From: Agrobacterium rosae
Lineage (GTDB): Bacteria; Pseudomonadota; Alphaproteobacteria; Rhizobiales; Rhizobiaceae
Reading direction: 5' to 3'
Length of the DNA: 64,000 nt
Assembly: GCF_002915175.1 (NCBI RefSeq)
Contig: NZ_NXEJ01000002.1
Location: 340,236-404,235 of the forward strand
Of the stretch, positions 1 through 64,000 are shown piece by piece. The notes beneath the pieces were generated by a model that had not been told where the DNA came from, ran no database searches, and saw only the letters and a program-made list of their open reading frames with translations. Position numbers and translations under genes: made by a program. The stretch's first letter is position 1. Every line of letters begins with the position of its first letter.

Positions 1-1818
1 GCGCCACGGGTGTTTCTGGAAAAAATGCGGTCCGTCGATACCATCCGGGCAGCGAACGAGGGCCAGCGGCCTGTCTACGATGTAGGGTGCCATCAGGTGC
101 CAGACCTGCGCGTAATAATCGGCGAGACCTTCTTTCGTCACGCCGTCCTTCGGCCAATACAGCCGTTCCGGGTGGCTAAAGGTCACGCTGGTTTTGGGAA
201 CAGGCTTTGCGGAACTTTGCGCATCCTCGCGATGGATATCTTTCGCATCCTTGTCCTCTCGAATGCCCCGAAACGATGCGTGGCGCAGGTTGCCATCGGC
301 AGACCATGTGCGAAACTCCACTTCCGCAACGATATCAGGCTTCACGAAAATCAGATCGCGCTTGGCCAGCGCCGTCAGCTTGTCGGCGAAGGGGCTTGAT
401 TTTTCCGTCAGGGGGTTCAGCGTCTGAAACAGTTTTTCCGCGACATCCGCCGTAAAACCGGTGCCGGCGCGTCCGACGTGGTGAAAACCGTCTTTATCGT
501 AGACGCCGAGGGCCAGCGAACCGATGGCCTGATCCGAGGTGGATGACAGCGTGAAGCCACCGATGACGAACTCCTGACGGCTGGAGCATTTGGACTTTAC
601 CCATTGCCCCTTGCGTCCTGAAAGGTATTTGCTGCTTTTCTGTTTGGAGATCACACCCTCGAGGCTGAGGCGGCAGGCGTGATCAAGGATCATGTCGCCG
701 TTTTCCTCGAAATGCTCGCTATATCTCAAGGCAGCATCGCCGGATGGCAGCAGCTTTTCGAGGAGATGCTTGCGCTCGATCAGCTCCCCGTTTTGAAGGC
801 TTTGGCCATCCAGATGCAACAGATCGAAGGCGTAATATCGGAAGCGGTCCGTTCGACCGGCGCTCAAGTCCTCTTGCAGAGCTGAAAAGTCCGATGCGCC
901 ATTGTCGCGTTCCACAACAATCTCTCCATCGAGTATCGCATTTTGAACGGGAAGCTTGCTGAACGCCTTGACGACCTGGGGGCCAAACTTTTCCGTCCAG
1001 TCCAACCCGCTGCGGGTCAGAAGCGACACTTTGCCATCATCGATCCGAACCTGAACGCGGTAACCATCGAATTTGATTTCGTGCAGCCAGCGGTCGCCTG
1101 CGGGTGGCTTGGGTTTGAGGGTTGCAAGGGCAGGCGGGATGAAATCCGGTAGCGCTGCCTTGCGTGCGCCTTTTGGAAAATCATGCGTCTGCTTCGCTCC
1201 CGCAGTGGCCTTGGCCTTTTTGCTGACCGGCTTCGAATTCCACGTATCATCGGGTTTTGCGGCCACGTCTTTGATGCCGCGCCCAGATTTGATGGAGTTG
1301 GGCTCCTCGACCAGAATATCCTTGTCACCCTTGGTGCGGGCTTCTTCGTCCTCGACCTTGATCAGGAGCCAGTTTTCGCGGGTTTCGCCGGGTTTACCGT
1401 GCATACGAACCAGATGCCAACGACCTCTCAGCTTCTCGCCATCGAGATCGAATTCCAGATGGCCTTTCTTGTAGCCTTTTTTGGCATCACCAACCGGGCG
1501 CCAGGTTCCCTTGTCCCACAGGATCACCGTGCCGCCGCCATATTGACCCTTGGGTATGACGCCTTCGAATTCGCCGTAGCTCAAGGGGTGGTCTTCCACA
1601 TGGACCGCAAGCCGTTTGTCTTCTGGGTCAAGGCTGGGGCCACGCGTCACCGCCCAGCTCTTGAAAACACCGTCCATTTCCAGTCGGAAGTCGTAGTGAA
1701 GCCTGCGGGCATCGTGTTTTTGTATGACGAAGGACGACCCCTGATCCTCGCTCTTGGTGCCGCGTGGTTCTGGCGTCTGGTCGAAGCGGCGCTTGGCGTT
1801 GTAGCTTTGCAGGCCCAT
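1..1818 (-). CDS. ligD: ATP-dependent DNA ligase LigD (3' end beyond window start)
   Basis: Multifunctional NHEJ ligase that trims, fills and seals double-strand breaks held by Ku. 606 codons are visible. The order is an N-terminal 3'-phosphoesterase domain (about residues 10-190, starting MGLQSYNAKRRFD, with HDARRLHYDFRLE), a linker rich in Lys/Ala, then the ligase domain with the nucleotidyl-lysine motif KFDGYR (K249) and an OB fold. The polymerase (primase-like) domain begins near residue 560 (SHPERLYWPKDG) and runs off the window. This PE-LIG-POL order is known from other rhizobial LigDs. The ATG lies 2 bases after the ku stop codon, so the two are cotranscribed. No frameshift was seen. 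The C-terminal polymerase part cannot be checked here. Confidence 0.95.
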   Translation of the reverse strand, partial: MGLQSYNAKRRFDQTPEPRGTKSEDQGSSFVIQKHDARRLHYDFRLEMDGVFKSWAVTRGPSLDPEDKRLAVHVEDHPLSYGEFEGVIPKGQYGGGTVILWDKGTWRPVGDAKKGYKKGHLEFDLDGEKLRGRWHLVRMHGKPGETRENWLLIKVEDEEARTKGDKDILVEEPNSIKSGRGIKDVAAKPDDTWNSKPVSKKAKATAGAKQTHDFPKGARKAALPDFIPPALATLKPKPPAGDRWLHEIKFDGYRVQVRIDDGKVSLLTRSGLDWTEKFGPQVVKAFSKLPVQNAILDGEIVVERDNGASDFSALQEDLSAGRTDRFRYYAFDLLHLDGQSLQNGELIERKHLLEKLLPSGDAALRYSEHFEENGDMILDHACRLSLEGVISKQKSSKYLSGRKGQWVKSKCSSRQEFVIGGFTLSSTSDQAIGSLALGVYDKDGFHHVGRAGTGFTADVAEKLFQTLNPLTEKSSPFADKLTALAKRDLIFVKPDIVAEVEFRTWSADGNLRHASFRGIREDKDAKDIHREDAQSSAKPVPKTSVTFSHPERLYWPKDGVTKEGLADYYAQVWHLMAPYIVDRPLALVRCPDGIDGPHFFQKHPWR

Positions 1819-1820
1819 GG

Positions 1821-2654
1821 TCAGCTCGCTTTTTTCGTTTTGGTGGCCGGCTTCTTGGCGGTTTTTTCAATGGCACCCTTGTCTCCGGCTGCACTGCGGC
1901 GCAGAGCCTCCTTCAGGTCGACGACATTGTCGCGTTTTTCCTCGATGGGTTTCTTGATTGGGCGACCCTCGATCTTGGCTTTGACCAGTTCCGCCAAGGC
2001 GTCGTTGTAACGATCGGCATAGGCCGCGGGATCGAATTTTCCGGCCCGTTTCTTGATGATGTGGCTGGCAAGTTCCAGCATTTCATCATCGAACTTCATG
2101 TCTGGAATGGATTTGAAGGTGGTGTTCTGCGAGCGGACCTCATAATCGAAACTGAGGGTCGTCGCGATCAGTGCCTTGCCGTGCGGGCGGATGATGAGGT
2201 TGCGGTTGCGGCGAAACAGCACGGCCTCCGCAATTGCGACCACATTTTGCCGCTGCATGGCCTGTGCTAGCAGGCTGAGTGCATCCTCTCCATCTCCGTC
2301 GGTCGCTGCGAGGAAATAGGGCCGGTCGAAATAGAGCTTATCTATGTCGTCGCAGGCAATGAAGTTCTCGATGTCGATGACCTTGTTGCTGTCGGGCATG
2401 AGTGCTGCGATTTCGTCACCTTCAACGATGACGTGGTCGCCATTGTCGAGTTCAAAGCCTCTGACCTGATCAGACTTGTCGACCTGCTCGCCGGTATCAC
2501 TATCGACATATTGCCGCTCGACGCGGTTGCCGGTCTTTCGATTGACGATATTGAACGAGATTTTTTCCGACGAGGTGATGGCCGAATACAGCCCGACCTC
2601 GCAGGCGAAATCACCAAATTTGATGTGGCCTTTCCAGCTTGCCCGGCGTGTCAT
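1821..2654 (-). CDS. ku: Ku DNA end-binding protein
   Basis: Homodimeric bacterial Ku that binds DNA ends and recruits LigD in non-homologous end joining. 277 aa, the usual length for bacterial Ku. The core begins MTRRASWKGHIKFGDFACEV, typical of the family (W-K-G-x-I-x-F-G), and a Lys/Ala-rich basic tail (AEKT-AKKPATKTKKAS region) follows the core, as in Ku proteins that bind DNA through the C-terminus. The start overlaps the stop of the preceding small gene by 4 bases (ATGA) and is preceded by GGGGGTG, a good ribosome binding site. Rhizobia often carry several ku copies; this one is paired directly with ligD. Confidence 0.95.
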   Translation of the reverse strand: MTRRASWKGHIKFGDFACEVGLYSAITSSEKISFNIVNRKTGNRVERQYVDSDTGEQVDKSDQVRGFELDNGDHVIVEGDEIAALMPDSNKVIDIENFIACDDIDKLYFDRPYFLAATDGDGEDALSLLAQAMQRQNVVAIAEAVLFRRNRNLIIRPHGKALIATTLSFDYEVRSQNTTFKSIPDMKFDDEMLELASHIIKKRAGKFDPAAYADRYNDALAELVKAKIEGRPIKKPIEEKRDNVVDLKEALRRSAAGDKGAIEKTAKKPATKTKKAS

Positions 2655-2917
2655 GAGTGTGCACCCCCACGCCCGGTTTCAAGCTGTAGATGCTTGAGTG
2701 AGCTGTCGATCATTTGCATGTCCTCGGCGGTAACGACCGGAATGGGATCGGAGGCCATGGCTTCCAGAACTTCCGGTGAAAGCCCACCATTGCGCATCAC
2801 CCATTCCATCGCCTCACGCGTCTCACGTTCCGCTCTCAACTGCGCGTGGAGCGCCAGTATCAACCGGTCCCTGACGTCATAGGTTTTATGATCTTGCTTC
2901 TTCGGTACGCGTGACAT
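2651..2917 (-). CDS. Small hypothetical protein heading the ku-ligD operon
   Basis: 88 aa, charged and mostly helical in appearance (RDRLILALHAQLRAERETREAMEWVMRN is split over two helices), with no signal peptide or membrane segment. I do not recognise a named family. It is the first gene of a three-gene minus-strand unit, with a 4-base overlap to ku, so it is probably translated with Ku. A role in end joining is only suggested by this linkage. The upstream region is short (about 80 bases) and shared with the divergent kinase gene. Confidence 0.7.
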   Translation of the reverse strand: MSRVPKKQDHKTYDVRDRLILALHAQLRAERETREAMEWVMRNGGLSPEVLEAMASDPIPVVTAEDMQMIDSSLKHLQLETGRGGAHS

Positions 2918-2997
2918 GAACCGCTCCTGCGCAATATGGCTAGACTGCTGTTGTCATTCCAATGGCTATTCTAACGTCTCCAAGGGGCCGTCGTTCC

Positions 2998-4539
2998 ATG
3001 GCCTGGACATTGCGCGGAACCAAACGCGATCAGCCGAGTTGTTGCGCTGGGGCATTAGGACGTACGGGGATAGCTTTGAATTTTGTAGGCGGCGGCGAAT
3101 GCGGAAATTTGTTCCGGAATTTTGCTTGGGATGACAGCCCTTTGGGCACCCCTGATGCATGGCCGGTCGAACTTCAAACGCTTGTCAACGTCATGCTTGG
3201 CTCTTTGCAGCCCATGTTGATCGTGTGGGGTCCGTCGCAAATTACCCTCTATAATGACGGTTATGCCGCGATGTGCGGAAATCGCCATCCTGCAGCATTC
3301 GGTCATCCGTTTCGTGATCTTTGGTACGACATCTGGGACGCCGTCGATCCCATCATTTCCGCCGCCTATGCTGGGCAAGGCACGTCGATGGACGACATAG
3401 AGTTCATCATGTATCGCAAGGGTTATGCGGAGGAAACGCATTTCTCGTTTTCCTATACGCCTGTTCGAGATCAATCGGGCGTGGTGCTGGGAATGTTTTG
3501 CGCCTGTTCCGAAATCACCGGCGAGATCATCGTTCGTCGCGAGCAGAAAAGCCTTCAAGAAAAGCTTCTGCAAATATTCGAAATGTCACCTGCGGGCATC
3601 GCCACGTTGGGTGGTCCCGACCACATCTTTGAATTTGCGAATGAAGAATATTATTCGATGATCGGCATTGGCCGGGACATCATCGGAAAATCCGTTGCCG
3701 AGGCTGTGTCCGAGGTTGTCGATCAGGGCTTCATCGATCTTCTCGATACCGTCTATAAAACGGGAGAGCCTTTCGCAGCGCGTGCTGTTCCCGTTGAGCT
3801 TAATCGCGGACCTGATGGTGAGAAGCAGAAGCGTTTCATAGACCTTGTGTATCAGGCAATGCGCGCGCCCTCTGGTGAGATTATGGGCATATTGGTCCAG
3901 GCGCAGGATGTGACGGAGCGGCTGGCCGAGCAGAAGCACCGGGAATTGATATCGCACGAGCTTGGCCACCGCCTCAAGAATCAGCTCGCCATGGTGCAGG
4001 CGATCGCATCTCAAACGCTGCGTTCCGCAGAGAGCCTGGATTCGGCCCGGAAAATACTCTCGGGTCGCATTGGCGTTTTGAGTGCGGCACATGATACGGT
4101 GATCCAGGGCGGTTTGGGAACGTCCAATGTTCATAAGCTGGTCAACCAGATGCTCGAAGTTCACGACGATCCCATGGCGTCACGGTTTACAGTTTCAGGA
4201 GCCAATCTGCGCGTCGGCTCACGCCCGTCCCTGTCTCTTTCGTTGATTCTGCATGAGCTGGCCACGAATGCGGTTAAATACGGAGCTCTCTCGGTGCCGG
4301 ATGGCAAAGTGGATATCAGTTGGCACATCACCGGAGAGGCCAAAGACAGGTTCGAACTCGTTTGGACGGAAACCGGTGGCCCGGAGGTCGCCGCACCGGA
4401 ACGTGTCGGTTCTGGTTCCCGGCTTATCAAGGCAGGTCTTGCCGGTGCCGCCAATGGGCGTGTTGATATTTTGTACGAAGCCTGCGGTCTGCGCTGCGTT
4501 ATTTCGGCAGATCTGACCAGTTTTCAGCAGGAGCATTGA
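2998..4539 (+). CDS. HWE-family sensor histidine kinase with PAS domains
   Basis: Cytoplasmic sensor kinase, 513 codons from this start. Two PAS-like segments come first (about residues 45-180, containing WGPSQITLYNDGY, and 195-310). The kinase core has the HWE signature: phosphoacceptor His in ELGHRLKN (codon at 3967, about residue 324), an N box HELATNAVKYGAL, and W-x-E in the LVWTETGG stretch. No membrane segment is present. Start choice is uncertain: the ATG at 2998 has AAGGGG 10 bases upstream; a TTG at 3076 has GGGGA at good distance and begins exactly at the conserved NFVGGGE; the ATG at 2962 has no ribosome binding site. The receiver gene starts 3 bases after the stop. HWE kinases are common in Rhizobiales, often in light, stress or general-stress signalling; the signal here is unknown. 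Confidence 0.9.
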   Translation: MAWTLRGTKRDQPSCCAGALGRTGIALNFVGGGECGNLFRNFAWDDSPLGTPDAWPVELQTLVNVMLGSLQPMLIVWGPSQITLYNDGYAAMCGNRHPAAFGHPFRDLWYDIWDAVDPIISAAYAGQGTSMDDIEFIMYRKGYAEETHFSFSYTPVRDQSGVVLGMFCACSEITGEIIVRREQKSLQEKLLQIFEMSPAGIATLGGPDHIFEFANEEYYSMIGIGRDIIGKSVAEAVSEVVDQGFIDLLDTVYKTGEPFAARAVPVELNRGPDGEKQKRFIDLVYQAMRAPSGEIMGILVQAQDVTERLAEQKHRELISHELGHRLKNQLAMVQAIASQTLRSAESLDSARKILSGRIGVLSAAHDTVIQGGLGTSNVHKLVNQMLEVHDDPMASRFTVSGANLRVGSRPSLSLSLILHELATNAVKYGALSVPDGKVDISWHITGEAKDRFELVWTETGGPEVAAPERVGSGSRLIKAGLAGAANGRVDILYEACGLRCVISADLTSFQQEH

Positions 4540-4542
4540 TCG

Positions 4543-4908
4543 ATGCAACCGCGACTTCTCATCGTTGAAGATGACGGGCTCATTCGCCTTGATCTGGTTG
4601 ATATGGTCTCGGATCTAGGTTTCCTGGCAGAAGAAGCGGCGACAGCCGATCAGGCAGTTGAAATGCTGGAAACCGAAGACCGGATCGATGCGATCTTGAC
4701 GGATATCGATATGCCCGGATCGATCAACGGTCTGGGGTTGGCAAATGTGGCGCACCGGCGCTGGCCGGATATCAAAGTCGTCGTCATTTCCGGCAGATAC
4801 GATCCCGCCGAAGGGGTGTTGCCACCGGGCGCGATTTTTCTGACGAAGCCGGTCTCGCCCGACCTCATCGAAAAGGCACTTCTAGACGTCGGCATAGCCT
4901 TCCCCTGA
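4543..4908 (+). CDS. Single-domain response regulator (receiver only)
   Basis: 121-aa CheY-like receiver without an output domain. Acidic pocket residues lie in LLIVEDDG, the phosphoacceptor is D54 (ILTDIDMPG) and the conserved lysine lies in FLTKPVSP. It follows the HWE kinase by 3 bases, so it is the likely partner and both come from one transcript. It may act as a phosphate sink or pass phosphate to another component, as is typical of HWE kinase/receiver pairs; this is inference. Confidence 0.93.
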   Translation: MQPRLLIVEDDGLIRLDLVDMVSDLGFLAEEAATADQAVEMLETEDRIDAILTDIDMPGSINGLGLANVAHRRWPDIKVVVISGRYDPAEGVLPPGAIFLTKPVSPDLIEKALLDVGIAFP

Positions 4909-5117
4909 CCACTGACGATGCCTTCAACGACGCTTATCTTCATGCGGCATCCTGACGTTGTGACATGAAAGTAACGGCTGCAACCAGACTCTTGTCTAGG
5001 CAAAATAATCATTGAAAATTCGTTAAAATCTGATTCGACACGCGATTCGATCAGGTGTAATAAATAATCGTTCAAGGAATGAGTACAGATAACTCGCATC
5101 TTTCGGGAGGATGGGCC

Positions 5118-5339
5118 TTGTCTTACGTGGCTTTTCAACGTGTGGGTACACAGTTGTCACCCCAACAGGTCACTGATCTTCAGACGATATTCGATGGCGT
5201 TTGTTTTGAGTGCCTTGAAGATCGGAGCAGTCCGGTGGCCAATGAGTGCGCGGCAGTTCTGATTAGAAGCGCCCAGCGTGGCATTCTCGATCACGACATG
5301 CTGCGTGATATCGGTAAAGCGGTTATGCGCCGCCACTGA
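5118..5339 (+). CDS. Small hypothetical protein
   Basis: 73 aa from a TTG start preceded by GGGAGG at 7-base spacing; an ATG at 5079 would give 86 aa, but its AAGGA lies almost against the start codon. Sequence features are two helical stretches (LSPQQVTDLQTIFDGVC and AAVLIRSAQRGILDHDML) and two cysteines near the middle. No signal peptide. I do not recognise it by a named family, although short proteins of this look are common in Rhizobiaceae. A strong terminator follows 21 bases after the stop, supporting a real monocistronic gene. Confidence 0.65.
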   Translation: MSYVAFQRVGTQLSPQQVTDLQTIFDGVCFECLEDRSSPVANECAAVLIRSAQRGILDHDMLRDIGKAVMRRH

Positions 5340-5360
5340 TCCAAGACATGGAAAAGTTCA

Positions 5361-5385
5361 AGCGCCCGGTTGCCCGGGCGCTTTT
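5361..5385 (+). terminator. Rho-independent terminator
   Basis: A 9-bp perfect stem (AGCGCCCGG paired with CCGGGCGCT) with a 4-base loop, followed by TTTT. It ends the small gene at 5118-5339. It lies 9 bases from the dps stop codon on the other strand and might serve both sides, but the A-run needed for the minus strand is weak. Confidence 0.85.
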
Positions 5386-5393
5386 GTGTTGGG

Positions 5394-5882
5394 TCAGCTT
5401 TTTTCCTGAACGTGGGCTTCAAGGAACCAGAGCGATTTATCCAAATCTCGTGACGCTGCCGTAAAGATGTCGGCGGTGTTCGGATCGCCTGCATCATCCG
5501 CTTCATCGATTGATTTGCGAATGAGATTAGCAACATCACCATAGCGTTCGATCAACTCATCGAGGTGATCCTGAGTTTTGAAGATATCCGTTGGATAGGC
5601 CTTCAGCTTGGATGTCGACGTGACCGACTGCACGCTGCCAAGGGCAGTGCCACCCAGCTGCACGGCGCGTTCCGCAATGGTGTCGCTATGCTTATCGAGC
5701 AGGGTGCGGAATGTGTCCAGCAGTTCGTGGATCGCGATAAATTGCGGTCCCTTCAGGTTCCAATGGGCCTGTTTCGTTACCAGCGACAGATCGATGACGG
5801 AAGCCAGAGCTTCGTTCAAGAGCCCTATGACCGTTGCCTTGGTATTGGATGGTAGATCGTTTCGGGTCTTGTGGGTTCTCAT
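5394..5882 (-). CDS. dps: Dps family DNA-protecting ferroxidase
   Basis: 162-aa Dps/ferritin-like protein that forms a dodecameric shell, oxidises Fe(II) with hydrogen peroxide and binds DNA in starvation or oxidative stress. The ferroxidase-site residues are visible in KQAHWNLKGPQF and in HELLDTFRTLLDKHSDTIAERA, with the usual spacing and family length. A short basic N-terminus (MRTHKTRNDLPSNTKAT) could contact DNA. Monocistronic: the next minus-strand gene upstream is about 100 bases away, and the spacer holds an AT-rich stretch suitable for a promoter. Confidence 0.95.
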   Translation of the reverse strand: MRTHKTRNDLPSNTKATVIGLLNEALASVIDLSLVTKQAHWNLKGPQFIAIHELLDTFRTLLDKHSDTIAERAVQLGGTALGSVQSVTSTSKLKAYPTDIFKTQDHLDELIERYGDVANLIRKSIDEADDAGDPNTADIFTAASRDLDKSLWFLEAHVQEKS

Positions 5883-5984
5883 GTTGTTCTCCTGAAACGC
5901 GATTATATTTTGGTTTTTTAAACGTCCGGGAAATCAACGGGTAGGAGCGGTAGTCGTTCCATCATCCGCGGTTGCAAATATATG

Positions 5985-6248
5985 TTAATTGTCTGTTGGG
6001 GGGTCGCTTATAATTTCGCGGTCGAGAAGCGTTAAGGACCTGTCCGGTTCGATGCGATAGGTTTCATGGGCTCGTCGGCCGTCCTGCATAACGAACTCGT
6101 GGCTGAAGGTGCTGCCGACAGGAGACTTGGTTAGTTTTGTTCGGGGCTGGCCGCCATAGGTGATGCTACCGGGAATGGGCTCGATAGCGGAGGCGCCGGT
6201 TGTGCAGGACGCGAGCGCCAAGACGAGCAGCAGAGCGAATTTGCGCAT
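5985..6248 (-). CDS. Small outer-membrane or periplasmic lipoprotein
   Basis: 87 aa starting MRKFALLLVLALASCTTG, a short lipoprotein signal with lipobox LASC. The ATG has AGGGAAG upstream; the longer in-frame start at 6293 lacks a site and would hide the signal peptide. The mature part is polar (GQPRTKLTKSPVGSTFSH and DREIISDPPTDN) with no recognised domain. It could be an envelope stress or adhesion-related lipoprotein; no function is assigned. Confidence 0.75.
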   Translation of the reverse strand: MRKFALLLVLALASCTTGASAIEPIPGSITYGGQPRTKLTKSPVGSTFSHEFVMQDGRRAHETYRIEPDRSLTLLDREIISDPPTDN

Positions 6249-6312
6249 GATGTCTTCCCTAAAAAGGTGATATCCTACTAAAACGAACTGCAACCTTTTC
6301 CGTTCCTGATAT

Positions 6313-6344
6313 AAAAAAGCCCCGCATCCTTTCGAATGCGGGGC
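6313..6344 (-). terminator. Rho-independent terminator of tctCBA
   Basis: On the minus strand a 9-bp stem GCCCCGCAT/ATGCGGGGC with an 8-base loop is followed by a run of six T. It lies 25 bases beyond the tctA stop and ends the tctCBA operon. Confidence 0.88.
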
Positions 6345-6368
6345 AGGCCCTTGGGAGGGAGCTCTTTA

Positions 6369-7886
6369 TCAGTCTTCGTTAGCAGCAAGCTGCGTCAACA
6401 CCTGGCCGCGACCGCGAATACGCATGATCAGCGGGATGATAAATGCTGCGGCAGCGACGGCGAACAGGCCAACGGCAATCCACGACGTGAACAGCACCGA
6501 TGGATCACCCTGACCGATGGCCAGTGCGCGGCGCAATTGCTGTTCGGCCAGCGGCCCGAGGATGAGGCCGACGACGGCAGGTGCAATCGGATAGCCGAAG
6601 ATGCGCATGATATAGCCGAGGATACCGAAGGCCAAGAGCATGCCGAGTTCGAACACGGACGGGTTCGCGCCGATGGTGCCGAGCGTTGCAAACAGCAGAA
6701 TGCCAGCATAGAGCCATGGCTTTGGAATGGTCAGCAGCTTCACCCACAGGCCGATCAGCGGCAGGTTGAGAACCAGCAGCATGAGGTTGGCGATGAACAG
6801 GCTGGCGATCAGACCCCAGACGAGCTGCGGGTTGGTCGCAAACAGAAGCGGGCCGGGCTGAAGGCCGAACTGCTGGAAACCGGCGAGCATGATGGCAGCC
6901 GTCGCTGTTGTCGGCAGGCCGAGTGTCAGCAGTGGCACCAGCGTACCGGCGGCAGATGCGTTGTTGGCCGCTTCAGGGCCGGCAACGCCTTCGATGGCGC
7001 CGTGGCCGAATTCTTCCGGGTGTTTGGACAGCTTCTTTTCCGTTGCGTAGGACAGGAAGGTGCCGATTTCAGCGCCGCCCGCTGGCATTGCGCCAATCGG
7101 AAAGCCGATCAACGTGCCACGAAGCCATGGCTTCCACGACCGTGCCCAGTCCTGTGCGCTCATCCAGACCGAACCCTTGACGGCCTCGACCTTTTCGTCA
7201 CCGCTCTGGCCCTGTGCGACGATGAACAGGGTTTCACCGATAGCGAACATGGCCACCGCGAGCGTTGTGACTTCCACGCCATCGAGCAGGTCGGGGATGC
7301 CGAAGCTCATACGCGTCTGGCCGGTCAACTGGTCGATACCGACGATGGCGAGCGCAAAGCCGATGAACAGCGAGGTGAGACCGCGAAGCGCCGAGTCACC
7401 GAAGGCCGACGACACGGTAACGAAGGCGAGAACCATCAGCGCGAAATATTCGCGTGGGCCGAAAACCAGCGCCAGCTTGACGATGTAGGGTGCCACGAAG
7501 GCCAGCGCGATGGTCGCAATCAGACCCGCCACGAAGGAGCCGATGGCGGCTGTGGCAAGGGCGGGACCGCCGCGCCCGGCGCGGGCCATCTTGTTGCCCT
7601 CCAGTGCGGTTACGATGGACGCACTTTCGCCGGGTGTGTTGAGCAGGATCGATGTGGTCGAGCCGCCATACATGCCGCCGTAATAGATACCGGCAAACAT
7701 GATGAGCGAACCGGCAGGATCGAGCTGGTAGGTAACGGGCAGAAGCAGCGCGACGGTCAATGCCGGGCCGATGCCGGGCAGAACGCCGACGGCGGTGCCG
7801 AGCGTGACGCCAATCAGCGCATAAAGAAGGTTCATCGGTTGCGCAGCAACAGCGATGCCTTGCAGCAGAAAATCAAAAGTGCTCAT
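6369..7886 (-). CDS. tctA: Tripartite tricarboxylate transporter, large permease TctA
   Basis: 505-aa inner-membrane permease with about 12 hydrophobic segments, the usual TctA length. Typical motifs include [21 protein letters not shown] near residue 30-50 and [15 protein letters not shown] around residue 75, the Gly/Pro-rich segments of this family. It works with TctB and the periplasmic binding protein TctC to import tricarboxylates or related carboxylic acids using an ion gradient. Third gene of the operon; a 94-base gap separates it from tctB. The regulatory pair tctDE lies 3 kb upstream. Confidence 0.95.
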
Positions 7887-7980
7887 GGACAGTTGTCCCC
7901 CTGTCGGGTGAAGTCTTTGCTGCGCTTAAAATGCGGGCACCAAGGCTTCATGTCTTGTTGTTTATCGAGTGGATCGGCCG

Positions 7981-8475
7981 TCAGAAGAACAGCCGCTCCA
8001 AGGGTCCAGCAGGCAGCGACAGTTGCAGCAGCTGTGCAAAGATCACCCAGATGACGAAGCTGAAAACGATACCGATGGGGATCGAATACCAAAGCTTGCG
8101 TTTGCCGAAGGCGCGGGCCGTAAAGGCAAAGAGCAGGCCGGTGGCAATCGAGAAACCGGCGATGTTCAGCAGCAGCATCTGTGCGGCAAGGCCTGCGATG
8201 ACCCAGAAGACCGGTCCCAGTTCCTGCTTGTCGCGGGTCGGAAACTCGTTGCGCCATGCTTCAAAGCCGGTCCAGATGGCCAGACCGACAAGACAGAAGG
8301 CAATGGCGTAAGGAACGGTTGCCGGGCCGACCGGAGAATAACCGGTGACGCTGGCAAGGCGGGCCGAATCCCAGAAGATCACAGCTGCAACGACCACGAG
8401 AAAGACGGCGATGCCGAACGCCGCCCAATCAGGGCGGCGCTTTGTGGGTTGGGAAGGGGATGAACCCTGGCTCAT
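7981..8475 (-). CDS. tctB: Tripartite tricarboxylate transporter, small permease TctB
   Basis: 164 aa with four predicted membrane segments (for example WAAFGIAVFLVVVAAVIF near residues 19-37 and a paired hydrophobic stretch at the C-terminus), the normal TctB size. TctB is the accessory membrane subunit of the TctABC transporter. Its start codon overlaps the tctC stop by 4 bases (ATGA), indicating translational coupling. Confidence 0.92.
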   Translation of the reverse strand: MSQGSSPSQPTKRRPDWAAFGIAVFLVVVAAVIFWDSARLASVTGYSPVGPATVPYAIAFCLVGLAIWTGFEAWRNEFPTRDKQELGPVFWVIAGLAAQMLLLNIAGFSIATGLLFAFTARAFGKRKLWYSIPIGIVFSFVIWVIFAQLLQLSLPAGPLERLFF

Positions 8476-9416
8476 TTTACCAGTCCGATGTCTTTGAGGA
8501 TGGCTTCTGTCGAGGCGGTGTCCTTTGCAAGCTGTTCCTTGAAAGCGTCACCGGCAAGATAGGTGTCCATCCAGCCCTTGGTCTTCAGCGTTTCCTGCCA
8601 CTTTGCAGACTTCGCCAGCTTTTCGACATCGGCGCTGACGGCCTTTTCCTGTTCAGGCGTCAGGCCTGGAGGGGCCGCAACCATGCGCCAGTTCTGGATC
8701 ACGACGTCGAGGCCGCTTTCCTTCAGCGTCGGGGCATCGATGCCTTCGATCTTGGCTTCGCTGGAGATGGCGAGAAGGCGAACGGTTCCAGACTTTACCT
8801 GGCTTTCGAATTCGCCATAGCTGGAGATACCGGCAGTCACCTGTGCGCCGAGGATGGAGGCCAGAGCCTCACCGCCGCCGGAGTAAGCGATGTAGTTGAT
8901 CTTGGTTGGATCGACGCCCGCAGCCTTGGCAATCAGGCCAGCCGTGATGTGGTCGGTGCCGCCAGCAGAACCGCCGCCCCAGGAAACGCTACCCGGGTCT
9001 TTCTTGAGCTGTTCGACCAGTTGACCGATGTTCTGGATCGGCGACGAGGCCGGAACGACGATGACTTCGTATTCACCGGTCAGACGCGCAATCGGCGTGA
9101 CGTCCTTAAGCGTAACCGGAGCCTTGTTCGTGAGGATAGCCCCAACCATGACATAGCCGCCGACGATCAGCGCGTTGGGATTGCCCTTCTGCTGGCTTGC
9201 GAACTGCGCAAGGCCAATGGTGCCACCGGCGCCGGGAACGTTCTGAACCTGGACGCGCTTCGAAATGCCGTCTTCCTGCAGCACGCTCTGCAACGAACGT
9301 GCCGTCTGGTCCCAGCCACCGCCGGGGTTTGCAGGAGCAATGATGGTGTAATCGGCTGCTGCTGCCGGAAGTGCGATTGCGCCAGCGAGTAGCGAAGCGA
9401 TGAAGAAATGCTTCAA
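8472..9416 (-). CDS. tctC: Tripartite tricarboxylate transporter, binding protein TctC
   Basis: Periplasmic solute receptor (Bug/TctC family). The start is a TTG at 9416-9414: AAGGAGGG lies 6 bases upstream and a clean signal peptide follows ([21 protein letters not shown]), whereas the in-frame ATGs further upstream have neither. This gives 314 aa, the normal family length. The mature protein begins near [19 protein letters not shown], the conserved N-terminal ligand-contact motif of TctC proteins. It is the first gene of tctCBA. The ligand (citrate, propionate derivatives or another carboxylate) cannot be told from sequence. Confidence 0.95.
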
Positions 9417-9659
9417 AGTGAACCCTCCTTGTATGCCATTCGGCATGTTGTGATGATAGCGGAAGGGGCGCACATGGCCGACATCGAGGGCTGCACTTGA
9501 GCAACCGGACAACGATCTGTCGGATGAGACTTCCTCCCGCTTCTTCAGTCCGCCTCCACGGATGAACGAAGAATTGCACAGCACCACAGAAAGCTGTCAT
9601 CTAACTGACGCTTGGCAATTCCTCAGCGCATTTACTGTCTATTAATTTTTGAAATCCGT

Positions 9660-10727
9660 CTACTGGGCGCGTAAAGCTTCGTTCCAGCGCTCGATTATGC
9701 GGGCGCGCTTGACCTGATCGAGATAAACCATCAGCCCCGGACTGACCGGCACCGGTCGCAATTGTGCGCCGTGGATGGCCTGCATCATGTTGGCGGTGTT
9801 CTCACCCGCCACGTCAGGGCTGACCGCCGGTATCTGCAACTGCCGCGCCATAATGGTCTGGCCTTCTTTCGACATGAAGAATTCCAGATAGCGACGGCCA
9901 AGCTCCGCATTCCTTGCCGCCTGCGGCACCAGCCCGATGCGCGACATGACGACGGTATAGTCCTTGGGTAGCACGATGCCGACATCGGGATGGCGCGAGG
10001 CCCAATCCGCCGCGTAGGAGCCGAGGATGTTATAGCCCAGCACGAAGCGACCATCCGAGATGCGTTCCAGAATGGCGGAGCTGGTGGAATAGACTTTTAC
10101 CCCCGCCGTGCCCATGCTCTTGATGACATTCCAGATATCGCTGAACTGTTCTTGATCCCGAGACATGAACAGGAAGCCGACGCCGGAGCGCTCTATGTCG
10201 TAAGTCGCGATGCGCCCATGCACGTCCTTGGCATGGCGCTCCAGATAATCCACGAATTCGGCGCGGCTGGCCGGTGGCTTTTCGGTCTGGAAGCTGGGCT
10301 TATGGTAGACGAAGACTGCGGGTTCGAAGGTCAGCGCATAGGCTGTGTTGCGCCAGTTGGCCCAGGCGGGCCAGCGTGCGCTCATCGGCAGATCGGAGCG
10401 TTGGGCGTAACCGTCATTGCTGAGTTTGACCTGCAGGTCCATGGCGGAGGAAAAGGCGAAATCAGCGGTTTTTTCGCCCGCATCCGTTTCCCGCACAATG
10501 CGATCGTAGATTTCGCCGGTCAGCATATCCTCGTAGGAAACCGCCACATCCGGGTTCGCCCTTTGGAAACCTTCGATCATGGGGGTGGCGAGCGGTTCGT
10601 CCAGAGACGAATAGACCACGAGCATTTCCGCATCTGCCTTACCTGATAGGGCAGGGAAAAGCATCTGCTGCGCCTGCAAACAGGTGGCGGCAGTCAAGAA
10701 AAGACAGAGGGACAGAAGAATACGCAT
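9660..10727 (-). CDS. Orphan periplasmic binding protein linked to tctDE
   Basis: 355-aa ABC-type extracellular solute-binding protein of the iron/PgtC-like cluster, with signal peptide MRILLSLCLFLTAATCLQAQ. The mature region holds MLVVYSSLDEPLATPMIEGF and the C-terminal hinge typical of type II binding proteins. No ABC permease or ATPase lies next to it. It is divergent from tctD, 81 bases away. Binding proteins in this position, related to PgtC, are known to work as periplasmic co-sensors for the neighbouring kinase rather than in transport, so a sensing role for TctE is a reasonable inference. The upstream ATG at 10757 was not used because it would precede the signal peptide with ten polar residues. 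Confidence 0.85.
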   Translation of the reverse strand: MRILLSLCLFLTAATCLQAQQMLFPALSGKADAEMLVVYSSLDEPLATPMIEGFQRANPDVAVSYEDMLTGEIYDRIVRETDAGEKTADFAFSSAMDLQVKLSNDGYAQRSDLPMSARWPAWANWRNTAYALTFEPAVFVYHKPSFQTEKPPASRAEFVDYLERHAKDVHGRIATYDIERSGVGFLFMSRDQEQFSDIWNVIKSMGTAGVKVYSTSSAILERISDGRFVLGYNILGSYAADWASRHPDVGIVLPKDYTVVMSRIGLVPQAARNAELGRRYLEFFMSKEGQTIMARQLQIPAVSPDVAGENTANMMQAIHGAQLRPVPVSPGLMVYLDQVKRARIIERWNEALRAQ

Positions 10728-10808
10728 GGAAAAGATCATGCCGCAGGCCCTTGCCATTCACAAGACGGGAAGGCTTGGATAAATTTGATCCAAATGGAGG
10801 GCGTCTGC

Positions 10809-11489
10809 TTGCGAATTTTGCTGGTGGAGGACAATCAGGTTTTATCGGAGGGCTTGTCGGCGCTGTTGCGCGGAAGCGGCTATGCCGTGGATGTGGTGTC
10901 CGATGGTGCGTCTGCCGATGCCGCCATCGCTGCCGAAAATTTCGATCTCGTTATTCTCGATCTCAACCTGCCGGAAATGGACGGCATCGATGTGCTGCGT
11001 TCAATGCGCGCCCGGCAGGACAAGGCGGCGGTGCTGATCCTCACGGCCCGCGGCACACCGGAAGAGCGGGTAAAGGGGCTCGACCTCGGTGCCGATGATT
11101 ACATGATAAAGCCCTTCGACATTACCGAATTCGAGGCGCGGGTTAGGGTGCTTTTGCGCCGTAACGCGGGTTTGCGCTCGTCGCTGGTCAGCTTCGGCAA
11201 GGTGTCGTTCGATCTGACATCGCGCACGTTTACCGCCGATGGCAACCCTTTGGATATTCCCGCCCGCGAAGTGGCGTTGTTGGAAGTCCTGTTCATGCGC
11301 GCCGGGAAGGTGGTGGCCAAGGAAGCCATCGTGCAATCGCTGACCGGTTTCGATGACGAGTTGTCCGGTAATGCCATCGAGCAATATGTCAGCCGCCTGC
11401 GCAAACGCCTTGGCCCGCATGGGCTGACGGTGAAGACGGCGCGGGGCATTGGTTATTATCTCGAAAAACTGCCGGAGATGGCGGAATGA
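10809..11489 (+). CDS. tctD: OmpR-family response regulator, TctD type
   Basis: 226-aa winged-helix response regulator: receiver domain (acidic residues in LLVEDNQ, phosphoacceptor D51 in LVILDLNLPEMDG, lysine in YMIKPFD) and a C-terminal OmpR/PhoB DNA-binding domain ending VKTARGIGYYLEKLPEM. The TTG at 10809 is chosen because GGAGG lies 8 bases upstream and translation then begins MRILLVEDN, the normal receiver start; an ATG at 10785 would add eight residues. Its stop overlaps the kinase start by 4 bases. Expected to control tctCBA in response to tricarboxylates. Confidence 0.93.
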   Translation: MRILLVEDNQVLSEGLSALLRGSGYAVDVVSDGASADAAIAAENFDLVILDLNLPEMDGIDVLRSMRARQDKAAVLILTARGTPEERVKGLDLGADDYMIKPFDITEFEARVRVLLRRNAGLRSSLVSFGKVSFDLTSRTFTADGNPLDIPAREVALLEVLFMRAGKVVAKEAIVQSLTGFDDELSGNAIEQYVSRLRKRLGPHGLTVKTARGIGYYLEKLPEMAE

Positions 11490-12862
11490 AGCAAGCCGCC
11501 TATTCGCTGAGGCGGCGTCTGCTTGGCTGGCTTCTGATTTCCACAGCCATCATCGGCTGCATCGCGCTGGCCGATACCTATCGCGAAGCGATCAACACCG
11601 CCAATATCGTCTCCGACCGCGTATTATCAGGCTCTGCGCTTGCCATTGCCGAGCGTGTCGTTGTGTCAGAAGACGGTTCGCTCGAGGTCGATATTCCCTA
11701 TGTGGCGCTGGAAATGCTGACCTCGGCGGCGCAAGACCGGGTATTCTACCGGGTCAACGGGCCGAATGGTCAGTTTTTGACGGGCTATCAAAACCTGCCT
11801 TCTGTGGACAAGGCACGCAGCGATGCGCCGATCTTCGTGGACGCCGAATTTCGTGGTGAGCCCATTCGTGTCGCGGCCATCGAACGGTTCGCATCGACCG
11901 GAGTCAATTCCGTGCCATTCACGGTGACGGTGGCGGAGACCACGATTGCGCGAAGTCGCCTGGCACAGGCCATTATTCTGCGGTCCGCGTTGCGGCTTCT
12001 GTTCATGATCGTGGGTGCCGCCATCATCGTATGGATTGCGGTAACGATTTCATTACGCCCGCTTTACCGGTTGAGTGAGGCAATCGATGAGCGCAGCCCC
12101 AATGACCTGCATCCCATACGGCAATCGGTGCCTGTTGAGGTCGAGAACCTCGTGGAAACCGTCAATTCCTTCATGGTGCGGCTGCAATCGGCGCTGGATG
12201 CGCTGCGGCATTTTACCGGCAATGCCAGCCATCAGCTCAGGACGCCGCTGGCTATCATCCGCACTCAGCTTGCGCTGTCCGCGCGGGCATCTACCTTGCA
12301 GGAGGCGCAGGCCGCAGCGCATAAGGGTGATGCATCGGTGGCGCACGCCGAACATATTCTGGCGCAGCTTTTGCGCATGGCCAATATCGATGCGGCGGGA
12401 TCAGGTGAAAAGCAAAGGCTTGTCGACGTCGATCTCGTATCGCTGGCACAGTCTGTTACTGCCGATTACGTGCCTGTTGCCGCAGAGGCGGGGATCGATC
12501 TCGGCTTCGAGCTGATTGAAACAGCCAGCATCCCGGCAGACCCGCTTTTGCTGGGCGAGTTGCTCGGCAATCTCATCAGCAATGCAATCGCCTATGCAGG
12601 CCAAGGTGCGGAAGTGACCGTGAGGGTCGGAAAGGTCGATGGCGTCGCTTTTCTGGAGGTGGAGGACAACGGTCCTGGTATCTCGGCGGAAAAGCGCGAT
12701 GTGGTGCGGCAGCGTTTTGCAAGAGGCGATGGCAATGCAGCTCCCGGCGCGGGTCTGGGGCTTTCGATCGTCGAGGAAATTGCGACACTGTTCAAAGGGC
12801 GTCTGTCGTTGGAAGACGGTGCTGGGGGGCGTGGGTTGAAGGCAACCGTTCGTTTTTCGTGA
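11486..12862 (+). CDS. tctE: Sensor histidine kinase, TctE type
   Basis: 458-aa membrane kinase. A first membrane helix (LLGWLLISTAIIGCIALA) is followed by a periplasmic domain of about 130 residues of the TctE N-terminal type, a second helix (ALRLLFMIVGAAIIVWIAV, residues 168-187), a HAMP-like region, HisKA with H249 in ASHQLRTPLAII and a HATPase domain (NLISNAIAYAG, DNGPGIS, GAGLGLSIVEEIA). Overlaps tctD by 4 bases. The divergent binding protein gene and the tctCBA operon nearby make it the likely sensor for carboxylate uptake. Confidence 0.94.
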   Translation: MKQAAYSLRRRLLGWLLISTAIIGCIALADTYREAINTANIVSDRVLSGSALAIAERVVVSEDGSLEVDIPYVALEMLTSAAQDRVFYRVNGPNGQFLTGYQNLPSVDKARSDAPIFVDAEFRGEPIRVAAIERFASTGVNSVPFTVTVAETTIARSRLAQAIILRSALRLLFMIVGAAIIVWIAVTISLRPLYRLSEAIDERSPNDLHPIRQSVPVEVENLVETVNSFMVRLQSALDALRHFTGNASHQLRTPLAIIRTQLALSARASTLQEAQAAAHKGDASVAHAEHILAQLLRMANIDAAGSGEKQRLVDVDLVSLAQSVTADYVPVAAEAGIDLGFELIETASIPADPLLLGELLGNLISNAIAYAGQGAEVTVRVGKVDGVAFLEVEDNGPGISAEKRDVVRQRFARGDGNAAPGAGLGLSIVEEIATLFKGRLSLEDGAGGRGLKATVRFS

Positions 12863-12863
12863 A

Positions 12864-12883
12864 GCGGCGCATGAATGCGCCGC
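12864..12883. terminator. Possible bidirectional hairpin between convergent genes
   Basis: Nearly perfect palindrome GCGGCGCAT-GA-ATGCGCCGC directly after the tctE stop and 22 bases from the stop of the convergent gene. There is no good T-run on either side, so it may be a weak or Rho-assisted terminator. Confidence 0.45.
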
Positions 12884-12904
12884 CTCCTGTCATCGCAGGC
12901 AATG

Positions 12905-13285
12905 CTACTCGTTAATCTTGTCGATCAACTGCATCATGATGTCAGCGCAAGCCTTCATGGGCTCGTCGTCGGCACATTTGATGTCAATCTTGGTTTCACC
13001 CTGCTCGATGCGGAAATGCGCACCCTTGGATGGTGGCGGCATCATCATGCGCTCACGCGGCCCGCCGTCTCTTGGACCACCATCTTTCGGACCCCAATGG
13101 CCGGGTGGCGGTGGAGGAGGGGCATCGGCTCTCGGACCCGCACCTGGTGGCGGCGGTGGGGGAGGCGGCGCATCAGCCTGTTGACCGGCATCCGGCGCAC
13201 CTGGAGGTGGCGGTGGTGGCTGCTGGGCAAACGTCGAACCTGCCGCGAGGAAAAGCGCGGCACTGGCAATAATCAGTTTTTTCAT
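12905..13285 (-). CDS. Exported proline-rich protein
   Basis: 126 aa starting MKKLIIASAALFLAAGSTFAQQ, a signal peptide with cleavage after TFA. The mature part has three polyproline runs (PPPPPPGAPDAG, PPPPPPPPGAG, PPPPPPGHWG), then a Gly/Asp/Arg segment and a C-terminal region with two cysteines (IKCADDEPMKACADIMMQL) that could form a disulfide. An in-frame ATG eight codons upstream is not needed. No known family is recognised; polyproline rods of this kind are usual in periplasmic spacer or cell-wall-spanning regions. Convergent with tctE. Confidence 0.8.
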   Translation of the reverse strand: MKKLIIASAALFLAAGSTFAQQPPPPPPGAPDAGQQADAPPPPPPPPGAGPRADAPPPPPPGHWGPKDGGPRDGGPRERMMMPPPSKGAHFRIEQGETKIDIKCADDEPMKACADIMMQLIDKINE

Positions 13286-13385
13286 GAGGGAGACCTCTGT
13301 GTTTGACAACGTGAAAGGAACGGTCAGTCAGGCGGTCGGTTGCTCCCGGGCGAAAATAAAGTTCAAGATTCTCATCGGTAAAAAA

Positions 13386-14270
13386 TTACCCCATCCGCTC
13401 CGAAGCGTAGGAGCCGGGGCTTGGTGGGAAAACGACTGTGCGGTTGCCGTTGATGAAGGTGCGGTGGTGGATGTGGGCGTGGATGGCGCGGGCCAGAACC
13501 TGGCTTTCGACATCGCGACCCAGCGACACGTAATCTTCCGCAGACTGCGCGTGAGTGACGCGGACTGTGTCCTGCTCGATGATCGGGCCTTCATCGAGAT
13601 CTGCGGTGACATAGTGGGCCGTTGCGCCGATCAGCTTCACGCCGCGCTCATAGGCCTGCTTGTAGGGGTTGGCACCCTTGAAGCTGGGCAGGAAGGAGTG
13701 GTGGATGTTGATGATGCGGCCGGACATTTTGCGGCACATCTCATCCGAGAGTACCTGCATGTAGCGGGCCAGCACGACCAGTTCGGTGCCGCTTGTGTCG
13801 ATCAGGTCCAGCAACTGTGCTTCGGCTTTAGGCTTGTTGTCCTTGGTTACCTTGATGTGGTGAAAGGGAATGTCGTGATTGACGACGACCTTCTGGTATT
13901 CGAAATGGTTGGAGACGACCCCTACGATATCGATCGGTAGCGCGCCGATCTTCCAGCGGTAGAGCAGGTCGTTCAGGCAATGGCCAAAACGTGACACCAT
14001 CAACAGCGTCTTGGTCCGCTCGCCATCGCTATAGATATTGGCCTCCATGCCGAATTCCGTGGCAATCGGCGCAAAGCCGGCCTGCAAGGCTTCCATACTC
14101 TGGCCTTCCTCGGAGATGAAGGAGACGCGCATGAAGAATTTGCCGGTTTCGAGGTCATCGAACTGGGAGCTATCGACGATGTTGCAACCCTTGCCCGCCA
14201 GATAACCCGAGATGGCGGCGACGATGCCGCGCTTGGATGTGCAGGCCACGGTCAAAACATAGGTCGTCAT
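13386..14270 (-). CDS. purU: Formyltetrahydrofolate deformylase
   Basis: 294 aa. Hydrolyses 10-formyltetrahydrofolate to formate and tetrahydrofolate, balancing one-carbon units. The N-terminal ACT domain (residues 1-85, TYVLTVACTSKRGIVAAISG) is followed by a formyltransferase fold with the active-site pattern NIHHSFLPSFKGANPY. Family-normal length. About 190 bases separate it from the hutX stop; this upstream region has a weak GAGAG/CTCTC hairpin but I see no recognised riboswitch. Confidence 0.95.
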   Translation of the reverse strand: MTTYVLTVACTSKRGIVAAISGYLAGKGCNIVDSSQFDDLETGKFFMRVSFISEEGQSMEALQAGFAPIATEFGMEANIYSDGERTKTLLMVSRFGHCLNDLLYRWKIGALPIDIVGVVSNHFEYQKVVVNHDIPFHHIKVTKDNKPKAEAQLLDLIDTSGTELVVLARYMQVLSDEMCRKMSGRIINIHHSFLPSFKGANPYKQAYERGVKLIGATAHYVTADLDEGPIIEQDTVRVTHAQSAEDYVSLGRDVESQVLARAIHAHIHHRTFINGNRTVVFPPSPGSYASERMG

Positions 14271-14416
14271 AGGCTTTCCCTCATCATGTGTCGCAACGGC
14301 CTATAGCGTAGGTCGAGAGTGGCGCAAAGCGCTCTCGTGTTTTACCAAGGCTTTGAATTGATAGGGCATGATGGGAGGGGCAAGACATGCCGGAAGCGAC
14401 ATTCGATGTTCAAAGG

Positions 14417-14448
14417 AAAAGCCGCTACCGAAATGATAGGTAGCGGCT
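14417..14448 (-). terminator. Rho-independent terminator after hutX
   Basis: Minus-strand hairpin AGCCGCTACC/GGTAGCGGCT with a 9-base loop followed by TTTTCCTTT, starting 12 bases after the hutX stop. It separates the heme-handling pair from purU. Confidence 0.85.
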
Positions 14449-14459
14449 TCACGTGTTCG

Positions 14460-14987
14460 TCAGGCGAGGAAGCTGTCGCGCAGCGCTTCGAACTTCGAAA
14501 GCTGATCCGCCAGCAATGCCTTGTTCTCATCTCGGCGCACGAACAGCTTGAACATGGCGCTGCCGCCCGCATTCATGAACCACACGGACAGTGACCGGCG
14601 TCCGTGAAATTCTCGATCAATGAAGGTGATCGAGGCACAGTTGTCTTTCTTGATATGCCCGCCGATGGGGCTATCACCATGAATGTTGAACCAGCCATGC
14701 CCCTCCGTTCCCTCGGGAAGATGGCCGGGAACCTCGAAGACGATATCCGGCGTCTGGACGATCATCAGGACTTCGCCCCAGGAGCGCAACTCGGTCCAGA
14801 TGTCATTGAACTTTTCCGCAGGTGCTGAAACGGCCGCACCATGCGGTAACAGAGCCAGAATTTCCGCTGGCGTCACCTCTGCTTTGGTGGCAATGGCTTC
14901 CACCACACCATCGGGCTTTTCCGCAAGGGCTGCCTTGGCGCGCTCAAGCCGCTCGTCGTTGTTTTCGGCAACGGCACTCATGGTCAT
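14460..14987 (-). CDS. hutX: HutX-type cytosolic heme carrier/utilisation protein
   Basis: About 175 aa of the HutX/HuvX family, which bind heme in the cytoplasm after import and pass it on for degradation or use. Family features include the helical N-terminus (ERLERAKAALAEKPDGVVEAIA) and the core with TPDIVFEVPGHLPEGTEGHGW and WFNIHGDSPIGGHIKKDNC. The first ATG clear of the preceding stop (MTMSAVAENN) is used; MSAVAENN two codons later is equally possible. It sits directly after the monooxygenase gene and divergent from hmuTUV, which supports a heme role. Confidence 0.88.
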   Translation of the reverse strand: MTMSAVAENNDERLERAKAALAEKPDGVVEAIATKAEVTPAEILALLPHGAAVSAPAEKFNDIWTELRSWGEVLMIVQTPDIVFEVPGHLPEGTEGHGWFNIHGDSPIGGHIKKDNCASITFIDREFHGRRSLSVWFMNAGGSAMFKLFVRRDENKALLADQLSKFEALRDSFLA

Positions 14988-14989
14988 GA

Positions 14990-15337
14990 TCAAGCCGCAA
15001 CCGGACGGTCTTGCCCGTCCTTGTCTTCATGGATGATGACGTCGAAGCCTTCGAAATGCGGACCGGAGAGGTATTCGACCTTTCCGCGATTGTTGCCGGC
15101 ATTGGCGTGGGCCGCGCGGAACTGCTCGGACTTCGTCCAGGCGGTGAAATCGTCCTTCGTCGCCCAGACGGTGTGGGAGGCGTAAAGCGTGTGGTCGTCG
15201 GCCTTGGCACCCTTCAGCATATGGAATTCCAAATAGCCGGGCATTTCGGCCAGATGACGCTTGCGGTCACGCCAGATGGTTTCGAACGCTTCTTCAAAGC
15301 CCGGCACGACACGGAACCGGTTCATGGCAATAAACAT
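14990..15337 (-). CDS. Antibiotic-biosynthesis-monooxygenase-type heme-degrading enzyme (IsdG/HmuQ-like)
   Basis: 115-aa small ferredoxin-like-fold monooxygenase. Sequence begins MFIAMNRFRVVPGFEEAFETIW, and contains HLAEMPGYLEFHMLKG and the WTKSEQFRAAHANAG segment with the conserved W and H. Rhizobial HmuQ/HmuD proteins of this family cleave heme to biliverdin-like products and release iron. Start ATG has AAGGGAG upstream. It is the first gene of a minus-strand pair with hutX (2-base gap between stop and the hutX start region) and divergent from hmuT. Function as heme oxygenase is inferred from family and context. Confidence 0.85.
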   Translation of the reverse strand: MFIAMNRFRVVPGFEEAFETIWRDRKRHLAEMPGYLEFHMLKGAKADDHTLYASHTVWATKDDFTAWTKSEQFRAAHANAGNNRGKVEYLSGPHFEGFDVIIHEDKDGQDRPVAA

Positions 15338-15418
15338 CGATAGTCTCCCTTAAATTTCCGGCACCAGTCATAGCCCCGCTGCCCATGAAGACCGAAATAT
15401 AAAAGATAACGAAAATAG

Positions 15419-15471
15419 TCAACTTATCGGATTGTGCCAAAAATAAAGATGTGTAATGAACTCAACTTATC
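15419..15471. promoter_or_regulatory. Repeated 10-mer in the hmu divergent promoter region
   Basis: The 10-mer TCAACTTATC occurs twice, at 15419-15428 and 15462-15471, 43 bases apart, in the 177-base AT-rich spacer between the divergent heme genes. The first copy also pairs with a GATAA 13 to 14 bases upstream. It could be an operator for an iron or heme regulator (RirA or Irr in this group), but I could not match it to a published box. Confidence 0.45.
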
Positions 15472-15514
15472 TGGCATGCAGACTGTGGCGTGCCGCATTG
15501 TTCAGGATCAAAAG

Positions 15515-16402
15515 ATGTCGCTTTCACTTCGCTCAATCGCTTTCGGCACCGTTCTTCCAGTGGCGCTGGCTCTCGTCCCTCACGTCGGCATGGCATCGGA
15601 CAAGGGTAATCCAGAGGCGAAGCGGATTGTCGCGGTCGGCGGCACGGTGACGGAAATTCTTTATGCGCTGGGTGCCGGAGACCGCATCGTCGCGCGGGAC
15701 TCGACCAGCAGTTTTCCAGCCGAAGCGTTGGCGAAGCCCGATGTCGGTTACATGCGCGCGCTGTCTTCGGAAGGCATTCTATCGCAGAAACCTGACCTCA
15801 TTTTGTCAGAAGACGGCTCCGGTCCTGCCGACGTAATCGGCATTTTGAAGGCGAGCGAAGTGCCGATGGTCACTGTCGATACCCCACCGGAAGGCAGCGC
15901 CATTGCCAAGAAAATCGAGGATGTGGGCGCGGCTGTAGGGCTTGAGGACAAGGCGAAAGCACTCGCAACACAGGTCAATTCGGATCTGGCAGCGCTGTCC
16001 ATGGACGTTGCTGCGGTTGGCGACAAAAAGAAGCGGGTTCTCTTCGTTCTGTCCACCGCAGGCGGGCGCATCATGGCGGCAGGCAAGGATACGGAAGCCG
16101 CCGCTATCATCGAGATGGCTGGTGGCATCAACGCTGCCGAAGAGATTACCGGCTACAAGCCACTGACAGACGAGGCAGTCATTGCCGTGGCCCCCGATGT
16201 GGTCCTGACCATGCAGCGCGGCAACCACGCGGAAAATCCCGATCAGGTCTTTGCACTTCCCGCCTTCCAGTCCACTCCCGCCGCTGCCTCCAAATCGCTG
16301 ATCAGCATGGATGGTCTGTATCTGATCGGCTTTGGTCCGCGCACGCCTGCCGCCGGTCGTGAACTTGCCTCCAAACTTTACCCGGAGATTGTAAAGCCGT
16401 GA
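15515..16402 (+). CDS. hmuT: Hemin ABC transporter, periplasmic binding protein
   Basis: 295 aa from the ATG at 15515, which has AGGA at 7-base spacing and a signal peptide (MSLSLRSIAFGTVLPVALAL to HVGMA). Type III binding-protein fold with the family signature KRIVAVGGTVTEILYALG at the mature N-terminus and the pattern KPDLILSEDGSGP. Receives heme from the TonB-dependent receptor and delivers it to HmuUV. An earlier in-frame start at 15434 would place 27 extra residues before the signal. It overlaps hmuU by 4 bases (GTGA). No TonB receptor (hmuR) is in the window. Confidence 0.94.
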   Translation: MSLSLRSIAFGTVLPVALALVPHVGMASDKGNPEAKRIVAVGGTVTEILYALGAGDRIVARDSTSSFPAEALAKPDVGYMRALSSEGILSQKPDLILSEDGSGPADVIGILKASEVPMVTVDTPPEGSAIAKKIEDVGAAVGLEDKAKALATQVNSDLAALSMDVAAVGDKKKRVLFVLSTAGGRIMAAGKDTEAAAIIEMAGGINAAEEITGYKPLTDEAVIAVAPDVVLTMQRGNHAENPDQVFALPAFQSTPAAASKSLISMDGLYLIGFGPRTPAAGRELASKLYPEIVKP

Positions 16403-17490
16403 GCGCGTTGGCTGTGACCGAGGTTGCAGGTCCCATGCCGGGCGATCGCTCTCGCAAGGGTGTCATCACTCTTGTTGCCTTGTGCGCCTTTCTGGTCTTT
16501 GCCTGTTTCGTGTCGCTGTCCAGCGGGCCGACGGGCGTCGGCTTGCATGAACTGTGGCTATATTTCACCGGCCATTCCCAGACCATGGAGCCGCGCGACC
16601 GTGTAATCCTCGAGGCAGTGCGCCTGCCGCGCACCGGTCTGGGCCTGATGATCGGTGCAGCATTGGCTGTCTCCGGTGCCATGATGCAAGGCCTGTTCCG
16701 CAATCCGCTTGCCGATCCCGGCCTTGTTGGCGTGACCTCCGGTGCAGCGCTGTTTGCCGTTGCCGCCTTAGCACTGGGCGGCAGTCTGCTGGCACCCCTC
16801 TCGGCATTGCTCGGTGTTCATTTCCTACCGCTCATGGCGTTTGTGGGCGGGCTGATGAACACGGTGCTGCTCTACATGATCGCGACCCGAAACGGTGCGA
16901 CATCCACCACGGTGCTCGTGCTGGCGGGGATCGCCGTCGCCGCTCTGAGCGCCGCCTTGATGGGTCTGATGATCTTCATGGCGGATGACCGCGCCTTGCG
17001 CGACATTACCTTCTGGAGCCTCGGCTCATTGGGTGGTGCAACGCCGCTGAAGATATGGACGACGCTGCCATTTTTCATCGTCATCATGGCCAGCATTCCA
17101 TTCGTTTCGAAAGGGCTGGATGCGTTGATCCTGGGAGATGCCGCGGCGTTTCATATGGGTATTCCGGTGCAGCGTCTGAAACGTCTTGTCATTCTCGCGG
17201 TTGCCGCCGCCTGCGGCGCAAGCGTTGCTGCTGCTGGGTCTATCGGCTTTGTCGGCATTGTCGTGCCGCATCTGCTGCGGCTGGTGATTGGCTCGTCTCA
17301 TCGCTTTCTCCTACCTGCCTCCGCTATTGGTGGGGCAGGGCTGCTGCTGCTGGCGGATAGTTTTGCGCGGACGGTTGCTGCGCCCGCCGAATTGCCTATC
17401 GGCGTTGTGACAGCGCTCATCGGTGCGCCAGTCTTCCTGTTTCTGCTGCTGGGTCGCGGCAATGGGCTCGGTTTGAGGAATGTGACATGA
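16399..17490 (+). CDS. hmuU: Hemin ABC transporter, permease
   Basis: 363-aa FecCD-family permease of the inner membrane with about nine to ten membrane helices. Family motifs: RLPRTGLGLMIGAALAVSGA and GLFRNPLADPGLVGVTSGA in the N-terminal third, and SIGFVGIVVPHLLRLVIG near residue 280. The start is GTG at 16399, overlapping the hmuT stop, and the stop overlaps the hmuV ATG; the three genes are tightly coupled. Confidence 0.95.
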   Translation: MSALAVTEVAGPMPGDRSRKGVITLVALCAFLVFACFVSLSSGPTGVGLHELWLYFTGHSQTMEPRDRVILEAVRLPRTGLGLMIGAALAVSGAMMQGLFRNPLADPGLVGVTSGAALFAVAALALGGSLLAPLSALLGVHFLPLMAFVGGLMNTVLLYMIATRNGATSTTVLVLAGIAVAALSAALMGLMIFMADDRALRDITFWSLGSLGGATPLKIWTTLPFFIVIMASIPFVSKGLDALILGDAAAFHMGIPVQRLKRLVILAVAAACGASVAAAGSIGFVGIVVPHLLRLVIGSSHRFLLPASAIGGAGLLLLADSFARTVAAPAELPIGVVTALIGAPVFLFLLLGRGNGLGLRNVT

Positions 17491-18269
17491 TTTCCACGCG
17501 CGGTGTCACCGTCGTCCGTTCCGGGCGCAAATTGCTGGACGATGTCTCGATCAAGCTCGAGCCTGGCACCTTCAGCGTCATCATCGGCCCGAATGGTGCG
17601 GGTAAATCCACCCTGATGAAGGTGCTGTCCGGCGAGATGCGGGCTGATGCGGGCGACATTGCCTATAACACCGTCGACGTGAAGCTGTTTTCACCGGTGC
17701 AGCTGGCGCGCATTCGCGCCGTGTTGCCGCAAAGCACGGTGTTATCGTTTCCGTTCACGGCGCTGGAAATCGTGCGCATGGGTGCTGTTGCGCAAGGATC
17801 TCTTAAGCCGGAAGAACAGGCAAGGCAGGCGCTGGCGAAGGTGGGTCTCAGCGGGTTTGAGGGTCGATCCTACAACATGCTATCCGGTGGAGAACAGCAG
17901 CGGGTGCAGTTTGCCCGTGTCTTGGCGCAAGTTCCCTATCCGGTGGAAGATGGTCAGGCGAGGGCGCTTTTGCTGGATGAGCCGACGTCCAGCCTTGATC
18001 TCGGCCACCAGATTTCTGTGCTCGAAACCGCGCGAGATTTCGTCCTTGCTGGCGGCACCGTGCTTGCCGTGCTGCACGATCTCAATCTCGCTGCCGAGTT
18101 CGCCGATCAACTTATCGTCATGCATCGCGGTAAGATCACGGCCTGCGGACCTGCGCTGGAAACGATCAATGACGAGACGATCGCGCGGGTTTACGGCATT
18201 GGCGGCACTGTTGGTCGCGTTCCCGCACGGCACATTCCCTATGTCCTGCCGCAGTCACGACATCGCTGA
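17487..18269 (+). CDS. hmuV: Hemin ABC transporter, ATPase
   Basis: 260-aa ABC ATPase with Walker A GPNGAGKST (about residue 38), signature MLSGGEQQRVQFARVL and Walker B LLLDEPTSSLDLG, followed by the H-loop VLHDLN. Last gene of hmuTUV. It ends 8 bases before the stop of the convergent DUF454 gene, without an obvious terminator. Confidence 0.95.
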   Translation: MISTRGVTVVRSGRKLLDDVSIKLEPGTFSVIIGPNGAGKSTLMKVLSGEMRADAGDIAYNTVDVKLFSPVQLARIRAVLPQSTVLSFPFTALEIVRMGAVAQGSLKPEEQARQALAKVGLSGFEGRSYNMLSGGEQQRVQFARVLAQVPYPVEDGQARALLLDEPTSSLDLGHQISVLETARDFVLAGGTVLAVLHDLNLAAEFADQLIVMHRGKITACGPALETINDETIARVYGIGGTVGRVPARHIPYVLPQSRHR

Positions 18270-18277
18270 CGGCAGGG

Positions 18278-18649
18278 TTACGGTTCTGGCCGGGTGGTGA
18301 CGAACAGGGCGGCACCCAACATGACGGCGGCGACGAGTGAGGCGCGCAACGGCGTCGGTTCGGTTCCGAACCAGAAAATCGCGTAACTCATTGTCATCAG
18401 AGACACTGCGGCGATTTTTGCCCTGCGCGGGATGGCACCTTTTTCCCGCCAGTTGCACAGGGATGGCCCAAATCTGGGGTGGGACAGAAGCCATGCTTCC
18501 AGCTTCGGAGACGATTTTGAAAAGCACCACAGCGCGATCAACAGAAACGGTGTCGTCGGCAAAACGGGCAGAAACGCACCGACAACACCGGTTGCGACCA
18601 TCAGCCAGCCAAGACAGAGATATAAGATGCGCATGAGTGCCGGTATCAT
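18278..18649 (-). CDS. YbaN/DUF454 family inner-membrane protein
   Basis: 123 aa with the DUF454 pattern: N-terminal LYLCLGWLMVATGVVGAFLPVLPTTPF is a membrane segment followed by FLLIALWCFSKSSPKLEAWL, then HPRFGPSLCNWREKGAIPRRAK and two further hydrophobic stretches. Small polytopic membrane protein of unknown function, widespread in proteobacteria. Convergent with hmuV. No link to heme uptake is evident beyond position. Confidence 0.88.
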   Translation of the reverse strand: MIPALMRILYLCLGWLMVATGVVGAFLPVLPTTPFLLIALWCFSKSSPKLEAWLLSHPRFGPSLCNWREKGAIPRRAKIAAVSLMTMSYAIFWFGTEPTPLRASLVAAVMLGAALFVTTRPEP

Positions 18650-18822
18650 GAGTTAAGATGTCATGATAGTGCGAAAGCTGCTGTGTAGAAGACGTGTTTG
18701 ATGATCTGCCATGCGGCTCGAAAAGGCCTCAAGGGTTGAAACTCTTGGCTTCAGCCGTTATCTGCCTGCCCGGAGGCCTGCAGTATAAGTAGGCAACCAC
18801 TAGGCAAAAAGAAGGAAACACC

Positions 18823-19218
18823 ATGGCCAAACTTATTCACTCTATGGTCCGGGTGCTGGACGAGAAGCGTTCGGTGGGTTTTTATAACCAAGCTTTCGGG
18901 CTGGAGGTCGCGGAGCGTTTCGAGTTCGAGACATTCACTCTGATCTATCTCTCGAATGCCGACGGTGATTTCGAGCTTGAGCTGACAGTCAACAAAGGCC
19001 GCGAAGTGCCTTATGCGCTGGGCGATGGCTATGGTCACATTGCGGTCAGCGTTGAAGATGTGGATGCCGAGCATGCCCGCCTGACGGAGCTTGGTCTTTC
19101 CGCTGGCAAGATCGTGAATGCAGAGTACAAGGGTGCGCCGTTTGCGAAGTATTTCTTCATCTGTGATCCAGATGGCTACAAGATCGAAGTGCTTCAACGC
19201 GGCAGCCGCTTCAAATAA
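18823..19218 (+). CDS. Glyoxalase I (lactoylglutathione lyase) family protein
   Basis: 131 aa, single VOC domain duplicated as two beta-alpha-beta-beta-beta units. Metal-ligand positions expected for glyoxalase I are visible: H6 in LIHSMVRVLD, E in FELELTVN, H in GYGHIAVSVED and E in DGYKIEVLQ. The enzyme converts the methylglyoxal-glutathione hemithioacetal to S-lactoylglutathione. The gene lies 15 bases before ung and may be cotranscribed with it. RBS GGAAAC precedes the ATG. Confidence 0.92.
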   Translation: MAKLIHSMVRVLDEKRSVGFYNQAFGLEVAERFEFETFTLIYLSNADGDFELELTVNKGREVPYALGDGYGHIAVSVEDVDAEHARLTELGLSAGKIVNAEYKGAPFAKYFFICDPDGYKIEVLQRGSRFK

Positions 19219-19233
19219 ATCAAGAGGTTTTCC

Positions 19234-19926
19234 ATGACAGAGGCGGGCGTGAAACTGGAAGAAAGCTGGAAACATGTGCTTTCCGCAGAATTCGCCAGCC
19301 CCTACATGCAGAAACTGAAAGACTTTCTGCTTGCCGAGAAAAATGCCGGCAAGCATATTTTCCCTAGAGGTAGCGAGTATTTTCGCGCGCTCGACCTCAC
19401 GCCACTCGATGAGGTCAAGGTTGTTATTCTCGGCCAAGACCCCTATCACGGCGCAGGCCAAGCACATGGTCTGTGCTTTTCCGTGCAGCCGGGCGTGCGC
19501 ACGCCACCATCTCTCGTCAATATCTACAAGGAATTGCAGAGCGATTTGGGCATCCAGCCCGTTAAGCACGGCTTTCTGGAAAGCTGGGCCAAACAGGGTG
19601 TGTTGCTGCTCAATAGCGTTCTAACCGTGGAAGAAGCCCGTGCCGCATCCCATCAGGGGCAAGGCTGGGAAAAATTCACCGACGCCATCATCCGCACCGT
19701 GAATGACGAATGCGACGGCGTCGTCTTCTTGCTGTGGGGCTCTTACGCGCAGAAGAAAGCGGCTTTCGTCGACCAGACGAAGCATCTGGTTCTCAAATCG
19801 CCGCATCCATCACCGCTCTCCGCCCACAACGGATTTTTCGGCAACCATCATTTTTCGAAAGCCAACGAGTTTCTCGTTTCACGCGGCAGAGAGCCAATAG
19901 ATTGGCAACTGCCCGAAAAAGTGTGA
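19234..19926 (+). CDS. ung: Uracil-DNA glycosylase
   Basis: 230 aa family 1 UDG that removes uracil from DNA in base-excision repair. Catalytic-water loop [14 protein letters not shown] with D69, and the Leu-intercalation loop [13 protein letters not shown] near residue 190. Normal length. Start ATG at 19234 has AGAGG about 8 bases upstream. It follows the glyoxalase gene by 15 bases. No inhibitor or phage context is seen. Confidence 0.96.
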
Positions 19927-19973
19927 TGAACGTCGCAAAAACAGCTTTGCACTTTTAAATTGACTGATCTAAA

Positions 19974-19991
19974 GATAACCGGACTGTTATC
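19974..19991. promoter_or_regulatory. Inverted repeat just upstream of the siderophore-interacting protein gene
   Basis: GATAAC-N6-GTTATC, a perfect 6-base inverted repeat, ends 10 bases before the ATG at 20002. It could be an iron-regulator operator or an mRNA hairpin covering the ribosome binding site; the position near the start codon would suit control of initiation. No published site was matched. Confidence 0.4.
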
Positions 19992-20001
19992 TGAAGGATT
20001 T

Positions 20002-21075
20002 ATGCCGGTGACTTTTCTGTCTGCGAAAACATCTGTTGCTCTTCCCGATCCGCACGCCATCGTTGCAGCTTTTCATGAGCACTTCGCCGAGTATATGACG
20101 ATGACCCGCGAGGGTGCGGCGGTGCATTTCGAGGCAGATTACGGCAATGGCACATTTGGTGCCGAGGATGGCCGTTTTGCAGCGCGCATCAATTGTGTTT
20201 CGGAAAATGTTCTGCTGTCCGTCAAGGCCATGGTTGCTGAGCATATCGTCGAGTTTTCCGGCGATACGTCGCTTGATTTTCGCTGGGAAGGCGATGGGGC
20301 AGAGCTGCGTGAACTGCCCAATCTTTTCAGCGGTCGGGTGGTGCGAGCCTATAATCTGACGCCGAAGATGCGGCGTGTCGTGATTGCGATCGAAGAGGGC
20401 ATCGAGCGGTTGATGAATGGCGGGCTGCATGTCCGCATCCTCATCCTTCCCGATCAGGCCCGCGCTCCCGTATGGCCGCATCTGTCGAAAACCGGTGCCA
20501 TCGTCTGGGCGCAGGGTGAGGATGAACAGGCGCGCCGCGTCTATACGATCCGTTCCGGCAATATCGAACGCGGGGAAATCGATCTCGATTTTGTCATGCA
20601 CGAGGGTGACGACATGCCCGGCGCGCATTTTGGCGCAACGGCCAGCGAGGGTGATCTTGTTGGTATCGTTGGTCCCGGTGGCGAATTGCCCGATGCGGAA
20701 AGCTATGTTTTCGCCGGTGATGAAACCGCACTGCCTGTGATGTTGCGTATGGCAGCTGAAATGCCTGCGGGCAAAAAGCTAACGGTTTATGCCGAAATCG
20801 ACAATGAGAACGAGCGGCAGAGTATTGATTCCAAAGCTGACATGAATTGGAATTGGCTATATCGCAACGGTGAGGATGCTGGAACGGCTGGAGTGCTGGT
20901 GCAGGCGCTGCGCGCTCACGCGTGGCCCAGCCCCGACGGGCTGCATGTGTTCGTCGGCTGTGAAAAGATCGAAGCACGCGCCATTAAGAAAATACTCGGC
21001 GATGAAGCCGGGCTCCCAAAGACCTGCCTGCACACCGCCGGTTATTGGGTCCGGGGCGCGAACGACGACCATTGA
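20002..21075 (+). CDS. Siderophore-interacting protein (ferric-siderophore reductase) with N-terminal DUF2218
   Basis: 357 aa. The first part (about residues 15-95) resembles DUF2218 (HAIVAAFHEHFAEYMTMT ... GRFAARINCVSENVLLS). The remainder is the FAD-binding SIP/ViuB fold, with RRVYTIRSGNIERGEIDLDF binding flavin and a C-terminal NAD(P)H-type region ending TAGYWVRGANDDH. Enzymes of this family reduce ferric siderophores in the cytoplasm to release iron. ATG at 20002 (GAAGGA upstream) is preferred; a TTG at 19960 would add 14 residues but lacks a ribosome site. A heme ABC transporter lies nearby, and both are expected to be iron-controlled. Confidence 0.9.
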   Translation: MPVTFLSAKTSVALPDPHAIVAAFHEHFAEYMTMTREGAAVHFEADYGNGTFGAEDGRFAARINCVSENVLLSVKAMVAEHIVEFSGDTSLDFRWEGDGAELRELPNLFSGRVVRAYNLTPKMRRVVIAIEEGIERLMNGGLHVRILILPDQARAPVWPHLSKTGAIVWAQGEDEQARRVYTIRSGNIERGEIDLDFVMHEGDDMPGAHFGATASEGDLVGIVGPGGELPDAESYVFAGDETALPVMLRMAAEMPAGKKLTVYAEIDNENERQSIDSKADMNWNWLYRNGEDAGTAGVLVQALRAHAWPSPDGLHVFVGCEKIEARAIKKILGDEAGLPKTCLHTAGYWVRGANDDH

Positions 21076-21237
21076 TCCAACATCGTTGATTTGCTGAACA
21101 GTTCTTTCGATCGTTTCCAATTTGAGAACAATCCGTTCTGAACGTCCTGTCTATGCGAACGGCCCGATCTGCACCATCTTGAGCCCATGAACGAAGGGCG
21201 TCGCTTTTCCGCGAGCCCATCCAATCGGAGGGTTAAA

Positions 21238-22179
21238 ATGCTGAACCAGATCAAGGGTCTGCACCACGTCACATCCATGGCGGCGAGTGCGCGTGGTAAC
21301 AACCATTTCTTTACCGACACGCTCGGCCTGCGCCGCGTCAAGAAGACGGTTAACTTCGACGCGCCTGATGTCTACCATCTCTATTACGGCGATGAAGTCG
21401 GCACGCCCGGCTCGGTAATGACCTATTTCCCCTTTCCGCACATGGCGCGGGGTCGTCAGGGCACCGGCGAAGTCGGCACGACGCTGTTTTCCGTTCCCGA
21501 AGGTTCGCTCGGCTACTGGCAGGACCGACTTGCCAAGGCCAATGTCGATGGATTGAAAGCCGATGAAGCCTTTGGCAACAAGCGCCTGCATTTTGCCGGA
21601 CCGGATGGCGATGGTTTTGCCTTGGTCGAGGTCAAGGATGATGCACGTGCGCAGTGGACTGCCAACGGCGTCGGTGAAGATCAGGCGATCCGTGGTTTTC
21701 AAGGAGCGTCGCTGCGGCTTGCAGATGAAGGTGCCACCGCTGAACTTTTGAAGTTCATGGGTTATCATGAAGTGGACCGGCAGGACGGCGTTTTGCGGCT
21801 GGGCATGCCTGGTGGCAACGGTGCCGATGTCATCGATATCGAAACGATGCCGAATATTTCCGGCGCTCGTCTGGGGGCAGGATCCGTTCACCACATCGCT
21901 TTTGCCGTGGAAAACCGCGAGACGCAGTTGGAAGTTCGTAAAGCGCTGATGGATACGGGGCATCAGGTCACGCCTGTCATCGATCGGGATTACTTCTGGG
22001 CGATCTACTTCCGCACGCCCGGCGGTGTGCTGTTTGAAATCGCCACCAACGAACCGGGTTTCGACCGCGACGAAGACACGGCGCATCTGGGTGAAGCGTT
22101 GAAGCTGCCATCACAGCACGCGCATCTGCGCGCCACGCTGGAGCAGCATCTGGAGCCGTTGGACGGCGACGCAAAGTAA
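21238..22179 (+). CDS. Ring-cleaving dioxygenase-type VOC protein
   Basis: 313 aa with two VOC domains. Metal-binding pattern of extradiol-type dioxygenases: GLHHVTSMA at residue 7 and HHIAFAVENRE near residue 220, with a glutamate in GVLFEIATNEPG near residue 265. Related proteins (MhqA/MhqO-like) are linked to quinone or hydroquinone detoxification. The ATG at 21238 has GGAGGG 7 bases upstream and begins the conserved MLNQIKGLHHVT; an upstream ATG at 21187 is not needed. The esterase gene follows by 55 bases, and the two often travel together as a quinone-response pair. Confidence 0.9.
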   Translation: MLNQIKGLHHVTSMAASARGNNHFFTDTLGLRRVKKTVNFDAPDVYHLYYGDEVGTPGSVMTYFPFPHMARGRQGTGEVGTTLFSVPEGSLGYWQDRLAKANVDGLKADEAFGNKRLHFAGPDGDGFALVEVKDDARAQWTANGVGEDQAIRGFQGASLRLADEGATAELLKFMGYHEVDRQDGVLRLGMPGGNGADVIDIETMPNISGARLGAGSVHHIAFAVENRETQLEVRKALMDTGHQVTPVIDRDYFWAIYFRTPGGVLFEIATNEPGFDRDEDTAHLGEALKLPSQHAHLRATLEQHLEPLDGDAK

Positions 22180-22233
22180 ATGACGGAAGGCTGGTCGGCC
22201 CGATGGCCACCAGCCATTCCCAGGAGTATTGCC

Positions 22234-22845
22234 ATGAGCAAGGATAGTTATGTTCACAAGGTCCGCGCCGGTGCGCCGGGCCAGCCCGCTTTCTTCGTGT
22301 TTCACGGCACTGGCGGCGATGAAAACCAGTTCTTCGAGTTCGGCTCTCGTCTGCTGCCGAATGCCACCGTGATTTCCCCACGGGGTGATGTTTCGGAATT
22401 CGGAGCGGCACGCTTTTTCCGCCGAAAGGCCGAAGGCGTTTATGACCTCGATGATCTGGACCGCGCCACACGGCATATGGCCGAATTTATCAAGGCCAAC
22501 CGCGATTATCACGAGGCAGGTCTCGTCGTCGGTCTGGGTTTTTCCAACGGCGCGAATATTCTCGCCAATGTGCTGATCGAATTCCCTGATCTGTTTGACG
22601 CAGCCGTGCTGATGCACCCGCTCATTCCGTTCGAGCCGAAGCCCGCGCCAGCACTCGCGTCACGGCGTGTGTTGATCACGGCGGGCGAACACGACCCGAT
22701 CTGCCCGGTTCCACTGACCAATGCTTTGGCGGACTATTTCAGGGCGCAGGGTGGGGAGGTTGAGATGGAATGGCATTCCGGCGGGCATGAAATTCGTGGG
22801 AATGAGATCGAGGCGGCGAGGGCGTTTTTGACGCCCCAGGTTTGA
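22234..22845 (+). CDS. Phospholipase/carboxylesterase family alpha/beta hydrolase
   Basis: 203 aa. Catalytic serine lies in LGFSNGANI (the G-x-S-x-G elbow, about residue 100), Asp in GEHDPICP and His in WHSGGHEI, with FVFHGTGGDENQF forming the oxyanion strand. Start ATG has AGGAG at 7-base spacing; an earlier in-frame ATG lies directly after the dioxygenase stop but lacks a site. MhqD-like hydrolases of this size accompany ring-cleaving dioxygenases. No signal peptide, so cytoplasmic. Confidence 0.9.
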   Translation: MSKDSYVHKVRAGAPGQPAFFVFHGTGGDENQFFEFGSRLLPNATVISPRGDVSEFGAARFFRRKAEGVYDLDDLDRATRHMAEFIKANRDYHEAGLVVGLGFSNGANILANVLIEFPDLFDAAVLMHPLIPFEPKPAPALASRRVLITAGEHDPICPVPLTNALADYFRAQGGEVEMEWHSGGHEIRGNEIEAARAFLTPQV

Positions 22846-22861
22846 TGGCTTCCGCCACTCA

Positions 22862-22978
22862 CCTCCTCTTCCCTGTGCTTGTCACAGGGATCCAGCCGGC
22901 GCGCGTCTGCGCGACAGGAGACTCTCTCAGCCCAAAGACTTGGGCTGACTAGATTCCTGTGACAAGCACAGGAATGAG
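22862..22978. repeat. RIME-type palindromic intergenic repeat
   Basis: Long imperfect inverted repeat: outer arms contain CCTGTGCTTGTCACAGG (22872-22888) and its reverse complement (22956-22972), extended at both sides with few mismatches, and an inner 8-base hairpin CAGCCCAA/TTGGGCTG lies at 22928-22947. It resembles the Rhizobium-specific intergenic mosaic elements. It sits between the esterase stop and the convergent transglycosylase gene, so it may also act as a terminator or RNA-stability hairpin. Confidence 0.8.
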
Positions 22979-23001
22979 GGTGGAGAAAGCGTCTGGAAAA
23001 A

Positions 23002-23586
23002 TTACCGATACCCGCAATCTCGCAATTGCTTCTCATACCGCATGGCCACGTTGGCGGATTTGCGGGCGGCATTCTTGATGGCGGTATTGCTGCGCCAGAC
23101 GCCGTTCGCATAGCCCGTATGGCCGGAATAATAGGCGAGGTAGAGATTGTAGGGATCGTTGAGGGCGATGCCGTTCTGGCGGTTGCTCTTGGCGTGGTAC
23201 CAGCCGACGAAGTGGATAGCGTCGGTGAAATCGGTGCGACTGGCGTTCCAGCGTCCGGTCTCGCGCTGATAGACTTTCCACGTACCATCCAACGCCTGTG
23301 CATAGCCGTAGGCGGTGGATTTCCGTCCCCAGGGAATGAAGCCGAAGAGTTTGTTGCGCGGAGGGCGGGCGTAGGGCTGGAAGCTGGATTCGGTGTAGAT
23401 GGTTGCCATCATGACCGGCACTGGCACGCCGAACTCCCGTTCTGCGGCTTGTGCATCCTTCTTCCAATTGTTGAACATGCCGTTTCGCTGTTCGAAAATC
23501 GCACAGGCATTGGTGATCTGCGACGGAGCGGTCGCGCAGCCAGCCAGAACAGTCAAAAGAAAAACGACGACAAATACGCCACGCAT
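23002..23586 (-). CDS. Lipoprotein lytic transglycosylase (SLT domain)
   Basis: 194 aa. Lipoprotein signal MRGVFVVVFLLTVLAGCATA with lipobox LAGC. The lysozyme-like SLT fold has the catalytic glutamate in ATIYTESSFQPYARPP and the following pattern STAYGYAQALDGTW, then YHAKSNRQNGIALNDPYNLYLAYYSGH near the C-terminus. It cleaves peptidoglycan glycan strands in the periplasm. The start at 23586 is chosen because eight extra codons upstream would precede the signal. Monocistronic. Confidence 0.9.
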   Translation of the reverse strand: MRGVFVVVFLLTVLAGCATAPSQITNACAIFEQRNGMFNNWKKDAQAAEREFGVPVPVMMATIYTESSFQPYARPPRNKLFGFIPWGRKSTAYGYAQALDGTWKVYQRETGRWNASRTDFTDAIHFVGWYHAKSNRQNGIALNDPYNLYLAYYSGHTGYANGVWRSNTAIKNAARKSANVAMRYEKQLRDCGYR

Positions 23587-23687
23587 CGCGAAACCTCTCG
23601 TTCCGCTCATTACTAAATTGTAAATGTTAACGCTCGGTTTTGAGACAAGGTTAATGCAAATGCGGTCTATTAAGGTTTTGTTTACGG

Positions 23688-24521
23688 TCAGATACGACCG
23701 ATAGCGCTTGCCATCTGGTAAAGCGCGAGGCCGGAGGCCGTGCCGGCATTGAGGCTGTCGAGCTGAGGCGATTGGGCGATACGGGCCGTATGAAAGCGCG
23801 CCAGGACGTCGGGGGCTAAGCCATCTCCTTCAGTGCCGATGACAAGCGCCATGCGGTTGGAGGCCGTTATCTGACGGATTTCCGTCGTGCCTGCGGGAGA
23901 CAGGCTCCAGATGTCGAACCCTTCCGCTGCCAGAGTTTCCAGCATCTGAACCGCGCCGCCACCGCGGTGATAGGCGACTGACAGCACCGAGCCGACGGAA
24001 ACGCGCAACGACTTCCGGTAAAGCGGGTCGCAGCAGGTGGCATCCATGAACACTGCATCGGCATAAAACGCCGCGGCATTGCGAAACATCGAGCCGAGAT
24101 TATCGTGGTTGGAAATGCCACAGCCGACGAGCACCAGCGAGGATTGCGGCAGTTGTTGGAGTGTTTGCTCCATATCCTTGTCACCCTTGCGCTTGCCGAG
24201 CGCCAGAATGCCGCGATGCAGGTTGAAGCCGACAATCGCATCCAGGACCGATGCCGTCGCCACATAGATCGGCACATCGGATGGAAATTCACTCAGAATA
24301 TCCGCCACGCCTGCCAGGCGGTTTTCAAGGATCAAAATGCTCTCCGCCTCGAAATCGCGACCCGCCTTGTGGGCTGCGGCCAACATGCGCAGCACGACGG
24401 TGCCTTCCACGATGAAGCGACCCTGCCTGCCGGTGAGGTCACGTTCACGAATATCGCGGAAGGCAGCGATGCGTGGATCATCCGCCTCGGTTACAGAGGT
24501 GAATGCGAGATCAACGGGCAT
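23688..24521 (-). CDS. SpoU/TrmH-family RNA 2'-O-methyltransferase
   Basis: 277 aa. The three SPOUT motifs are visible: SNHDNLGSMFRNAAAF (motif 1), MALVIGTEGDGLAPDVL (motif 2) and DSLNAGTASGLALYQ (motif 3, knot with AdoMet pocket). The N-terminal part (PVDLAFTSVTEADDPRIAAF to RQGRFIVEG) is the substrate-binding region. It methylates the ribose of a tRNA or rRNA nucleotide; the exact target is not clear from sequence. The start at 24521 lies inside the end of the next gene upstream (11-base overlap); the reading frame before it is open for 80 codons but is a shadow of that gene. Confidence 0.92.
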   Translation of the reverse strand: MPVDLAFTSVTEADDPRIAAFRDIRERDLTGRQGRFIVEGTVVLRMLAAAHKAGRDFEAESILILENRLAGVADILSEFPSDVPIYVATASVLDAIVGFNLHRGILALGKRKGDKDMEQTLQQLPQSSLVLVGCGISNHDNLGSMFRNAAAFYADAVFMDATCCDPLYRKSLRVSVGSVLSVAYHRGGGAVQMLETLAAEGFDIWSLSPAGTTEIRQITASNRMALVIGTEGDGLAPDVLARFHTARIAQSPQLDSLNAGTASGLALYQMASAIGRI

Positions 24522-24894
24522 CGATGGTGATGTCTGCGACGAAACGGCCAGCCTGAACGTTGAACACCAGCGCCTTGCGTGTACCGTTGGCCAGACGTCC
24601 GTAGAACAGCATATCGCCACTGGCAAACGAGACGTTTTCGATGGTGAAGCCCTGCGGCAGGCTTGCTGTGGCTGCAACCGGCGCATCCGAGGGAACGGTC
24701 GCGGTGGTATTGGTGGTGGTCGCGGTCTTGGATGGGCCGACCGCCTTGTAGACAACGGCACCGAAGACAGCCATAAGGCTGATAAACATCACGGAGCCCG
24801 ACACGATCTGCAACCGGATCATCTTGCGGCGAACTTTTTCCATGGCCGGGTCTAACGGCTGGTCGTCCTGTTCGGCTTGCTCGATCTGCGTCAT
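24511..24894 (-). CDS. Single-pass membrane protein of unknown function
   Basis: 127 aa. Charged N-terminus (QAEQDDQPLDPAMEKVRR), one membrane segment (LQIVSGSVMFISLMAVFGAVVY, residues about 28-49), a Thr/Pro-rich linker and a C-terminal region with beta character (FTIENVSFASGDMLFYGRL and GRFVADITIDAR). Probably anchored in the inner membrane with a periplasmic tail. Small rhizobial proteins of this layout are conserved next to rluD or spoU genes, but no function is known to me. Overlaps the SpoU gene by 11 bases, indicating an operon; the divergent rluD starts 38 bases away. Confidence 0.8.
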   Translation of the reverse strand: MTQIEQAEQDDQPLDPAMEKVRRKMIRLQIVSGSVMFISLMAVFGAVVYKAVGPSKTATTTNTTATVPSDAPVAATASLPQGFTIENVSFASGDMLFYGRLANGTRKALVFNVQAGRFVADITIDAR

Positions 24895-24932
24895 CGGGAT
24901 CCTTGGATATTGTTGAGTGATCGGAAATAAGA

Positions 24933-25955
24933 ATGAACGACCCCTTTAAACAAGGCGGAGACGCAAGGAAAGTCCTGATTGCCGGGGAAGATGCCGAAGG
25001 CCGCCTCGACGCATGGCTGGCTGCTGAAGTCGGCGGTGATCTGTCGCGCAGCCGCATCAAGGCGCTGATGGAGCAGGGCGCGGTTTTTCTCAACGGCACA
25101 GCCATTACGGAACCGAAGAAGAAGGTTCATCCCGGCGACCGTATCGAGATCACCATGCCTGAACCGGAAGACCCGGAGCCCAAGGGTGAGGATATTCCTC
25201 TTGAGGTGGAATATGAGGACGAAGACCTCATCGTACTTCTCAAGCCAGCCGGTCTGGTCGTGCATCCCGGTGCTGGTAACTGGACTGGTACGCTGGTCAA
25301 TGCGCTGATCCACCATTGCGGTGATAGTCTGTCCGGCATTGGCGGCGTCAAGCGCCCAGGCATCGTTCACCGCCTGGACAAGGAGACCAGCGGCGTCATG
25401 GTGGTGGCCAAGAATGATAATGCCCACCGCAAGCTGGCCGCACAATTTGCCGACCATGGCCGCACCGGGCCGCTGGAACGGGCCTATAAGGCTATCGTCT
25501 GGGGTCGCCCGAGAACATTGCGCGGCACGATCGATGCGGCGCTAGGCCGGGGTACAGATCGCACGAAGCGCGCCGTGAAACGCGAAGACACCGATGATGC
25601 GCGTGAGGCCATCACCCATTACGAGGTGATCGAGCGTTATCACGAAAAGCAGGATGCGACATCGCTTGCCTCGCTGGTGGAGTGCCGTCTGGAGACCGGG
25701 CGCACCCATCAAATCCGCGTCCACATGGCCCATATTGGCCACCCGTTGATCGGTGACCCGGAATATGGTGCGGCGTTCCGCACCAAGGCCAATCTGTTGC
25801 CGGACGAGGCGAAAGCAGTGGTGAACCGTTTCCCGCGTCAGGCTTTGCATGCCTATCTACTAGCGTTCGAGCATCCACGCACAGGCGAGGTGATGGAGTT
25901 TGAAACGGATATGCCTGATGATATGGAAGAGCTGGCGCAAGCGCTGAGAGGCTAA
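24933..25955 (+). CDS. rluD: 23S rRNA pseudouridine synthase RluD
   Basis: 340 aa. S4 RNA-binding domain at residues about 20-75 and RluA-type catalytic domain with D149 in GIVHRLDKETSG. Converts specific uridines in 23S rRNA helix 69 to pseudouridine, as family RluD. The C-terminal segment (EMEFETDMPDDMEELAQAL) is typical. It starts 38 bases from the divergent single-pass membrane gene, so the promoters of the two overlap. A terminator follows. Confidence 0.94.
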   Translation: MNDPFKQGGDARKVLIAGEDAEGRLDAWLAAEVGGDLSRSRIKALMEQGAVFLNGTAITEPKKKVHPGDRIEITMPEPEDPEPKGEDIPLEVEYEDEDLIVLLKPAGLVVHPGAGNWTGTLVNALIHHCGDSLSGIGGVKRPGIVHRLDKETSGVMVVAKNDNAHRKLAAQFADHGRTGPLERAYKAIVWGRPRTLRGTIDAALGRGTDRTKRAVKREDTDDAREAITHYEVIERYHEKQDATSLASLVECRLETGRTHQIRVHMAHIGHPLIGDPEYGAAFRTKANLLPDEAKAVVNRFPRQALHAYLLAFEHPRTGEVMEFETDMPDDMEELAQALRG

Positions 25956-25980
25956 AACTGCCCAAATACAGACACAGTCA

Positions 25981-26010
25981 CTCCGGGAGCGGATGCTTCC
26001 CGGAGCATTT
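25981..26010 (+). terminator. Rho-independent terminator of rluD
   Basis: Stem CTCCGGGA/TCCCGGAG with a 9-base loop followed by CATTTTGC, 25 bases after the rluD stop. The T-run is short. Confidence 0.7.
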
Positions 26011-26245
26011 TGCGCTGGCCAAAATTCTCGTAAGCAGCAAATTACCCTCATAATTTAGTTTATTATAATTACTTAAATAAGCAGCATAATTATACTGTCT
26101 CAATTTTGCTCTATTTAGCCCTACCTTTTCGCACTGCAATAAAGCTCCTCTTTAAAGGTAGTATATCTCTCAATAAAATCCACCGAAGATTGAAATGTAT
26201 TTTGCAACCTGCTCTCTAGCATGCAGAAACCAGGGATTGAACGCC

Positions 26246-27028
26246 ATGAACGTCAATGACCGAAAATTCATCTTTCATGATCTGCAAAAAATCGAAGGTT
26301 ATATTGACCCTCCAGACGCCCTCGTCTTCACCTCCCTGTTGCATGCGCAACAAAAAAAATCGTTTGAGGGAGGGGTTGCCGAGATTGGCGTATTTTACGG
26401 GCGCTCTTATTTTCTCCTGCGCAAAGCCGTGGGCAATGATGGCCAAGTCCTTGCCGTGGACCTGTTCGATCTTGACGATGCGGATGGCACCTGTCGCCAA
26501 TATGAGCGCTTCCTCGACAATGGCAGGCGGCTCGACCTGAAGGTCGATGAAAGCCTCGTGATCAAGGGCGACAGCACGCAGCTCGACCCAAATGAAGTGC
26601 TGGAGAAAATCGGCAAGGTCCGGTTCTTCAGCATCGATGGCGGCCATATGCTGCATCACGTTCTGGCGGACAGTAAATTGGCGATGGACGTGTTGGCCGA
26701 CCATGGCGTGATCGCGTTCGATGATACTTTCAATCCGCAATGGCCGGAGGTGACCGTTGGTGTCGCGGATTTTTTGCGCCAGAAAGGCGACAGCTTCAGC
26801 GCGTTCTGTATGACGAAATACAAGACGTATGTTTGTCGGCGTGAGTACCATGATTTTTATGAAGGGGTGGTTCTTCGATCGCCGGAGTTGCTGGCTTTCG
26901 ACCATGTCGAAACCGAGTTCCTGGGTTCGAAAGTCACGCGGCTGCACAACCCCATGGGACGTCGGATGATCTATGAGCTGATGCTACGTTCTGGCCTCAC
27001 AAATTTTTCGGAACGAATTTATCGTTGA
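26246..27028 (+). CDS. Class I SAM-dependent methyltransferase (Methyltransf_24-like)
   Basis: 260 aa. Motif I is seen in GVAEIGVFYGRSYFLL, with acidic motif II VLAVDLFDLDDADG and KVRFFSIDGGHMLHHVL later. C-terminal third has no known domain and includes two Cys. Related proteins methylate sugars or cell-surface components and occur in rhizobial polysaccharide clusters; the substrate here is unknown. Start ATG at 26246 is weakly supported (AGGGA at distance 10); an in-frame ATG at 26195 has none. The 200 bases upstream are markedly AT-rich compared with neighbours, which might mark a transferred insertion. Confidence 0.8.
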   Translation: MNVNDRKFIFHDLQKIEGYIDPPDALVFTSLLHAQQKKSFEGGVAEIGVFYGRSYFLLRKAVGNDGQVLAVDLFDLDDADGTCRQYERFLDNGRRLDLKVDESLVIKGDSTQLDPNEVLEKIGKVRFFSIDGGHMLHHVLADSKLAMDVLADHGVIAFDDTFNPQWPEVTVGVADFLRQKGDSFSAFCMTKYKTYVCRREYHDFYEGVVLRSPELLAFDHVETEFLGSKVTRLHNPMGRRMIYELMLRSGLTNFSERIYR

Positions 27029-27088
27029 GCTGTTTTCACAGGGTCAAACAGGCAGGTAATTTTATAACGCGTGTGTGAAGCGCAAGCG

Positions 27089-27117
27089 CTTGAAACGTGA
27101 GTTTCCAATACATATTT
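27089..27117 (+). promoter_or_regulatory. Possible sigma32-type promoter of rpoH
   Basis: CTTGAA (27089-27094), 16 bases, then CATATTT (27111-27117). This resembles the CTTGAA to CATATNT pattern of alphaproteobacterial heat-shock promoters and lies 94 bases upstream of the rpoH ATG. Autoregulation of rpoH is known in Agrobacterium. The match was judged by eye. Confidence 0.5.
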
Positions 27118-27210
27118 GTTACGTGGGTTCGTGCGGGGTCGGAGTTCGACACGCAATTTTGGTTTGCCTGCAAAGGGAGCCAGCCTGGAACATAGATAAG
27201 GGGGTGCTTT

Positions 27211-28113
27211 ATGGCCCGCAATAGTTTGCCTTCAATTACCGCCGGTGAAGCCGGCCTTAACCGATATCTCGATGAGATCCGCAAGTTCCCAATGTTGGAG
27301 CCGCAAGAGGAATACATGCTCGGCAAGCGTTATGCCGAACATGGTGACCGCGATGCAGCGCATAAGTTGGTGACGAGCCATCTGCGTCTCGTGGCAAAAA
27401 TCGCCATGGGATATCGCGGTTATGGTTTGCCGATCGGTGAAGTCGTCTCCGAGGGCAATGTGGGCCTGATGCAGGCGGTCAAGAAATTCGACCCCGAGCG
27501 CGGCTTCCGCCTTGCTACATACGCCATGTGGTGGATCAAGGCTTCGATCCAGGAATATATCCTGCGGTCCTGGTCGCTGGTGAAAATGGGAACGACCGCC
27601 AACCAGAAGCGGCTGTTCTTCAACCTTCGTCGCCTCAAGGGTAAAATTCAGGCCATCGAAGATGGTGACCTAAAGCCTGAACATGTGACAGAGATCGCCA
27701 CCAAGCTTCAGGTGTCCGAGGAAGAAGTGATTTCCATGAACCGCCGCCTGCATGGCGACGCTTCGCTGAACGCGCCGATCAAGGCTGCGGAAGGGGAAGC
27801 GGGGCAGTGGCAGGATTGGCTTGTGGATGACCACGAGAGCCAGGAAACGGTGCTCATTCAGCAGGACGAGCTGGAAACACGTCGCCGTATGCTTTCTAGG
27901 GCAATGGGTGTTCTGAATGATCGTGAACGTCGTATCTTCGAAGCCCGTCGTCTTTCGGAAGATCCGGTGACGCTGGAAGACCTGTCCACCGAGTTTGACA
28001 TCAGTCGGGAGCGTGTGCGTCAGATCGAAGTCCGCGCCTTTGAAAAGGTTCAGGAAGCCGTCCAGAAGGACGCGCTTGAAGCCGCGAAGGCCCTGCGCGT
28101 CGTCGACGCATAA
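27211..28113 (+). CDS. rpoH: Heat-shock sigma factor RpoH
   Basis: 300-aa sigma32. Region 2 (GLVMQAVKKFDPERGFRL type: EGNVGLMQAVKKFDPERG, then FRLATYAMWWIKASIQEYIL) recognises the -10 element, the RpoH box QKRLFFNLRRLKGK identifies heat-shock sigma factors, and region 4 (VTLEDLSTEFDISRERVRQIEVRAFEKVQ) binds the -35. RBS AAGGGGGT precedes the ATG. Rhizobiaceae may carry more than one rpoH; this sequence is of the RpoH1 type. Followed by a strong terminator. Confidence 0.96.
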   Translation: MARNSLPSITAGEAGLNRYLDEIRKFPMLEPQEEYMLGKRYAEHGDRDAAHKLVTSHLRLVAKIAMGYRGYGLPIGEVVSEGNVGLMQAVKKFDPERGFRLATYAMWWIKASIQEYILRSWSLVKMGTTANQKRLFFNLRRLKGKIQAIEDGDLKPEHVTEIATKLQVSEEEVISMNRRLHGDASLNAPIKAAEGEAGQWQDWLVDDHESQETVLIQQDELETRRRMLSRAMGVLNDRERRIFEARRLSEDPVTLEDLSTEFDISRERVRQIEVRAFEKVQEAVQKDALEAAKALRVVDA

Positions 28114-28134
28114 GCGTTGTGATTTCCAAATGAC

Positions 28135-28168
28135 AAAGGCCCCGGATGTTGTCATCCGGGGCCTTTTT
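28135..28168 (+). terminator. Strong bidirectional terminator after rpoH
   Basis: 14-bp perfect stem AAAGGCCCCGGATG/CATCCGGGGCCTTT with a 4-base loop, TTTT on the plus side and AAA on the minus side. It can end both rpoH (plus) and the large membrane protein gene (minus, stop at 28188). Confidence 0.95.
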
Positions 28169-28187
28169 GTTTCAGTTGATACGATCG

Positions 28188-30431
28188 TTACTGACCGGTG
28201 GCGGGCGCGGCAGCGCTCCACTCACGCAAAGCCGTCTCGAATGCAGGCTTGCCATCGGCACCCTTTTGCAAGGTCAGCAATGCGCGGCGGCCGTTGCGAT
28301 AGGACACCGGAATATCGATCCAGTCACGCGTCCGCATCAGCTCGAGATTGGTTTTCAAGGCATCCGGAAAATCATTCAGTGCGATCATGTGGAAATCGTC
28401 GGTGATTTTCGCTGGAACGGCGATGAGCGCGTTACCACGATCCTGCTCGGTGCTCTTCATCGCGATGCGCTGAACGCTGTCGATCGCACCGCCTTCAAAA
28501 CCGGCACCCACAGAGAAGACGATCTCAACCAGATGGCTGGCGGGTAGGGACGGGTCGGTGTTGCGCTTGAAGGTGATCAAGGCGCTGAGGCCACGACCGG
28601 GAATGGTGATCTGACCCTGAACGGTTGGCGAAGGCTTGCCTTCGGCATCCGCTTCATTCTGAAGCGACCACGAAACGGTACCCTCGATCGCTGTCGGTAC
28701 GGTCTGGCCGAGAACTTCTTCGTAAAGGAACATGCGGTGGCCGGAAGCTGCCGCTGCCTGCTGTTGTGCCGGAGCGGTCTGACCGGCAGGCGCTGCCGTT
28801 GTTGTTGGCGGCGTGGTCTGCGCGGTGGCTGCCGGTGCCTCTTCATTCTGGACGTAAACAGACTGGCCCTCGGCCGTTACCGGCTGGCCGTTGGCACCCG
28901 GGCCAGCGCCTTCGTCTTTTTCCGTTCCATCCGTCAGGAGACGCTGGGTAAACTTTGTGCCGGTTACCGAACCATCATCCACCGCAGCCGTTTGTGTCGG
29001 CGTTGGTGTTGGCTGGCCATTGGCACTTGTTTGTGCAGGTGTGGTCGTGGCAGGTGCAGAGGCTGGGGTGGACGTCGTTCCCGACGGCGCGGATGCAGTC
29101 GTCGTGGCATTCTTTGCAGACTGCACGAGGCCGCCGACCACGTCATTCAGGGTGTCACGGTTGATCCAGAGGGCGTAAGCGCCACCAGCCAACAGCACGA
29201 CGCCGCAGAGCGAAAGCACAAGCGCTGCGTAGTTGCGACGCGGCTTTTTCTTCGTCCGATAGGCCGCAGCCGGAATGCCGTCTGTCGAGAGACCGGAATC
29301 GTAATCGCTCCTGCCCGTGTTGCCGGCAGAGTTGCTCGAGGAGCCGTCATAGCCGATCAGCTCTTCCAGATCGTCCCAAGGCGTGCGCTCCTTGTCATCC
29401 TTCTGTCCAGGCTGCGGAGCGAAAGGATCATTGTCGGCACGCGGAAGACCGGGGCTGGTTTTGGGCGGCAGATCAAGTGCCGTATCCTGGAAATAGGTGG
29501 AGTAGTCCTCGACAACCGCTGGCGTCTGCTTTGGCGCATCTGCCTTCGGCTCAGGCTTGCGGTAATCGTCGTCGGAGAAGGTCGGTGCTTCACCGAAATG
29601 GACATCGTCGTTGCGATGTTCATCCTGCTGCGTTTCGGCATTCACATCCTGATAATAGGGGGACGGAGCCGAGTAGCTGGCATTATAGGGCAACGCTGCG
29701 TTTTCGTGGAAAACATCGTTTTCCGCATGGCGCACCGGTTCTTCGTGTAGCTCTTCGGCAGTCGGGTGAGCGTGGTCATCAGCAGGATTGTCCTGTCCGA
29801 CCCAATGCTGGTGGGCGTGCTCCTCCTCCGCGACAGGCTCTGGCTCGACAGCCGGTTCCGGCGCGTAGTGCGGCTCTTCCGTGGCGCTCGTGAAATATGT
29901 CTGGGCTTCCGGCTCCGGTTCAGCGTTCGCATAGGCGTAGTCAGCCTCGACCGGTTTGGGCGCAACTGGCTCCTGTTCGACATATCGCTCAGCCGCAACT
30001 TCCGGCTCGTCGTGATAGGTCGCGTATTGTGGTTGATGCTCTTCTTCTACCGGTGCGGCCTGTACAGGCTCCGGTTCAACAGTGTCCTCGTCGTATCGGC
30101 GCTGCTCGTCGGCAACCGTCTCTTCATAATAGGGTGAAGAGACATCCGGCTGCACGGGAACCGCCAGCGGTGCTGGGGCTGGCTCGACGTAGTCAGGCTC
30201 GTCATCCAGGGCCGGAAGTGCCTCGGAATATTCGCCTTCGACCTCAGCAATGGCTGTGTCCAGCTTGAGTATTTGCCGCTTCAACAGTTCTTCCGGCGGG
30301 CGCGGCTTCATGTTTTCAAGTTGGCGAACGACGGCGCTACGCGCCTTGTCGTACACCTTAGCCCGGTTTTCGGGAGTATTGTTCGCCAAGCCATCCACGG
30401 CTTTGCGAATGACTGCTACAAAATCCGCCAT
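28188..30431 (-). CDS. Large membrane protein with long disordered linkers
   Basis: 747 aa from the ATG at 30431; unknown family. The N-terminus (residues 1-75) is a charged helical segment (ADFVAVIRKAVDGLANNTPE, VVRQLENMKPRPPEELL). Then about 320 residues are Glu/Pro/Ala-rich and probably disordered (repeated PEPVAEEE, EPVAPKPVE). One membrane helix (YAALVLSLCGVVLLAGGAY, about residues 399-418) is followed by a Thr/Ala/Pro/Gln-rich periplasmic linker and an ordered C-terminal domain (about 580-747; MFLYEEVLGQTVPTAIEGTV and AMKSTEQDRGNALIAV). The layout matches a cytoplasmic-to-periplasmic tether. It is downstream of purA on the same strand with a 70-base gap. Function is unknown. Confidence 0.85.
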   Translation of the reverse strand: MADFVAVIRKAVDGLANNTPENRAKVYDKARSAVVRQLENMKPRPPEELLKRQILKLDTAIAEVEGEYSEALPALDDEPDYVEPAPAPLAVPVQPDVSSPYYEETVADEQRRYDEDTVEPEPVQAAPVEEEHQPQYATYHDEPEVAAERYVEQEPVAPKPVEADYAYANAEPEPEAQTYFTSATEEPHYAPEPAVEPEPVAEEEHAHQHWVGQDNPADDHAHPTAEELHEEPVRHAENDVFHENAALPYNASYSAPSPYYQDVNAETQQDEHRNDDVHFGEAPTFSDDDYRKPEPKADAPKQTPAVVEDYSTYFQDTALDLPPKTSPGLPRADNDPFAPQPGQKDDKERTPWDDLEELIGYDGSSSNSAGNTGRSDYDSGLSTDGIPAAAYRTKKKPRRNYAALVLSLCGVVLLAGGAYALWINRDTLNDVVGGLVQSAKNATTTASAPSGTTSTPASAPATTTPAQTSANGQPTPTPTQTAAVDDGSVTGTKFTQRLLTDGTEKDEGAGPGANGQPVTAEGQSVYVQNEEAPAATAQTTPPTTTAAPAGQTAPAQQQAAAASGHRMFLYEEVLGQTVPTAIEGTVSWSLQNEADAEGKPSPTVQGQITIPGRGLSALITFKRNTDPSLPASHLVEIVFSVGAGFEGGAIDSVQRIAMKSTEQDRGNALIAVPAKITDDFHMIALNDFPDALKTNLELMRTRDWIDIPVSYRNGRRALLTLQKGADGKPAFETALREWSAAAPATGQ

Positions 30432-30501
30432 AAGCACTTTCTCGTCGAGGCCAACGACGTACTGGCCCGATATGGGTTATGAAACTCGATCATCGAGGAC
30501 A

Positions 30502-31800
30502 TTAGTCTTCAAATGGATCAGTCACAAGTATGGTGTCATCCCGCTCAGGGCTCGTGGAAAGAAGCGCAACCGGTGCGCCGATCAATTCCTCGACCTGACG
30601 GACATATTTGATAGCTTGAGCAGGCAAATCCGCCCATTTACGGGCACCGACGGTAGATTCTTTCCAACCTTCAAGCGTGACGTAGATAGGCTCGACGCGG
30701 GCCTGTGCGCCCTGGCTCGCGGGAAGGTGATCGATTTCCTGCCCGTCAAGCTTGTAGCCGACGCAGATTTTCAGCTCTTCGAGGCCATCCAGCACGTCAA
30801 GTTTTGTCAGCGCGATGCCGGTGATGCCGTTGGTTGCGACCGACTGGCGAACCAGTGCGGCGTCGAACCAGCCGCAGCGGCGCTTGCGCCCTGTGACGGT
30901 GCCGAATTCGTGACCCTTTTCGCCCAGGAACTGGCCGACTTCATCGTGCAGTTCGGTAGGGAAGGGGCCTTCGCCAACGCGTGTGGTGTAGGCCTTGGTG
31001 ATACCGAGGATATAGCCGAGCGAGCCCGGACCCATGCCGGAACCGGCTGCGGCCTGCCCAGCAACAGTGTTGGATGAGGTCACATAAGGGTATGTGCCGT
31101 GGTCGATATCGAGCAGCGAACCTTGCGCGCCTTCAAACAGAATGCGGGCACCTGCGCGGCGCTTCTTGTCCAGCAGCAACCACACGGTTTCGCTGAAGGG
31201 CAGAATCCGCTCAGCAACCGAGGTCAGTTCTTCCATGATCGTTTCGTGGCTGACTTCCGCCGCACCAAAACCGCGGCGAAGCGCGTTGTGGTGCGTGAGG
31301 ATGCGATCGACCTTGGCCGACAGCGCTTCGGTGTCTTCGAGATCCATAACGCGGATGGCGCGGCGGCCGACCTTGTCTTCATAGGCAGGGCCGATGCCGC
31401 GGCGGGTGGTGCCGATCTTGGTGCCGCTGTTGGAGGCCGCGTCTTCGCGCATGCCATCCAGTTCGCGGTGCAGGGACAGAATGAGCGTTGCGTTATCAGC
31501 AATCCGCAGGTTCTCAGGCGTGACTTTTACGCCCTGGGCGTCAAGACGGCCGATTTCGGCGATCAGCGCATGTGGGTCCACGACGACGCCGTTGCCGATA
31601 ACGGCAAGTTTGCCGGGGCGCACCACACCGGAGGGCAAAAGCGACAGCTTGTAGCTGACGCCATCGATAACAAGTGTATGACCTGCATTGTGACCACCCT
31701 GGTAGCGCACGACAACGTCTGCGCGCTCGGAGAGCCAATCAACGATCTTACCCTTGCCTTCATCGCCCCACTGCGAGCCGACCACCACGACATTCGTCAT
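30502..31800 (-). CDS. purA: Adenylosuccinate synthetase
   Basis: 432 aa. Joins IMP and aspartate with GTP to give adenylosuccinate, the committed step to AMP. N-terminal P-loop [16 protein letters not shown] and IMP-binding patterns [14 protein letters not shown] and [13 protein letters not shown] are present. Normal length. A 150-base AT-richer upstream stretch lies before the divergent DMT gene; the large membrane protein gene follows downstream. Confidence 0.97.
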
Positions 31801-32019
31801 TTCTTGCTTTCCTGCTCATGGCGTCATCGACGCCCCTAACTCAAACGCGCGATATATACTGCGTTGTTTTGCGGAAAGCGACCCCGTTTATGGTTGGAAA
31901 CCTTGTTTTTCCGGGACAATTCAAATCGCTAGCTGTTTAACAGACGTCATCTGCGCTTGCAGAACGAGAATCGGCGGTGCAGAAAAGCGACAGGTCTTCA
32001 TCTGAAAGTCGAAAATTCC

Positions 32020-32907
32020 GTGTCATCCAAAGCGTATCTCGTTCTGATCATCGCCGCGCTGTGCTGGGGCGGAAATGCCGTGGCTGGAAAGCTGGCGGTG
32101 GGCCATGTCAGTCCCATGGTGCTGACATTTCTCAGATGGACGCTTGCGGTCGGCATCATCCTTGCGATTTCGCTGCCGCAATTGGTACGGGACTGGCCGG
32201 TCGTCAAAAAGCGTCTGCCGTATTTCATGCTCCTGGGGGCGGTGGGTTACACCTGTTTCAACGCCGCACTCTACACGGCACTGAGATATACGTCGGCCAT
32301 CAATGTCGCGGTTATTCAGGCTGGCATCCCGATGGTCATTTTCGCCTTCAACTTCGCGCTGTTCCGAACACGTATTTCCGTCGGTCAGATCATCGGCTTT
32401 GTGCTGACGATGGCCGGTATCGCGCTGCTTGCCTCACAAGGCAACCTGATGTCGCTGATCCATCTCGATATGAATATTGGCGATGCCATTATGTTGATCG
32501 CGGTTCTTTCCTATGCGATCTACACGGTGATGCTGCGCTGGAAGCCGCAGGTCAACTGGCGAACTCTGATGGCCTTTCCTGCCATTGCGGCACTGATGTC
32601 ATCGATACCGCTGATGTTGTGGGAGGTTTCGCGCGACGCAGCTGTCTGGCCGGATGCCAAAGGCTGGTTGATCACGGTTTATACGGCGCTGTTCGCATCG
32701 CTTTTGGCGCAGATATTCTTTATTCTGGGTGTGGAGCGCATCGGCCCCAACCGCGCGGGGCTGTTCATCAATCTCATTCCGGTCTTCGGCACGTTTCTAT
32801 CCGTGCTTATTCTCGGCGAAACGTTGCATCCCTACCAGATCATCGCGCTGCTCTTGACGCTTGGCGGCATTGCCGTGGCTGAAAGAAAAAAACCGCCGCT
32901 TCCTTGA
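32020..32907 (+). CDS. DMT superfamily (EamA) transporter
   Basis: 295 aa with ten hydrophobic helices in two EamA repeats (for example SSKAYLVLIIAALCWGGNAV in repeat one and GWLITVYTALFASLLAQIFF in repeat two). Putative exporter of amino acids or other metabolites; substrate unknown. The GTG at 32020 begins exactly at the first helix; the ATG at 31957 would add 21 mainly basic residues without a ribosome site. Either is possible. Monocistronic, convergent with the next gene. Confidence 0.85.
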   Translation: MSSKAYLVLIIAALCWGGNAVAGKLAVGHVSPMVLTFLRWTLAVGIILAISLPQLVRDWPVVKKRLPYFMLLGAVGYTCFNAALYTALRYTSAINVAVIQAGIPMVIFAFNFALFRTRISVGQIIGFVLTMAGIALLASQGNLMSLIHLDMNIGDAIMLIAVLSYAIYTVMLRWKPQVNWRTLMAFPAIAALMSSIPLMLWEVSRDAAVWPDAKGWLITVYTALFASLLAQIFFILGVERIGPNRAGLFINLIPVFGTFLSVLILGETLHPYQIIALLLTLGGIAVAERKKPPLP

Positions 32908-32949
32908 GGAAACGGCGGCAAGTCAGTCATGAACTTTTGACGTCGTGGC

Positions 32950-33189
32950 TTACTTCGTGGCTCGCGTCTGGTCGAAGCCGCCGAAATAGTGATCCAGTGC
33001 GGCAATGTCATCCTGTCGTGAAACGTCGATCTTGTCTGCGCTGCTCAAGGGTGAGATGGAGGCGACAGCATCGCGTTCGAGAATTGCAAATCCACGGGCG
33101 AAACCGCCTGGGCCTGCTGCATCTGCGTGGGTGGAGATAGAGGCGATAACGGCTCCGCAAATGGCAGCGGCAAAGAGTTTCTTCATCAT
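32950..33189 (-). CDS. Small exported protein
   Basis: 79 aa. Signal peptide MMKKLFAAAICGAVIASISTHADA with cleavage after ADA, then a short Gly/Phe-rich mature part (AGPGGFARGFAILERDAVASISPL) and a polar tail. GGGGT lies 7 bases before this ATG; an in-frame ATG two codons upstream sits too close to the site. Probably periplasmic. I do not recognise a family. Confidence 0.65.
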   Translation of the reverse strand: MMKKLFAAAICGAVIASISTHADAAGPGGFARGFAILERDAVASISPLSSADKIDVSRQDDIAALDHYFGGFDQTRATK

Positions 33190-33391
33190 GGTCATACCCC
33201 GTTTTGCGTCAGCCAGCTTTGTGCTGGTCTTTTTCGCGTTGTTCTGTTTGGCCGCAGTTTTTTGTCTGGGCCAGTGATCACGACATTACAGGGCAGTGTT
33301 TTCAGGGGATTTAAGCCGATAGCTACAATTTTATCGGTCTTTATTTTTAATGCGATCTATCGCGATTTTTTTCGGAATACGCAGAAAGCCG

Positions 33392-34504
33392 CTAGTTTTT
33401 CTGCTGCGCAAAAGCGTCCCGGGCAAGAACGGCCAGGTTTTTGCGACCATTTTCGCTGGACGTATTGGCGATGATGCCCGGCAAAGGAGAGGCTTCACCT
33501 TCCTGAGCCGCGGTCAAAGCAATCATCCGTGCGGCAATCTGCGAGATTTCCTTCCGGATCGCCTCGTCGTTGCCACTGCCTTTGCCGTTCAGAAGTCGCT
33601 CGGTCAAAGCCGTGCCCTGGTTGCGAATATCCTCGATCTCGCGGGCAATCCGGTCGGGCGTCATCGCGACCGCGCCCAGCTGAATGGCGGGCGACGCTAT
33701 GGTCGCAGTTTCTTCGGTGGCGTTGCTGGCACGGTGTTGTTTGAGGCGCGCGACTTCCTGAGCCCGACGCTCCAGCAACATTTCGTTGTCGGCGTTGCGG
33801 GAGGCCTCGGTGGCGAGTTGCTCTTCCAGGCGTGCTATCTTGCGGCTCTCTCGGCTCATATGGTTTGCGGCTTCGCGGTTTTTGGCTGCGGCCTCTTCCA
33901 GTTCCTTGGTGATGGCTTCACGTTCCTTGCGCCATGTCGCCATTTTGTGCTTGGCCTGTTCGACTTCTATGTCGCGGGCAGATAGAGTGATTTTCAGATC
34001 GTCCAGCTCGCGCGAAATAGCGCTGACGCGCTTGGTCAGATTGGAAATTTCCTGCGTGCGGGCAAGTGCCGTTTCTTCGGCATCGTTCAGCGCCGCCTTC
34101 AACCGGGCGGACGCATCTTCATGACGGCGTGACTTGGCGCGAACTTCGTTCGCCTCAAGCGTCATCGCTTCGAGTTGCGATTTCAGGTCGCGGGTTTCCG
34201 CCAAAAGCCTGCTGGAATCGGTAACCGCCGTGTCGTTTCTGAATTTCAACGACAGCGCTTTTTCGCGCTCGGCATCCAGTTCCTGGCGGGTTCGTGCATT
34301 TTCGGCAGCATAAAGCGCGCGCGCCATATCTTTCTGCGCCCTGACTTCCTGCGGGCTTATCGGCATCGTCGCGCGCAGCCGCTTTTCCGTGTAGACGACG
34401 ATACGACGGTGAATGGCCGGTGCCATCAGCGAAACCAGCAGAATGGCAGAGAGGAAACCCAGGCCAAAAAGAAGGGCGTACTCGATCACGCAGCTTGTCT
34501 CCAC
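33392..34504 (-). CDS. Membrane-anchored coiled-coil protein
   Basis: 370 aa. One N-terminal membrane segment (IEYALLFGLGFLSAILLVSLMA, residues about 7-28), a short cytoplasmic-looking basic stretch, then about 220 residues of continuous coiled coil rich in Glu/Lys/Arg/Ala (for example NLTKRVSAISRELDDLKITL), ending with a less charged tail. The membrane anchor and coil suggest a structural or division-related scaffold. Similar long rods occur next to cell-cycle genes in Rhizobiales, but I know no name. It precedes the EipA-type gene by about 150 bases. Confidence 0.8.
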   Translation of the reverse strand: METSCVIEYALLFGLGFLSAILLVSLMAPAIHRRIVVYTEKRLRATMPISPQEVRAQKDMARALYAAENARTRQELDAEREKALSLKFRNDTAVTDSSRLLAETRDLKSQLEAMTLEANEVRAKSRRHEDASARLKAALNDAEETALARTQEISNLTKRVSAISRELDDLKITLSARDIEVEQAKHKMATWRKEREAITKELEEAAAKNREAANHMSRESRKIARLEEQLATEASRNADNEMLLERRAQEVARLKQHRASNATEETATIASPAIQLGAVAMTPDRIAREIEDIRNQGTALTERLLNGKGSGNDEAIRKEISQIAARMIALTAAQEGEASPLPGIIANTSSENGRKNLAVLARDAFAQQKN

Positions 34505-34651
34505 TCGAAAACGCTATGCTGGAACTGACTCGGTTTTCAGCTGCGCGGATTATTCAACAGGCCCGAATTATTTCACGCCAATCTTGTGCCAGGCCTTATC
34601 CTTGCAAGGCAAAGCCAGCACCATGTTACGCCAATATCAGCCAATTGCGAA

Positions 34652-35242
34652 TCAGAACGGATTCCATGTCGGCTGCGGCGTCAGCTTCAGATAACCGACA
34701 TTGATACCGAGACGTGCGCCGATGCCTGTTCTGATCGGGGCAATGGTGACATCGCTGTTTTTCAACACGGTCATGCCAACGCCTGCAACGATGAAGGCCG
34801 AGCCGGACACACCACCGTAACGGCGGTAAAGTGCGTTGACGGCGGGAAGATTATAAACAAGCATCATGGCGCGTGTACCCTGGCCACCATAATCCAGCCC
34901 AAGCGAAGGACCCTGCCAGAAAACCGGGTGTTGGCCGGCATTCTTGGTGTAAAGCTGGCCTTCGCCATAGGTCAGGCCGGCCACGAATGCGCCGGAACCT
35001 TCCTGGCCGAGAATATAACCATTGGGCAGGCCATATTGCTGAAAGGCGCGTTCCACCACCTTTGCCAGGCCGCCGGTGGTTTCACCAAAAAATCCATGTC
35101 CAGCGTCAACAATCTCCTGAAGGGAGTATTGGTCGCTGCTCTGGGCAGAGGCATGCGCGGCAGACACGCAAAGGCTCGCGAGTACCACGAAAATCTTTAC
35201 CAGTCCGAGGCGTGCGATGGTGCGGAGTTCGGTATGTCGCAT
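34652..35242 (-). CDS. eipA: DUF1134 family periplasmic protein, EipA-like
   Basis: 196 aa with signal peptide (MRHTELRTIARLGLVKIFVV to HASA). The DUF1134 core runs from SLQEIVDAGHGFFGETTGGL to the C-terminus and includes the Gly/Tyr-rich stretch LGLDYGGQGTRAMML. In Brucella the orthologue EipA keeps the envelope intact, and its expression is reported to depend on CtrA. Start at 35242; an ATG 18 codons upstream has no signal peptide ahead of it. A CtrA-like box lies between this gene and divergent chpT, so a CtrA link is likely here too. Confidence 0.88.
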   Translation of the reverse strand: MRHTELRTIARLGLVKIFVVLASLCVSAAHASAQSSDQYSLQEIVDAGHGFFGETTGGLAKVVERAFQQYGLPNGYILGQEGSGAFVAGLTYGEGQLYTKNAGQHPVFWQGPSLGLDYGGQGTRAMMLVYNLPAVNALYRRYGGVSGSAFIVAGVGMTVLKNSDVTIAPIRTGIGARLGINVGYLKLTPQPTWNPF

Positions 35243-35311
35243 CTTCAATTCCGTCCGTCTGTTTCGTTCGTTTTGCCCTGTTAAGACATTTGGCATTTTG
35301 AAACCATGATA

Positions 35312-35326
35312 TTAACAATCGGTTTA
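35312..35326. promoter_or_regulatory. Probable CtrA-binding site between eipA and chpT
   Basis: TTAA-CAATCGG-TTTA, a 7 of 8 match to the CtrA consensus TTAA-N7-TTAA, in the 154-base divergent spacer. It could control either gene. Judged by eye. Confidence 0.55.
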
Positions 35327-35396
35327 CCAAATATGGTGTCATTATGGCTTAATAACTTCCACACGGTCCGCGCAGCCTTGCGCAGGAGAGAATTCT

Positions 35397-36047
35397 ATGA
35401 CGAGCAAACCCAACCTGACTCTATCAGGCCCCGATCTGGCGGCTCTTCTGTGCAGTCGCGTGTGCCACGATGTGATCTCGCCCGTGGGTGCCATCAACAA
35501 CGGACTGGAGCTTCTGGATGAGGGCGGTTCCGACGCGGACGCACTTGATCTGATCCGCACCTCGGCCGTCAATGCGTCCGTCCGTCTGAAATTTGCCCGC
35601 CTGGCGTTCGGTGCGTCCGGTTCCGCCGGTGCGTCCATCGACACCGGTGAAGCCGAAAAGGCTGCCAAGGACTTTGCCGCAGCTGAAAAGAAGGCCGAAG
35701 TGACGTGGAACGGTGCCCGCGCCATCGTGCCCAAGAACCGCGTCAAAATGCTTCTCAACCTGTTTCTTGTGGCCTATAGCGCCATTCCACGCGGCGGTAA
35801 CATTGATGTGACCGTGGAAAATCCAGAAACGGATGCCAAGTTCGAAATCACTGTGAAGGGTCGCATGATGCGCCTGCCGGCGAAGTTCGTGGCTTTATCT
35901 GAAGGCACGGAAGAAGAAGACGTCGATGCGCATTCCGTGCAGCCTTATTACACGCTGCTGATGGCCCAGGAGGCCGGAATGAAAATCGAGTACGTCGTTC
36001 ACGAGGACCGTATCGTGTTTACGGCGAAAACCGTAGAAACTGCCTGA
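35397..36047 (+). CDS. chpT: Histidine phosphotransferase ChpT
   Basis: 216 aa. Dimeric phosphotransferase of the cell-cycle phosphorelay that passes phosphate from CckA to CtrA and CpdR. The phosphoacceptor His lies in LLCSRVCHDVISPVGAINNGLEL, the normal ChpT pattern, and a HATPase-like pseudo-kinase domain follows (NRVKMLLNLFLVAYSAIPRGG). ChpT lacks a working ATP site, as expected. A terminator follows 25 bases after the stop. The response regulator it serves, ctrA, is less than 1.5 kb away. Confidence 0.93.
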   Translation: MTSKPNLTLSGPDLAALLCSRVCHDVISPVGAINNGLELLDEGGSDADALDLIRTSAVNASVRLKFARLAFGASGSAGASIDTGEAEKAAKDFAAAEKKAEVTWNGARAIVPKNRVKMLLNLFLVAYSAIPRGGNIDVTVENPETDAKFEITVKGRMMRLPAKFVALSEGTEEEDVDAHSVQPYYTLLMAQEAGMKIEYVVHEDRIVFTAKTVETA

Positions 36048-36072
36048 TTCGAAAAAAAAGCATGTCGTAAAT

Positions 36073-36097
36073 CGGGCTGCCTTTGGCGGCCCGTTTC
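36073..36097 (+). terminator. Rho-independent terminator of chpT
   Basis: 9-bp stem CGGGCTGCC/GGCGGCCCG (one wobble pair) with a 3-base loop and TTT. It ends chpT just before the stop of the convergent acetyltransferase. Confidence 0.7.
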
Positions 36098-36106
36098 TGC
36101 GTTGCT

Positions 36107-36616
36107 TTAAACGATCTGACGCCGAAGGACCTCGTTGAGATAAGCCTGATTCGCGATGCGAAATTGTGTCTGGCCGATGTTGTGGAAGTCGAGCGCCGAA
36201 TAAAACGTCAGCGCCGCCGTATTTTCGGAATTCACCGTCAGCCAAACCGCATCCACTCCCAAATTCGCGCATTGGTGAAGACCCTCATTCAAAAGACCTT
36301 TTCCAACGCCTTTTCCGTGATGTCGTGGCTGGACATAGAGTGTTTTGATTTCCGTGGACGAGCCACCAGGCAGCGGTGCTGGACTGTCCAAGGAGAGACA
36401 AATGAAGCCATCGATGCCGTTCTCGTTTTCCGAGACGATGATGTGTTCGGCATCAGCAGCAATGATCGCTTCGAACTTGGCAGCGGTGAACTCGGTCAGC
36501 GCATAATCGGCGAAAAACCCGTTTACCCCATTGCGTAGATATGTCCCGACCCAAACCTCGATTGAAATGGCTGCAAGGCTTGAGGCGTCTGATGCTTTGG
36601 CATTTCTGAAAAACAT
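36107..36616 (-). CDS. GNAT family N-acetyltransferase
   Basis: 169 aa with the acetyl-CoA-binding motif in HHGKGVGKGLLNEGLH (about residues 97-112) and a C-terminal part LTVNSENTAALTFYSALDF typical of the fold. Substrate unknown. Monocistronic, between chpT and the ctrA terminator. Confidence 0.88.
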   Translation of the reverse strand: MFFRNAKASDASSLAAISIEVWVGTYLRNGVNGFFADYALTEFTAAKFEAIIAADAEHIIVSENENGIDGFICLSLDSPAPLPGGSSTEIKTLYVQPRHHGKGVGKGLLNEGLHQCANLGVDAVWLTVNSENTAALTFYSALDFHNIGQTQFRIANQAYLNEVLRRQIV

Positions 36617-36682
36617 TGATGCTATTCCGCGTAATTCCGCCCGCCAGATCTATAAGCCGCGAATTTTTCGTCTATAAAATAC

Positions 36683-36713
36683 AAAAAAACCGCCGGATGA
36701 AGGGCGGTTTTTC
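36683..36713. terminator. Bidirectional terminator downstream of ctrA
   Basis: 8-bp stem AAACCGCC/GGCGGTTT with an 8-base loop, A-run at the left and T-run at the right. It ends ctrA on the minus strand and could shield the acetyltransferase gene. Confidence 0.85.
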
Positions 36714-36739
36714 TGTTTGCGGGCATGCTTGGGAGACTA

Positions 36740-37444
36740 TCAGGCTGTTTCGAGGAATTCAGCCGCGCCATCGGGCTCGCGCAGAACGTAACCACGGCCC
36801 CAGACGGTTTCGATGTAGTTTGCGCCGCCTGCGGCATTTGCCAGCTTCTTGCGCAGTTTGCAGATGAAAACGTCGATGATCTTCAGTTCAGGCTCATCCA
36901 TACCGCCATAGAGGTGGTTGAGGAACATTTCCTTGGTGAGCGTGGTGCCTTTACGGAGCGAAAGCAGCTCCAGCATCTGGTATTCCTTGCCGGTCAGGTG
37001 AACGCGCTGACCGCCAACTTCCACCGTCTTGGCATCCAGATTGACGATCAGTTCGCCAGTCGAGATGACCGATTGGGCGTGGCCCTTGGAACGGCGTACA
37101 ATAGCGTGAATGCGAGCGACAAGTTCGTCCTTGTGGAACGGCTTTGTCATATAGTCGTCTGCGCCGAAGCCCAGTCCGCGTACCTTGTCTTCGATGCCGG
37201 CCATGCCAGAGAGAATCAAGATAGGTGTCTTGACCTTGGACAGGCGAAGCGTTCTCAGAACCTCGTAACCCGACATGTCGGGGAGGTTAAGGTCGAGAAG
37301 AATGATGTCGTAATCGTAGAGCTTTCCAAGGTCCACGCCTTCCTCACCGAGGTCGGTCGTATAGACGTTGAAACTTTCAGACTTCAACATCAGCTCAATG
37401 CTCTGAGCTGTTGCGCTGTCGTCTTCGATCAATAGAACCCGCAT
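36740..37444 (-). CDS. ctrA: Cell-cycle master response regulator CtrA
   Basis: 234-aa OmpR-family regulator that silences the chromosome origin and drives flagellar, pilus and division genes. Receiver phosphoacceptor D51 ([11 protein letters not shown]), lysine in [13 protein letters not shown], and the winged-helix with the conserved [18 protein letters not shown] and [15 protein letters not shown]. The C-terminus ends in AAEFLETA, a hydrophobic tail with two C-terminal alanines or similar residues suited to ClpXP degradation. Essential in this group. Upstream region carries GANTC sites and several TTAAC half-sites. Confidence 0.96.
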
Positions 37445-37886
37445 AATTATCCCCTTTGCCGCCGCGGAAGGTAAATGATTGCCCTTTGCGCGATGCGGAT
37501 CCAGTCGTTGCCTGATTTGCAGGCTGCCACCAAATGGTTAACAAATTCTAATTACCTTTGGCAAGGTGTGTAGAATTTATTAAATACCGGCTCCAGTCTA
37601 CTGTTATTCAACGCGAATCTGCATCACCAAACATGAATCATAACGTGAACAAATCCCGCTAAGTGACTCAATCGACTCTTACATTGTCGTGCCCGTTTTT
37701 TCGGACTTGGCGTTTACCGACCTTTAAATGATCTGCCTTATCATTAACGATGCCCGTAAACGAAAGGTTAACGACGCCATTTTTTTATTAACGTCGGGTA
37801 ACTTTTCGGAATCATTCCGGCACATGCCGTAATGAAGGGTCGGTTCCAGTTATGACCGGGGTCTCGCTATCCACGGAGTATTGCGT
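37445..37886. promoter_or_regulatory. ctrA/fliJ divergent regulatory region with GANTC sites
   Basis: 442 bases without a gene. Five GANTC sites (CcrM methylation) lie at 37615, 37635, 37665, 37674 and 37809, all within 200 bases, where one per 256 bases is the random expectation. TTAAC half-sites, the core of the CtrA box, occur at 37538, 37744, 37768 and 37788. The layout matches known CcrM- and CtrA-controlled ctrA promoters. Individual operators were not resolved. Confidence 0.7.
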
Positions 37887-38237
37887 ATGAAGTCGCGTGA
37901 CAGCCTAGTTCGCCTGAAGGAATTTCAGGTCAACGAAAAACGTCGTCAATTGCAGCAATTGCAATCAATGATGTCCGAATTCGAACGAATGGCCAAGGAG
38001 TTGGTCCATCAGATTTCTCTGGAGGAGAGCAAATCAGGGATTACAGATCCAACGCATTTCGCCTATCCGACCTTCGCGAAGGCCGCTCGCCAACGCGCGG
38101 ATAATCTTCAGGTCTCCATTCGTGAACTGAAGATGCAGGAAGAAGCCGCAGAAACGGTTCTGGAAGAAGTTCAAGCAGAGTACGAGAGAGCAACTGCTCT
38201 GGAAAATCGCGACGTTGCGATTCGTGCCCGCGCCTGA
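37887..38237 (+). CDS. fliJ: Flagellar export protein FliJ-like
   Basis: 116 aa, nearly all helical, with long heptad stretches (KRRQLQQLQSMMSEFERMAK and KMQEEAAETVLEEVQAEYER) and a conserved middle (DPTHFAYPTFAKAARQRADNL). FliJ helps the type III flagellar export ATPase. ATG at 37887 has GGAG upstream; a TTG two codons earlier is less likely. No other flagellar gene is adjacent. Its divergent partner is ctrA, which is known to control flagellar genes. Confidence 0.75.
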   Translation: MKSRDSLVRLKEFQVNEKRRQLQQLQSMMSEFERMAKELVHQISLEESKSGITDPTHFAYPTFAKAARQRADNLQVSIRELKMQEEAAETVLEEVQAEYERATALENRDVAIRARA

Positions 38238-38381
38238 GACGTAAAAGAAGAAACGAAACGTCCTCATTGACGGTGGCCAGTGGATCAGGAGGCTGCTTTC
38301 AATGGCGTGACGTCATGTCCTGTCGTCGGTAGCAAAATCACTCGAATTTGCCCGGCGCAAAATCGTTTTCTCTGTAATGAC

Positions 38382-38413
38382 AAAAGCCGCTCGATTTTTC
38401 GGGCGGTTTTTTT
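38382..38413 (+). terminator. Rho-independent terminator after the FliJ-like gene
   Basis: Stem AGCCGCTCGA/TCGGGCGGTT (wobble pairs) with a 4-base T loop and a following T-run (TTTTTTT). It lies about 145 bases after the stop, near the start of the next gene. Confidence 0.7.
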
Positions 38414-38476
38414 GTGGTGTGATTTGCGACCGATGATCGGCTACAGGATGCAGAAAGAAACAAGGGCTGGAAATCG

Positions 38477-38896
38477 ATGAGCGATGCGCCAAAACCAATC
38501 CGCGGCTCCTGCCTGTGCGGGCAAGTCAATTGGGAATTTCGCGGTGAGATCGCGGATGCCACGATCTGCAATTGCACGGCATGCCGACGTTACGGCGTCC
38601 TTTGGGCCTATGATTATGAAGGCCACGGCATTTCCGTGGACGATCCCAATGCGCAACTCGTCAGCTATCGGCGTGGATCGGAGGTTCTGACGTTCGATTT
38701 CTGCAAGACGTGCGGTAATCTGGTCTCATGGCGGCGAACGACTGCCGACGCGGATGGCAGGGTCAGGATGGCCGTCAATCTTCGGCTCGCCGAACCCTCT
38801 GACGTCGCGGGGATACCGATCGTGCGCTTCGAGGGCCTTCATAGTTTCAAGGATTTGCCGATGGACGGGCGTACCGTGGGTGATGTCTGGTTCTGA
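38477..38896 (+). CDS. GFA/CENP-V family zinc protein
   Basis: 139 aa with the cysteine pattern of glutathione-dependent formaldehyde-activating enzymes: RGSCLCGQVNWE, CNCTACRRYG and DFCKTCGN. These bind structural and catalytic zinc. Family members may add glutathione to formaldehyde, but many have other or unknown roles, so the substrate is uncertain. Monocistronic. Confidence 0.88.
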   Translation: MSDAPKPIRGSCLCGQVNWEFRGEIADATICNCTACRRYGVLWAYDYEGHGISVDDPNAQLVSYRRGSEVLTFDFCKTCGNLVSWRRTTADADGRVRMAVNLRLAEPSDVAGIPIVRFEGLHSFKDLPMDGRTVGDVWF

Positions 38897-39178
38897 TCAA
38901 CCCGAAATCACGTCAGCCCATTCTGCATGTCTTAACGCCTGTGCCTTGAAGAACGGGCACAGCGGCACGATTTTCCAACCGCCTTTGCGAGCTTCCTCGA
39001 CGGCATGAGCTGCCAGCGCCTGGCCGACACCTTTTCCGCGAAGTTCATCTGCCACGCCGGTGTGGTCGATGATGATGAGTTTTGGGGAGGCGCGGGAATA
39101 GGTCATTTCACCGACATGGCCATCAAGCGTTGCCGTGTACTGACCCTTCGACCCCGTCTCGGATGTGGAAATCTGCAT
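38897..39178 (-). CDS. GNAT family N-acetyltransferase (YjdJ-like)
   Basis: About 93 aa, a short GNAT fold of the YjdJ/Gcn5-like small class. The CoA-binding motif GVADELRGKGVGQALAAHAV is at residues 40-60; the tail KIVPLCPFFKAQALRHAEW is typical. Function unknown. The stop directly meets the GFA gene stop (convergent, no gap). Confidence 0.82.
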   Translation of the reverse strand: MQISTSETGSKGQYTATLDGHVGEMTYSRASPKLIIIDHTGVADELRGKGVGQALAAHAVEEARKGGWKIVPLCPFFKAQALRHAEWADVISG

Positions 39179-39378
39179 GTCTCTCAACTCCGTTGACCCT
39201 GAGCTGAAGTTTACAGGCTTGATCGGAAAAGAAAATGCCGTCGATTGTGAACGGTGCGGGCACCGGACGAGTATGTTTTACCGAGCCAAAACAAATCAGC
39301 GCCACGCATTCCCCATCATATTGGAGAAAGGTGACGCTTGATTTTTGTCGTTGATTTCCCTTTTGGGGAAAGCGCAAA

Positions 39379-39654
39379 CTAGTGGCGGTATTGCTGGATG
39401 CGCGTGGTGCGCAGACCGGCAAGGCCGTGGTCACTGATAGAAGACTGCCAGGAGAGGAACTCCTCCACTGTCAGCGTGTAACGTTCGCAGGCTTCCTCGA
39501 GGCTCAATAGTCCTCCTCGTACCGCGGCGACAACCTCTGCCTTTCGACGAATGACCCAGCGGCGCGTGTCCGCAGGGGGCAAATCGGCAATCGTCAGAGG
39601 GCTGCCATCGGGGCCGATGACATATTTAACTCGTGGGCGTATCATTTCGGTCAT
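39379..39654 (-). CDS. sciP: CtrA inhibitor SciP (DUF1153)
   Basis: 91 aa. Sequence PRVKYVIGPDGSPLTIADLP, RRWVIRRKAEVVAAVRGGLL and SLEEACERYTLTVEEFLSWQ is the DUF1153/SciP pattern. SciP binds DNA-bound CtrA and stops it activating transcription in swarmer cells. Full length. A CtrA-like box lies 55 bases upstream, fitting its known CtrA-dependent expression. The region downstream, 39188-39378, holds no gene I can support. Confidence 0.94.
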   Translation of the reverse strand: MTEMIRPRVKYVIGPDGSPLTIADLPPADTRRWVIRRKAEVVAAVRGGLLSLEEACERYTLTVEEFLSWQSSISDHGLAGLRTTRIQQYRH

Positions 39655-39708
39655 TGGACACTCTACACAAACTCAAGACCATATCTGATGCACTTTAGGG
39701 CGGTACCT

Positions 39709-39723
39709 TTAAAAATTACCTAA
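39709..39723. promoter_or_regulatory. Probable CtrA-binding site upstream of sciP
   Basis: TTAA-AAATTAC-CTAA, a 7 of 8 match to TTAA-N7-TTAA, 55 bases from the sciP ATG. Matches the known control of sciP by CtrA. Confidence 0.55.
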
Positions 39724-39940
39724 GCAACTTGTGAGGATTTGTTAAGAATTTGAATGGTTTCGCCTGATTTGTTCGAGCTTTGCTGGTTTCTTGTGCCAAA
39801 AAGAAAAAATCATTTTGTTATTTTTTGTGTCGATGGCTGCGATATGAAGTCATATCGGAACTCCATCATATCTGCGGGCAGTGGTTAGCCTGGCAGAATC
39901 CGCTCTATTCTGGCTTCAACGCCGTCGTGAAAGTAAAGTC

Positions 39941-39971
39941 CGCCTGCCGTCCGCTTTCGTAACGGCAGGCG
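39941..39971. terminator. Perfect 10-bp hairpin after the DUF2793 gene
   Basis: CGCCTGCCGT, an 11-base loop, ACGGCAGGCG. On the minus strand it starts 8 bases after the DUF2793 stop and is followed by GACTTTACTTT, a weak T-rich stretch. Likely terminator of that gene. Confidence 0.7.
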
Positions 39972-39978
39972 TAATAGA

Positions 39979-41019
39979 TTAGAGCATCGTCAGTGAGATT
40001 TCCGATTTTCCCGCGCCGTAGGCAAGCTGGCAGGTGCCGCCATGTGCCAGTGATATCCGGTCATTCGCTGTCAGCGGGACTATAAAGCTTGCAGATTGCA
40101 CGCTGTTGGCAGCAGATGCGGTGCCGTTCAAGGCAAATGAACTTGACGTGCCATTGATCCTGATCGTGACCGTATGTCCCGAAGATGAGACGACGGCCAG
40201 CGACACGGTCATGACGTAGATACCGGTTGCCGGGACCCTCAATTCTTTCAGCGTATCGGTCACGACATTGCCGAGCGCAAAACCGCCTTGCTGAACGGGG
40301 AGGTCGGTAAAGCCTGAGACTGACCCCGCCGCATGCGAAATATTGCCTGCTACGCGACCGGCGCGCACGAGGGGACGGGCGGGCATCGAGACGTGCCCGG
40401 CACCGGAGATCGAAAGCGCAGTCGTCCACGTTGCGCCATCTGCCGTGGTCTTGATCGAAAAACTGTCGTTGCCGGCCAGCCCCATTTCCGCACGTCCGCT
40501 CCAGCCGGACTGGAACAGCAGCGACGCGGTATCCGTTGATGTCGCCTTGTTGACCTTTACCTGATGCCCACCGCCGGATGAGGCGTTGGTGAACAGGCTG
40601 GCTGCGGACGATACGGCCAGTCGATTGGCCGCATCTGCGGTGGCGTTTACACCGAGCTGGAGGAAGCTGGCGCTTTCAGGCAGTGGAATGTCTCGCCAGC
40701 TCCCATTTTGCAGTGCGCGTGCGCGTCCGCTTTCCACAAACCAGGCCTGCCATCCTTCTCGCGGAGACAGGTAGATCCAGGCGTCATCCTGCCGGAATGC
40801 CAGTTGCCCTGTTTTATCAGACCATTCGCCGGTGGCTGTTGCAGCAATCAGAAAGCAGTCGCCCTCTTTCGGCGTGCCGGGAGGTGCGCCGATCTCGCTG
40901 TGGATGACCAGTTGGGTGATCGCATCCAGCCGTTGCAGGGCTTCATTGTGGGTCACGTGCTTCTGTGCCTGGGACGGCAGAATATAGGGCAGTTCAAGTC
41001 GTGTCGTCTGTTGCGTCAT
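39979..41019 (-). CDS. DUF2793 phage/gene-transfer-agent-type protein
   Basis: 346 aa. The N-terminal DUF2793 region (ELPYILPSQAQKHVTHNEAL, LDAITQLVIHSEIGAPPGTP, DGCFLIA-type segment) is found in prophage and GTA tail or capsid-associated genes. The C-terminus (about 240-346; TGIYVMTVSLAVVSSSGHTV and FIVPLTANDRISLA) looks like a beta-rich jelly-roll or C1q-like trimeric tip. No capsid, portal, terminase or tail genes surround it, so it is isolated. It may be a remnant, a cargo gene or a bacterial surface protein. Flanked by a hairpin downstream. Confidence 0.8.
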   Translation of the reverse strand: MTQQTTRLELPYILPSQAQKHVTHNEALQRLDAITQLVIHSEIGAPPGTPKEGDCFLIAATATGEWSDKTGQLAFRQDDAWIYLSPREGWQAWFVESGRARALQNGSWRDIPLPESASFLQLGVNATADAANRLAVSSAASLFTNASSGGGHQVKVNKATSTDTASLLFQSGWSGRAEMGLAGNDSFSIKTTADGATWTTALSISGAGHVSMPARPLVRAGRVAGNISHAAGSVSGFTDLPVQQGGFALGNVVTDTLKELRVPATGIYVMTVSLAVVSSSGHTVTIRINGTSSSFALNGTASAANSVQSASFIVPLTANDRISLAHGGTCQLAYGAGKSEISLTML

Positions 41020-41101
41020 GGTTCAATCTCCGTTGCGCTGGAGATTGTGCGGCCACGCGATCGTTCGTGGAGAAAAATGCGAAATTATTTTTTGAGCGGC
41101 T

Positions 41102-41875
41102 TCAAGGTGCGGCACCCCAGGCAATGAAGTCCGGGTTGGCAAGACCGTCTTCGTCGCCATCCTCAAGCTCGTAGCGCAGGGGTAGGCCAGACATATCCAA
41201 TGTTATGCCGCCCGCCGCTCTCAAAACGGCATCGCCCGCTGCGGTATCCCACATCATGGTACGGCTGAAGCGCGGATAGACGTCTGCCGCGCCTTCGGCC
41301 AGCATGCAGAATTTCAAGGAAGAGCCTATGGATATGCTGTCGATCAAACCATGTGCGGCAACGAAGGCTTCCGTCTTGGGCGTACAGTGGGAGCGGCTGA
41401 TGACGGCAATGGGAATGGTCGGCTTGGCGCGGCAACGAACCTTGCGCACGTCGGTCTGCTCGAATTCATCGGAAATATGAACCTTGCAGGCGACATTCCC
41501 GTCTCCTGTCCACAGCACTTTTAACGCCGGTGCGTAGACAACGCCGAGCACGGGAGTGCCATCGCGAACCAGCGCGATATTGACGGTGAAGTCCTGTTTT
41601 CCGGAAATGAACTCCTTTGTACCGTCCAGCGGATCGACCAGGAAAAACTCATCTCCGGTATTCGGGACGATGCCGTTGGCGGCAGCTTCTTCGGCGATGA
41701 CCGGGATGTGAGGAAAGTGTAGCGCAAGCGCGTCCAGGATGACGTCTTCTGCTCTCTGATCGGCTTCTGTCACGGGTGAGCAATCGTTCTTGTAGGTAAC
41801 ATGCGGTCCGGCAGCATGCACTGACATGATCTCTTTGCCCGCTTTCAATGTGGCCGCTATTAATATTTCGAGCAT
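41102..41875 (-). CDS. cysQ: 3'(2'),5'-bisphosphate nucleotidase CysQ
   Basis: 257 aa inositol-monophosphatase-family enzyme. Removes the 3'-phosphate from PAP, the by-product of sulfate assimilation. Metal-binding motifs: AEEAAANG (E), DPLDGTKEFISG, and WDTAAGDAVLRAAGG near the C-terminus. The start at 41875 (MLEILIAATLK) is where the family begins; the longer frame upstream adds 26 residues of no similarity. Upstream gap of 357 bases before livH. Confidence 0.92.
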   Translation of the reverse strand: MLEILIAATLKAGKEIMSVHAAGPHVTYKNDCSPVTEADQRAEDVILDALALHFPHIPVIAEEAAANGIVPNTGDEFFLVDPLDGTKEFISGKQDFTVNIALVRDGTPVLGVVYAPALKVLWTGDGNVACKVHISDEFEQTDVRKVRCRAKPTIPIAVISRSHCTPKTEAFVAAHGLIDSISIGSSLKFCMLAEGAADVYPRFSRTMMWDTAAGDAVLRAAGGITLDMSGLPLRYELEDGDEDGLANPDFIAWGAAP

Positions 41876-42232
41876 CGACGTCCCTTTGCCGGTTGCCAGA
41901 GGCATCCTCCAGCAAAGACGACATAAGCTTTCACGGCTTGATTTACAACGCAATCGGATCGTTGCTCATGATCCCCAAGAGCGGGCGAATCTCTTCATCG
42001 GTCTGAAGCCAAGCCGTTTTTTATGGCACCTCGTGCCGAAAATATGATCGTTGTGATCTGTCAGGCAGCATTGCATGGGGAAATTTCAAATATTGAGACA
42101 AATGACTCCTTTTTGACTTCACATTTCTTCCGAACGCGATATGGGTTTTGGGTAAGGGGGACAAAAAATGCAGCCCCCGGAAGCAACATAAACGAGACCT
42201 GTTCCGTTCGAGGGTGGGTCCGGGGGAAAAAT
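41876..42232. other. livH leader and promoter region
   Basis: 357 bases between divergent cysQ and livH. Includes a small perfect palindrome GGCAC-CTC-GTGCC at 42025-42037 and AT-rich stretches. An in-frame ATG at 42023 would extend LivH by 70 residues of no similarity, so this region is more likely untranslated. I see no clear sigma54 promoter here. Confidence 0.55.
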
Positions 42233-43135
42233 ATGGAGTACTTCTTCCAGCAGCTCATCAACGGGCTGACTCTTGGGTCGATCTATGGACTCATCGCTAT
42301 TGGCTATACGATGGTTTATGGCATTGTCGGCATGATCAACTTCGCCCATGGCGATATTTTCATGCTTGGCGGCTTTGCGGCGTTGATCGTTTTTCTGATT
42401 CTCACCTCCTTTTTCGCTGGTATCCCCGTCGTCATTCTTCTTCTGGTGATGATGGTCGTGGCGATGTTGATGACCGGCCTGTGGAACTGGGCAATCGAGC
42501 GTGTGGCCTATCGCCCGCTTCGTGGCTCGTTCCGTCTCGCGCCGTTGATCACGGCCATCGGAATGTCGATTGCATTGTCCAACTTCATTCAGGTTACGCA
42601 AGGCCCGCGCAACAAGCCGATCCCATCGCTGGTCACGGACGTCTATCATTTCGGTGCCATTACCATTTCGCTGAAGCAACTCGTTATCGTGGCAATTACC
42701 TCGGTTCTGCTGCTCGCCTTCTGGTATATCGTCAACAAGACGCCGCTTGGCCGTGCGCAGCGCGCCACCGAGCAGGATCGCAAGATGGCAGCCCTTCTGG
42801 GTGTGGATGTTGACCGCACGATTTCGATCACCTTCGTCATGGGTGCCGCACTCGCTGCCGTCGCTGGCACGATGTATCTGATGTATTACGGTGTGGCGTC
42901 CTTCAACGACGGCTTCATTCCAGGCGTCAAGGCGTTCACGGCAGCTGTTCTTGGCGGCATCGGCTCGCTACCGGGTGCCGTGCTGGGCGGCTTGCTCATC
43001 GGTCTCATCGAGAGCCTCTGGTCTGCCTATTTCTCCATCGCTTACAAGGACGTCGCCGCATTCGGTATCCTTGCATTCGTTCTGATTTTCAAGCCGACTG
43101 GTATTCTGGGCCGTCCGGAAGTCGAGAAGGTTTAA
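42233..43135 (+). CDS. livH: Branched-chain amino-acid ABC transporter permease LivH
   Basis: 300 aa with about eight membrane segments. Begins MEYFFQQLINGLTLGSIYGL and contains MINFAHGDIFMLGGFAAL and the EAA-like loop QNRR-type LGRAQRATEQDRKMAALLGV. GGGGGAAAA precedes the ATG, which is why this start is preferred to the ATG 70 codons upstream. First gene of livHMGF plus a binding protein. Confidence 0.95.
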   Translation: MEYFFQQLINGLTLGSIYGLIAIGYTMVYGIVGMINFAHGDIFMLGGFAALIVFLILTSFFAGIPVVILLLVMMVVAMLMTGLWNWAIERVAYRPLRGSFRLAPLITAIGMSIALSNFIQVTQGPRNKPIPSLVTDVYHFGAITISLKQLVIVAITSVLLLAFWYIVNKTPLGRAQRATEQDRKMAALLGVDVDRTISITFVMGAALAAVAGTMYLMYYGVASFNDGFIPGVKAFTAAVLGGIGSLPGAVLGGLLIGLIESLWSAYFSIAYKDVAAFGILAFVLIFKPTGILGRPEVEKV

Positions 43136-43139
43136 GATC

Positions 43140-44537
43140 ATGGCAAATATCACTTCCGAAAAAGCAACCTCCGGCCAGAGCCTTATGGCTCAGGCCCTGA
43201 AGGAAGGCTTGCTGGCAGGTGTCGTCTCGCTGGGAATGTTCGTTCTTTACGTCGGCATTGTCACCTATCAGGACATCAACAACCAGTTGATCTGGGGTAC
43301 GCGCTGGGGTCTTCTCGCCATCTTCGTCGCCATTGCAGCCGTTGGCCGTTTCCTCGTCGTCGGCTTCATCAAGCCGCATCTGGACAGCCGCAAATTGGCA
43401 AAGGCCAAGTCCGGAATTCTGGAAGTTTCCGACGAGAAAGGTTTCCTGCGCAAGCACTTCCTCAAGATCGCGCTGGTGTTCCTGCTGATTTATCCTGCGA
43501 TTGCCGTCGGTATTTTTGGTTTCCAGGGTTCCCTGAAGCTCGTCGATAACTTCGGCATCCAGATTCTGATCTATGTCATGCTGGCATGGGGTCTCAACAT
43601 CGTGGTTGGCCTCGCTGGCCTGCTCGATCTGGGTTACGTCGCCTTCTACGCGGTCGGCGCTTATTCTTACGCCCTGCTATCCAGTCACTTTGGATTGTCG
43701 TTCTGGGTTCTTCTGCCGATGGCCGGAGTTCTGGCGGCGTTCTGGGGCATTATCCTGGGCTTTCCGGTGCTGCGCCTGCGCGGCGACTACCTTGCCATCG
43801 TTACGCTGGCCTTCGGTGAAATCATCCGGCTTGTGCTGCTCAACTGGACGGAAGTTACCAAGGGAACATTCGGTATTTCGGGCATCGCCAAGGCATCCGT
43901 CTTCGGCATCTGGTCTTTCGATGTCGGCGCGCCCAACAACTTTGCCAAGACATTCGGCCTGACGATGTCATCGTCCTACTACAAGATCTTCCTATTCTAC
44001 GTCATTCTGTTGCTGTGCATGCTGACGGCTTACGTCACGATCAAGCTGCGCCGCATGCCGATCGGTCGCGCATGGGAAGCCTTGCGTGAAGACGAAATCG
44101 CCTGCCGCTCGCTCGGCATCGATACCGTCAAGACCAAGCTGACTGCCTTTGCGACCGGTGCCATGTTCGGCGGTTTTGCTGGCTCGTTCTTTGCGGCGCG
44201 CCAGGGTTTCGTCTCGCCGGAAAGCTTTGTCTTCCTGGAATCGGCGGTCATTCTCGCCATCGTCGTTCTCGGTGGTATGGGCTCGCTGACGGGGATCGCG
44301 ATTGCGGCTGTTGTCATGGTGGGTGGCACAGAACTGCTGCGCGAAATGGAATTCCTCAAGCACATCTTCGGTCCTGACTTCACACCGGAACTTTACCGTA
44401 TGCTGCTGTTCGGTCTGGCGATGATCATCGTCATGCTGTTCAAACCCCGCGGTTTTGTAGGCTCTCGTGAACCCACGGCCTTCCTGAAAGAGCGCAAGTC
44501 CGTCTCCGGCAGCTTCACCAAGGAAGGTCACGGCTGA
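43140..44537 (+). CDS. livM: Branched-chain amino-acid ABC transporter permease LivM
   Basis: 465 aa. The N-terminal 90 residues are an extra segment with two hydrophobic stretches (LLAGVVSLGMFVLYVGIVTY and GLLAIFVAIAAVGRFLVVGF). The LivM core then holds NLVVGLAGLLDLGYVAF-type sequence (LNIVVGLAGLLDLGYVAFYA) and the EAA loop GRAWEALREDEIACRSLGI. Starts 4 bases after livH. Its stop overlaps the livG start by one base. Confidence 0.95.
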   Translation: MANITSEKATSGQSLMAQALKEGLLAGVVSLGMFVLYVGIVTYQDINNQLIWGTRWGLLAIFVAIAAVGRFLVVGFIKPHLDSRKLAKAKSGILEVSDEKGFLRKHFLKIALVFLLIYPAIAVGIFGFQGSLKLVDNFGIQILIYVMLAWGLNIVVGLAGLLDLGYVAFYAVGAYSYALLSSHFGLSFWVLLPMAGVLAAFWGIILGFPVLRLRGDYLAIVTLAFGEIIRLVLLNWTEVTKGTFGISGIAKASVFGIWSFDVGAPNNFAKTFGLTMSSSYYKIFLFYVILLLCMLTAYVTIKLRRMPIGRAWEALREDEIACRSLGIDTVKTKLTAFATGAMFGGFAGSFFAARQGFVSPESFVFLESAVILAIVVLGGMGSLTGIAIAAVVMVGGTELLREMEFLKHIFGPDFTPELYRMLLFGLAMIIVMLFKPRGFVGSREPTAFLKERKSVSGSFTKEGHG

Positions 44538-45400
44538 TGGCTTCCGGAAACATTGACATGACACAAGATACGATCCTGAAAGTCGAACACCTGTCCATGA
44601 AGTTCGGCGGCCTTATGGCCATCAACGACTTCTCCTTCGAGGCCAAGCGCGGTGAGATCACAGCTCTGATCGGCCCGAATGGCGCGGGCAAGACGACCGT
44701 CTTCAACTGCATCACCGGCTTCTACAAGCCGACGATGGGCATGATCACCATGCGTCGGAAAACCGGTGAGGAGCATCTCCTCGAGCGGTTGCCGGATTTC
44801 GAGATCACCAAGAAAGCCAAGGTGGCGCGCACCTTCCAGAATATCCGGCTTTTCTCAGGTCTGACGGTGCTGGAAAACCTGCTGGTCGCCCAGCACAACG
44901 CGCTGATGAAGGCGTCGGGCTACACCATCCTTGGTCTTCTGGGTCTGCCGACCTATAGCAAGGCTGCAGCAGCGGCGATCGACAAGGCCAAATATTGGCT
45001 GGACAAGGCCGATCTGACGGATCGTGCGGACGATCCTGCTGGCGATCTTCCCTATGGCGCGCAGCGCCGTCTGGAAATTGCGCGTGCCATGTGCACGGAG
45101 CCGGAACTCCTGTGCCTCGATGAACCGGCGGCCGGTCTCAATCCGAAGGAATCGCTGGCGCTCAACAACCTGTTGCGCGGCATCCGAGCCGAGGGCACGT
45201 CCTTGCTCCTCATCGAGCATGACATGTCTGTGGTGATGGAGATTTCCGATCACGTCGTGGTTCTCGAATATGGTCAGAAGATTTCCGATGGTACGCCAGA
45301 TCATGTGAAGAACGACCCGAAGGTCATCGCCGCCTATCTGGGTGTCGAGGATGATGAAGTGGAAGAAGTGATTGCAGAAGAACTTGGGGGAACGCTTTGA
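44537..45400 (+). CDS. livG: Branched-chain amino-acid ABC transporter ATPase LivG
   Basis: 287 aa. Walker A GPNGAGKTTVFN, signature ADDPAGDLPYGAQRRLEIARAM and Walker B LLCLDEPAAGLNP. The C-terminus carries an extra acidic tail (GVEDDEVEEVIAEELGG) that is common in rhizobial LivG. TGATG overlap with livM. Confidence 0.95.
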   Translation: MASGNIDMTQDTILKVEHLSMKFGGLMAINDFSFEAKRGEITALIGPNGAGKTTVFNCITGFYKPTMGMITMRRKTGEEHLLERLPDFEITKKAKVARTFQNIRLFSGLTVLENLLVAQHNALMKASGYTILGLLGLPTYSKAAAAAIDKAKYWLDKADLTDRADDPAGDLPYGAQRRLEIARAMCTEPELLCLDEPAAGLNPKESLALNNLLRGIRAEGTSLLLIEHDMSVVMEISDHVVVLEYGQKISDGTPDHVKNDPKVIAAYLGVEDDEVEEVIAEELGGTL

Positions 45401-46128
45401 TGTCCGTTGAACCCCTTCTCAAAGTCCAGAACGTCGAAACCTATTATGGAAACATTCGCGCCCTTGCTGGCGTCGATGTGGAAGTCAACAAGGGCGAAAT
45501 CGTCAGCCTGATTGGTGCTAACGGTGCCGGCAAGTCGACGCTGATGATGACGATCTGCGGCAGTCCGCAGGCGCGCACAGGCTCGGTGATATTCGACGGT
45601 GAAGATATCACCCAGATCCCAACGCATCTGATTGCCCGCAGGCGCATCGCTCAGTCGCCTGAGGGGCGTCGTATCTTTCCGCGCATGACCGTGCTGGAAA
45701 ATCTCCAGATGGGCGCAAATCTCGATAACCTCAAATATTTCAAAGAGGACGTTGAGAAGATTTTCGTGATGTTCCCGCGTCTGAAGGAACGTCAGAGCCA
45801 GCGCGGCGGTACGCTTTCGGGTGGTGAGCAGCAGATGCTGTCCATCGGGCGTGCGTTGATGTCCCGCCCCAAATTGCTTTTGCTGGATGAGCCGTCGCTC
45901 GGCCTCGCACCCTTGATCGTCAAGGGTATCTTCGAGGCGATCAAGACACTCAATAAGGAAGAAGGGCTCACCGTCTTTCTGGTGGAGCAGAACGCGTTTG
46001 CGGCCTTGAAACTGTCTGATCGGGCTTACGTCATGGTCAACGGCAAGGTCACGATGAGCGGGTCCGGCAAGGAACTTCTGGCAAATCCGGAAGTGCGCGC
46101 AGCCTATCTCGAAGGCGGTCGTCACTGA
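45400..46128 (+). CDS. livF: Branched-chain amino-acid ABC transporter ATPase LivF
   Basis: 242 aa. Walker A GANGAGKSTLMM, signature GTLSGGEQQMLSIGRALM and Walker B LLLLDEPSLGLAPL. The ATG at 45400 is used (MSVEPLLKVQNV); a TTG one codon earlier lies inside the livG stop. GGGGGAACG precedes. One-base overlap with livG. Confidence 0.95.
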   Translation: MSVEPLLKVQNVETYYGNIRALAGVDVEVNKGEIVSLIGANGAGKSTLMMTICGSPQARTGSVIFDGEDITQIPTHLIARRRIAQSPEGRRIFPRMTVLENLQMGANLDNLKYFKEDVEKIFVMFPRLKERQSQRGGTLSGGEQQMLSIGRALMSRPKLLLLDEPSLGLAPLIVKGIFEAIKTLNKEEGLTVFLVEQNAFAALKLSDRAYVMVNGKVTMSGSGKELLANPEVRAAYLEGGRH

Positions 46129-46290
46129 TTTTATGTCTGCGCCTGTGTTTGCGGGCGCAGATCATCGGCAAATACCCCGTTGGGCTTTGTCGATCACAGA
46201 TAACAATAAAGCCTTCCGATAAACGGTGGGCGCAATACTAAAAGGCATGCTCTGCGGCGAAACCGCTTCGGGGCACGGATGGGGAAAAAG

Positions 46291-46644
46291 ATGCAGGGAC
46301 TTTTTTTCGAAAGTGACATCGGTGTGCGGTACGTTCTACGCGTTCTGGTCGTCATTCTTGGGTTCTGGACGGCGTGGCGGGCTGGCAAGTCCGTGGCGGA
46401 TGGCTGGGGCGACTATCCAATGGTCGTCGTTTACACGCTGCTTTTGGGCGTCGTGATGCGCTTTCTGCACTATTCGCTGTTTGCAGGGCCGATGCTCAAC
46501 GGCTTTTATTATCTGATCGATGTCGTTCTGTTGCTCGCTTTTGCGACAGTTGGTTTCCGCATGCGGCGGACCAGTCAGATGGTCGATAACTACTATTGGC
46601 TGTATGAGCGAACTTCATCCTTTTCTTATAAGAAGAAAGATTGA
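46291..46644 (+). CDS. Small membrane protein between livF and livK
   Basis: 117 aa with three hydrophobic segments (YVLRVLVVILGFWTAWRAG, VVVYTLLLGVVMRFLHYSLF and FYYLIDVVLLLAFATVGF) and a charged C-terminus (MRRTSQMVDNYYWLYERTSS). Begins at ATG 46291, which has GGGG 6 bases upstream. Rhizobial clusters often carry a small protein of unknown role here. Possibly an accessory of the transporter; no function is known to me. Confidence 0.8.
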   Translation: MQGLFFESDIGVRYVLRVLVVILGFWTAWRAGKSVADGWGDYPMVVVYTLLLGVVMRFLHYSLFAGPMLNGFYYLIDVVLLLAFATVGFRMRRTSQMVDNYYWLYERTSSFSYKKKD

Positions 46645-46759
46645 CAGCGGCGTTTTTCTGAATTCAGAATGCCCGCAAGAGTGGAACAGCCTGAGCAGTT
46701 AAGGTGGGTGCTGAGCAGGCATGGATAAACAACCCAACCATGGAACTGGGAGTAATATA

Positions 46760-47878
46760 ATGAAGAAGTCTCTTCTTTCCGCAGTTGCGCTGACCGCAAT
46801 GGTCGCCTTCAGTGGTTCTGCCTGGGCTGACATTCTCGTCGGCGTCGGCGGCCCTCTGACAGGCCCGAATGCGGCTTTTGGTGCACAGCTCCAGAAGGGT
46901 GCTGAGCAGGCTGCGGCAGATATCAATGCTGCCGGTGGGATTAACGGCGAAAAGATCAAGATCGTGCTTGGCGACGACGTTTCCGACCCGAAGCAGGGCA
47001 TCTCGGTTGCCAACAAGTTCGTTGCTGATGGCGTCAAGTTCGTTGTCGGTCACTTCAACTCCGGCGTTTCGATCCCGGCGTCTGAAGTCTATGCAGAAAA
47101 CGGCATCCTCGAAATCACGCCTGCTGCGACTAATCCTGTTTTCACGGAACGCGGTCTGTGGAACACGTTCCGTACCTGCGGTCGTGACGACCAGCAGGGT
47201 GGTATCGCCGGCAAGTATCTGGCTGATCACTACAAGGACGCAAAAGTCGCCATCATTCACGACAAGACACCTTACGGTCAGGGTCTTGCCGATGAAACCA
47301 AAAAAGCAGCCAACGCTGCTGGCGTCAAAGAAGCCATCTATGAAGGCGTAAACGTTGGCGACAAGGACTTCTCGGCCCTCATCGCCAAGATGAAGGAAGC
47401 TGGCGTTACGGTTATCTATTGGGGTGGTCTTCACACCGAAGCCGGTCTCATCATCCGCCAGGCTGCCGATCAGGGTCTGAAAGCCAAGCTCGTTTCCGGT
47501 GACGGCATCGTCTCCAACGAACTGGCCTCCATCGCTGGCGACGCCGTTGAAGGTACGCTGAACACGTTCGGTCCTGATCCAACCATCAACCCTGCCAACA
47601 AGGACCTTGTTGCCAAGTTCAAGGCTGCTGGCTTCAACCCTGAAGCTTACACGCTGTATTCCTACGCCGCTCTGCAGACGATTGCTGCTGCTGCCAAGGA
47701 CGCTGGCTCGCTTGATGCAGAAGCCGTTGCTGCTGCCATGAAGAAGGGTAAGTTCTCCACCGTTCTCGGCGAACTTTCCTTCGACGAAAAGGGTGACCCG
47801 AAGCTTCCAGGCTACGTCATGTACGAGTGGAAGAAGGGCCCAGACGGCAAGTATAGCTACTTCCAGCAGGGCACCTGA
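46760..47878 (+). CDS. livK: Branched-chain amino-acid ABC transporter binding protein
   Basis: 372 aa with signal peptide [20 protein letters not shown] to WA. Type I binding protein of the Leu/Ile/Val family: [46 protein letters not shown] and [23 protein letters not shown] at 46760 has GGGAGT upstream; the ATG 13 codons earlier gives no signal peptide. The long gap from the small membrane gene, its own ribosome site and the terminator suggest partly separate, higher expression, as usual for binding proteins. BraC is an equally fitting name. Confidence 0.95.
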
Positions 47879-47900
47879 GCCTTATCGACCTAATACCAGA

Positions 47901-47926
47901 AAGCCCGGCAGAGATGCCGGGCTTTT
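47901..47926 (+). terminator. Rho-independent terminator of the liv operon
   Basis: Stem AAGCCCGGCA/TGCCGGGCTT with a GAGA loop and a TTTTT tail, 22 bases after the livK stop. Confidence 0.92.
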
Positions 47927-48019
47927 TCGTTTAGGGCGTATTCCGGTTGGCATTGCCATAATGGAGCCAACAAAGCGGGAAACAACAACGTCGCGCAAAA
48001 ATTGCAAACAGAGGTAGCA

Positions 48020-48736
48020 ATGGTGGTTCGGCGGTTTATTCCTGTTTTCCTCTTTCTCGTTGCCCTCGTCGGTGTCTTGATCGGTGTGCACCTTTTGAGC
48101 AAATCCCGCACCACGCAATTGTTCGGCGACATCGTCGCGAGGGTCGAAACCAACAAGCCGATTGTGGCGCTGACCTTTGATGACGGCCCGTCGCCGCGCT
48201 TTACGCAGGATGTCTTGACCATTCTCAGGGATCGCAATGTCACCGCGACGCTCTTCTTGACTGGTAAAGAAATAGAGGAAAATCTACCGCTGGCGCGATT
48301 GATCATGGCGGCAGGTCATGAGATCGGCAATCACTCCTATTCGCATTCCAACATGACGTGGATGGGATCGACGCGAGTGAAGGAAGAGATCGAGCGCACG
48401 GATGTGGCGATACGGGCTGCGGGATATCAGGGCGAAATCCTGTTTCGTCCACCCTATGGCAAGAAGCTCGTGACACTTCCATGGTATCTCTCGCAGCACG
48501 GTCGAAAAACCATCATGTGGGATGTCGAGCCGGAATCATTTCCTGAAGTGGCCGATAGTGCCGATGCGATGACACGCCATGTCCTCGATAACGCCAAAAA
48601 CGGATCGATCATCATCCTGCATGTCATGTATCGCAGCCGTGAAGTGTCGCGCCAGGCTCTGCCGCAGATTATCGATGGCCTGCGTCAACGCGGCTTCGAA
48701 TTCGTCACCGTGTCACAGCTCATCCAGAACCAGTAG
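48020..48736 (+). CDS. Polysaccharide deacetylase family protein
   Basis: 238 aa. An N-terminal membrane anchor or uncleaved signal (FIPVFLFLVALVGVLIGVHLL) is followed by the NodB homology domain: catalytic base and metal ligands in LTFDDGPSPRF and NHSYSHSNMT, arginine in LFRPPYGKK, aromatic-His motif in IIILHVMYRS. It probably removes acetyl groups from a surface sugar, peptidoglycan or chitin-like polymer in the periplasm. AGAGG precedes the ATG at 48020. Convergent with the AAA gene, one base apart. Confidence 0.9.
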   Translation: MVVRRFIPVFLFLVALVGVLIGVHLLSKSRTTQLFGDIVARVETNKPIVALTFDDGPSPRFTQDVLTILRDRNVTATLFLTGKEIEENLPLARLIMAAGHEIGNHSYSHSNMTWMGSTRVKEEIERTDVAIRAAGYQGEILFRPPYGKKLVTLPWYLSQHGRKTIMWDVEPESFPEVADSADAMTRHVLDNAKNGSIIILHVMYRSREVSRQALPQIIDGLRQRGFEFVTVSQLIQNQ

Positions 48737-48737
48737 T

Positions 48738-49280
48738 TCAGCCGAGGCGGTTCAAAACGAAATCGGCGCGTGCACTGACACTCAGTTTCGGCAGTACGAC
48801 GACTTCGTAGTCAAGATCAGCATAATCGCGAAGCAAGCGTTCATACTCATCGACAGCTGCCGCGAAATCATGCTGACGCTCCCCATCCGTTACGTAGATT
48901 TCTGGCCACGGCGGCGTCAGGAAGACGAGGGAATTGTAGCGGTGGAGGTGTTTCAGATCGTGCAGGAAACCATCGCCACAAACCTGATGAAGCGCAGAGG
49001 CCGCATCGATCAACCCTCGATCAAAGAACACCCAATCTTTCTCTGGTGCATCATCCCGATCACCCAATGCCATCGCGGCGGCACGTCGGGCGAATGCCTC
49101 CATGTCGACCCACGGGAGGGCCGTTCCCTTGCTCTGCATTTCCTGGCCAACGATACGGCGGCCGGGTTCTTCGACGGTGGCGTAACCGCGTCTGGCAAGT
49201 TCGTCCAGCAGAGTGGATTTGCCGCCACCCGAGCAGCCGGAGAGGACGATCAGATTATTCGTGTCTTTTCTAATATTCAT
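48738..49280 (-). CDS. AAA family ATPase, kinase-like (AAA_28 type)
   Basis: 180 aa. Walker A GCSGGGKSTLLDEL and Walker B-like VFFDRGLIDAASAL. The C-terminal half has FLTPPWPEIYVTDGERQHDF and a coiled segment with a conserved Tyr/Arg (AAVDEYERLLRDYADL). This fold is related to NTPases and small kinases; substrate unknown. Monocistronic. Confidence 0.85.
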   Translation of the reverse strand: MNIRKDTNNLIVLSGCSGGGKSTLLDELARRGYATVEEPGRRIVGQEMQSKGTALPWVDMEAFARRAAAMALGDRDDAPEKDWVFFDRGLIDAASALHQVCGDGFLHDLKHLHRYNSLVFLTPPWPEIYVTDGERQHDFAAAVDEYERLLRDYADLDYEVVVLPKLSVSARADFVLNRLG

Positions 49281-49404
49281 TCATCTATGTCGCTGGAAGA
49301 TTTACGCTTTTTGGAATGAGCAACATTACGCAGGTTTAATGTTTTTCGCTGGAACCGCTGACGTGATCGAACGTTTGTTCGCAACATAACAATGAGGTCT
49401 CGCC

Positions 49405-49638
49405 ATGAAAATACTTCTCATTTCGTCTTTGATCGCAGTTTCGTCTGTTTTCACCTTCGCCGCTCCTTCTTTTGCCCAAGGTGTGACAGTCACGACGACC
49501 GAACGCGTCGTTCGCCAGCCAGTGCGTGAAGAATACCGTCCGCGCCATCACCGCCCAGCACGCGATTGTTTCGTCAAGAAAGTGCGCACCAACCATCACG
49601 GCCGCGTTGTTATCAAAGAAACCCGCGTCTGCCGTTAA
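49405..49638 (+). CDS. Small exported basic protein
   Basis: 77 aa. Signal peptide MKILLISSLIAVSSVFTFAA to FA, then a basic mature region with many His/Arg (REEYRPRHHRPARDCFVKKV and HHGRVVIKETRVC) and two cysteines. The histidines might bind a metal, but this is speculation. RBS GAGG precedes at 9-base spacing. No family known to me. Confidence 0.7.
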   Translation: MKILLISSLIAVSSVFTFAAPSFAQGVTVTTTERVVRQPVREEYRPRHHRPARDCFVKKVRTNHHGRVVIKETRVCR

Positions 49639-49690
49639 TCGGTCTCACAGTATGGTTCTACGAACGGGTGCAGTTTCTGCGCCCGTTTTG

Positions 49691-50617
49691 CTATGCGTCG
49701 TGCAGAATGTGGGCAGCTTTGACAGCGGCAGAAGCACGATTTTCAACGCCCAACTTGACGTAAATCTGCTCCAGATGCTTGTTCACCGTGCGAGCGGATA
49801 GACCGAGAATATCGCCGATATCGCGGTTTGACTTTCCTTTGGCAATCCACAGCAACACTTCGGATTCACGGATGGTCAGCGAAAAATGCTGGCGCAACAT
49901 GGCATCGGCGGATTTATCGCTGGCAGCCGTCAGCCGAAACAGATGCTCGTCCGGCCCCATGGCACCCAGGAATGTCAGCTGCAACGTGGCGCGGTCCGCC
50001 TGTTGAATGGTCAGCGGTGCGTCCCGAAGTGCGTCGTTTCCGCGATTGGCCAGCCAGCCCGCGATGTGTTGCGTTACGATCTCGAGCCCGTCATCGCGAC
50101 CCGTTGCGGCGTTGACCAGCCGTGTCGCCTGCGGGGTTGACCAGTGGATGGCACCATTGGCGCGCACCGCCAGCAGGTGACGGCCAGCGGCATCTAGTGC
50201 CACGCGCGCGCTCTGTGCGGAACGGGCATTGGACAGGTGAACGCGGATGCGAGCGCGCAACTCATCGATATTGATCGGCTTGGTCAGATAATCGACGCCG
50301 CCGGATTCGAGCGCGCGTACGACATGCTCCGTCTCGGTCAGCCCCGTCATGAAGATGACCGGCACCTGCGTTACCGCCGCGTTGGATTTCAGCCGCGTGC
50401 AGGTTTCGAAACCATCCATGGATGGCATGACGGCATCCAGCAGGATGATATCGGGTGTAATGCGTTCGGCGATGTTGAGAGCAGACTGCCCCGAGGTGGC
50501 GATCAGCACGGAAAAGCCGGATTGCTCCAACGCATCGGTCAGGAAGCCCAGTGCGTCCGGGCTGTCATCCACCAGAAGAACGATATCCTTCGCTGGCGCG
50601 GCAGGCTGTAAGCTCAT
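49691..50617 (-). CDS. LuxR-family response regulator with extended middle region
   Basis: 308 aa. Receiver at residues 1-130 (LLVDDSP acidic cluster, phosphoacceptor D61 in IILLDAVMPSMDG, lysine in YLTKPINIDEL), a 110-residue middle region with PAS-like or sensory character (RHLLAVRANGAIHWSTPQATRLVN and RLTAASDKSADAML), and a C-terminal LuxR HTH (LLWIAKGKSNRDIGDILGLS, TVNKHLEQIYVKLGVENRA). Its ATG overlaps the stop of the giant kinase gene by 4 bases, so they are expressed together. Nitrogen-related genes nearby suggest it may regulate nitrogen metabolism; this is inference. Confidence 0.92.
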   Translation of the reverse strand: MSLQPAAPAKDIVLLVDDSPDALGFLTDALEQSGFSVLIATSGQSALNIAERITPDIILLDAVMPSMDGFETCTRLKSNAAVTQVPVIFMTGLTETEHVVRALESGGVDYLTKPINIDELRARIRVHLSNARSAQSARVALDAAGRHLLAVRANGAIHWSTPQATRLVNAATGRDDGLEIVTQHIAGWLANRGNDALRDAPLTIQQADRATLQLTFLGAMGPDEHLFRLTAASDKSADAMLRQHFSLTIRESEVLLWIAKGKSNRDIGDILGLSARTVNKHLEQIYVKLGVENRASAAVKAAHILHDA

Positions 50618-53600
50618 GGCTGACGCTCCTTGGATGGTGGGTTTTCAAAACGGCGGAGAAAAGCGGCATAACCTGCCATGTCGAAGGCCTGTACGTAACT
50701 TGTCAGTTCTTCGGTGAAGGCGATATTTTCAGATGTGCGGGCGAGATCGGCAAGCTTTGCCTCAATGCCTCTGATATAGCCGATTTCACCCAGCTGCTGC
50801 AAATCCTTGATATGCGATGGCCCCGGTGTGATGATTTCGGCCCTGGCGGGTTTGGGTGGGGTAGGGGCATCCGTCTCATAAACCCATGTCAGACCCAGAT
50901 GAACGGCGAGCTTATCGCACAGGCGGCGAATGTCGACGGGCTTGGCAATCGTGTCGTTGTGATTATCATCACCCGCACCAGCAATCGACCCGTCACCAAT
51001 ATTGGCCGAGAGCATGATGAGCGGTGCCGTCTGGCCTGCCTCGCGCAGTCTCGTTACCAGTTGCCAGCCGCTCATGCCGGGCATGGAAATGTCGATCAGA
51101 AATAGGTCGGGTTGGACGCCTTCGATGAGCGTCAGACAATCCGGGCCGCTCTGCGCCGTCAGCACGACGAAATCGAGAGGGCCGAGCACCTCGCGCATCA
51201 ATTCGCGATGATCCTCATTATCGTCAACCACGACGATGGTGCGGCGTGGGCCGGAATAGGAGACGATGGTTTTTTCCGGTGCAGGCGCGGTGCTGGGGCG
51301 ATCCACCGCCGACAGCATCAGCCGCACCTTGAATGTCGAGCCCTTGTCCTTCTCGCTGACGACGGAGATTTCACCGCCCAACGTGTTGGTCAAAAGCTGG
51401 GTGATGGTAAGCCCGAGGCCAAGGCCCGGCATGGGGCGAATGCTCTCGGCTTCGCCACGCTGAAACGGTTCGTAGATGCGGCTCAAATCCTTTTCGGCAA
51501 TGCCGCGTCCCGTATCTGAAATGGTGAAGGTCGCGACCTGGCTGCGATAGGCGACATCGAAATTGACGGTGCCAGCATCCGTGAATTTGATGGCGTTTGA
51601 TAGAAGATTGACGAGGATCTGGCGCAGGCGCTTTTCGTCGGTACGGACATATTGCGGCAAGGCGCGGGTGCGCTCATGCAACAATTCCAGCCCCTTTGCC
51701 TGCGCCTGTGGACGGAAAAGATCGATGATCTGGTCGAGGAAGTCCTGAATGTTGATTTCGTTGGAATAAACCTGCAAGCGGCCCGCTTCGATCTTTGAAA
51801 TATCCAGCAGGCCATCGATCAGTCCCGACAGGTGGTCGGCGGAGCGGCGAATGACCTTGATGGCGGATTGGCGCGGCTGCGGGATCGTTTCGTCGCGCTC
51901 GAGGATTTGCGCATAGCCGAGAACGGCATTCAGCGGCGTGCGCAATTCGTGGCTGAGGCCGACGACGTAACGGCTTTTCGCGCGGTTGGCAGCTTCCGCT
52001 GTGTCCTTGGCGTTCTGAAGTGCGGCGTCCGTCTTTTTATGAGCGGCAATTTCCTTAAGCAGCAGCGTGTTCTGTCGCGACGATTCCTCCTCGGCCACGA
52101 CGCGGCTGTCATGGGCGAGCACCAGAAACCAGCAGACGATACCGGCGATGACGGCGAAGACGAAGAAGACGGCAAGGATGGTGCGATTGACCACATCCAC
52201 TGTCGCGGGGGAGGCGGTGCCGACCTGATGGGCGATCAGTGCCAGCGTTGCGCCCAAGACGATGATGGCCAGCGCCGCCGACATGGCGTAGCGTCCCAGC
52301 CTAGTGGCGAGCCGGGCCACCAGATCATTCGGCAAGAACGTGCGCGCGACGGTGGCGACCTGATAATTCAGCTTGGCCTTTGGCTTGCACATATCGTGGC
52401 ATCGGCTGTCCAGCGAGCAGCAGAGCGAACAGATCGGCGCAGCATAGGCCGGGCACCACGCCATGTCTTCCGGCTCGAACGGATGTTCGCAGATGGAGCA
52501 GGTGATGCTGCTTTCATGCTTCCACTTCTGTCGTGGTTTGCGTGCCAGATAGAACTTGCCCTTCGTGCCCCAGGCGAGCAGTGGCGACACGGTGAAGGCG
52601 ATAACCAATGTGAGGTAAGGCGCAAGCGATGCAGCAAGGCTGCCGAACAGGCCGAAATGAGCTGTCAGCGCAACCGTCGCCGACAGCGCCATGGTGCCGA
52701 CGCCGACGGGGTTGATATCGTAGAGATGCGCGCGTTTGAATTCTATGCCCGGCGGCGCAAGGCCGAGTGGTTTGTTGATGAAAAGGTCAGCTGAGATGGT
52801 GCACAGCCACGCCATGGCGATGATGGAGAAGATGCCGAGCGTTTCTTCCAGCAGCCGGTATATGCCGAGTTCCATCAACAGCAGCGCGATCAGCACGTTG
52901 AAGACGAGCCAGACGACGCGGCCGGGGTGGCTGTGGGTGAGGCGTGAGAAGAAATTCGACCATGCCAGCGATCCGGCATAGGCGTTCATGACGTTGATCT
53001 TCAACTGTGAGACCACCACGAAGGCGACCATCAGCAACAGTGCTGCATTCTGGTTCGGGATCATATAGCCGAAGGCGGTGAGATACATTTGCGAGGGGTC
53101 GGCGGCGCGGTCTACGGGAACGCTGGAGCTGAAGGTCAGCACCACGAGGAAGGAGCCTGCCAGAAGTTTCGGTACGCCGACCAGAACCCAGCCGGCCCCG
53201 GCGAGAAACACGGCAAAGCGATGCCGTAGCTTCAGCTTGCCCTCGGCGGGCAGGAAGCGCAGGAAATCCACCTGCTCCCCGATCTGCGACATCAGCGCCA
53301 GAATGACGGCAGAGGCAGCGCCGAACTCGATCAGATTGAAATCGGCCGTCGTTCCGGGCCGGCCTGAAGCGTGATGGATCCCGGCAAAGGCCCGCCACAG
53401 GTCGAATTTCTCCCAGTCCAGAAACGCGATGAAGATGAAGGGCAGGACGTTGAGAACGATCCAGAATGGCTGGGTGATGATCTGAAAGCGGCTGATGAGC
53501 CGCACACCGTGGGTGACGAGCGGAATGACCATGATGGCCGAGATGATGTAGCCAATCCATAGGGGTATGCCGAGCGCCAGTTCCAGCGCGCCGGACATGA

Positions 53601-54006
53601 TCGATGCCTCGATGGCAAACAGCATGAAGGTGAAGGCGGCGTAGATCAGCGAGGTGATGGTGGAGCCGATATAGCCGAAGCTTGCGCCACGGGTCAGAAG
53701 ATCGATATCGACTCCGTAGCGAATGGCATAGCGGCTGATTGGCACGCCCACGGCCAGCATGACGGAGGCAGCGACGAGAATGGCGAAGAATGCGTTTGTC
53801 GTGCCGTAGGAGAGGGTGATCGCGCCGCCGATGGCTTCGAGCGCCAGAAAGGAAATTGCGCCGATGGCGGTGTGAGAGATACGGCTGGAGGAGAATTGTC
53901 GGGCGCTTTTGGCGGTAAAGCGCAGCGCATAATCTTCCAGCGTCTGGTTGGCGACCCAGCGGTTATATTCGCGCCTGACGGGGATGATGCGTTGCCGTGC
54001 GGCCAT
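50614..54006 (-). CDS. NCS1-permease / histidine kinase / receiver fusion sensor
   Basis: 1130 aa, minus strand. Residues about 40-490: twelve or more membrane helices resembling NCS1 (purine/cytosine permease) transporters. Residues 503-540: eight Cys in a C-x2-C-x11-C-x7-C-x2-CC-x5-C-x3-C pattern, which may bind zinc or act as a redox switch. Residues about 570-650: two further helices. HisKA with H686 in LSHELRTPLNAVLGYA, HATPase with NLLSNAIKFTDAG, then receiver with D972 in FLIDISMPGMSG, and a short C-terminal tail of helices. The first gene of a two-gene operon with the LuxR regulator. Transporter-kinase fusions such as CbrA (SSS family) are known sensors; an NCS1 version is rare. Its ligand is not shown by sequence; nearby urea and glutamine genes make a nitrogenous base or allantoin-like ligand plausible. 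Confidence 0.93.
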   Translation of the reverse strand: MAARQRIIPVRREYNRWVANQTLEDYALRFTAKSARQFSSSRISHTAIGAISFLALEAIGGAITLSYGTTNAFFAILVAASVMLAVGVPISRYAIRYGVDIDLLTRGASFGYIGSTITSLIYAAFTFMLFAIEASIMSGALELALGIPLWIGYIISAIMVIPLVTHGVRLISRFQIITQPFWIVLNVLPFIFIAFLDWEKFDLWRAFAGIHHASGRPGTTADFNLIEFGAASAVILALMSQIGEQVDFLRFLPAEGKLKLRHRFAVFLAGAGWVLVGVPKLLAGSFLVVLTFSSSVPVDRAADPSQMYLTAFGYMIPNQNAALLLMVAFVVVSQLKINVMNAYAGSLAWSNFFSRLTHSHPGRVVWLVFNVLIALLLMELGIYRLLEETLGIFSIIAMAWLCTISADLFINKPLGLAPPGIEFKRAHLYDINPVGVGTMALSATVALTAHFGLFGSLAASLAPYLTLVIAFTVSPLLAWGTKGKFYLARKPRQKWKHESSITCSICEHPFEPEDMAWCPAYAAPICSLCCSLDSRCHDMCKPKAKLNYQVATVARTFLPNDLVARLATRLGRYAMSAALAIIVLGATLALIAHQVGTASPATVDVVNRTILAVFFVFAVIAGIVCWFLVLAHDSRVVAEEESSRQNTLLLKEIAAHKKTDAALQNAKDTAEAANRAKSRYVVGLSHELRTPLNAVLGYAQILERDETIPQPRQSAIKVIRRSADHLSGLIDGLLDISKIEAGRLQVYSNEINIQDFLDQIIDLFRPQAQAKGLELLHERTRALPQYVRTDEKRLRQILVNLLSNAIKFTDAGTVNFDVAYRSQVATFTISDTGRGIAEKDLSRIYEPFQRGEAESIRPMPGLGLGLTITQLLTNTLGGEISVVSEKDKGSTFKVRLMLSAVDRPSTAPAPEKTIVSYSGPRRTIVVVDDNEDHRELMREVLGPLDFVVLTAQSGPDCLTLIEGVQPDLFLIDISMPGMSGWQLVTRLREAGQTAPLIMLSANIGDGSIAGAGDDNHNDTIAKPVDIRRLCDKLAVHLGLTWVYETDAPTPPKPARAEIITPGPSHIKDLQQLGEIGYIRGIEAKLADLARTSENIAFTEELTSYVQAFDMAGYAAFLRRFENPPSKERQP

Positions 54007-54100
54007 GCCTAAAAACCAGCGCCTTTTCCGGGGTGATGCTCAATTGTGCACATTCGGGCTAACGGTCTTGGTTTGCAAGAGAAATACGGTTTCAACGGTC

Positions 54101-54871
54101 TTAAAGGCGGACCGACATGCCGCCATCCACAGTCAAGACGTGGCCATTGACGAAAGAGGCGGCGTCACTGGCCAGAAACAGGGCCGCACCGGCAATTTCA
54201 TCCGGTTTTCCCCAGCGCTCCAGGGGTACACGCAGCTTGGCGAAAGCCAGCATATCCGGGTCTTCCGCAAGGGCGGCATTGGTTTCCGTGGCGAACATGC
54301 CGGGTGCGATGGCATTGCTGGTAATGCCGCGCGCGCCATATTCCACAGCGATGCTGCGCATCAATCCGGTCAGACCCTGCTTGGCGACGGGGTAGATCGC
54401 ATCGCCTGGCCTCACAACATGGCCGAGAATAGAGGTGATGGTGATGATACGCCCGTAGCCGTTTGCGTTCATGGCTTCGGCTGCATCCCGCGAAAGGCAA
54501 ATGGAGGAGGTGAGGTCGGTGCGGATGAGATCCAGCACGTCATCGTCTTGGAAGTCACAGAGTGGGCGGCGGTCTCGTGCGCCGACATTGTTGACGAGAA
54601 TATCGAGGTGCCCGGCCTCTTTCATGATGTGGCGAACGAGGTCGCTGCCAGCGGCAGTGTCGGCAATATCGAAGGCGGCATAATCCGCTTTCCCGCCGGC
54701 TTTACGAAGGTTGTCGACTGATTTTTCCAGCGTTTCGGCATTGCGCCCGGTCAGCCAGACATGGGCTCCTGCCTCCGTAAAGGCCTTGGCAATTTCAAAG
54801 CCGAGGCCCCGCCCGCTGCCGGTAATGATGGCCGTGCGGTTTTCCAACGAAAATTTTTGGAGAATGCCCAT
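54101..54871 (-). CDS. SDR family oxidoreductase
   Basis: 256 aa short-chain dehydrogenase. Cofactor motif TGSGRGLGFEIA at residue 18, NNVGARD (N-N-x-G), catalytic Ser in TITSILGHV and Y-x3-K in AIYPVAKQG. Similar to gluconate 5-dehydrogenase and 3-ketoacyl-ACP reductase; substrate unknown. On the same strand as the sensor kinase downstream, with a 94-base gap. Confidence 0.9.
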   Translation of the reverse strand: MGILQKFSLENRTAIITGSGRGLGFEIAKAFTEAGAHVWLTGRNAETLEKSVDNLRKAGGKADYAAFDIADTAAGSDLVRHIMKEAGHLDILVNNVGARDRRPLCDFQDDDVLDLIRTDLTSSICLSRDAAEAMNANGYGRIITITSILGHVVRPGDAIYPVAKQGLTGLMRSIAVEYGARGITSNAIAPGMFATETNAALAEDPDMLAFAKLRVPLERWGKPDEIAGAALFLASDAASFVNGHVLTVDGGMSVRL

Positions 54872-54981
54872 CGCTCACCGTCCCGATTAAATGGTTACGT
54901 CAGCGCAGAGAATAGGCCGCGTACGAGGGAGGGAAAGGTCAACTGAGCGACCAGCCGTTCGCATTTGCAAACTCTGGACAG

Positions 54982-55014
54982 AAAAATGGCGTCACCCGGA
55001 ACGAGCGACGCCAT
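54982..55014 (-). terminator. Rho-independent terminator of glnII
   Basis: Minus-strand stem ATGGCGTC/GACGCCAT with a 13-base loop followed by TTTTTCTG, 12 bases after the glnII stop. Confidence 0.9.
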
Positions 55015-55025
55015 CTTCTGATTTA

Positions 55026-56060
55026 TCAGGCAGCAGCAGACTTTGCGAGCGGCACTTCAGCAATCGTCTGGAGGACGACGGAAGCGATCTGGTATGGGCA
55101 GCCCTGGCTGTTCGGACGACGGTCTTCAAGGTAACCCTTGTAGCCGTTGTTGACGAAGGAATGCGGAACGCGGATCGACGCACCACGGTCAGCGATGCCG
55201 TAGGAGAACTTGTTCCATGGCGCTGTTTCGTGCTTGCCGGTCAGGCGCAGATGGTTGTCTGGGCCGTAAACGTCGATGTGCTCTTTCCAGTTCTTTTCGA
55301 AAGCAGCCATGAGCGCTTCGAAATATTCCTTGCCGCCAACTTCACGCATGAACTTGGTGGAGAAGTTGCAGTGCATGCCAGAACCGTTCCAGTCGGTATC
55401 GCCGAGTGGCTTGCAGTGGAATTCGACGTCGATGCCATACTTTTCGCAAAGGCGAAGAAGCAGGTAACGCGCGATCCAGATCTGGTCGGCAGCGCTCTTG
55501 GAGCCCTTGCCGAATACCTGGAATTCCCACTGGCCCTTGGCCACTTCGGCGTTGATGCCTTCGTGGTTGATGCCGGCTTCGAGGCAGAGATCGAGGTGCT
55601 CTTCAACGATTTCACGAGCGATGGAGCCGACGTTCTTGTAGCCGACGCCTGTATAGTATGGGCCCTGTGGAGCTGGGTAACCCTGCTCAGGGAAGCCGAG
55701 CGGACGGCCGTCTTCGTAGAAGAAGTATTCCTGCTCGAAGCCGAACCATGCGCCTTCGTCGTCAAGGATCGTCGCGCGGCTGTTGGAAGCGTGCGGTGTT
55801 ACGCCATCCGGCATCATGACTTCGCACATGACGAGTGCGCCGTTGGTGCGGGCTGGGTCTGGATAAATGGCGACGGGCTTCAGAACGCAATCCGAGCTAT
55901 GGCCTTCGGCCTGCATCGTGGAGGAGCCATCGAAGCCCCAGAGCGGAAGCTGCTCGAGTGTCGGGAATTCGTCGAATTCCTTGATCTGCGTCTTGCCGCG
56001 CAGGTTTGCTACCGGCTTGTAACCATCCAGCCAGATGTACTCGAGTTTGAACTTAGTCAT
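55026..56060 (-). CDS. glnII: Glutamine synthetase type II (GSII)
   Basis: 344-aa eukaryote-type glutamine synthetase that joins ammonia to glutamate with ATP. Key sequences: LPLWGFDGSSTMQAEGHSSD, FGFEQEYFFYEDGRPLGFPE (metal-binding Glu), NHEGINAEVAKGQWEFQVFG, GSGMHCNFSTKFM and LTGKHETAPWNKFSYGIADR. Rhizobia, Agrobacterium and Frankia carry this second enzyme beside GlnA. Transcription appears to start from a sigma54 promoter 100 bases upstream and translation may be controlled by the divergent GstI-like peptide. Start ATG has GAGAGG upstream. Confidence 0.97.
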   Translation of the reverse strand: MTKFKLEYIWLDGYKPVANLRGKTQIKEFDEFPTLEQLPLWGFDGSSTMQAEGHSSDCVLKPVAIYPDPARTNGALVMCEVMMPDGVTPHASNSRATILDDEGAWFGFEQEYFFYEDGRPLGFPEQGYPAPQGPYYTGVGYKNVGSIAREIVEEHLDLCLEAGINHEGINAEVAKGQWEFQVFGKGSKSAADQIWIARYLLLRLCEKYGIDVEFHCKPLGDTDWNGSGMHCNFSTKFMREVGGKEYFEALMAAFEKNWKEHIDVYGPDNHLRLTGKHETAPWNKFSYGIADRGASIRVPHSFVNNGYKGYLEDRRPNSQGCPYQIASVVLQTIAEVPLAKSAAA

Positions 56061-56159
56061 TACGAACCTCTCATAGGTTAAGATGCGAAGCCTTGATATC
56101 CTTCTGCGGGTAAAACCGTTTTCTCAACCGTTCCCGCTTTCAAGTGCTGTCCTTACAGA

Positions 56160-56175
56160 AGCATGCGCCGTGCCA
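56160..56175 (-). promoter_or_regulatory. Sigma54 (RpoN) promoter of glnII
   Basis: On the minus strand TGGCACGGCGCATGCT, with the GG-N10-GC spacing of sigma54 promoters and one mismatch (A for T) in the -12 element (consensus TGGCACG-N4-TTGCT). It lies 100 bases from the glnII ATG. Nitrogen-limited glnII expression through NtrC and RpoN is known in rhizobia. Confidence 0.75.
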
Positions 56176-56210
56176 GTTTCGCGATTGAGATAAGGTCATC
56201 TTCATTTTTT

Positions 56211-56226
56211 TGCACTAAAGTGATTC
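56211..56226. promoter_or_regulatory. Possible NtrC-binding site upstream of glnII
   Basis: TGCACTAAAGTGATTC, a partial match to the NtrC palindrome TGCACTAAAATGGTGCA, 36 bases upstream of the sigma54 -24 element. A second similar sequence is near 56278-56292. Both need testing; neither is a perfect match. Confidence 0.45.
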
Positions 56227-56546
56227 TCGAGAGCAAAAAATGCGTGGAAAGCCCAGCGTTGCGAATTTGAAAAATCGTGCAATTTCCGATGCTTTTGCAG
56301 GGGCAGACGCTATTTTTGGTCAAAAATGATGCCGTTTTGGTGTGTGAGCTCAATTTTCCCGCAAAAACTCTGCGGTTTGGGTCGATATCTGCATAAAGAC
56401 TGTTCTTTAGATCAAACTGATTATGTGTCGCCTATTTTTTAGGCTTATTGATATTTTTTTAATCAGATGGGGTGCTTTTCAGCTTTTTTGAGAGTATATT
56501 CCAAGTGAAGCAACAATGCCGGGTATTCAACGAAAGAGTGAATGTC

Positions 56547-56747
56547 ATGAGAAGCGAACCGCATATGGAAAGCGCAACCATCTACCAGTTTCCCGTCGGC
56601 GGCCGTTCAGGCTTTAAGGGACTGCGCAACGATGCCATTTTGAACGGTCCTTCGGTCACAGCGCCGAAGACGCATATCGATTTCGATAGCTGGTATCATC
56701 AGGAAGCGATCCTCGAAAATTCTGATACTGACAAGCCGCACAATTGA
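56547..56747 (+). CDS. gstI: GstI-like peptide (DUF2735), likely translational inhibitor of glnII
   Basis: 66 aa. MESATIYQFPVGGRSGF is the DUF2735 signature and DFDSWYHQEAI is a conserved acidic/aromatic tail. In Rhizobium leguminosarum the gstI gene lies divergent to glnII, makes a 63-residue peptide and blocks glnII mRNA translation when nitrogen is plentiful. Position, orientation and length here match. The ATG at 56547 begins the family sequence; the longer frame from 56472 adds 25 residues without similarity. Confidence 0.85.
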   Translation: MRSEPHMESATIYQFPVGGRSGFKGLRNDAILNGPSVTAPKTHIDFDSWYHQEAILENSDTDKPHN

Positions 56748-56829
56748 GCGCTTGATCTCCAGCATGTCTCGGCGCAATCAGATCCGCGCCGGGAAGAATG
56801 GGCGAGCGTTCCGGTTTCGCCACCCCACC

Positions 56830-56845
56830 TACGTCAATTGACGTA
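56830..56845. promoter_or_regulatory. Perfect palindrome upstream of urtA
   Basis: TACGTCAATTGACGTA, a perfect 16-base dyad, 95 bases before the urtA ATG. It looks like an operator for a dimeric regulator. It contains TTGACG, a possible -35, but no -10 follows at normal spacing. No known site was matched. Confidence 0.6.
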
Positions 56846-56883
56846 TACGGTTTTGCAGATGCGAGACCGATAGTCCCCTCCAG

Positions 56884-56903
56884 CAGCGGTAAAATAACCG
56901 CTG
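56884..56903 (+). promoter_or_regulatory. Short hairpin in the urtA leader
   Basis: CAGCGGT-AAAATA-ACCGCTG, a perfect 7-base stem with a 6-base loop, 37 bases upstream of the urtA start. No T-run follows. It may be a leader RNA structure or an operator. Confidence 0.45.
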
Positions 56904-56939
56904 AGCCCACAGAGGCTGAACAGGAGAGGGGTCCTTCCG

Positions 56940-58229
56940 ATGACTTTCAAGAAGATGCTGACCGGCGCTTTGCTCGGTGCCATTTTATCCACCACCGCAT
57001 TCCACGGTGCTTTTGCCGCTGACGATACGATCAAGATCGGCGTTCTGCATTCGCTTTCCGGCACTATGGCGATTTCCGAAACGACATTGAAAGATGCCAT
57101 GTTGATGCTCATCGATGAGCAGAACAAGAAAGGTGGCGTTCTCGGCAAGAAGCTCGAAGCCGTCGTGGTCGATCCGGCCTCCGACTGGCCGCTTTTTGCT
57201 GAAAAAGCCCGTCAGCTGATTAGCCAGGATAAGGTCGCTGCCGTTTTCGGTTGCTGGACCTCGTCTTCACGCAAATCCGTTCTGCCGGTTTTTGAGGAGC
57301 TGAACTCCATCCTCTTCTACCCCGTGCAATATGAGGGTGAAGAATCCTCGCGCAACATTTTCTACACCGGTGCTGCTCCCAACCAGCAGGCCATTCCAGC
57401 GGTGGATTACCTAGCAAGCACCGAAGGCGTGGAGCGCTGGGTTCTGGCTGGCACCGACTATGTCTACCCACAGACGACCAACAAGATCCTCAAGGCCTAT
57501 CTGGAATCTAAGGGCGTGAAGCCGGAAGACATCATGGTCAACTACACGCCATTCGGCCACTCCGATTGGCAGACCATCGTCTCCGACATCAAGAAGTTCG
57601 GCTCTGCCGGCAAGAAGACCGCCGTCGTTTCCACCATCAATGGTGATGCCAACGTGCCATTCTACAAGGAACTGGCAAACCAGGGCGTGAAGGCTGAAGA
57701 CATTCCAGTTGTCGCCTTCTCCGTGGGTGAAGAAGAGCTCGCCGGTCTCGATACCGGCCCGCTGGTCGGCCACCTTGCCGCCTGGAACTACTTCCAGTCC
57801 GTTGACAGCCCTGTGAATGCCGAGTTCATCAAGGAATGGCACGCCTTTACGAAAAACGACAAGCGCGTGACCAATGACCCGATGGAAGCCGCCTATATCG
57901 GCTTCAATGCATGGGTTAAGGCTGTTGAAGCCGCTGGCACGACAGAAACCGACAAGGTGCTGGACTCGATCATCGGCGTTTCGGTTCCAAACCTATCCGG
58001 CGGTTACGCCACCGTCATGCCGAACCACCACATCACCAAGCCGGTGCTGATCGGCGAAATCCAGTCGGACGGCCAGTTCGAAATTGTGCAGCAGACGGCG
58101 CAGGTCGTGGGTGACGAGTGGTCGGATTATTTGCCGGACTCGAAAGACCTGATCTCCGATTGGCGCAAGCCGATGTCGTGCGGCAACTTCAATGTCGCTA
58201 CGGGTAAGTGCGGCGGTAAGGGGATGTAA
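56940..58229 (+). CDS. urtA: Urea ABC transporter, binding protein UrtA
   Basis: 429 aa. Signal peptide MTFKKMLTGALLGAILSTTA to HGAFA. Type I binding protein of the urea/short-chain-amide class: IKIGVLHSLSGTMAISETTL, GCWTSSSRKSVLPVFEEL, LNSILFYPVQYEGEESSRN and a C-terminal DWRKPMSCGNFNVATGKCGG. RBS GGAGAGGGG precedes the ATG. First gene of urtABCDE; the next gene is 333 bases away across repeats. Confidence 0.96.
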   Translation: MTFKKMLTGALLGAILSTTAFHGAFAADDTIKIGVLHSLSGTMAISETTLKDAMLMLIDEQNKKGGVLGKKLEAVVVDPASDWPLFAEKARQLISQDKVAAVFGCWTSSSRKSVLPVFEELNSILFYPVQYEGEESSRNIFYTGAAPNQQAIPAVDYLASTEGVERWVLAGTDYVYPQTTNKILKAYLESKGVKPEDIMVNYTPFGHSDWQTIVSDIKKFGSAGKKTAVVSTINGDANVPFYKELANQGVKAEDIPVVAFSVGEEELAGLDTGPLVGHLAAWNYFQSVDSPVNAEFIKEWHAFTKNDKRVTNDPMEAAYIGFNAWVKAVEAAGTTETDKVLDSIIGVSVPNLSGGYATVMPNHHITKPVLIGEIQSDGQFEIVQQTAQVVGDEWSDYLPDSKDLISDWRKPMSCGNFNVATGKCGGKGM

Positions 58230-58280
58230 TCCTGAGGAGGTTTGAGGCGCACCTTTAAGGAGCGCCTCTTCCCACTCCAA

Positions 58281-58390
58281 CGTCATCCTCGGGCTTGACC
58301 CGAGGGTCTGCTGCCGCCGCTCCGCGCTCGTCATTGGCGAGAGAGTGCAGTCAACGTGGTTAGATCCTCGGGTCAAGCCCTAGGATGACG
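58281..58390. repeat. Palindromic intergenic repeat between urtA and urtB
   Basis: Outer arms at 58281-58305 and 58366-58390 are inverted repeats matching in 24 of 25 positions (each contains CATCCTCGGGCTTGACC-type sequence). The inner 60 bases have no clear gene. Of the kind found in many copies in rhizobial genomes. It could form a large mRNA hairpin after urtA. Confidence 0.8.
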
Positions 58391-58460
58391 TCGACAGGGT
58401 GGATCGCTTGGAGGTCACATATCGCCTTCAACTCTGGCTCGCCGCTTACGTCCAGTCGAT

Positions 58461-58514
58461 CTCCCTACTTGTGGGGGAGATGCCCGGCAAGGCAGGGGGG
58501 GTGAGCCACACCCG
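58461..58514. repeat. Half of a second palindromic repeat family, before urtB
   Basis: About 54 bases nearly identical to one arm of the element at 62118-62271 (shared sequence includes GGGGGAGATGCCCGGCA and GTGAGCCACACCC). Here only this arm is present, so the copy is truncated or the partner has been lost. Confidence 0.75.
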
Positions 58515-58562
58515 CGACGCTCAAACACCCGCACTGAAGCATTGTTGCAATGAGGAGCTGAC

Positions 58563-60179
58563 ATGACGATCCGATTTCTTCTTCGAGCCATGTTTCTATG
58601 GCTGACGCTTGGGATCGCCGCTCCGTCCTTTGCCCAGCAGAGTGACCCCAAAGCGCTGATCGATGCGCTCGGTACCGCAGATTTCAAGCAGGCCGAAACC
58701 CTCACCGGGCAGATTGCCGCAACCGGAGACCCACGTGTTGTACCCGCGCTGGAAGCTTATGCTGAGGGTGATCTCTACGTCCGCAAGGCCGACAATCTGG
58801 TTTTCATGGCCAAAGCCGCTGGGGCCAATTTCACGCTGATCGATCCTTTGACGGGTGCCAGTGCCGGCGAGGTGTCAAAGGCTGCCGTGACCAAGATCAG
58901 GGTCAACAACAATCTTCGCCGGGTCATTCGCGCAGCCCTTGGTGGCTTGACGCTGCTCAGCCCTGACAAATCCGTTCGCCTTTCTGCCGCCGATGCCGTT
59001 TTGAAAGCGCCGAGTGCCGAAAACCTGCAATTGCTCGAGGCGGCTCTTGCCAAGGAAACGGACGCGCAGGTGCGCACCCGCATGGAAGAAGCGCGTGCCG
59101 TTTCGTTGCTGGCCTCCGATCGTTCCATCGACGAAAAGCGCGCCGCCATCGAGACCATCAAGAGCCTGGGTGGGCGTGGTGCCATTAGCATTCTAATGGC
59201 GGCTGCGCCTGTTACCGATGCCAGCCTGAAACCCGATGTCGATGCCGCGATCTCCCACATTGAAAGCACTTTAGCGCTTTGGGATGCCGCGCAGAACATC
59301 TGGTATGGCCTGTCGCTGGGTTCCGTACTGCTGCTGGCGGCCATCGGCCTTGCCATTACCTTCGGCGTTATGGGCATCATCAACATGGCGCATGGCGAAA
59401 TGGTGATGATCGGGGCTTATTCCACTTTCATGGTGCAGGAGGTGATCCGCAACAATTACCCTGTGATGTTCGACTGGTCGCTGACCATTGCGCTGCCGGT
59501 GGCGTTTCTGGTCACGGGTGCTGTCGGCTTGGTGATGGAACGCGGCGTCATCCGCTTTCTCTATGGCCGTCCGCTGGAAACACTGTTGGCAACATGGGGC
59601 ATCTCGCTTATTCTCCAGCAGGGCGTGCGCTCAATCTTTGGCCCGACCAACCGTGAGGTCGGAAATCCCAGCTGGATGTCTGGTTCTTTCAGCGTCGGTT
59701 ACCTAAACTTCACCTGGAACCGTGTCTGGATCGTCTGCTTCTCGCTGTCGGTGTTTTTCGCGCTGCTTCTGCTCCTGAAACGCTCTGCTTTCGGCCTGCA
59801 AATGCGCGCCGTGACGCAGAACCGGCGCATGGCATCGTCCATGGGTATTCGCACGCCGTGGGTGGATGCTTTCACCTTCGCACTGGGGTCCGGTGTAGCC
59901 GGTTTGGCTGGGGTGGCGCTTTCGCAGATCGACAATGTCTCGCCCAATCTCGGCCAGTCCTACATCATCGATAGCTTCATGGTGGTGGTGTTCGGTGGCG
60001 TCGGCAATCTCTGGGGCACCTTTGTCGGTGCGCTGACACTCGGTGTGCTCAACAAGTTCCTTGAACCCACCGTTGGCGCGGTTCTCGGCAAAATTCTCGT
60101 CCTCGTCCTCATCATCCTGTTCATCCAGAAGCGGCCACGCGGTCTCTTCGCACTCAAGGGAAGGGCGATCGAAGCATGA
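58563..60179 (+). CDS. urtB: Urea ABC transporter, permease UrtB
   Basis: 538 aa. Signal peptide (MTIRFLLRAMFLWLTLGIAA to SFAQ), then about 210 residues of periplasmic helical repeats (LSPDKSVRLSAADAVLKAPS), the extension usual for UrtB. The LivH-type permease begins near residue 238 (WYGLSLGSVLLLAAIGLAIT, IINMAHGEMVMIGAYS). It ends in an ATGA overlap with urtC. Preceded by GAGGAG about 4 bases before the ATG. Confidence 0.95.
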   Translation: MTIRFLLRAMFLWLTLGIAAPSFAQQSDPKALIDALGTADFKQAETLTGQIAATGDPRVVPALEAYAEGDLYVRKADNLVFMAKAAGANFTLIDPLTGASAGEVSKAAVTKIRVNNNLRRVIRAALGGLTLLSPDKSVRLSAADAVLKAPSAENLQLLEAALAKETDAQVRTRMEEARAVSLLASDRSIDEKRAAIETIKSLGGRGAISILMAAAPVTDASLKPDVDAAISHIESTLALWDAAQNIWYGLSLGSVLLLAAIGLAITFGVMGIINMAHGEMVMIGAYSTFMVQEVIRNNYPVMFDWSLTIALPVAFLVTGAVGLVMERGVIRFLYGRPLETLLATWGISLILQQGVRSIFGPTNREVGNPSWMSGSFSVGYLNFTWNRVWIVCFSLSVFFALLLLLKRSAFGLQMRAVTQNRRMASSMGIRTPWVDAFTFALGSGVAGLAGVALSQIDNVSPNLGQSYIIDSFMVVVFGGVGNLWGTFVGALTLGVLNKFLEPTVGAVLGKILVLVLIILFIQKRPRGLFALKGRAIEA

Positions 60180-61327
60180 TTACCGGCTTCCTCCTTCGCG
60201 CGCTCGACCGCCGCATCTCCATCGCCATCGGCATCATTCTGGCCATCGCACTGCTCGTGCCCGCGTCCAATTTGCTGCTTCCCGCAGACAGCGCTTTCCG
60301 CATTCCGACCTACATCATGTCGATGCTGGGCAAGTATCTGTCCTATGCCATTCTGGCGCTGGCGCTTGATCTGGTGTGGGGATATTGCGGCATTCTTTCG
60401 CTCGGCCATGCCGCCTTCTTCGCGCTCGGTGGTTATGCCATGGGCATGTATCTGATGCGGCAGATCGGCACGCGCGGAACCTACGGCCATCCCATTCTGC
60501 CTGACTTCATGGTGTTTCTGAACTGGAAGGAACTGCCGTGGTTCTGGCATGGGTTCGACATGTTCTGGTTTGCCATGCTGATGGTGCTGGTCGTGCCCGG
60601 TCTGCTTGCCTTTGTGTTCGGCTGGCTCGCTTTTCGCTCCCGCGTCAACGGCGTTTATCTCTCCATCATCACCCAGGCTATGACCTATGCGCTGTTGCTC
60701 GCCTTTTTCCGCAATGACATGGGCTTCGGCGGTAATAACGGCCTGACGGATTTTAAGGATATTCTCGGCTTTTCCGTGCAGGCGGATGGTACGCGCGCAG
60801 TTCTGTTTGCGATGACGGCCATCATGCTGGCTGTATGCCTGCTGATCGCGTCTGGCATCGTCAATTCCAAATTCGGCAAGGTGCTGGTGGGTGTGCGGGA
60901 TGCGGAAAGCCGTGTTCGCTTCCTGGGTTTCCGGGTGGAAAACATCAAGCTCTTCACCTTCGTCGTCTCGGCCATGATGGCAGGCATTGCCGGCGCATTG
61001 TTCGTGCCGCAGGTGGGCATCATCAACCCCGGTGAATTTTCGCCTGCCAACTCCATCGAAGTCGTGGTGTGGACGGCAGTCGGCGGGCGCGGAACTTTGA
61101 TCGGGCCGATCCTCGGCGCGATCCTGGTCAATGGCGGCAAGAGCTATTTCACCGGCGCGTTTCCCGAGTTCTGGCTGTTTGCGCTGGGCGGGCTGTTCAT
61201 TGCGGTGACGCTGTTTTTTCCCAAGGGCATTGTCGGCACCGTGCAGCACTATATGGCAGGACGGCGTGAAAAGCGGCAGGTGGCGTCTGCTGACGCTGCC
61301 AAGACGGCGCAACAGGCAGCGGAGTAA
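60176..61327 (+). CDS. urtC: Urea ABC transporter, permease UrtC
   Basis: 383 aa, LivM-type permease. Core GYCGILSLGHAAFFALGGYA and VRDAESRVRFLGFRVENIKL (EAA loop), with about nine membrane helices. Four-base overlap with urtB and 5-base gap to urtD. Confidence 0.95.
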   Translation: MITGFLLRALDRRISIAIGIILAIALLVPASNLLLPADSAFRIPTYIMSMLGKYLSYAILALALDLVWGYCGILSLGHAAFFALGGYAMGMYLMRQIGTRGTYGHPILPDFMVFLNWKELPWFWHGFDMFWFAMLMVLVVPGLLAFVFGWLAFRSRVNGVYLSIITQAMTYALLLAFFRNDMGFGGNNGLTDFKDILGFSVQADGTRAVLFAMTAIMLAVCLLIASGIVNSKFGKVLVGVRDAESRVRFLGFRVENIKLFTFVVSAMMAGIAGALFVPQVGIINPGEFSPANSIEVVVWTAVGGRGTLIGPILGAILVNGGKSYFTGAFPEFWLFALGGLFIAVTLFFPKGIVGTVQHYMAGRREKRQVASADAAKTAQQAAE

Positions 61328-61332
61328 CGGCT

Positions 61333-62094
61333 ATGAACACGGTTTCTGAAAACAGAACGAAAAGCCTGCTCTATCTGGACGGCGTGTCTGTCTCCTTTGA
61401 TGGTTTCAAGGCGCTCAATTCGCTGTCTTTCGTGGTCGAGCCGGGTGAGCTGCGCGCCATCATCGGCCCCAATGGTGCCGGCAAGACGACGATGATGGAC
61501 ATCATCACCGGCAAGACGCGGCCCAACAGCGGCACGGTGCTGTTTGAAGACAGCATCGACCTCACCAAAAAGGACGAGGCGGATATCGCCCAGCTCGGCA
61601 TCGGCCGGAAATTCCAGAAGCCGACGGTGTTTGAGAGCCACACCGTGTGGGACAACCTGGAACTGGCGCTGAACCGCAAACGTGGGGTCTTTGCCACGCT
61701 CTTCTATCAGCTGACGAAGGACGACAAGGCGCGCATCGAGGAAATCCTCGCCACCGTACGCCTCGGTCATCGCCGCGATGCACTCGCGGCCAATCTTTCG
61801 CATGGTCAAAAGCAATGGCTTGAGATCGGCATGCTGCTGGCGCAGGAGCCAAAGCTGCTTCTGGTCGATGAGCCCGTGGCTGGCATGACGGATGCAGAAA
61901 CGGCGGAGACGGCAGTGCTGCTCAAGGAAATCGCCAAGACCCGCTCCGTAGTGGTGGTCGAACACGACATGGGCTTCATTCGTGATCTCGGCGTCAAGGT
62001 GACATGTCTGGCCGAGGGATCGGTGCTCGCCGAGGGGTCGATCGATTTCGTGTCGAACGACCCAAAGGTCATCGAGAATTATTTGGGGCGATGA
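61333..62094 (+). CDS. urtD: Urea ABC transporter, ATPase UrtD
   Basis: 253 aa, LivG-type ATPase. Walker A GPNGAGKTTMMD, ALAANLSHGQKQWLEIGMLL as the signature region (an LSHGQ variant of LSGGQ) and Walker B LLLVDEPVAGMTDAET. The variant signature is normal in UrtD. Separated from urtE by a 215-base repeat-bearing gap. Confidence 0.95.
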   Translation: MNTVSENRTKSLLYLDGVSVSFDGFKALNSLSFVVEPGELRAIIGPNGAGKTTMMDIITGKTRPNSGTVLFEDSIDLTKKDEADIAQLGIGRKFQKPTVFESHTVWDNLELALNRKRGVFATLFYQLTKDDKARIEEILATVRLGHRRDALAANLSHGQKQWLEIGMLLAQEPKLLLVDEPVAGMTDAETAETAVLLKEIAKTRSVVVVEHDMGFIRDLGVKVTCLAEGSVLAEGSIDFVSNDPKVIENYLGR

Positions 62095-62117
62095 TGGGAA
62101 ACGCAGTGGTCTTGGTG

Positions 62118-62271
62118 CCCCCATCTGCCCTGCCGGGCATCTCCCCCACAGGTGGGGAGATCGGCAAGACGATGGCGCGACATATTATCTGCGACGTTCA
62201 AGATGGACGAGAGGCTGCCACTTGCCAATCTCCCCACCTGTGGGGGAGATGCCCGGCAGGGCAGAGGGGGG
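62118..62271. repeat. Palindromic intergenic repeat between urtD and urtE
   Basis: Two 51-base arms (62118-62168 and 62221-62271) are inverted copies, with only a few mismatches; the spacer of 52 bases has no gene. The arms include GCCGGGCATCTCCCCCACA and its reverse complement. A large hairpin could form in the polycistronic mRNA. The arm family also occurs before urtB. Confidence 0.85.
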
Positions 62272-62308
62272 TGAGCCACACCCATGATACCACAATGGGA
62301 GCGACATC

Positions 62309-63004
62309 ATGCTAAGCGTTGACAACATCAATCTCCATTACGGAGCAGCGCAGGCTTTGCGCGGCATTTCGTTGAACGCGGAAATGGGCAAGATCACCTG
62401 TGTGCTGGGTCGCAACGGTGTCGGTAAAAGCTCTTTGTTGCGGGCCGTGACCGGCCAGCACGCAACAAGTGGCGGAACGATCAGCTTCGGCGGCGAAAGT
62501 CTCAATGGCCTTGCGCCTTACCAACGCGCAAAGCGTGGTGTTGGCTATGTGCCGCAGGGGCGGGAAATCTTTCCGCTTTTGACCGTGCAGGAAAACCTGG
62601 AATCGGGCTATGCGCCGTTGCCGCGCAAGGAACGTTTCATTCCCGATGATATCTTCAGCCTGTTTCCCGTGCTGCAATCCATGTTGTCGCGAAGAGGCGG
62701 GGACCTATCCGGCGGGCAACAGCAACAGCTGGCCATCGGTCGCGCGCTGGTCACGCGGCCGAAAATTCTCGTGCTGGACGAGCCGACGGAAGGCATTCAG
62801 CCTTCGATTATCAAGGATATCGGCCGGGCGATCAAATATTTGCGGGATTCGACGGGCATGGCGATCCTACTGGTCGAACAATATCTGGATTTCTGCCGCG
62901 AGCTTGCAGATTACGTCTACATCATGGATCGCGGTGAGATCGTTCACCAGGGTCTGGCCGAAACGCTGGATACGCCGGAGGCACGACGGCACCTGACGGT
63001 GTGA
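62309..63004 (+). CDS. urtE: Urea ABC transporter, ATPase UrtE
   Basis: 231 aa, LivF-type ATPase. Walker A GRNGVGKSSLLRA, signature GGDLSGGQQQQLAIGRALV and Walker B LVLDEPTEGIQPSI. Last gene of the operon. Start ATG at 62309 has GGGAGC upstream. The repeat before it may reduce or delay its expression relative to urtD. Confidence 0.95.
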   Translation: MLSVDNINLHYGAAQALRGISLNAEMGKITCVLGRNGVGKSSLLRAVTGQHATSGGTISFGGESLNGLAPYQRAKRGVGYVPQGREIFPLLTVQENLESGYAPLPRKERFIPDDIFSLFPVLQSMLSRRGGDLSGGQQQQLAIGRALVTRPKILVLDEPTEGIQPSIIKDIGRAIKYLRDSTGMAILLVEQYLDFCRELADYVYIMDRGEIVHQGLAETLDTPEARRHLTV

Positions 63005-63251
63005 AATGCGGCGCTTTCGCGATCACGAACAGATAAAATCCAAACAATATTGTGACCGCTATTGCATCCTTGCATAGCATTCATGCGCAGTTTAAGCGTT
63101 TCCTTGAGTATAGAGTTGTGTTATTTCCGCAAAAAAATGCAGCGTGCGAGACACAGTGGTCCAACATACGCATGCCGCGCTCCGTCAAACCCTTACATTC
63201 CACGCATTTTCCGGCATAGTGTCGGGAACCTGTGCCAATAAAGGCGTGCTG

Positions 63252-64000
63252 ATGACATCAACGACTGCTTCCAGCCGGTTCGTTCGGGCTGCCCGCCCGC
63301 TCCGAGTTTTTCTCGCGAGCTTTGCTATTCTTACAAGCATGAGTGCAGCCGCGCTGGCATCAACCTGCGGGCAGACAATGGAACCGGGCCGTCACGCGTT
63401 TTCGCTGACGTCTGAAGGTTCACAACGCACCGGCGTATATTTTGTTCCGTCTTCTTATGATGGACAGAAGAAATTGCCTGTCGTCTTTGATTTTCATGGC
63501 AGCAACAGCAATCCCAACGGACAGATGGACCGCAGTGGCTGGGACAAACTGGCCGAGCGTCAAGGGGTCGTCGTTGTTGCGCTTCAGGGTAGCCTCGATG
63601 GTGATCTTCCCGGCACCCATGCCTGGAACGTGCCGGGCGTGACCACGCGCAAGGGCGGGCTCGACGAGCCCGGTTTTATTCGCGATGCCATCACCATGGT
63701 AAAATCCAAGTTCTGCGTTGATGAAGAGCGCTTTTTTGGCTCCGGTTATTCCGGCGGCGGGCGCATGCTGTCGCAGTTCATTTGCAGCGGCAACCGAGAT
63801 TTTACGGCTGCCGGTTTCGTAGCCTCGCTGCGCGCAGGCTATCCCGTTGAAAATTCTGGCAAGTGGGCACCTGATACGGCAAGCTGCGCACCGGCAAAGC
63901 CGATGTCGATCATTGCTTTCGCAGGCTTGAAGGACCCGGCCAACCCCTATCAGGGCGGTGGTAAGGCCTATTGGCAGTATAGCGGCGAGACAGCGTTGAA
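63252..64000 (+). CDS. Secreted PHB-depolymerase/feruloyl-esterase-type hydrolase (3' end beyond window)
   Basis: 249 codons are visible; the gene runs past the window end. N-terminal signal region (MTSTTASSRFVRAARPLRVF, ILTSMSAAALA), oxyanion motif LPVVFDFHGSNSN, and nucleophile elbow in FGSGYSGGGRMLSQFICSGN (G-x-S-x-G). Cysteines in the mature part suggest disulfides. LpqC/poly(3-hydroxybutyrate) depolymerase family (COG3509), which also includes feruloyl esterases. AAGG lies 7 bases before the ATG. The 247-base region before it holds no other gene I can see. Confidence 0.85.
   Translation, partial: MTSTTASSRFVRAARPLRVFLASFAILTSMSAAALASTCGQTMEPGRHAFSLTSEGSQRTGVYFVPSSYDGQKKLPVVFDFHGSNSNPNGQMDRSGWDKLAERQGVVVVALQGSLDGDLPGTHAWNVPGVTTRKGGLDEPGFIRDAITMVKSKFCVDEERFFGSGYSGGGRMLSQFICSGNRDFTAAGFVASLRAGYPVENSGKWAPDTASCAPAKPMSIIAFAGLKDPANPYQGGGKAYWQYSGETAL

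What the first reader, a model, noticed from the sequence alone, without database searches (positions are those of the whole stretch)
49691..54006. Two-gene operon of an NCS1-transporter/kinase/receiver fusion and a LuxR response regulator
One 1130-residue protein joins a full NCS1-like permease, an eight-cysteine segment, HisKA/HATPase and a receiver, and overlaps by 4 bases with a LuxR-type regulator that carries its own receiver and a middle sensory-like region. Transporter-kinase fusions are known mainly from the SSS family (CbrA), so an NCS1-type receptor with this partner is a good candidate for a little-studied nitrogen-source sensing system. The urea transporter, GSII and GstI genes follow within 10 kb. 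Ligand and targets are unknown.
Basis: partly seen in the sequence, partly recalled or inferred. Interest (0 to 1): 0.82.

Follow-up and report, generated by a model that had tools for sequence, protein, structure and literature searches.

The report
Predicted urea-sensing transporter-kinase pair
Two neighbouring genes encode a sensor built from a membrane permease fused to a kinase, plus its DNA-binding partner; their neighbours in many bacteria and a conserved DNA palindrome suggest that they sense urea (or formamide in relatives) and switch on the genes that take it up.

Summary
In detail: a 1130-aa permease-Cys8-HisKA/HATPase-REC protein (50614-54006, -) overlaps by 4 bp a 308-aa REC-LuxR regulator. 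The permease part is a remote NCS1 relative: no Pfam or PDB hit by itself, but a profile-profile match to NCS1 and none to sodium symporters. Of 80 diverse kinase loci, 74 lie beside urt, urease or formamidase genes and 77 keep the LuxR partner; 80 of 80 rhizobial loci have urtABC close by. Stand-alone copies of the permease occur with urease genes (Klebsiella, Acinetobacter) and formamidase or amidase genes, though 4 of 13 examined do not. De novo search found a palindrome TACG-N8-CGTA before the partner operons; the window has a perfect copy, TACGTCAATTGACGTA, 94 bp before urtA (80 of 80 rhizobial loci have one). It is absent from 20 of 20 urtA promoters sampled in genomes without the kinase and from 19 of 20 remote urtA promoters; 25 of 80 diverse loci also lack it. 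Best reading: a transceptor-like urea sensor that activates urtABCDE and urease genes. Ligand, polarity and phosphotransfer are inferred. Ten open-access searches found no functional study. New variant of a known kind, working like CrbS/CrbR.

The parts
50614..54006 (-). transporter-like hybrid histidine kinase, 1130 aa
   Evidence: relatives
52537..53949 (-). NCS1-like permease domain, about residues 20-490
   Evidence: profile-profile match to NCS1 over residues 102-495; hydropathy
52387..52500 (-). eight-cysteine segment, residues 503-540; C503, C506, C526 and C529 invariant in 47 aligned sequences, one of them a stand-alone permease; some actinobacterial stand-alone copies lack most of them
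52093..52299 (-). two predicted membrane segments after the Cys segment, residues 570-638
   Evidence: hydropathy
51313..51978 (-). HisKA and HATPase_c, residues 677-898
50908..51237 (-). receiver domain of the kinase, residues 924-1033
49691..50617 (-). REC-LuxR response regulator, 308 aa, overlaps the kinase gene by 4 bp; recognition region SARTVNKHLE at residue 274
56830..56845 (.). perfect palindrome TACGTCAATTGACGTA, predicted operator of the response regulator
56940..58229 (+). urtA, urea ABC transporter substrate-binding protein; predicted first gene of the target operon
   Evidence: TIGR03407 561.9 bits, cut-off 492.75
58563..63004 (+). urtB (58563-60179), urtC (60176-61327), urtD (61333-62094), urtE (62309-63004)
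   Evidence: ORFs; 71-86% identical to genes annotated urtB-E in Shinella
54101..54871 (-). SDR oxidoreductase, 94 bp ahead of the kinase gene on the same strand; lineage-specific neighbour

Best explanation
The kinase is a receptor descended from an NCS1-like urea/short-amide permease. Urea occupies the permease site; the conformational change passes through the cytoplasmic, zinc-ribbon-like Cys segment and two extra helices to HisKA/HATPase. Phosphate goes from His to the kinase's own receiver and/or the LuxR partner. The phosphorylated LuxR dimer binds the 16-bp palindrome at 56830-56845 and activates urtABCDE, probably with the urease genes that follow. In relatives the same receptor type serves formamide/short amides (urt-fmdA-fmdB operons). 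Shown here by sequence: architecture, NCS1 kinship, linkage, palindrome and its specificity controls. Inferred: urea as direct ligand, activation rather than repression, phosphate route, role of the Cys segment. Open: whether the domain still transports.
For: Context: 74 of 80 kinase loci have, within the stretch taken, fmdA (47), urease, urea-type urt (10) or other urt; 6 have none, 2 of those at contig ends. LuxR partner directly downstream in 77 of 80. Rhizobial loci: 80 of 80 with urtABC within 9 kb (best 80 of 561). Own genome: matches to ureD, A, C, E, G follow urtE just past the window. Reciprocal: urtA in 51 of 52 genomes with the kinase, 120 of 346 without. Stand-alone permeases with urease genes in Klebsiella and Acinetobacter, beside fmdA in Moraxella and Tsukamurella, beside an amidase in Arthrobacter U41, divergent from the kinase in A. 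baumannii. Operator: exact dyad in 31 of 60 upstream regions, top dyad at most 8 in 20 shuffles; 80 of 80 rhizobial urtA promoters, first base 102-119 bp before urtA, background 4 of 4121 tiles; 55 of 80 diverse loci, background 9 of 3754 tiles; 0 of 20 urtA promoters from kinase-less genomes, 1 of 20 remote urtA promoters. Motif and recognition helix vary together: 49 of 65 with RTxxKH have it, 1 of 7 with ATxKKH/NTxNAH (106).
Against: 25 of 80 diverse loci lack an exact motif, among them 10 of 14 urease-context ones; some have near forms, several score no better than shuffles. Allowing one mismatch the pattern is not enriched in the window, 13 against 9.4 expected, and the genome has three exact places against 10 for the reversed control. 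4 loci in two genera have no marker neighbours on full stretches; 3 of the 4 do carry the palindrome. 4 of 13 stand-alone loci have no such neighbour. Hydantoinase-type genes lie near in 2 of 80 loci. Context cannot separate direct urea sensing from sensing of a product or of nitrogen state. No structure could be predicted. Counts are not phylogenetically independent.
Confidence: 0.7

Rival explanations
1. The pair controls urtABCDE through the palindrome, but the signal is not urea at the permease site: it is ammonium, pH or nitrogen state, with the permease domain as a general membrane sensor.
For: Urea operons are commonly nitrogen-controlled (recalled); a glutamine synthetase gene lies between the kinase and urtA in 22 of 80 rhizobial loci. 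Context alone cannot identify a ligand.
Against: Nine of 13 stand-alone permease loci sit with urease, formamidase or amidase genes or face the kinase, so the domain itself points to urea and amides. The motif is missing from 19 of 20 remote urtA promoters of kinase-bearing genomes, unlike a general nitrogen signal.
Confidence: 0.15
2. The protein is mainly a working transporter whose flux is reported by the attached kinase (a true transceptor); signalling depends on transport. This can hold together with the best explanation.
For: The permease core is 38-48% identical to a stand-alone member; the SLC5 domain of CbrA is reported to take up histidine (PMC13022988, passages).
Against: Residue 57, in the first predicted membrane segment, is Glu in 74 of 74 kinases of the tree set but Phe or Gln in the 9 stand-alone copies, which hints at altered function. 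61 or more of the 80 loci already encode an urt-type transporter.
Confidence: 0.3
3. The ligand in this genome is formamide or another short amide rather than urea.
For: 47 of 80 relatives lie near fmdA; the urea/amide label needs 7 changes on the tree, so specificity may be loose.
Against: The window's clade has urea-type urtA and urease genes; 0 of 80 rhizobial maps show fmdA within 9 kb of the kinase (markers above 55% identity).
Confidence: 0.12
4. The palindrome belongs to another regulator of urea genes and the kinase pair is only a neighbour.
For: The motif was found by computation only; binding is untested; 25 of 80 loci lack an exact copy.
Against: 0 of 20 urtA promoters where the kinase is missing and 1 of 20 remote ones have it; it varies with the recognition helix; it lies between kinase and permease in A. 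baumannii, where no urtA marker was found in the 17.6-kb stretch.
Confidence: 0.07

Closest known systems
CrbS/CrbR (SLC5-STAC hybrid kinase and LuxR regulator, acetate) and RpuS/RpuR (pyruvate)
   Same: Transporter-derived membrane receptor, hybrid kinase with receiver, LuxR partner, a repeat in the target promoter that is needed for activation (PMC5715377 and PMC9100948, passages)
   Different: Receptor is NCS1-like, not SLC5; a Cys segment and two helices between receptor and kinase; urea/amide genes as neighbours; different operator
CbrA/CbrB (SLC5-STAC, histidine)
   Same: Transceptor idea: substrate site in a transporter fold drives a kinase (PMC13022988, passages)
   Different: No receiver in the domain list read; different transporter family and linker
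Ks-Amt5 (ammonium transporter fused to a kinase)
   Same: Nitrogen-compound permease turned into a kinase receptor (PMC5764959, passages)
   Different: Amt fold, trimeric; its response regulator is not identified (PMC12918730, passage)
NCS1 permeases (PF02133)
   Same: Remote homology along residues 102-495
   Different: No PF02133 hit by itself; carries a Cys segment; neighbours are mostly urea/amide genes
UreR, AraC-type urea-responsive activator of urease (recalled, not searched)
   Same: Urea-dependent activation of urea genes
   Different: One-component regulator, unrelated (recalled)

Membership tests
NCS1 permeases (PF02133) | Direct match to the PF02133 profile | tested here: not met
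   No family at E<=10; 5 of 6 further relatives have no PF02133 hit at E<=1, only the bridging L221 does, 36.4 bits
NCS1 permeases (PF02133) | Homology detectable by profile-profile comparison | tested here: met
   hhalign probability 92.8%, E 4e-7, 97 columns and 97.5%, E 6e-12, 351 columns (that query includes two bridging proteins); shuffled control 0.03% and 0.1%
NCS1 permeases (PF02133) | Mhp1-like fold | not testable with these tools
   Structure prediction switched off; no PDB hit by profile at E<=1
NCS1 permeases (PF02133) | Transport activity | not testable with these tools
   Needs a bench assay
SLC5/STAC histidine kinases | SLC5 (SSS, PF00474) domain | tested here: not met
   hhalign against nine SSS proteins 0.9% and 3.6%; no Pfam hit
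SLC5/STAC histidine kinases | STAC domain | tested here: inconclusive
   No Pfam match between the permease and HisKA; whether that library holds STAC was not checked
SLC5/STAC histidine kinases | Hybrid kinase with LuxR-type partner (CrbS and RpuS members) | tested here: met
Amt-kinase fusions (Ks-Amt5) | Amt domain | tested here: not met
   No ammonium transporter family among Pfam hits
Hybrid two-component systems | HisKA, HATPase and receiver domains with catalytic residues, and a regulator gene beside it | tested here: met
Hybrid two-component systems | Phosphotransfer between the two proteins | not testable with these tools
   Needs purified proteins

The most novel reading that the evidence does not exclude
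A widespread, unnamed class of transceptor-type kinases that sense urea or short-chain amides directly with an NCS1-like fold, that switched between urea and formamide operons several times (7 label changes on one quick tree), and that is sister to an uncharacterised NCS1-like urea/amide permease family found in urease gene clusters such as that of Klebsiella.
Probability: 0.55. Interest if true: 0.78.

Novelty: new variant of a known kind. Interest (0 to 1): 0.65.

Why it matters
Urea is a major nitrogen source in soil and hosts, and how bacteria sense it outside the cell is, as far as I know, poorly understood. This gives a candidate receptor, a partner, a target operon and a 16-bp operator, so urea sensing becomes directly testable in ordinary laboratory rhizobia. 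It would add NCS1 to the transporter families recruited as kinase receptors and would suggest a new permease type for urea and small amides. The system is also common on Klebsiella plasmids (342 of 530 plasmid records with a match).

Tried and rejected
Direct Pfam and PDB searches for the permease part gave nothing relevant. PDB search with the bridging protein L221 gave one hit, to an AMP-dependent synthetase, taken as chance. SSS kinship was tested and rejected. A scan for residues that follow the urea/amide label in six urea lineages gave only three columns with five or more lineages changed, out of 273; judged inconclusive because urea branches are longer. Eight neighbours of two loci without urea/amide markers gave no informative Pfam families. 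Sigma-70 and terminator scans around urtA were at chance level. GrtK/GrtR of Burkholderia glumae was considered and dropped: different domains. The idea that the Acinetobacter stand-alone permease is a decayed kinase was dropped: it is 60-75% identical to copies in Klebsiella, Moraxella and actinobacteria, and no kinase marker matched in its locus. Hydantoinase-type genes as the typical neighbours were tested and rejected, 2 of 80 and 0 of 80 loci.

Rows left out: from the 20-kb stretches, L221-L224 (stand-alone, distant or unconfirmed matches) are not in the 80 kinase loci; L230, L231 and L276, fetched later, are not in the 80 either, but are in the tree. The tree leaves out ten near-identical or cut rows. 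One search used 60 of 79 upstream regions, near-duplicates, cut loci and short kinases dropped by hand. Stand-alone copies: 12 of the 17 records listed at 59.9% identity or more were fetched, plus the Methylovirgula copy. The control promoters were picked by me from the long list, mostly those most like the window's urtA.

Full report
WHAT IS THERE. Two ORFs on the minus strand are intact: 50614-54006 (1130 aa) and 49691-50617 (308 aa), overlapping by 4 bp. Pfam gives HisKA, HATPase_c and a receiver in the first, and a receiver and GerE (LuxR) in the second. Eight cysteines lie at residues 503-540; phospho-acceptor and receiver motifs are present in both proteins. Hydropathy suggests a multi-helix permease up to about residue 480, then the Cys segment, then two further membrane segments at 570-638 before the kinase.

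IS IT NCS1? The first 644 residues hit no Pfam family at E up to 10 and no relevant PDB chain; a profile of 47 relatives hits no PDB chain at E up to 1. The bridging stand-alone protein L221 matches the query (E 6e-28) and PF02133 above its cut-off (36.4 against 23.5 bits). Profile-profile comparison with 26 NCS1 proteins gave 92.8% (E 4e-7, 97 columns) and, with a wider alignment of 85 rows that includes two bridging proteins, 97.5% over 351 columns (E 6e-12). Against nine sodium-symporter proteins it gave 0.9% and 3.6%, against a column-shuffled NCS1 alignment 0.03% and 0.1%. So: a remote NCS1 relative, not an SLC5 receptor.

DISTRIBUTION. Relatives occur in 20 of 289 genomes of the class and 56 of 398 of the phylum. 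A stricter search with the Klebsiella stand-alone permease found 52 of 398, and all 57 matches lie in frames of 894-1365 aa, kinase size. 530 of 72,556 plasmid records hold a relative, 342 of them Klebsiella; 307 of the 530 are typed conjugative, so by arithmetic at least 119 Klebsiella records are; the one I opened, L109, is typed non-mobilizable, and some 'plasmid' records are of chromosome size.

NEIGHBOURS. Of 80 kinase loci, 47 have fmdA, 14 urease, 10 urea-type urt without urease in reach, 3 another urt, 6 none; two of the six are at contig ends (L173, L220), the other four are in two genera (L158, L160, L161; L164). 77 of 80 have the LuxR partner directly downstream, 69 overlapping by predicted starts; the three exceptions are short kinases of 873-885 aa, with no match to the window's receiver (a weak test). 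Among the best 80 of 561 loci from named genomes, all rhizobial (13 titled only 'Rhizobiales bacterium'), 80 of 80 have urtABC within 9 kb and 80 of 80 the partner; in 58 no marker gene lies between urtA and the kinase, in 22 a GSII gene does, in 16 of these with an SDR gene, as in the window. Just past the window, matches to ureD, A, C, E and G follow urtE. In the 398 genomes urtA (E<=1e-40) is found in 51 of 52 with the kinase and 120 of 346 without; Fisher p 5e-20, not corrected for relatedness. Hydantoinase-type genes are near in 2 of 80 diverse and 0 of 80 rhizobial loci, and beside the distant Rhodococcus relative L118. An annotation of one such pair beside urtABCDE is already in print for Ectopseudomonas (PMC13296017, passages), without function. 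Formamide uptake by an urt-fmdA cluster has been proposed (PMC13209695, passages).

STAND-ALONE PERMEASES. A 535-560 aa form of the permease forms one clade (SH-aLRT 98, nine rows); some members carry the Cys segment, three actinobacterial ones lack most of its cysteines. I looked at 13 such loci: urease genes in Klebsiella (two) and Acinetobacter (two), fmdA in Moraxella and Tsukamurella, an aliphatic amidase in Arthrobacter U41, divergent from the kinase in A. baumannii and next to kinase, fmdA and amidase in Methylovirgula; four have no such neighbour (two Streptomyces, two Arthrobacter). So the domain, not only the operon, points to urea and short amides. Residue 57 is Glu in 74 of 74 kinases of the tree set and Phe or Gln in the nine stand-alone copies, a possible mark of the receptor state.

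TREE. On a tree of 85 permease domains (quick method, SH-aLRT) the context label urea versus amide needs 7 changes; the window sits in a fully supported clade of six rhizobial rows with urea-type context. This suggests that receptors of one family were re-tuned between urea and amides several times. A search for the residues responsible was inconclusive.

OPERATOR. Counting inverted repeats in 330 bp before 60 kinase genes (of 79, near-duplicates and cut or short loci dropped) gave TACG-N8-CGTA in 31 of 60; the top dyad reached at most 8 in 20 shuffles. The window holds a perfect copy, TACGTCAATTGACGTA, at 56830-56845, 94 bp before urtA and far from the kinase gene. With one mismatch allowed the pattern is not enriched in the window (13 found, 9.4 expected; three exact). 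TACGYMNNNNKRCGTA fits three places in the whole genome (reversed control 10): before urtA, inside a 702-aa ORF, and just before a 142-aa ORF. In the rhizobial set 80 of 80 urtA promoters have exactly one exact site, first base 102-119 bp before urtA, against 4 of 4121 other 400-bp tiles. In the 80 diverse loci 55 have a site in up to three 400-bp regions each, against 9 of 3754 single tiles: fmdA 37 of 47, urea-type urt 8 of 10, other urt 2 of 3, urease 4 of 14, no marker 4 of 6. Controls: 0 of 20 urtA promoters in genomes without the kinase, 1 of 20 remote urtA promoters in genomes with it; the 40 were picked from the list. It is also absent from the Klebsiella chromosomal-type and Acinetobacter plasmid permease loci, which have no kinase, and present between kinase and permease in A. 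baumannii. Against: the 25 loci without it; some have near forms, several score no better than shuffles. These often carry a changed recognition helix: 49 of 65 regulators with RTxxKH have the site, 1 of 7 with ATxKKH or NTxNAH, and 5 of 5 that my pattern did not parse. Five of the seven are in one clade of the tree, and 15 RTxNKH loci also lack it.

HOW IT PROBABLY WORKS. Urea binds the permease-like domain; movement reaches HisKA through the Cys segment and two helices; phosphate reaches the LuxR protein, perhaps through the kinase's own receiver; the LuxR dimer binds the palindrome and raises urtABCDE and the following urease genes. The ligand, the sign of the response and the phosphate route are inference. 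CrbS/CrbR offers a tested precedent for the same logic: an inverted repeat needed for activation by the LuxR partner of a transporter-type hybrid kinase (PMC5715377, passages).

LITERATURE. Ten full-text searches of an open-access library showed no functional study of this family in their listings; subscription papers are not covered, so 'unstudied' is not proven. Passages were read in PMC13209695, PMC13296017, PMC8467165, PMC13022988, PMC11633122, PMC12918730 (abstract too), PMC5764959, PMC9100948, PMC8552645 and PMC5715377; none whole. PMC8467165, PMC11633122 and PMC8552645 gave nothing used here.

Noticed in passing
L109 8909-19264; The kinase, its partner, urtABCDE and a formamidase gene ride on a Klebsiella pKPN3-type plasmid, with insertion sequences on both sides; 342 of 530 plasmid records with a match are Klebsiella.
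   Followed up: partly
L225 7956-9563; L277 7956-9563: The Klebsiella urease cluster ends in a permease annotated 'cytosine permease' that belongs to this urea/amide family; the annotation is probably wrong.
   Followed up: partly
window 56472-56747: DUF2735 (GstI-like) ORF between GSII and urtA; the palindrome lies between it and urtA.
   Followed up: no
L217, L218, L114: Short kinases of 873-885 aa without a LuxR partner call, beside fmdA and an AmiS/UreI gene; in L114 separate response regulator genes follow.
   Followed up: partly
L231 3379-9611: In A. baumannii the kinase-regulator pair faces a stand-alone permease with a palindrome between them and no urtA marker.
   Followed up: partly
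window 53836-53838 (-), residue 57 of the kinase: Glu57 in the first membrane segment is in 74 of 74 kinases and none of nine stand-alone permeases of the tree set.
   Followed up: no
L158, L160, L161: One genus keeps the pair and an exact palindrome but shows no urea or amide marker nearby; in L158 the nearest upstream ORF on the other strand has APH and AAA_33 matches.
   Followed up: partly
L115 20519-24372; L118 3906-7794: Hydantoinase/oxoprolinase genes lie near the pair in Shinella and beside the distant Rhodococcus permease; seen in 2 of 80 diverse loci.
   Followed up: partly
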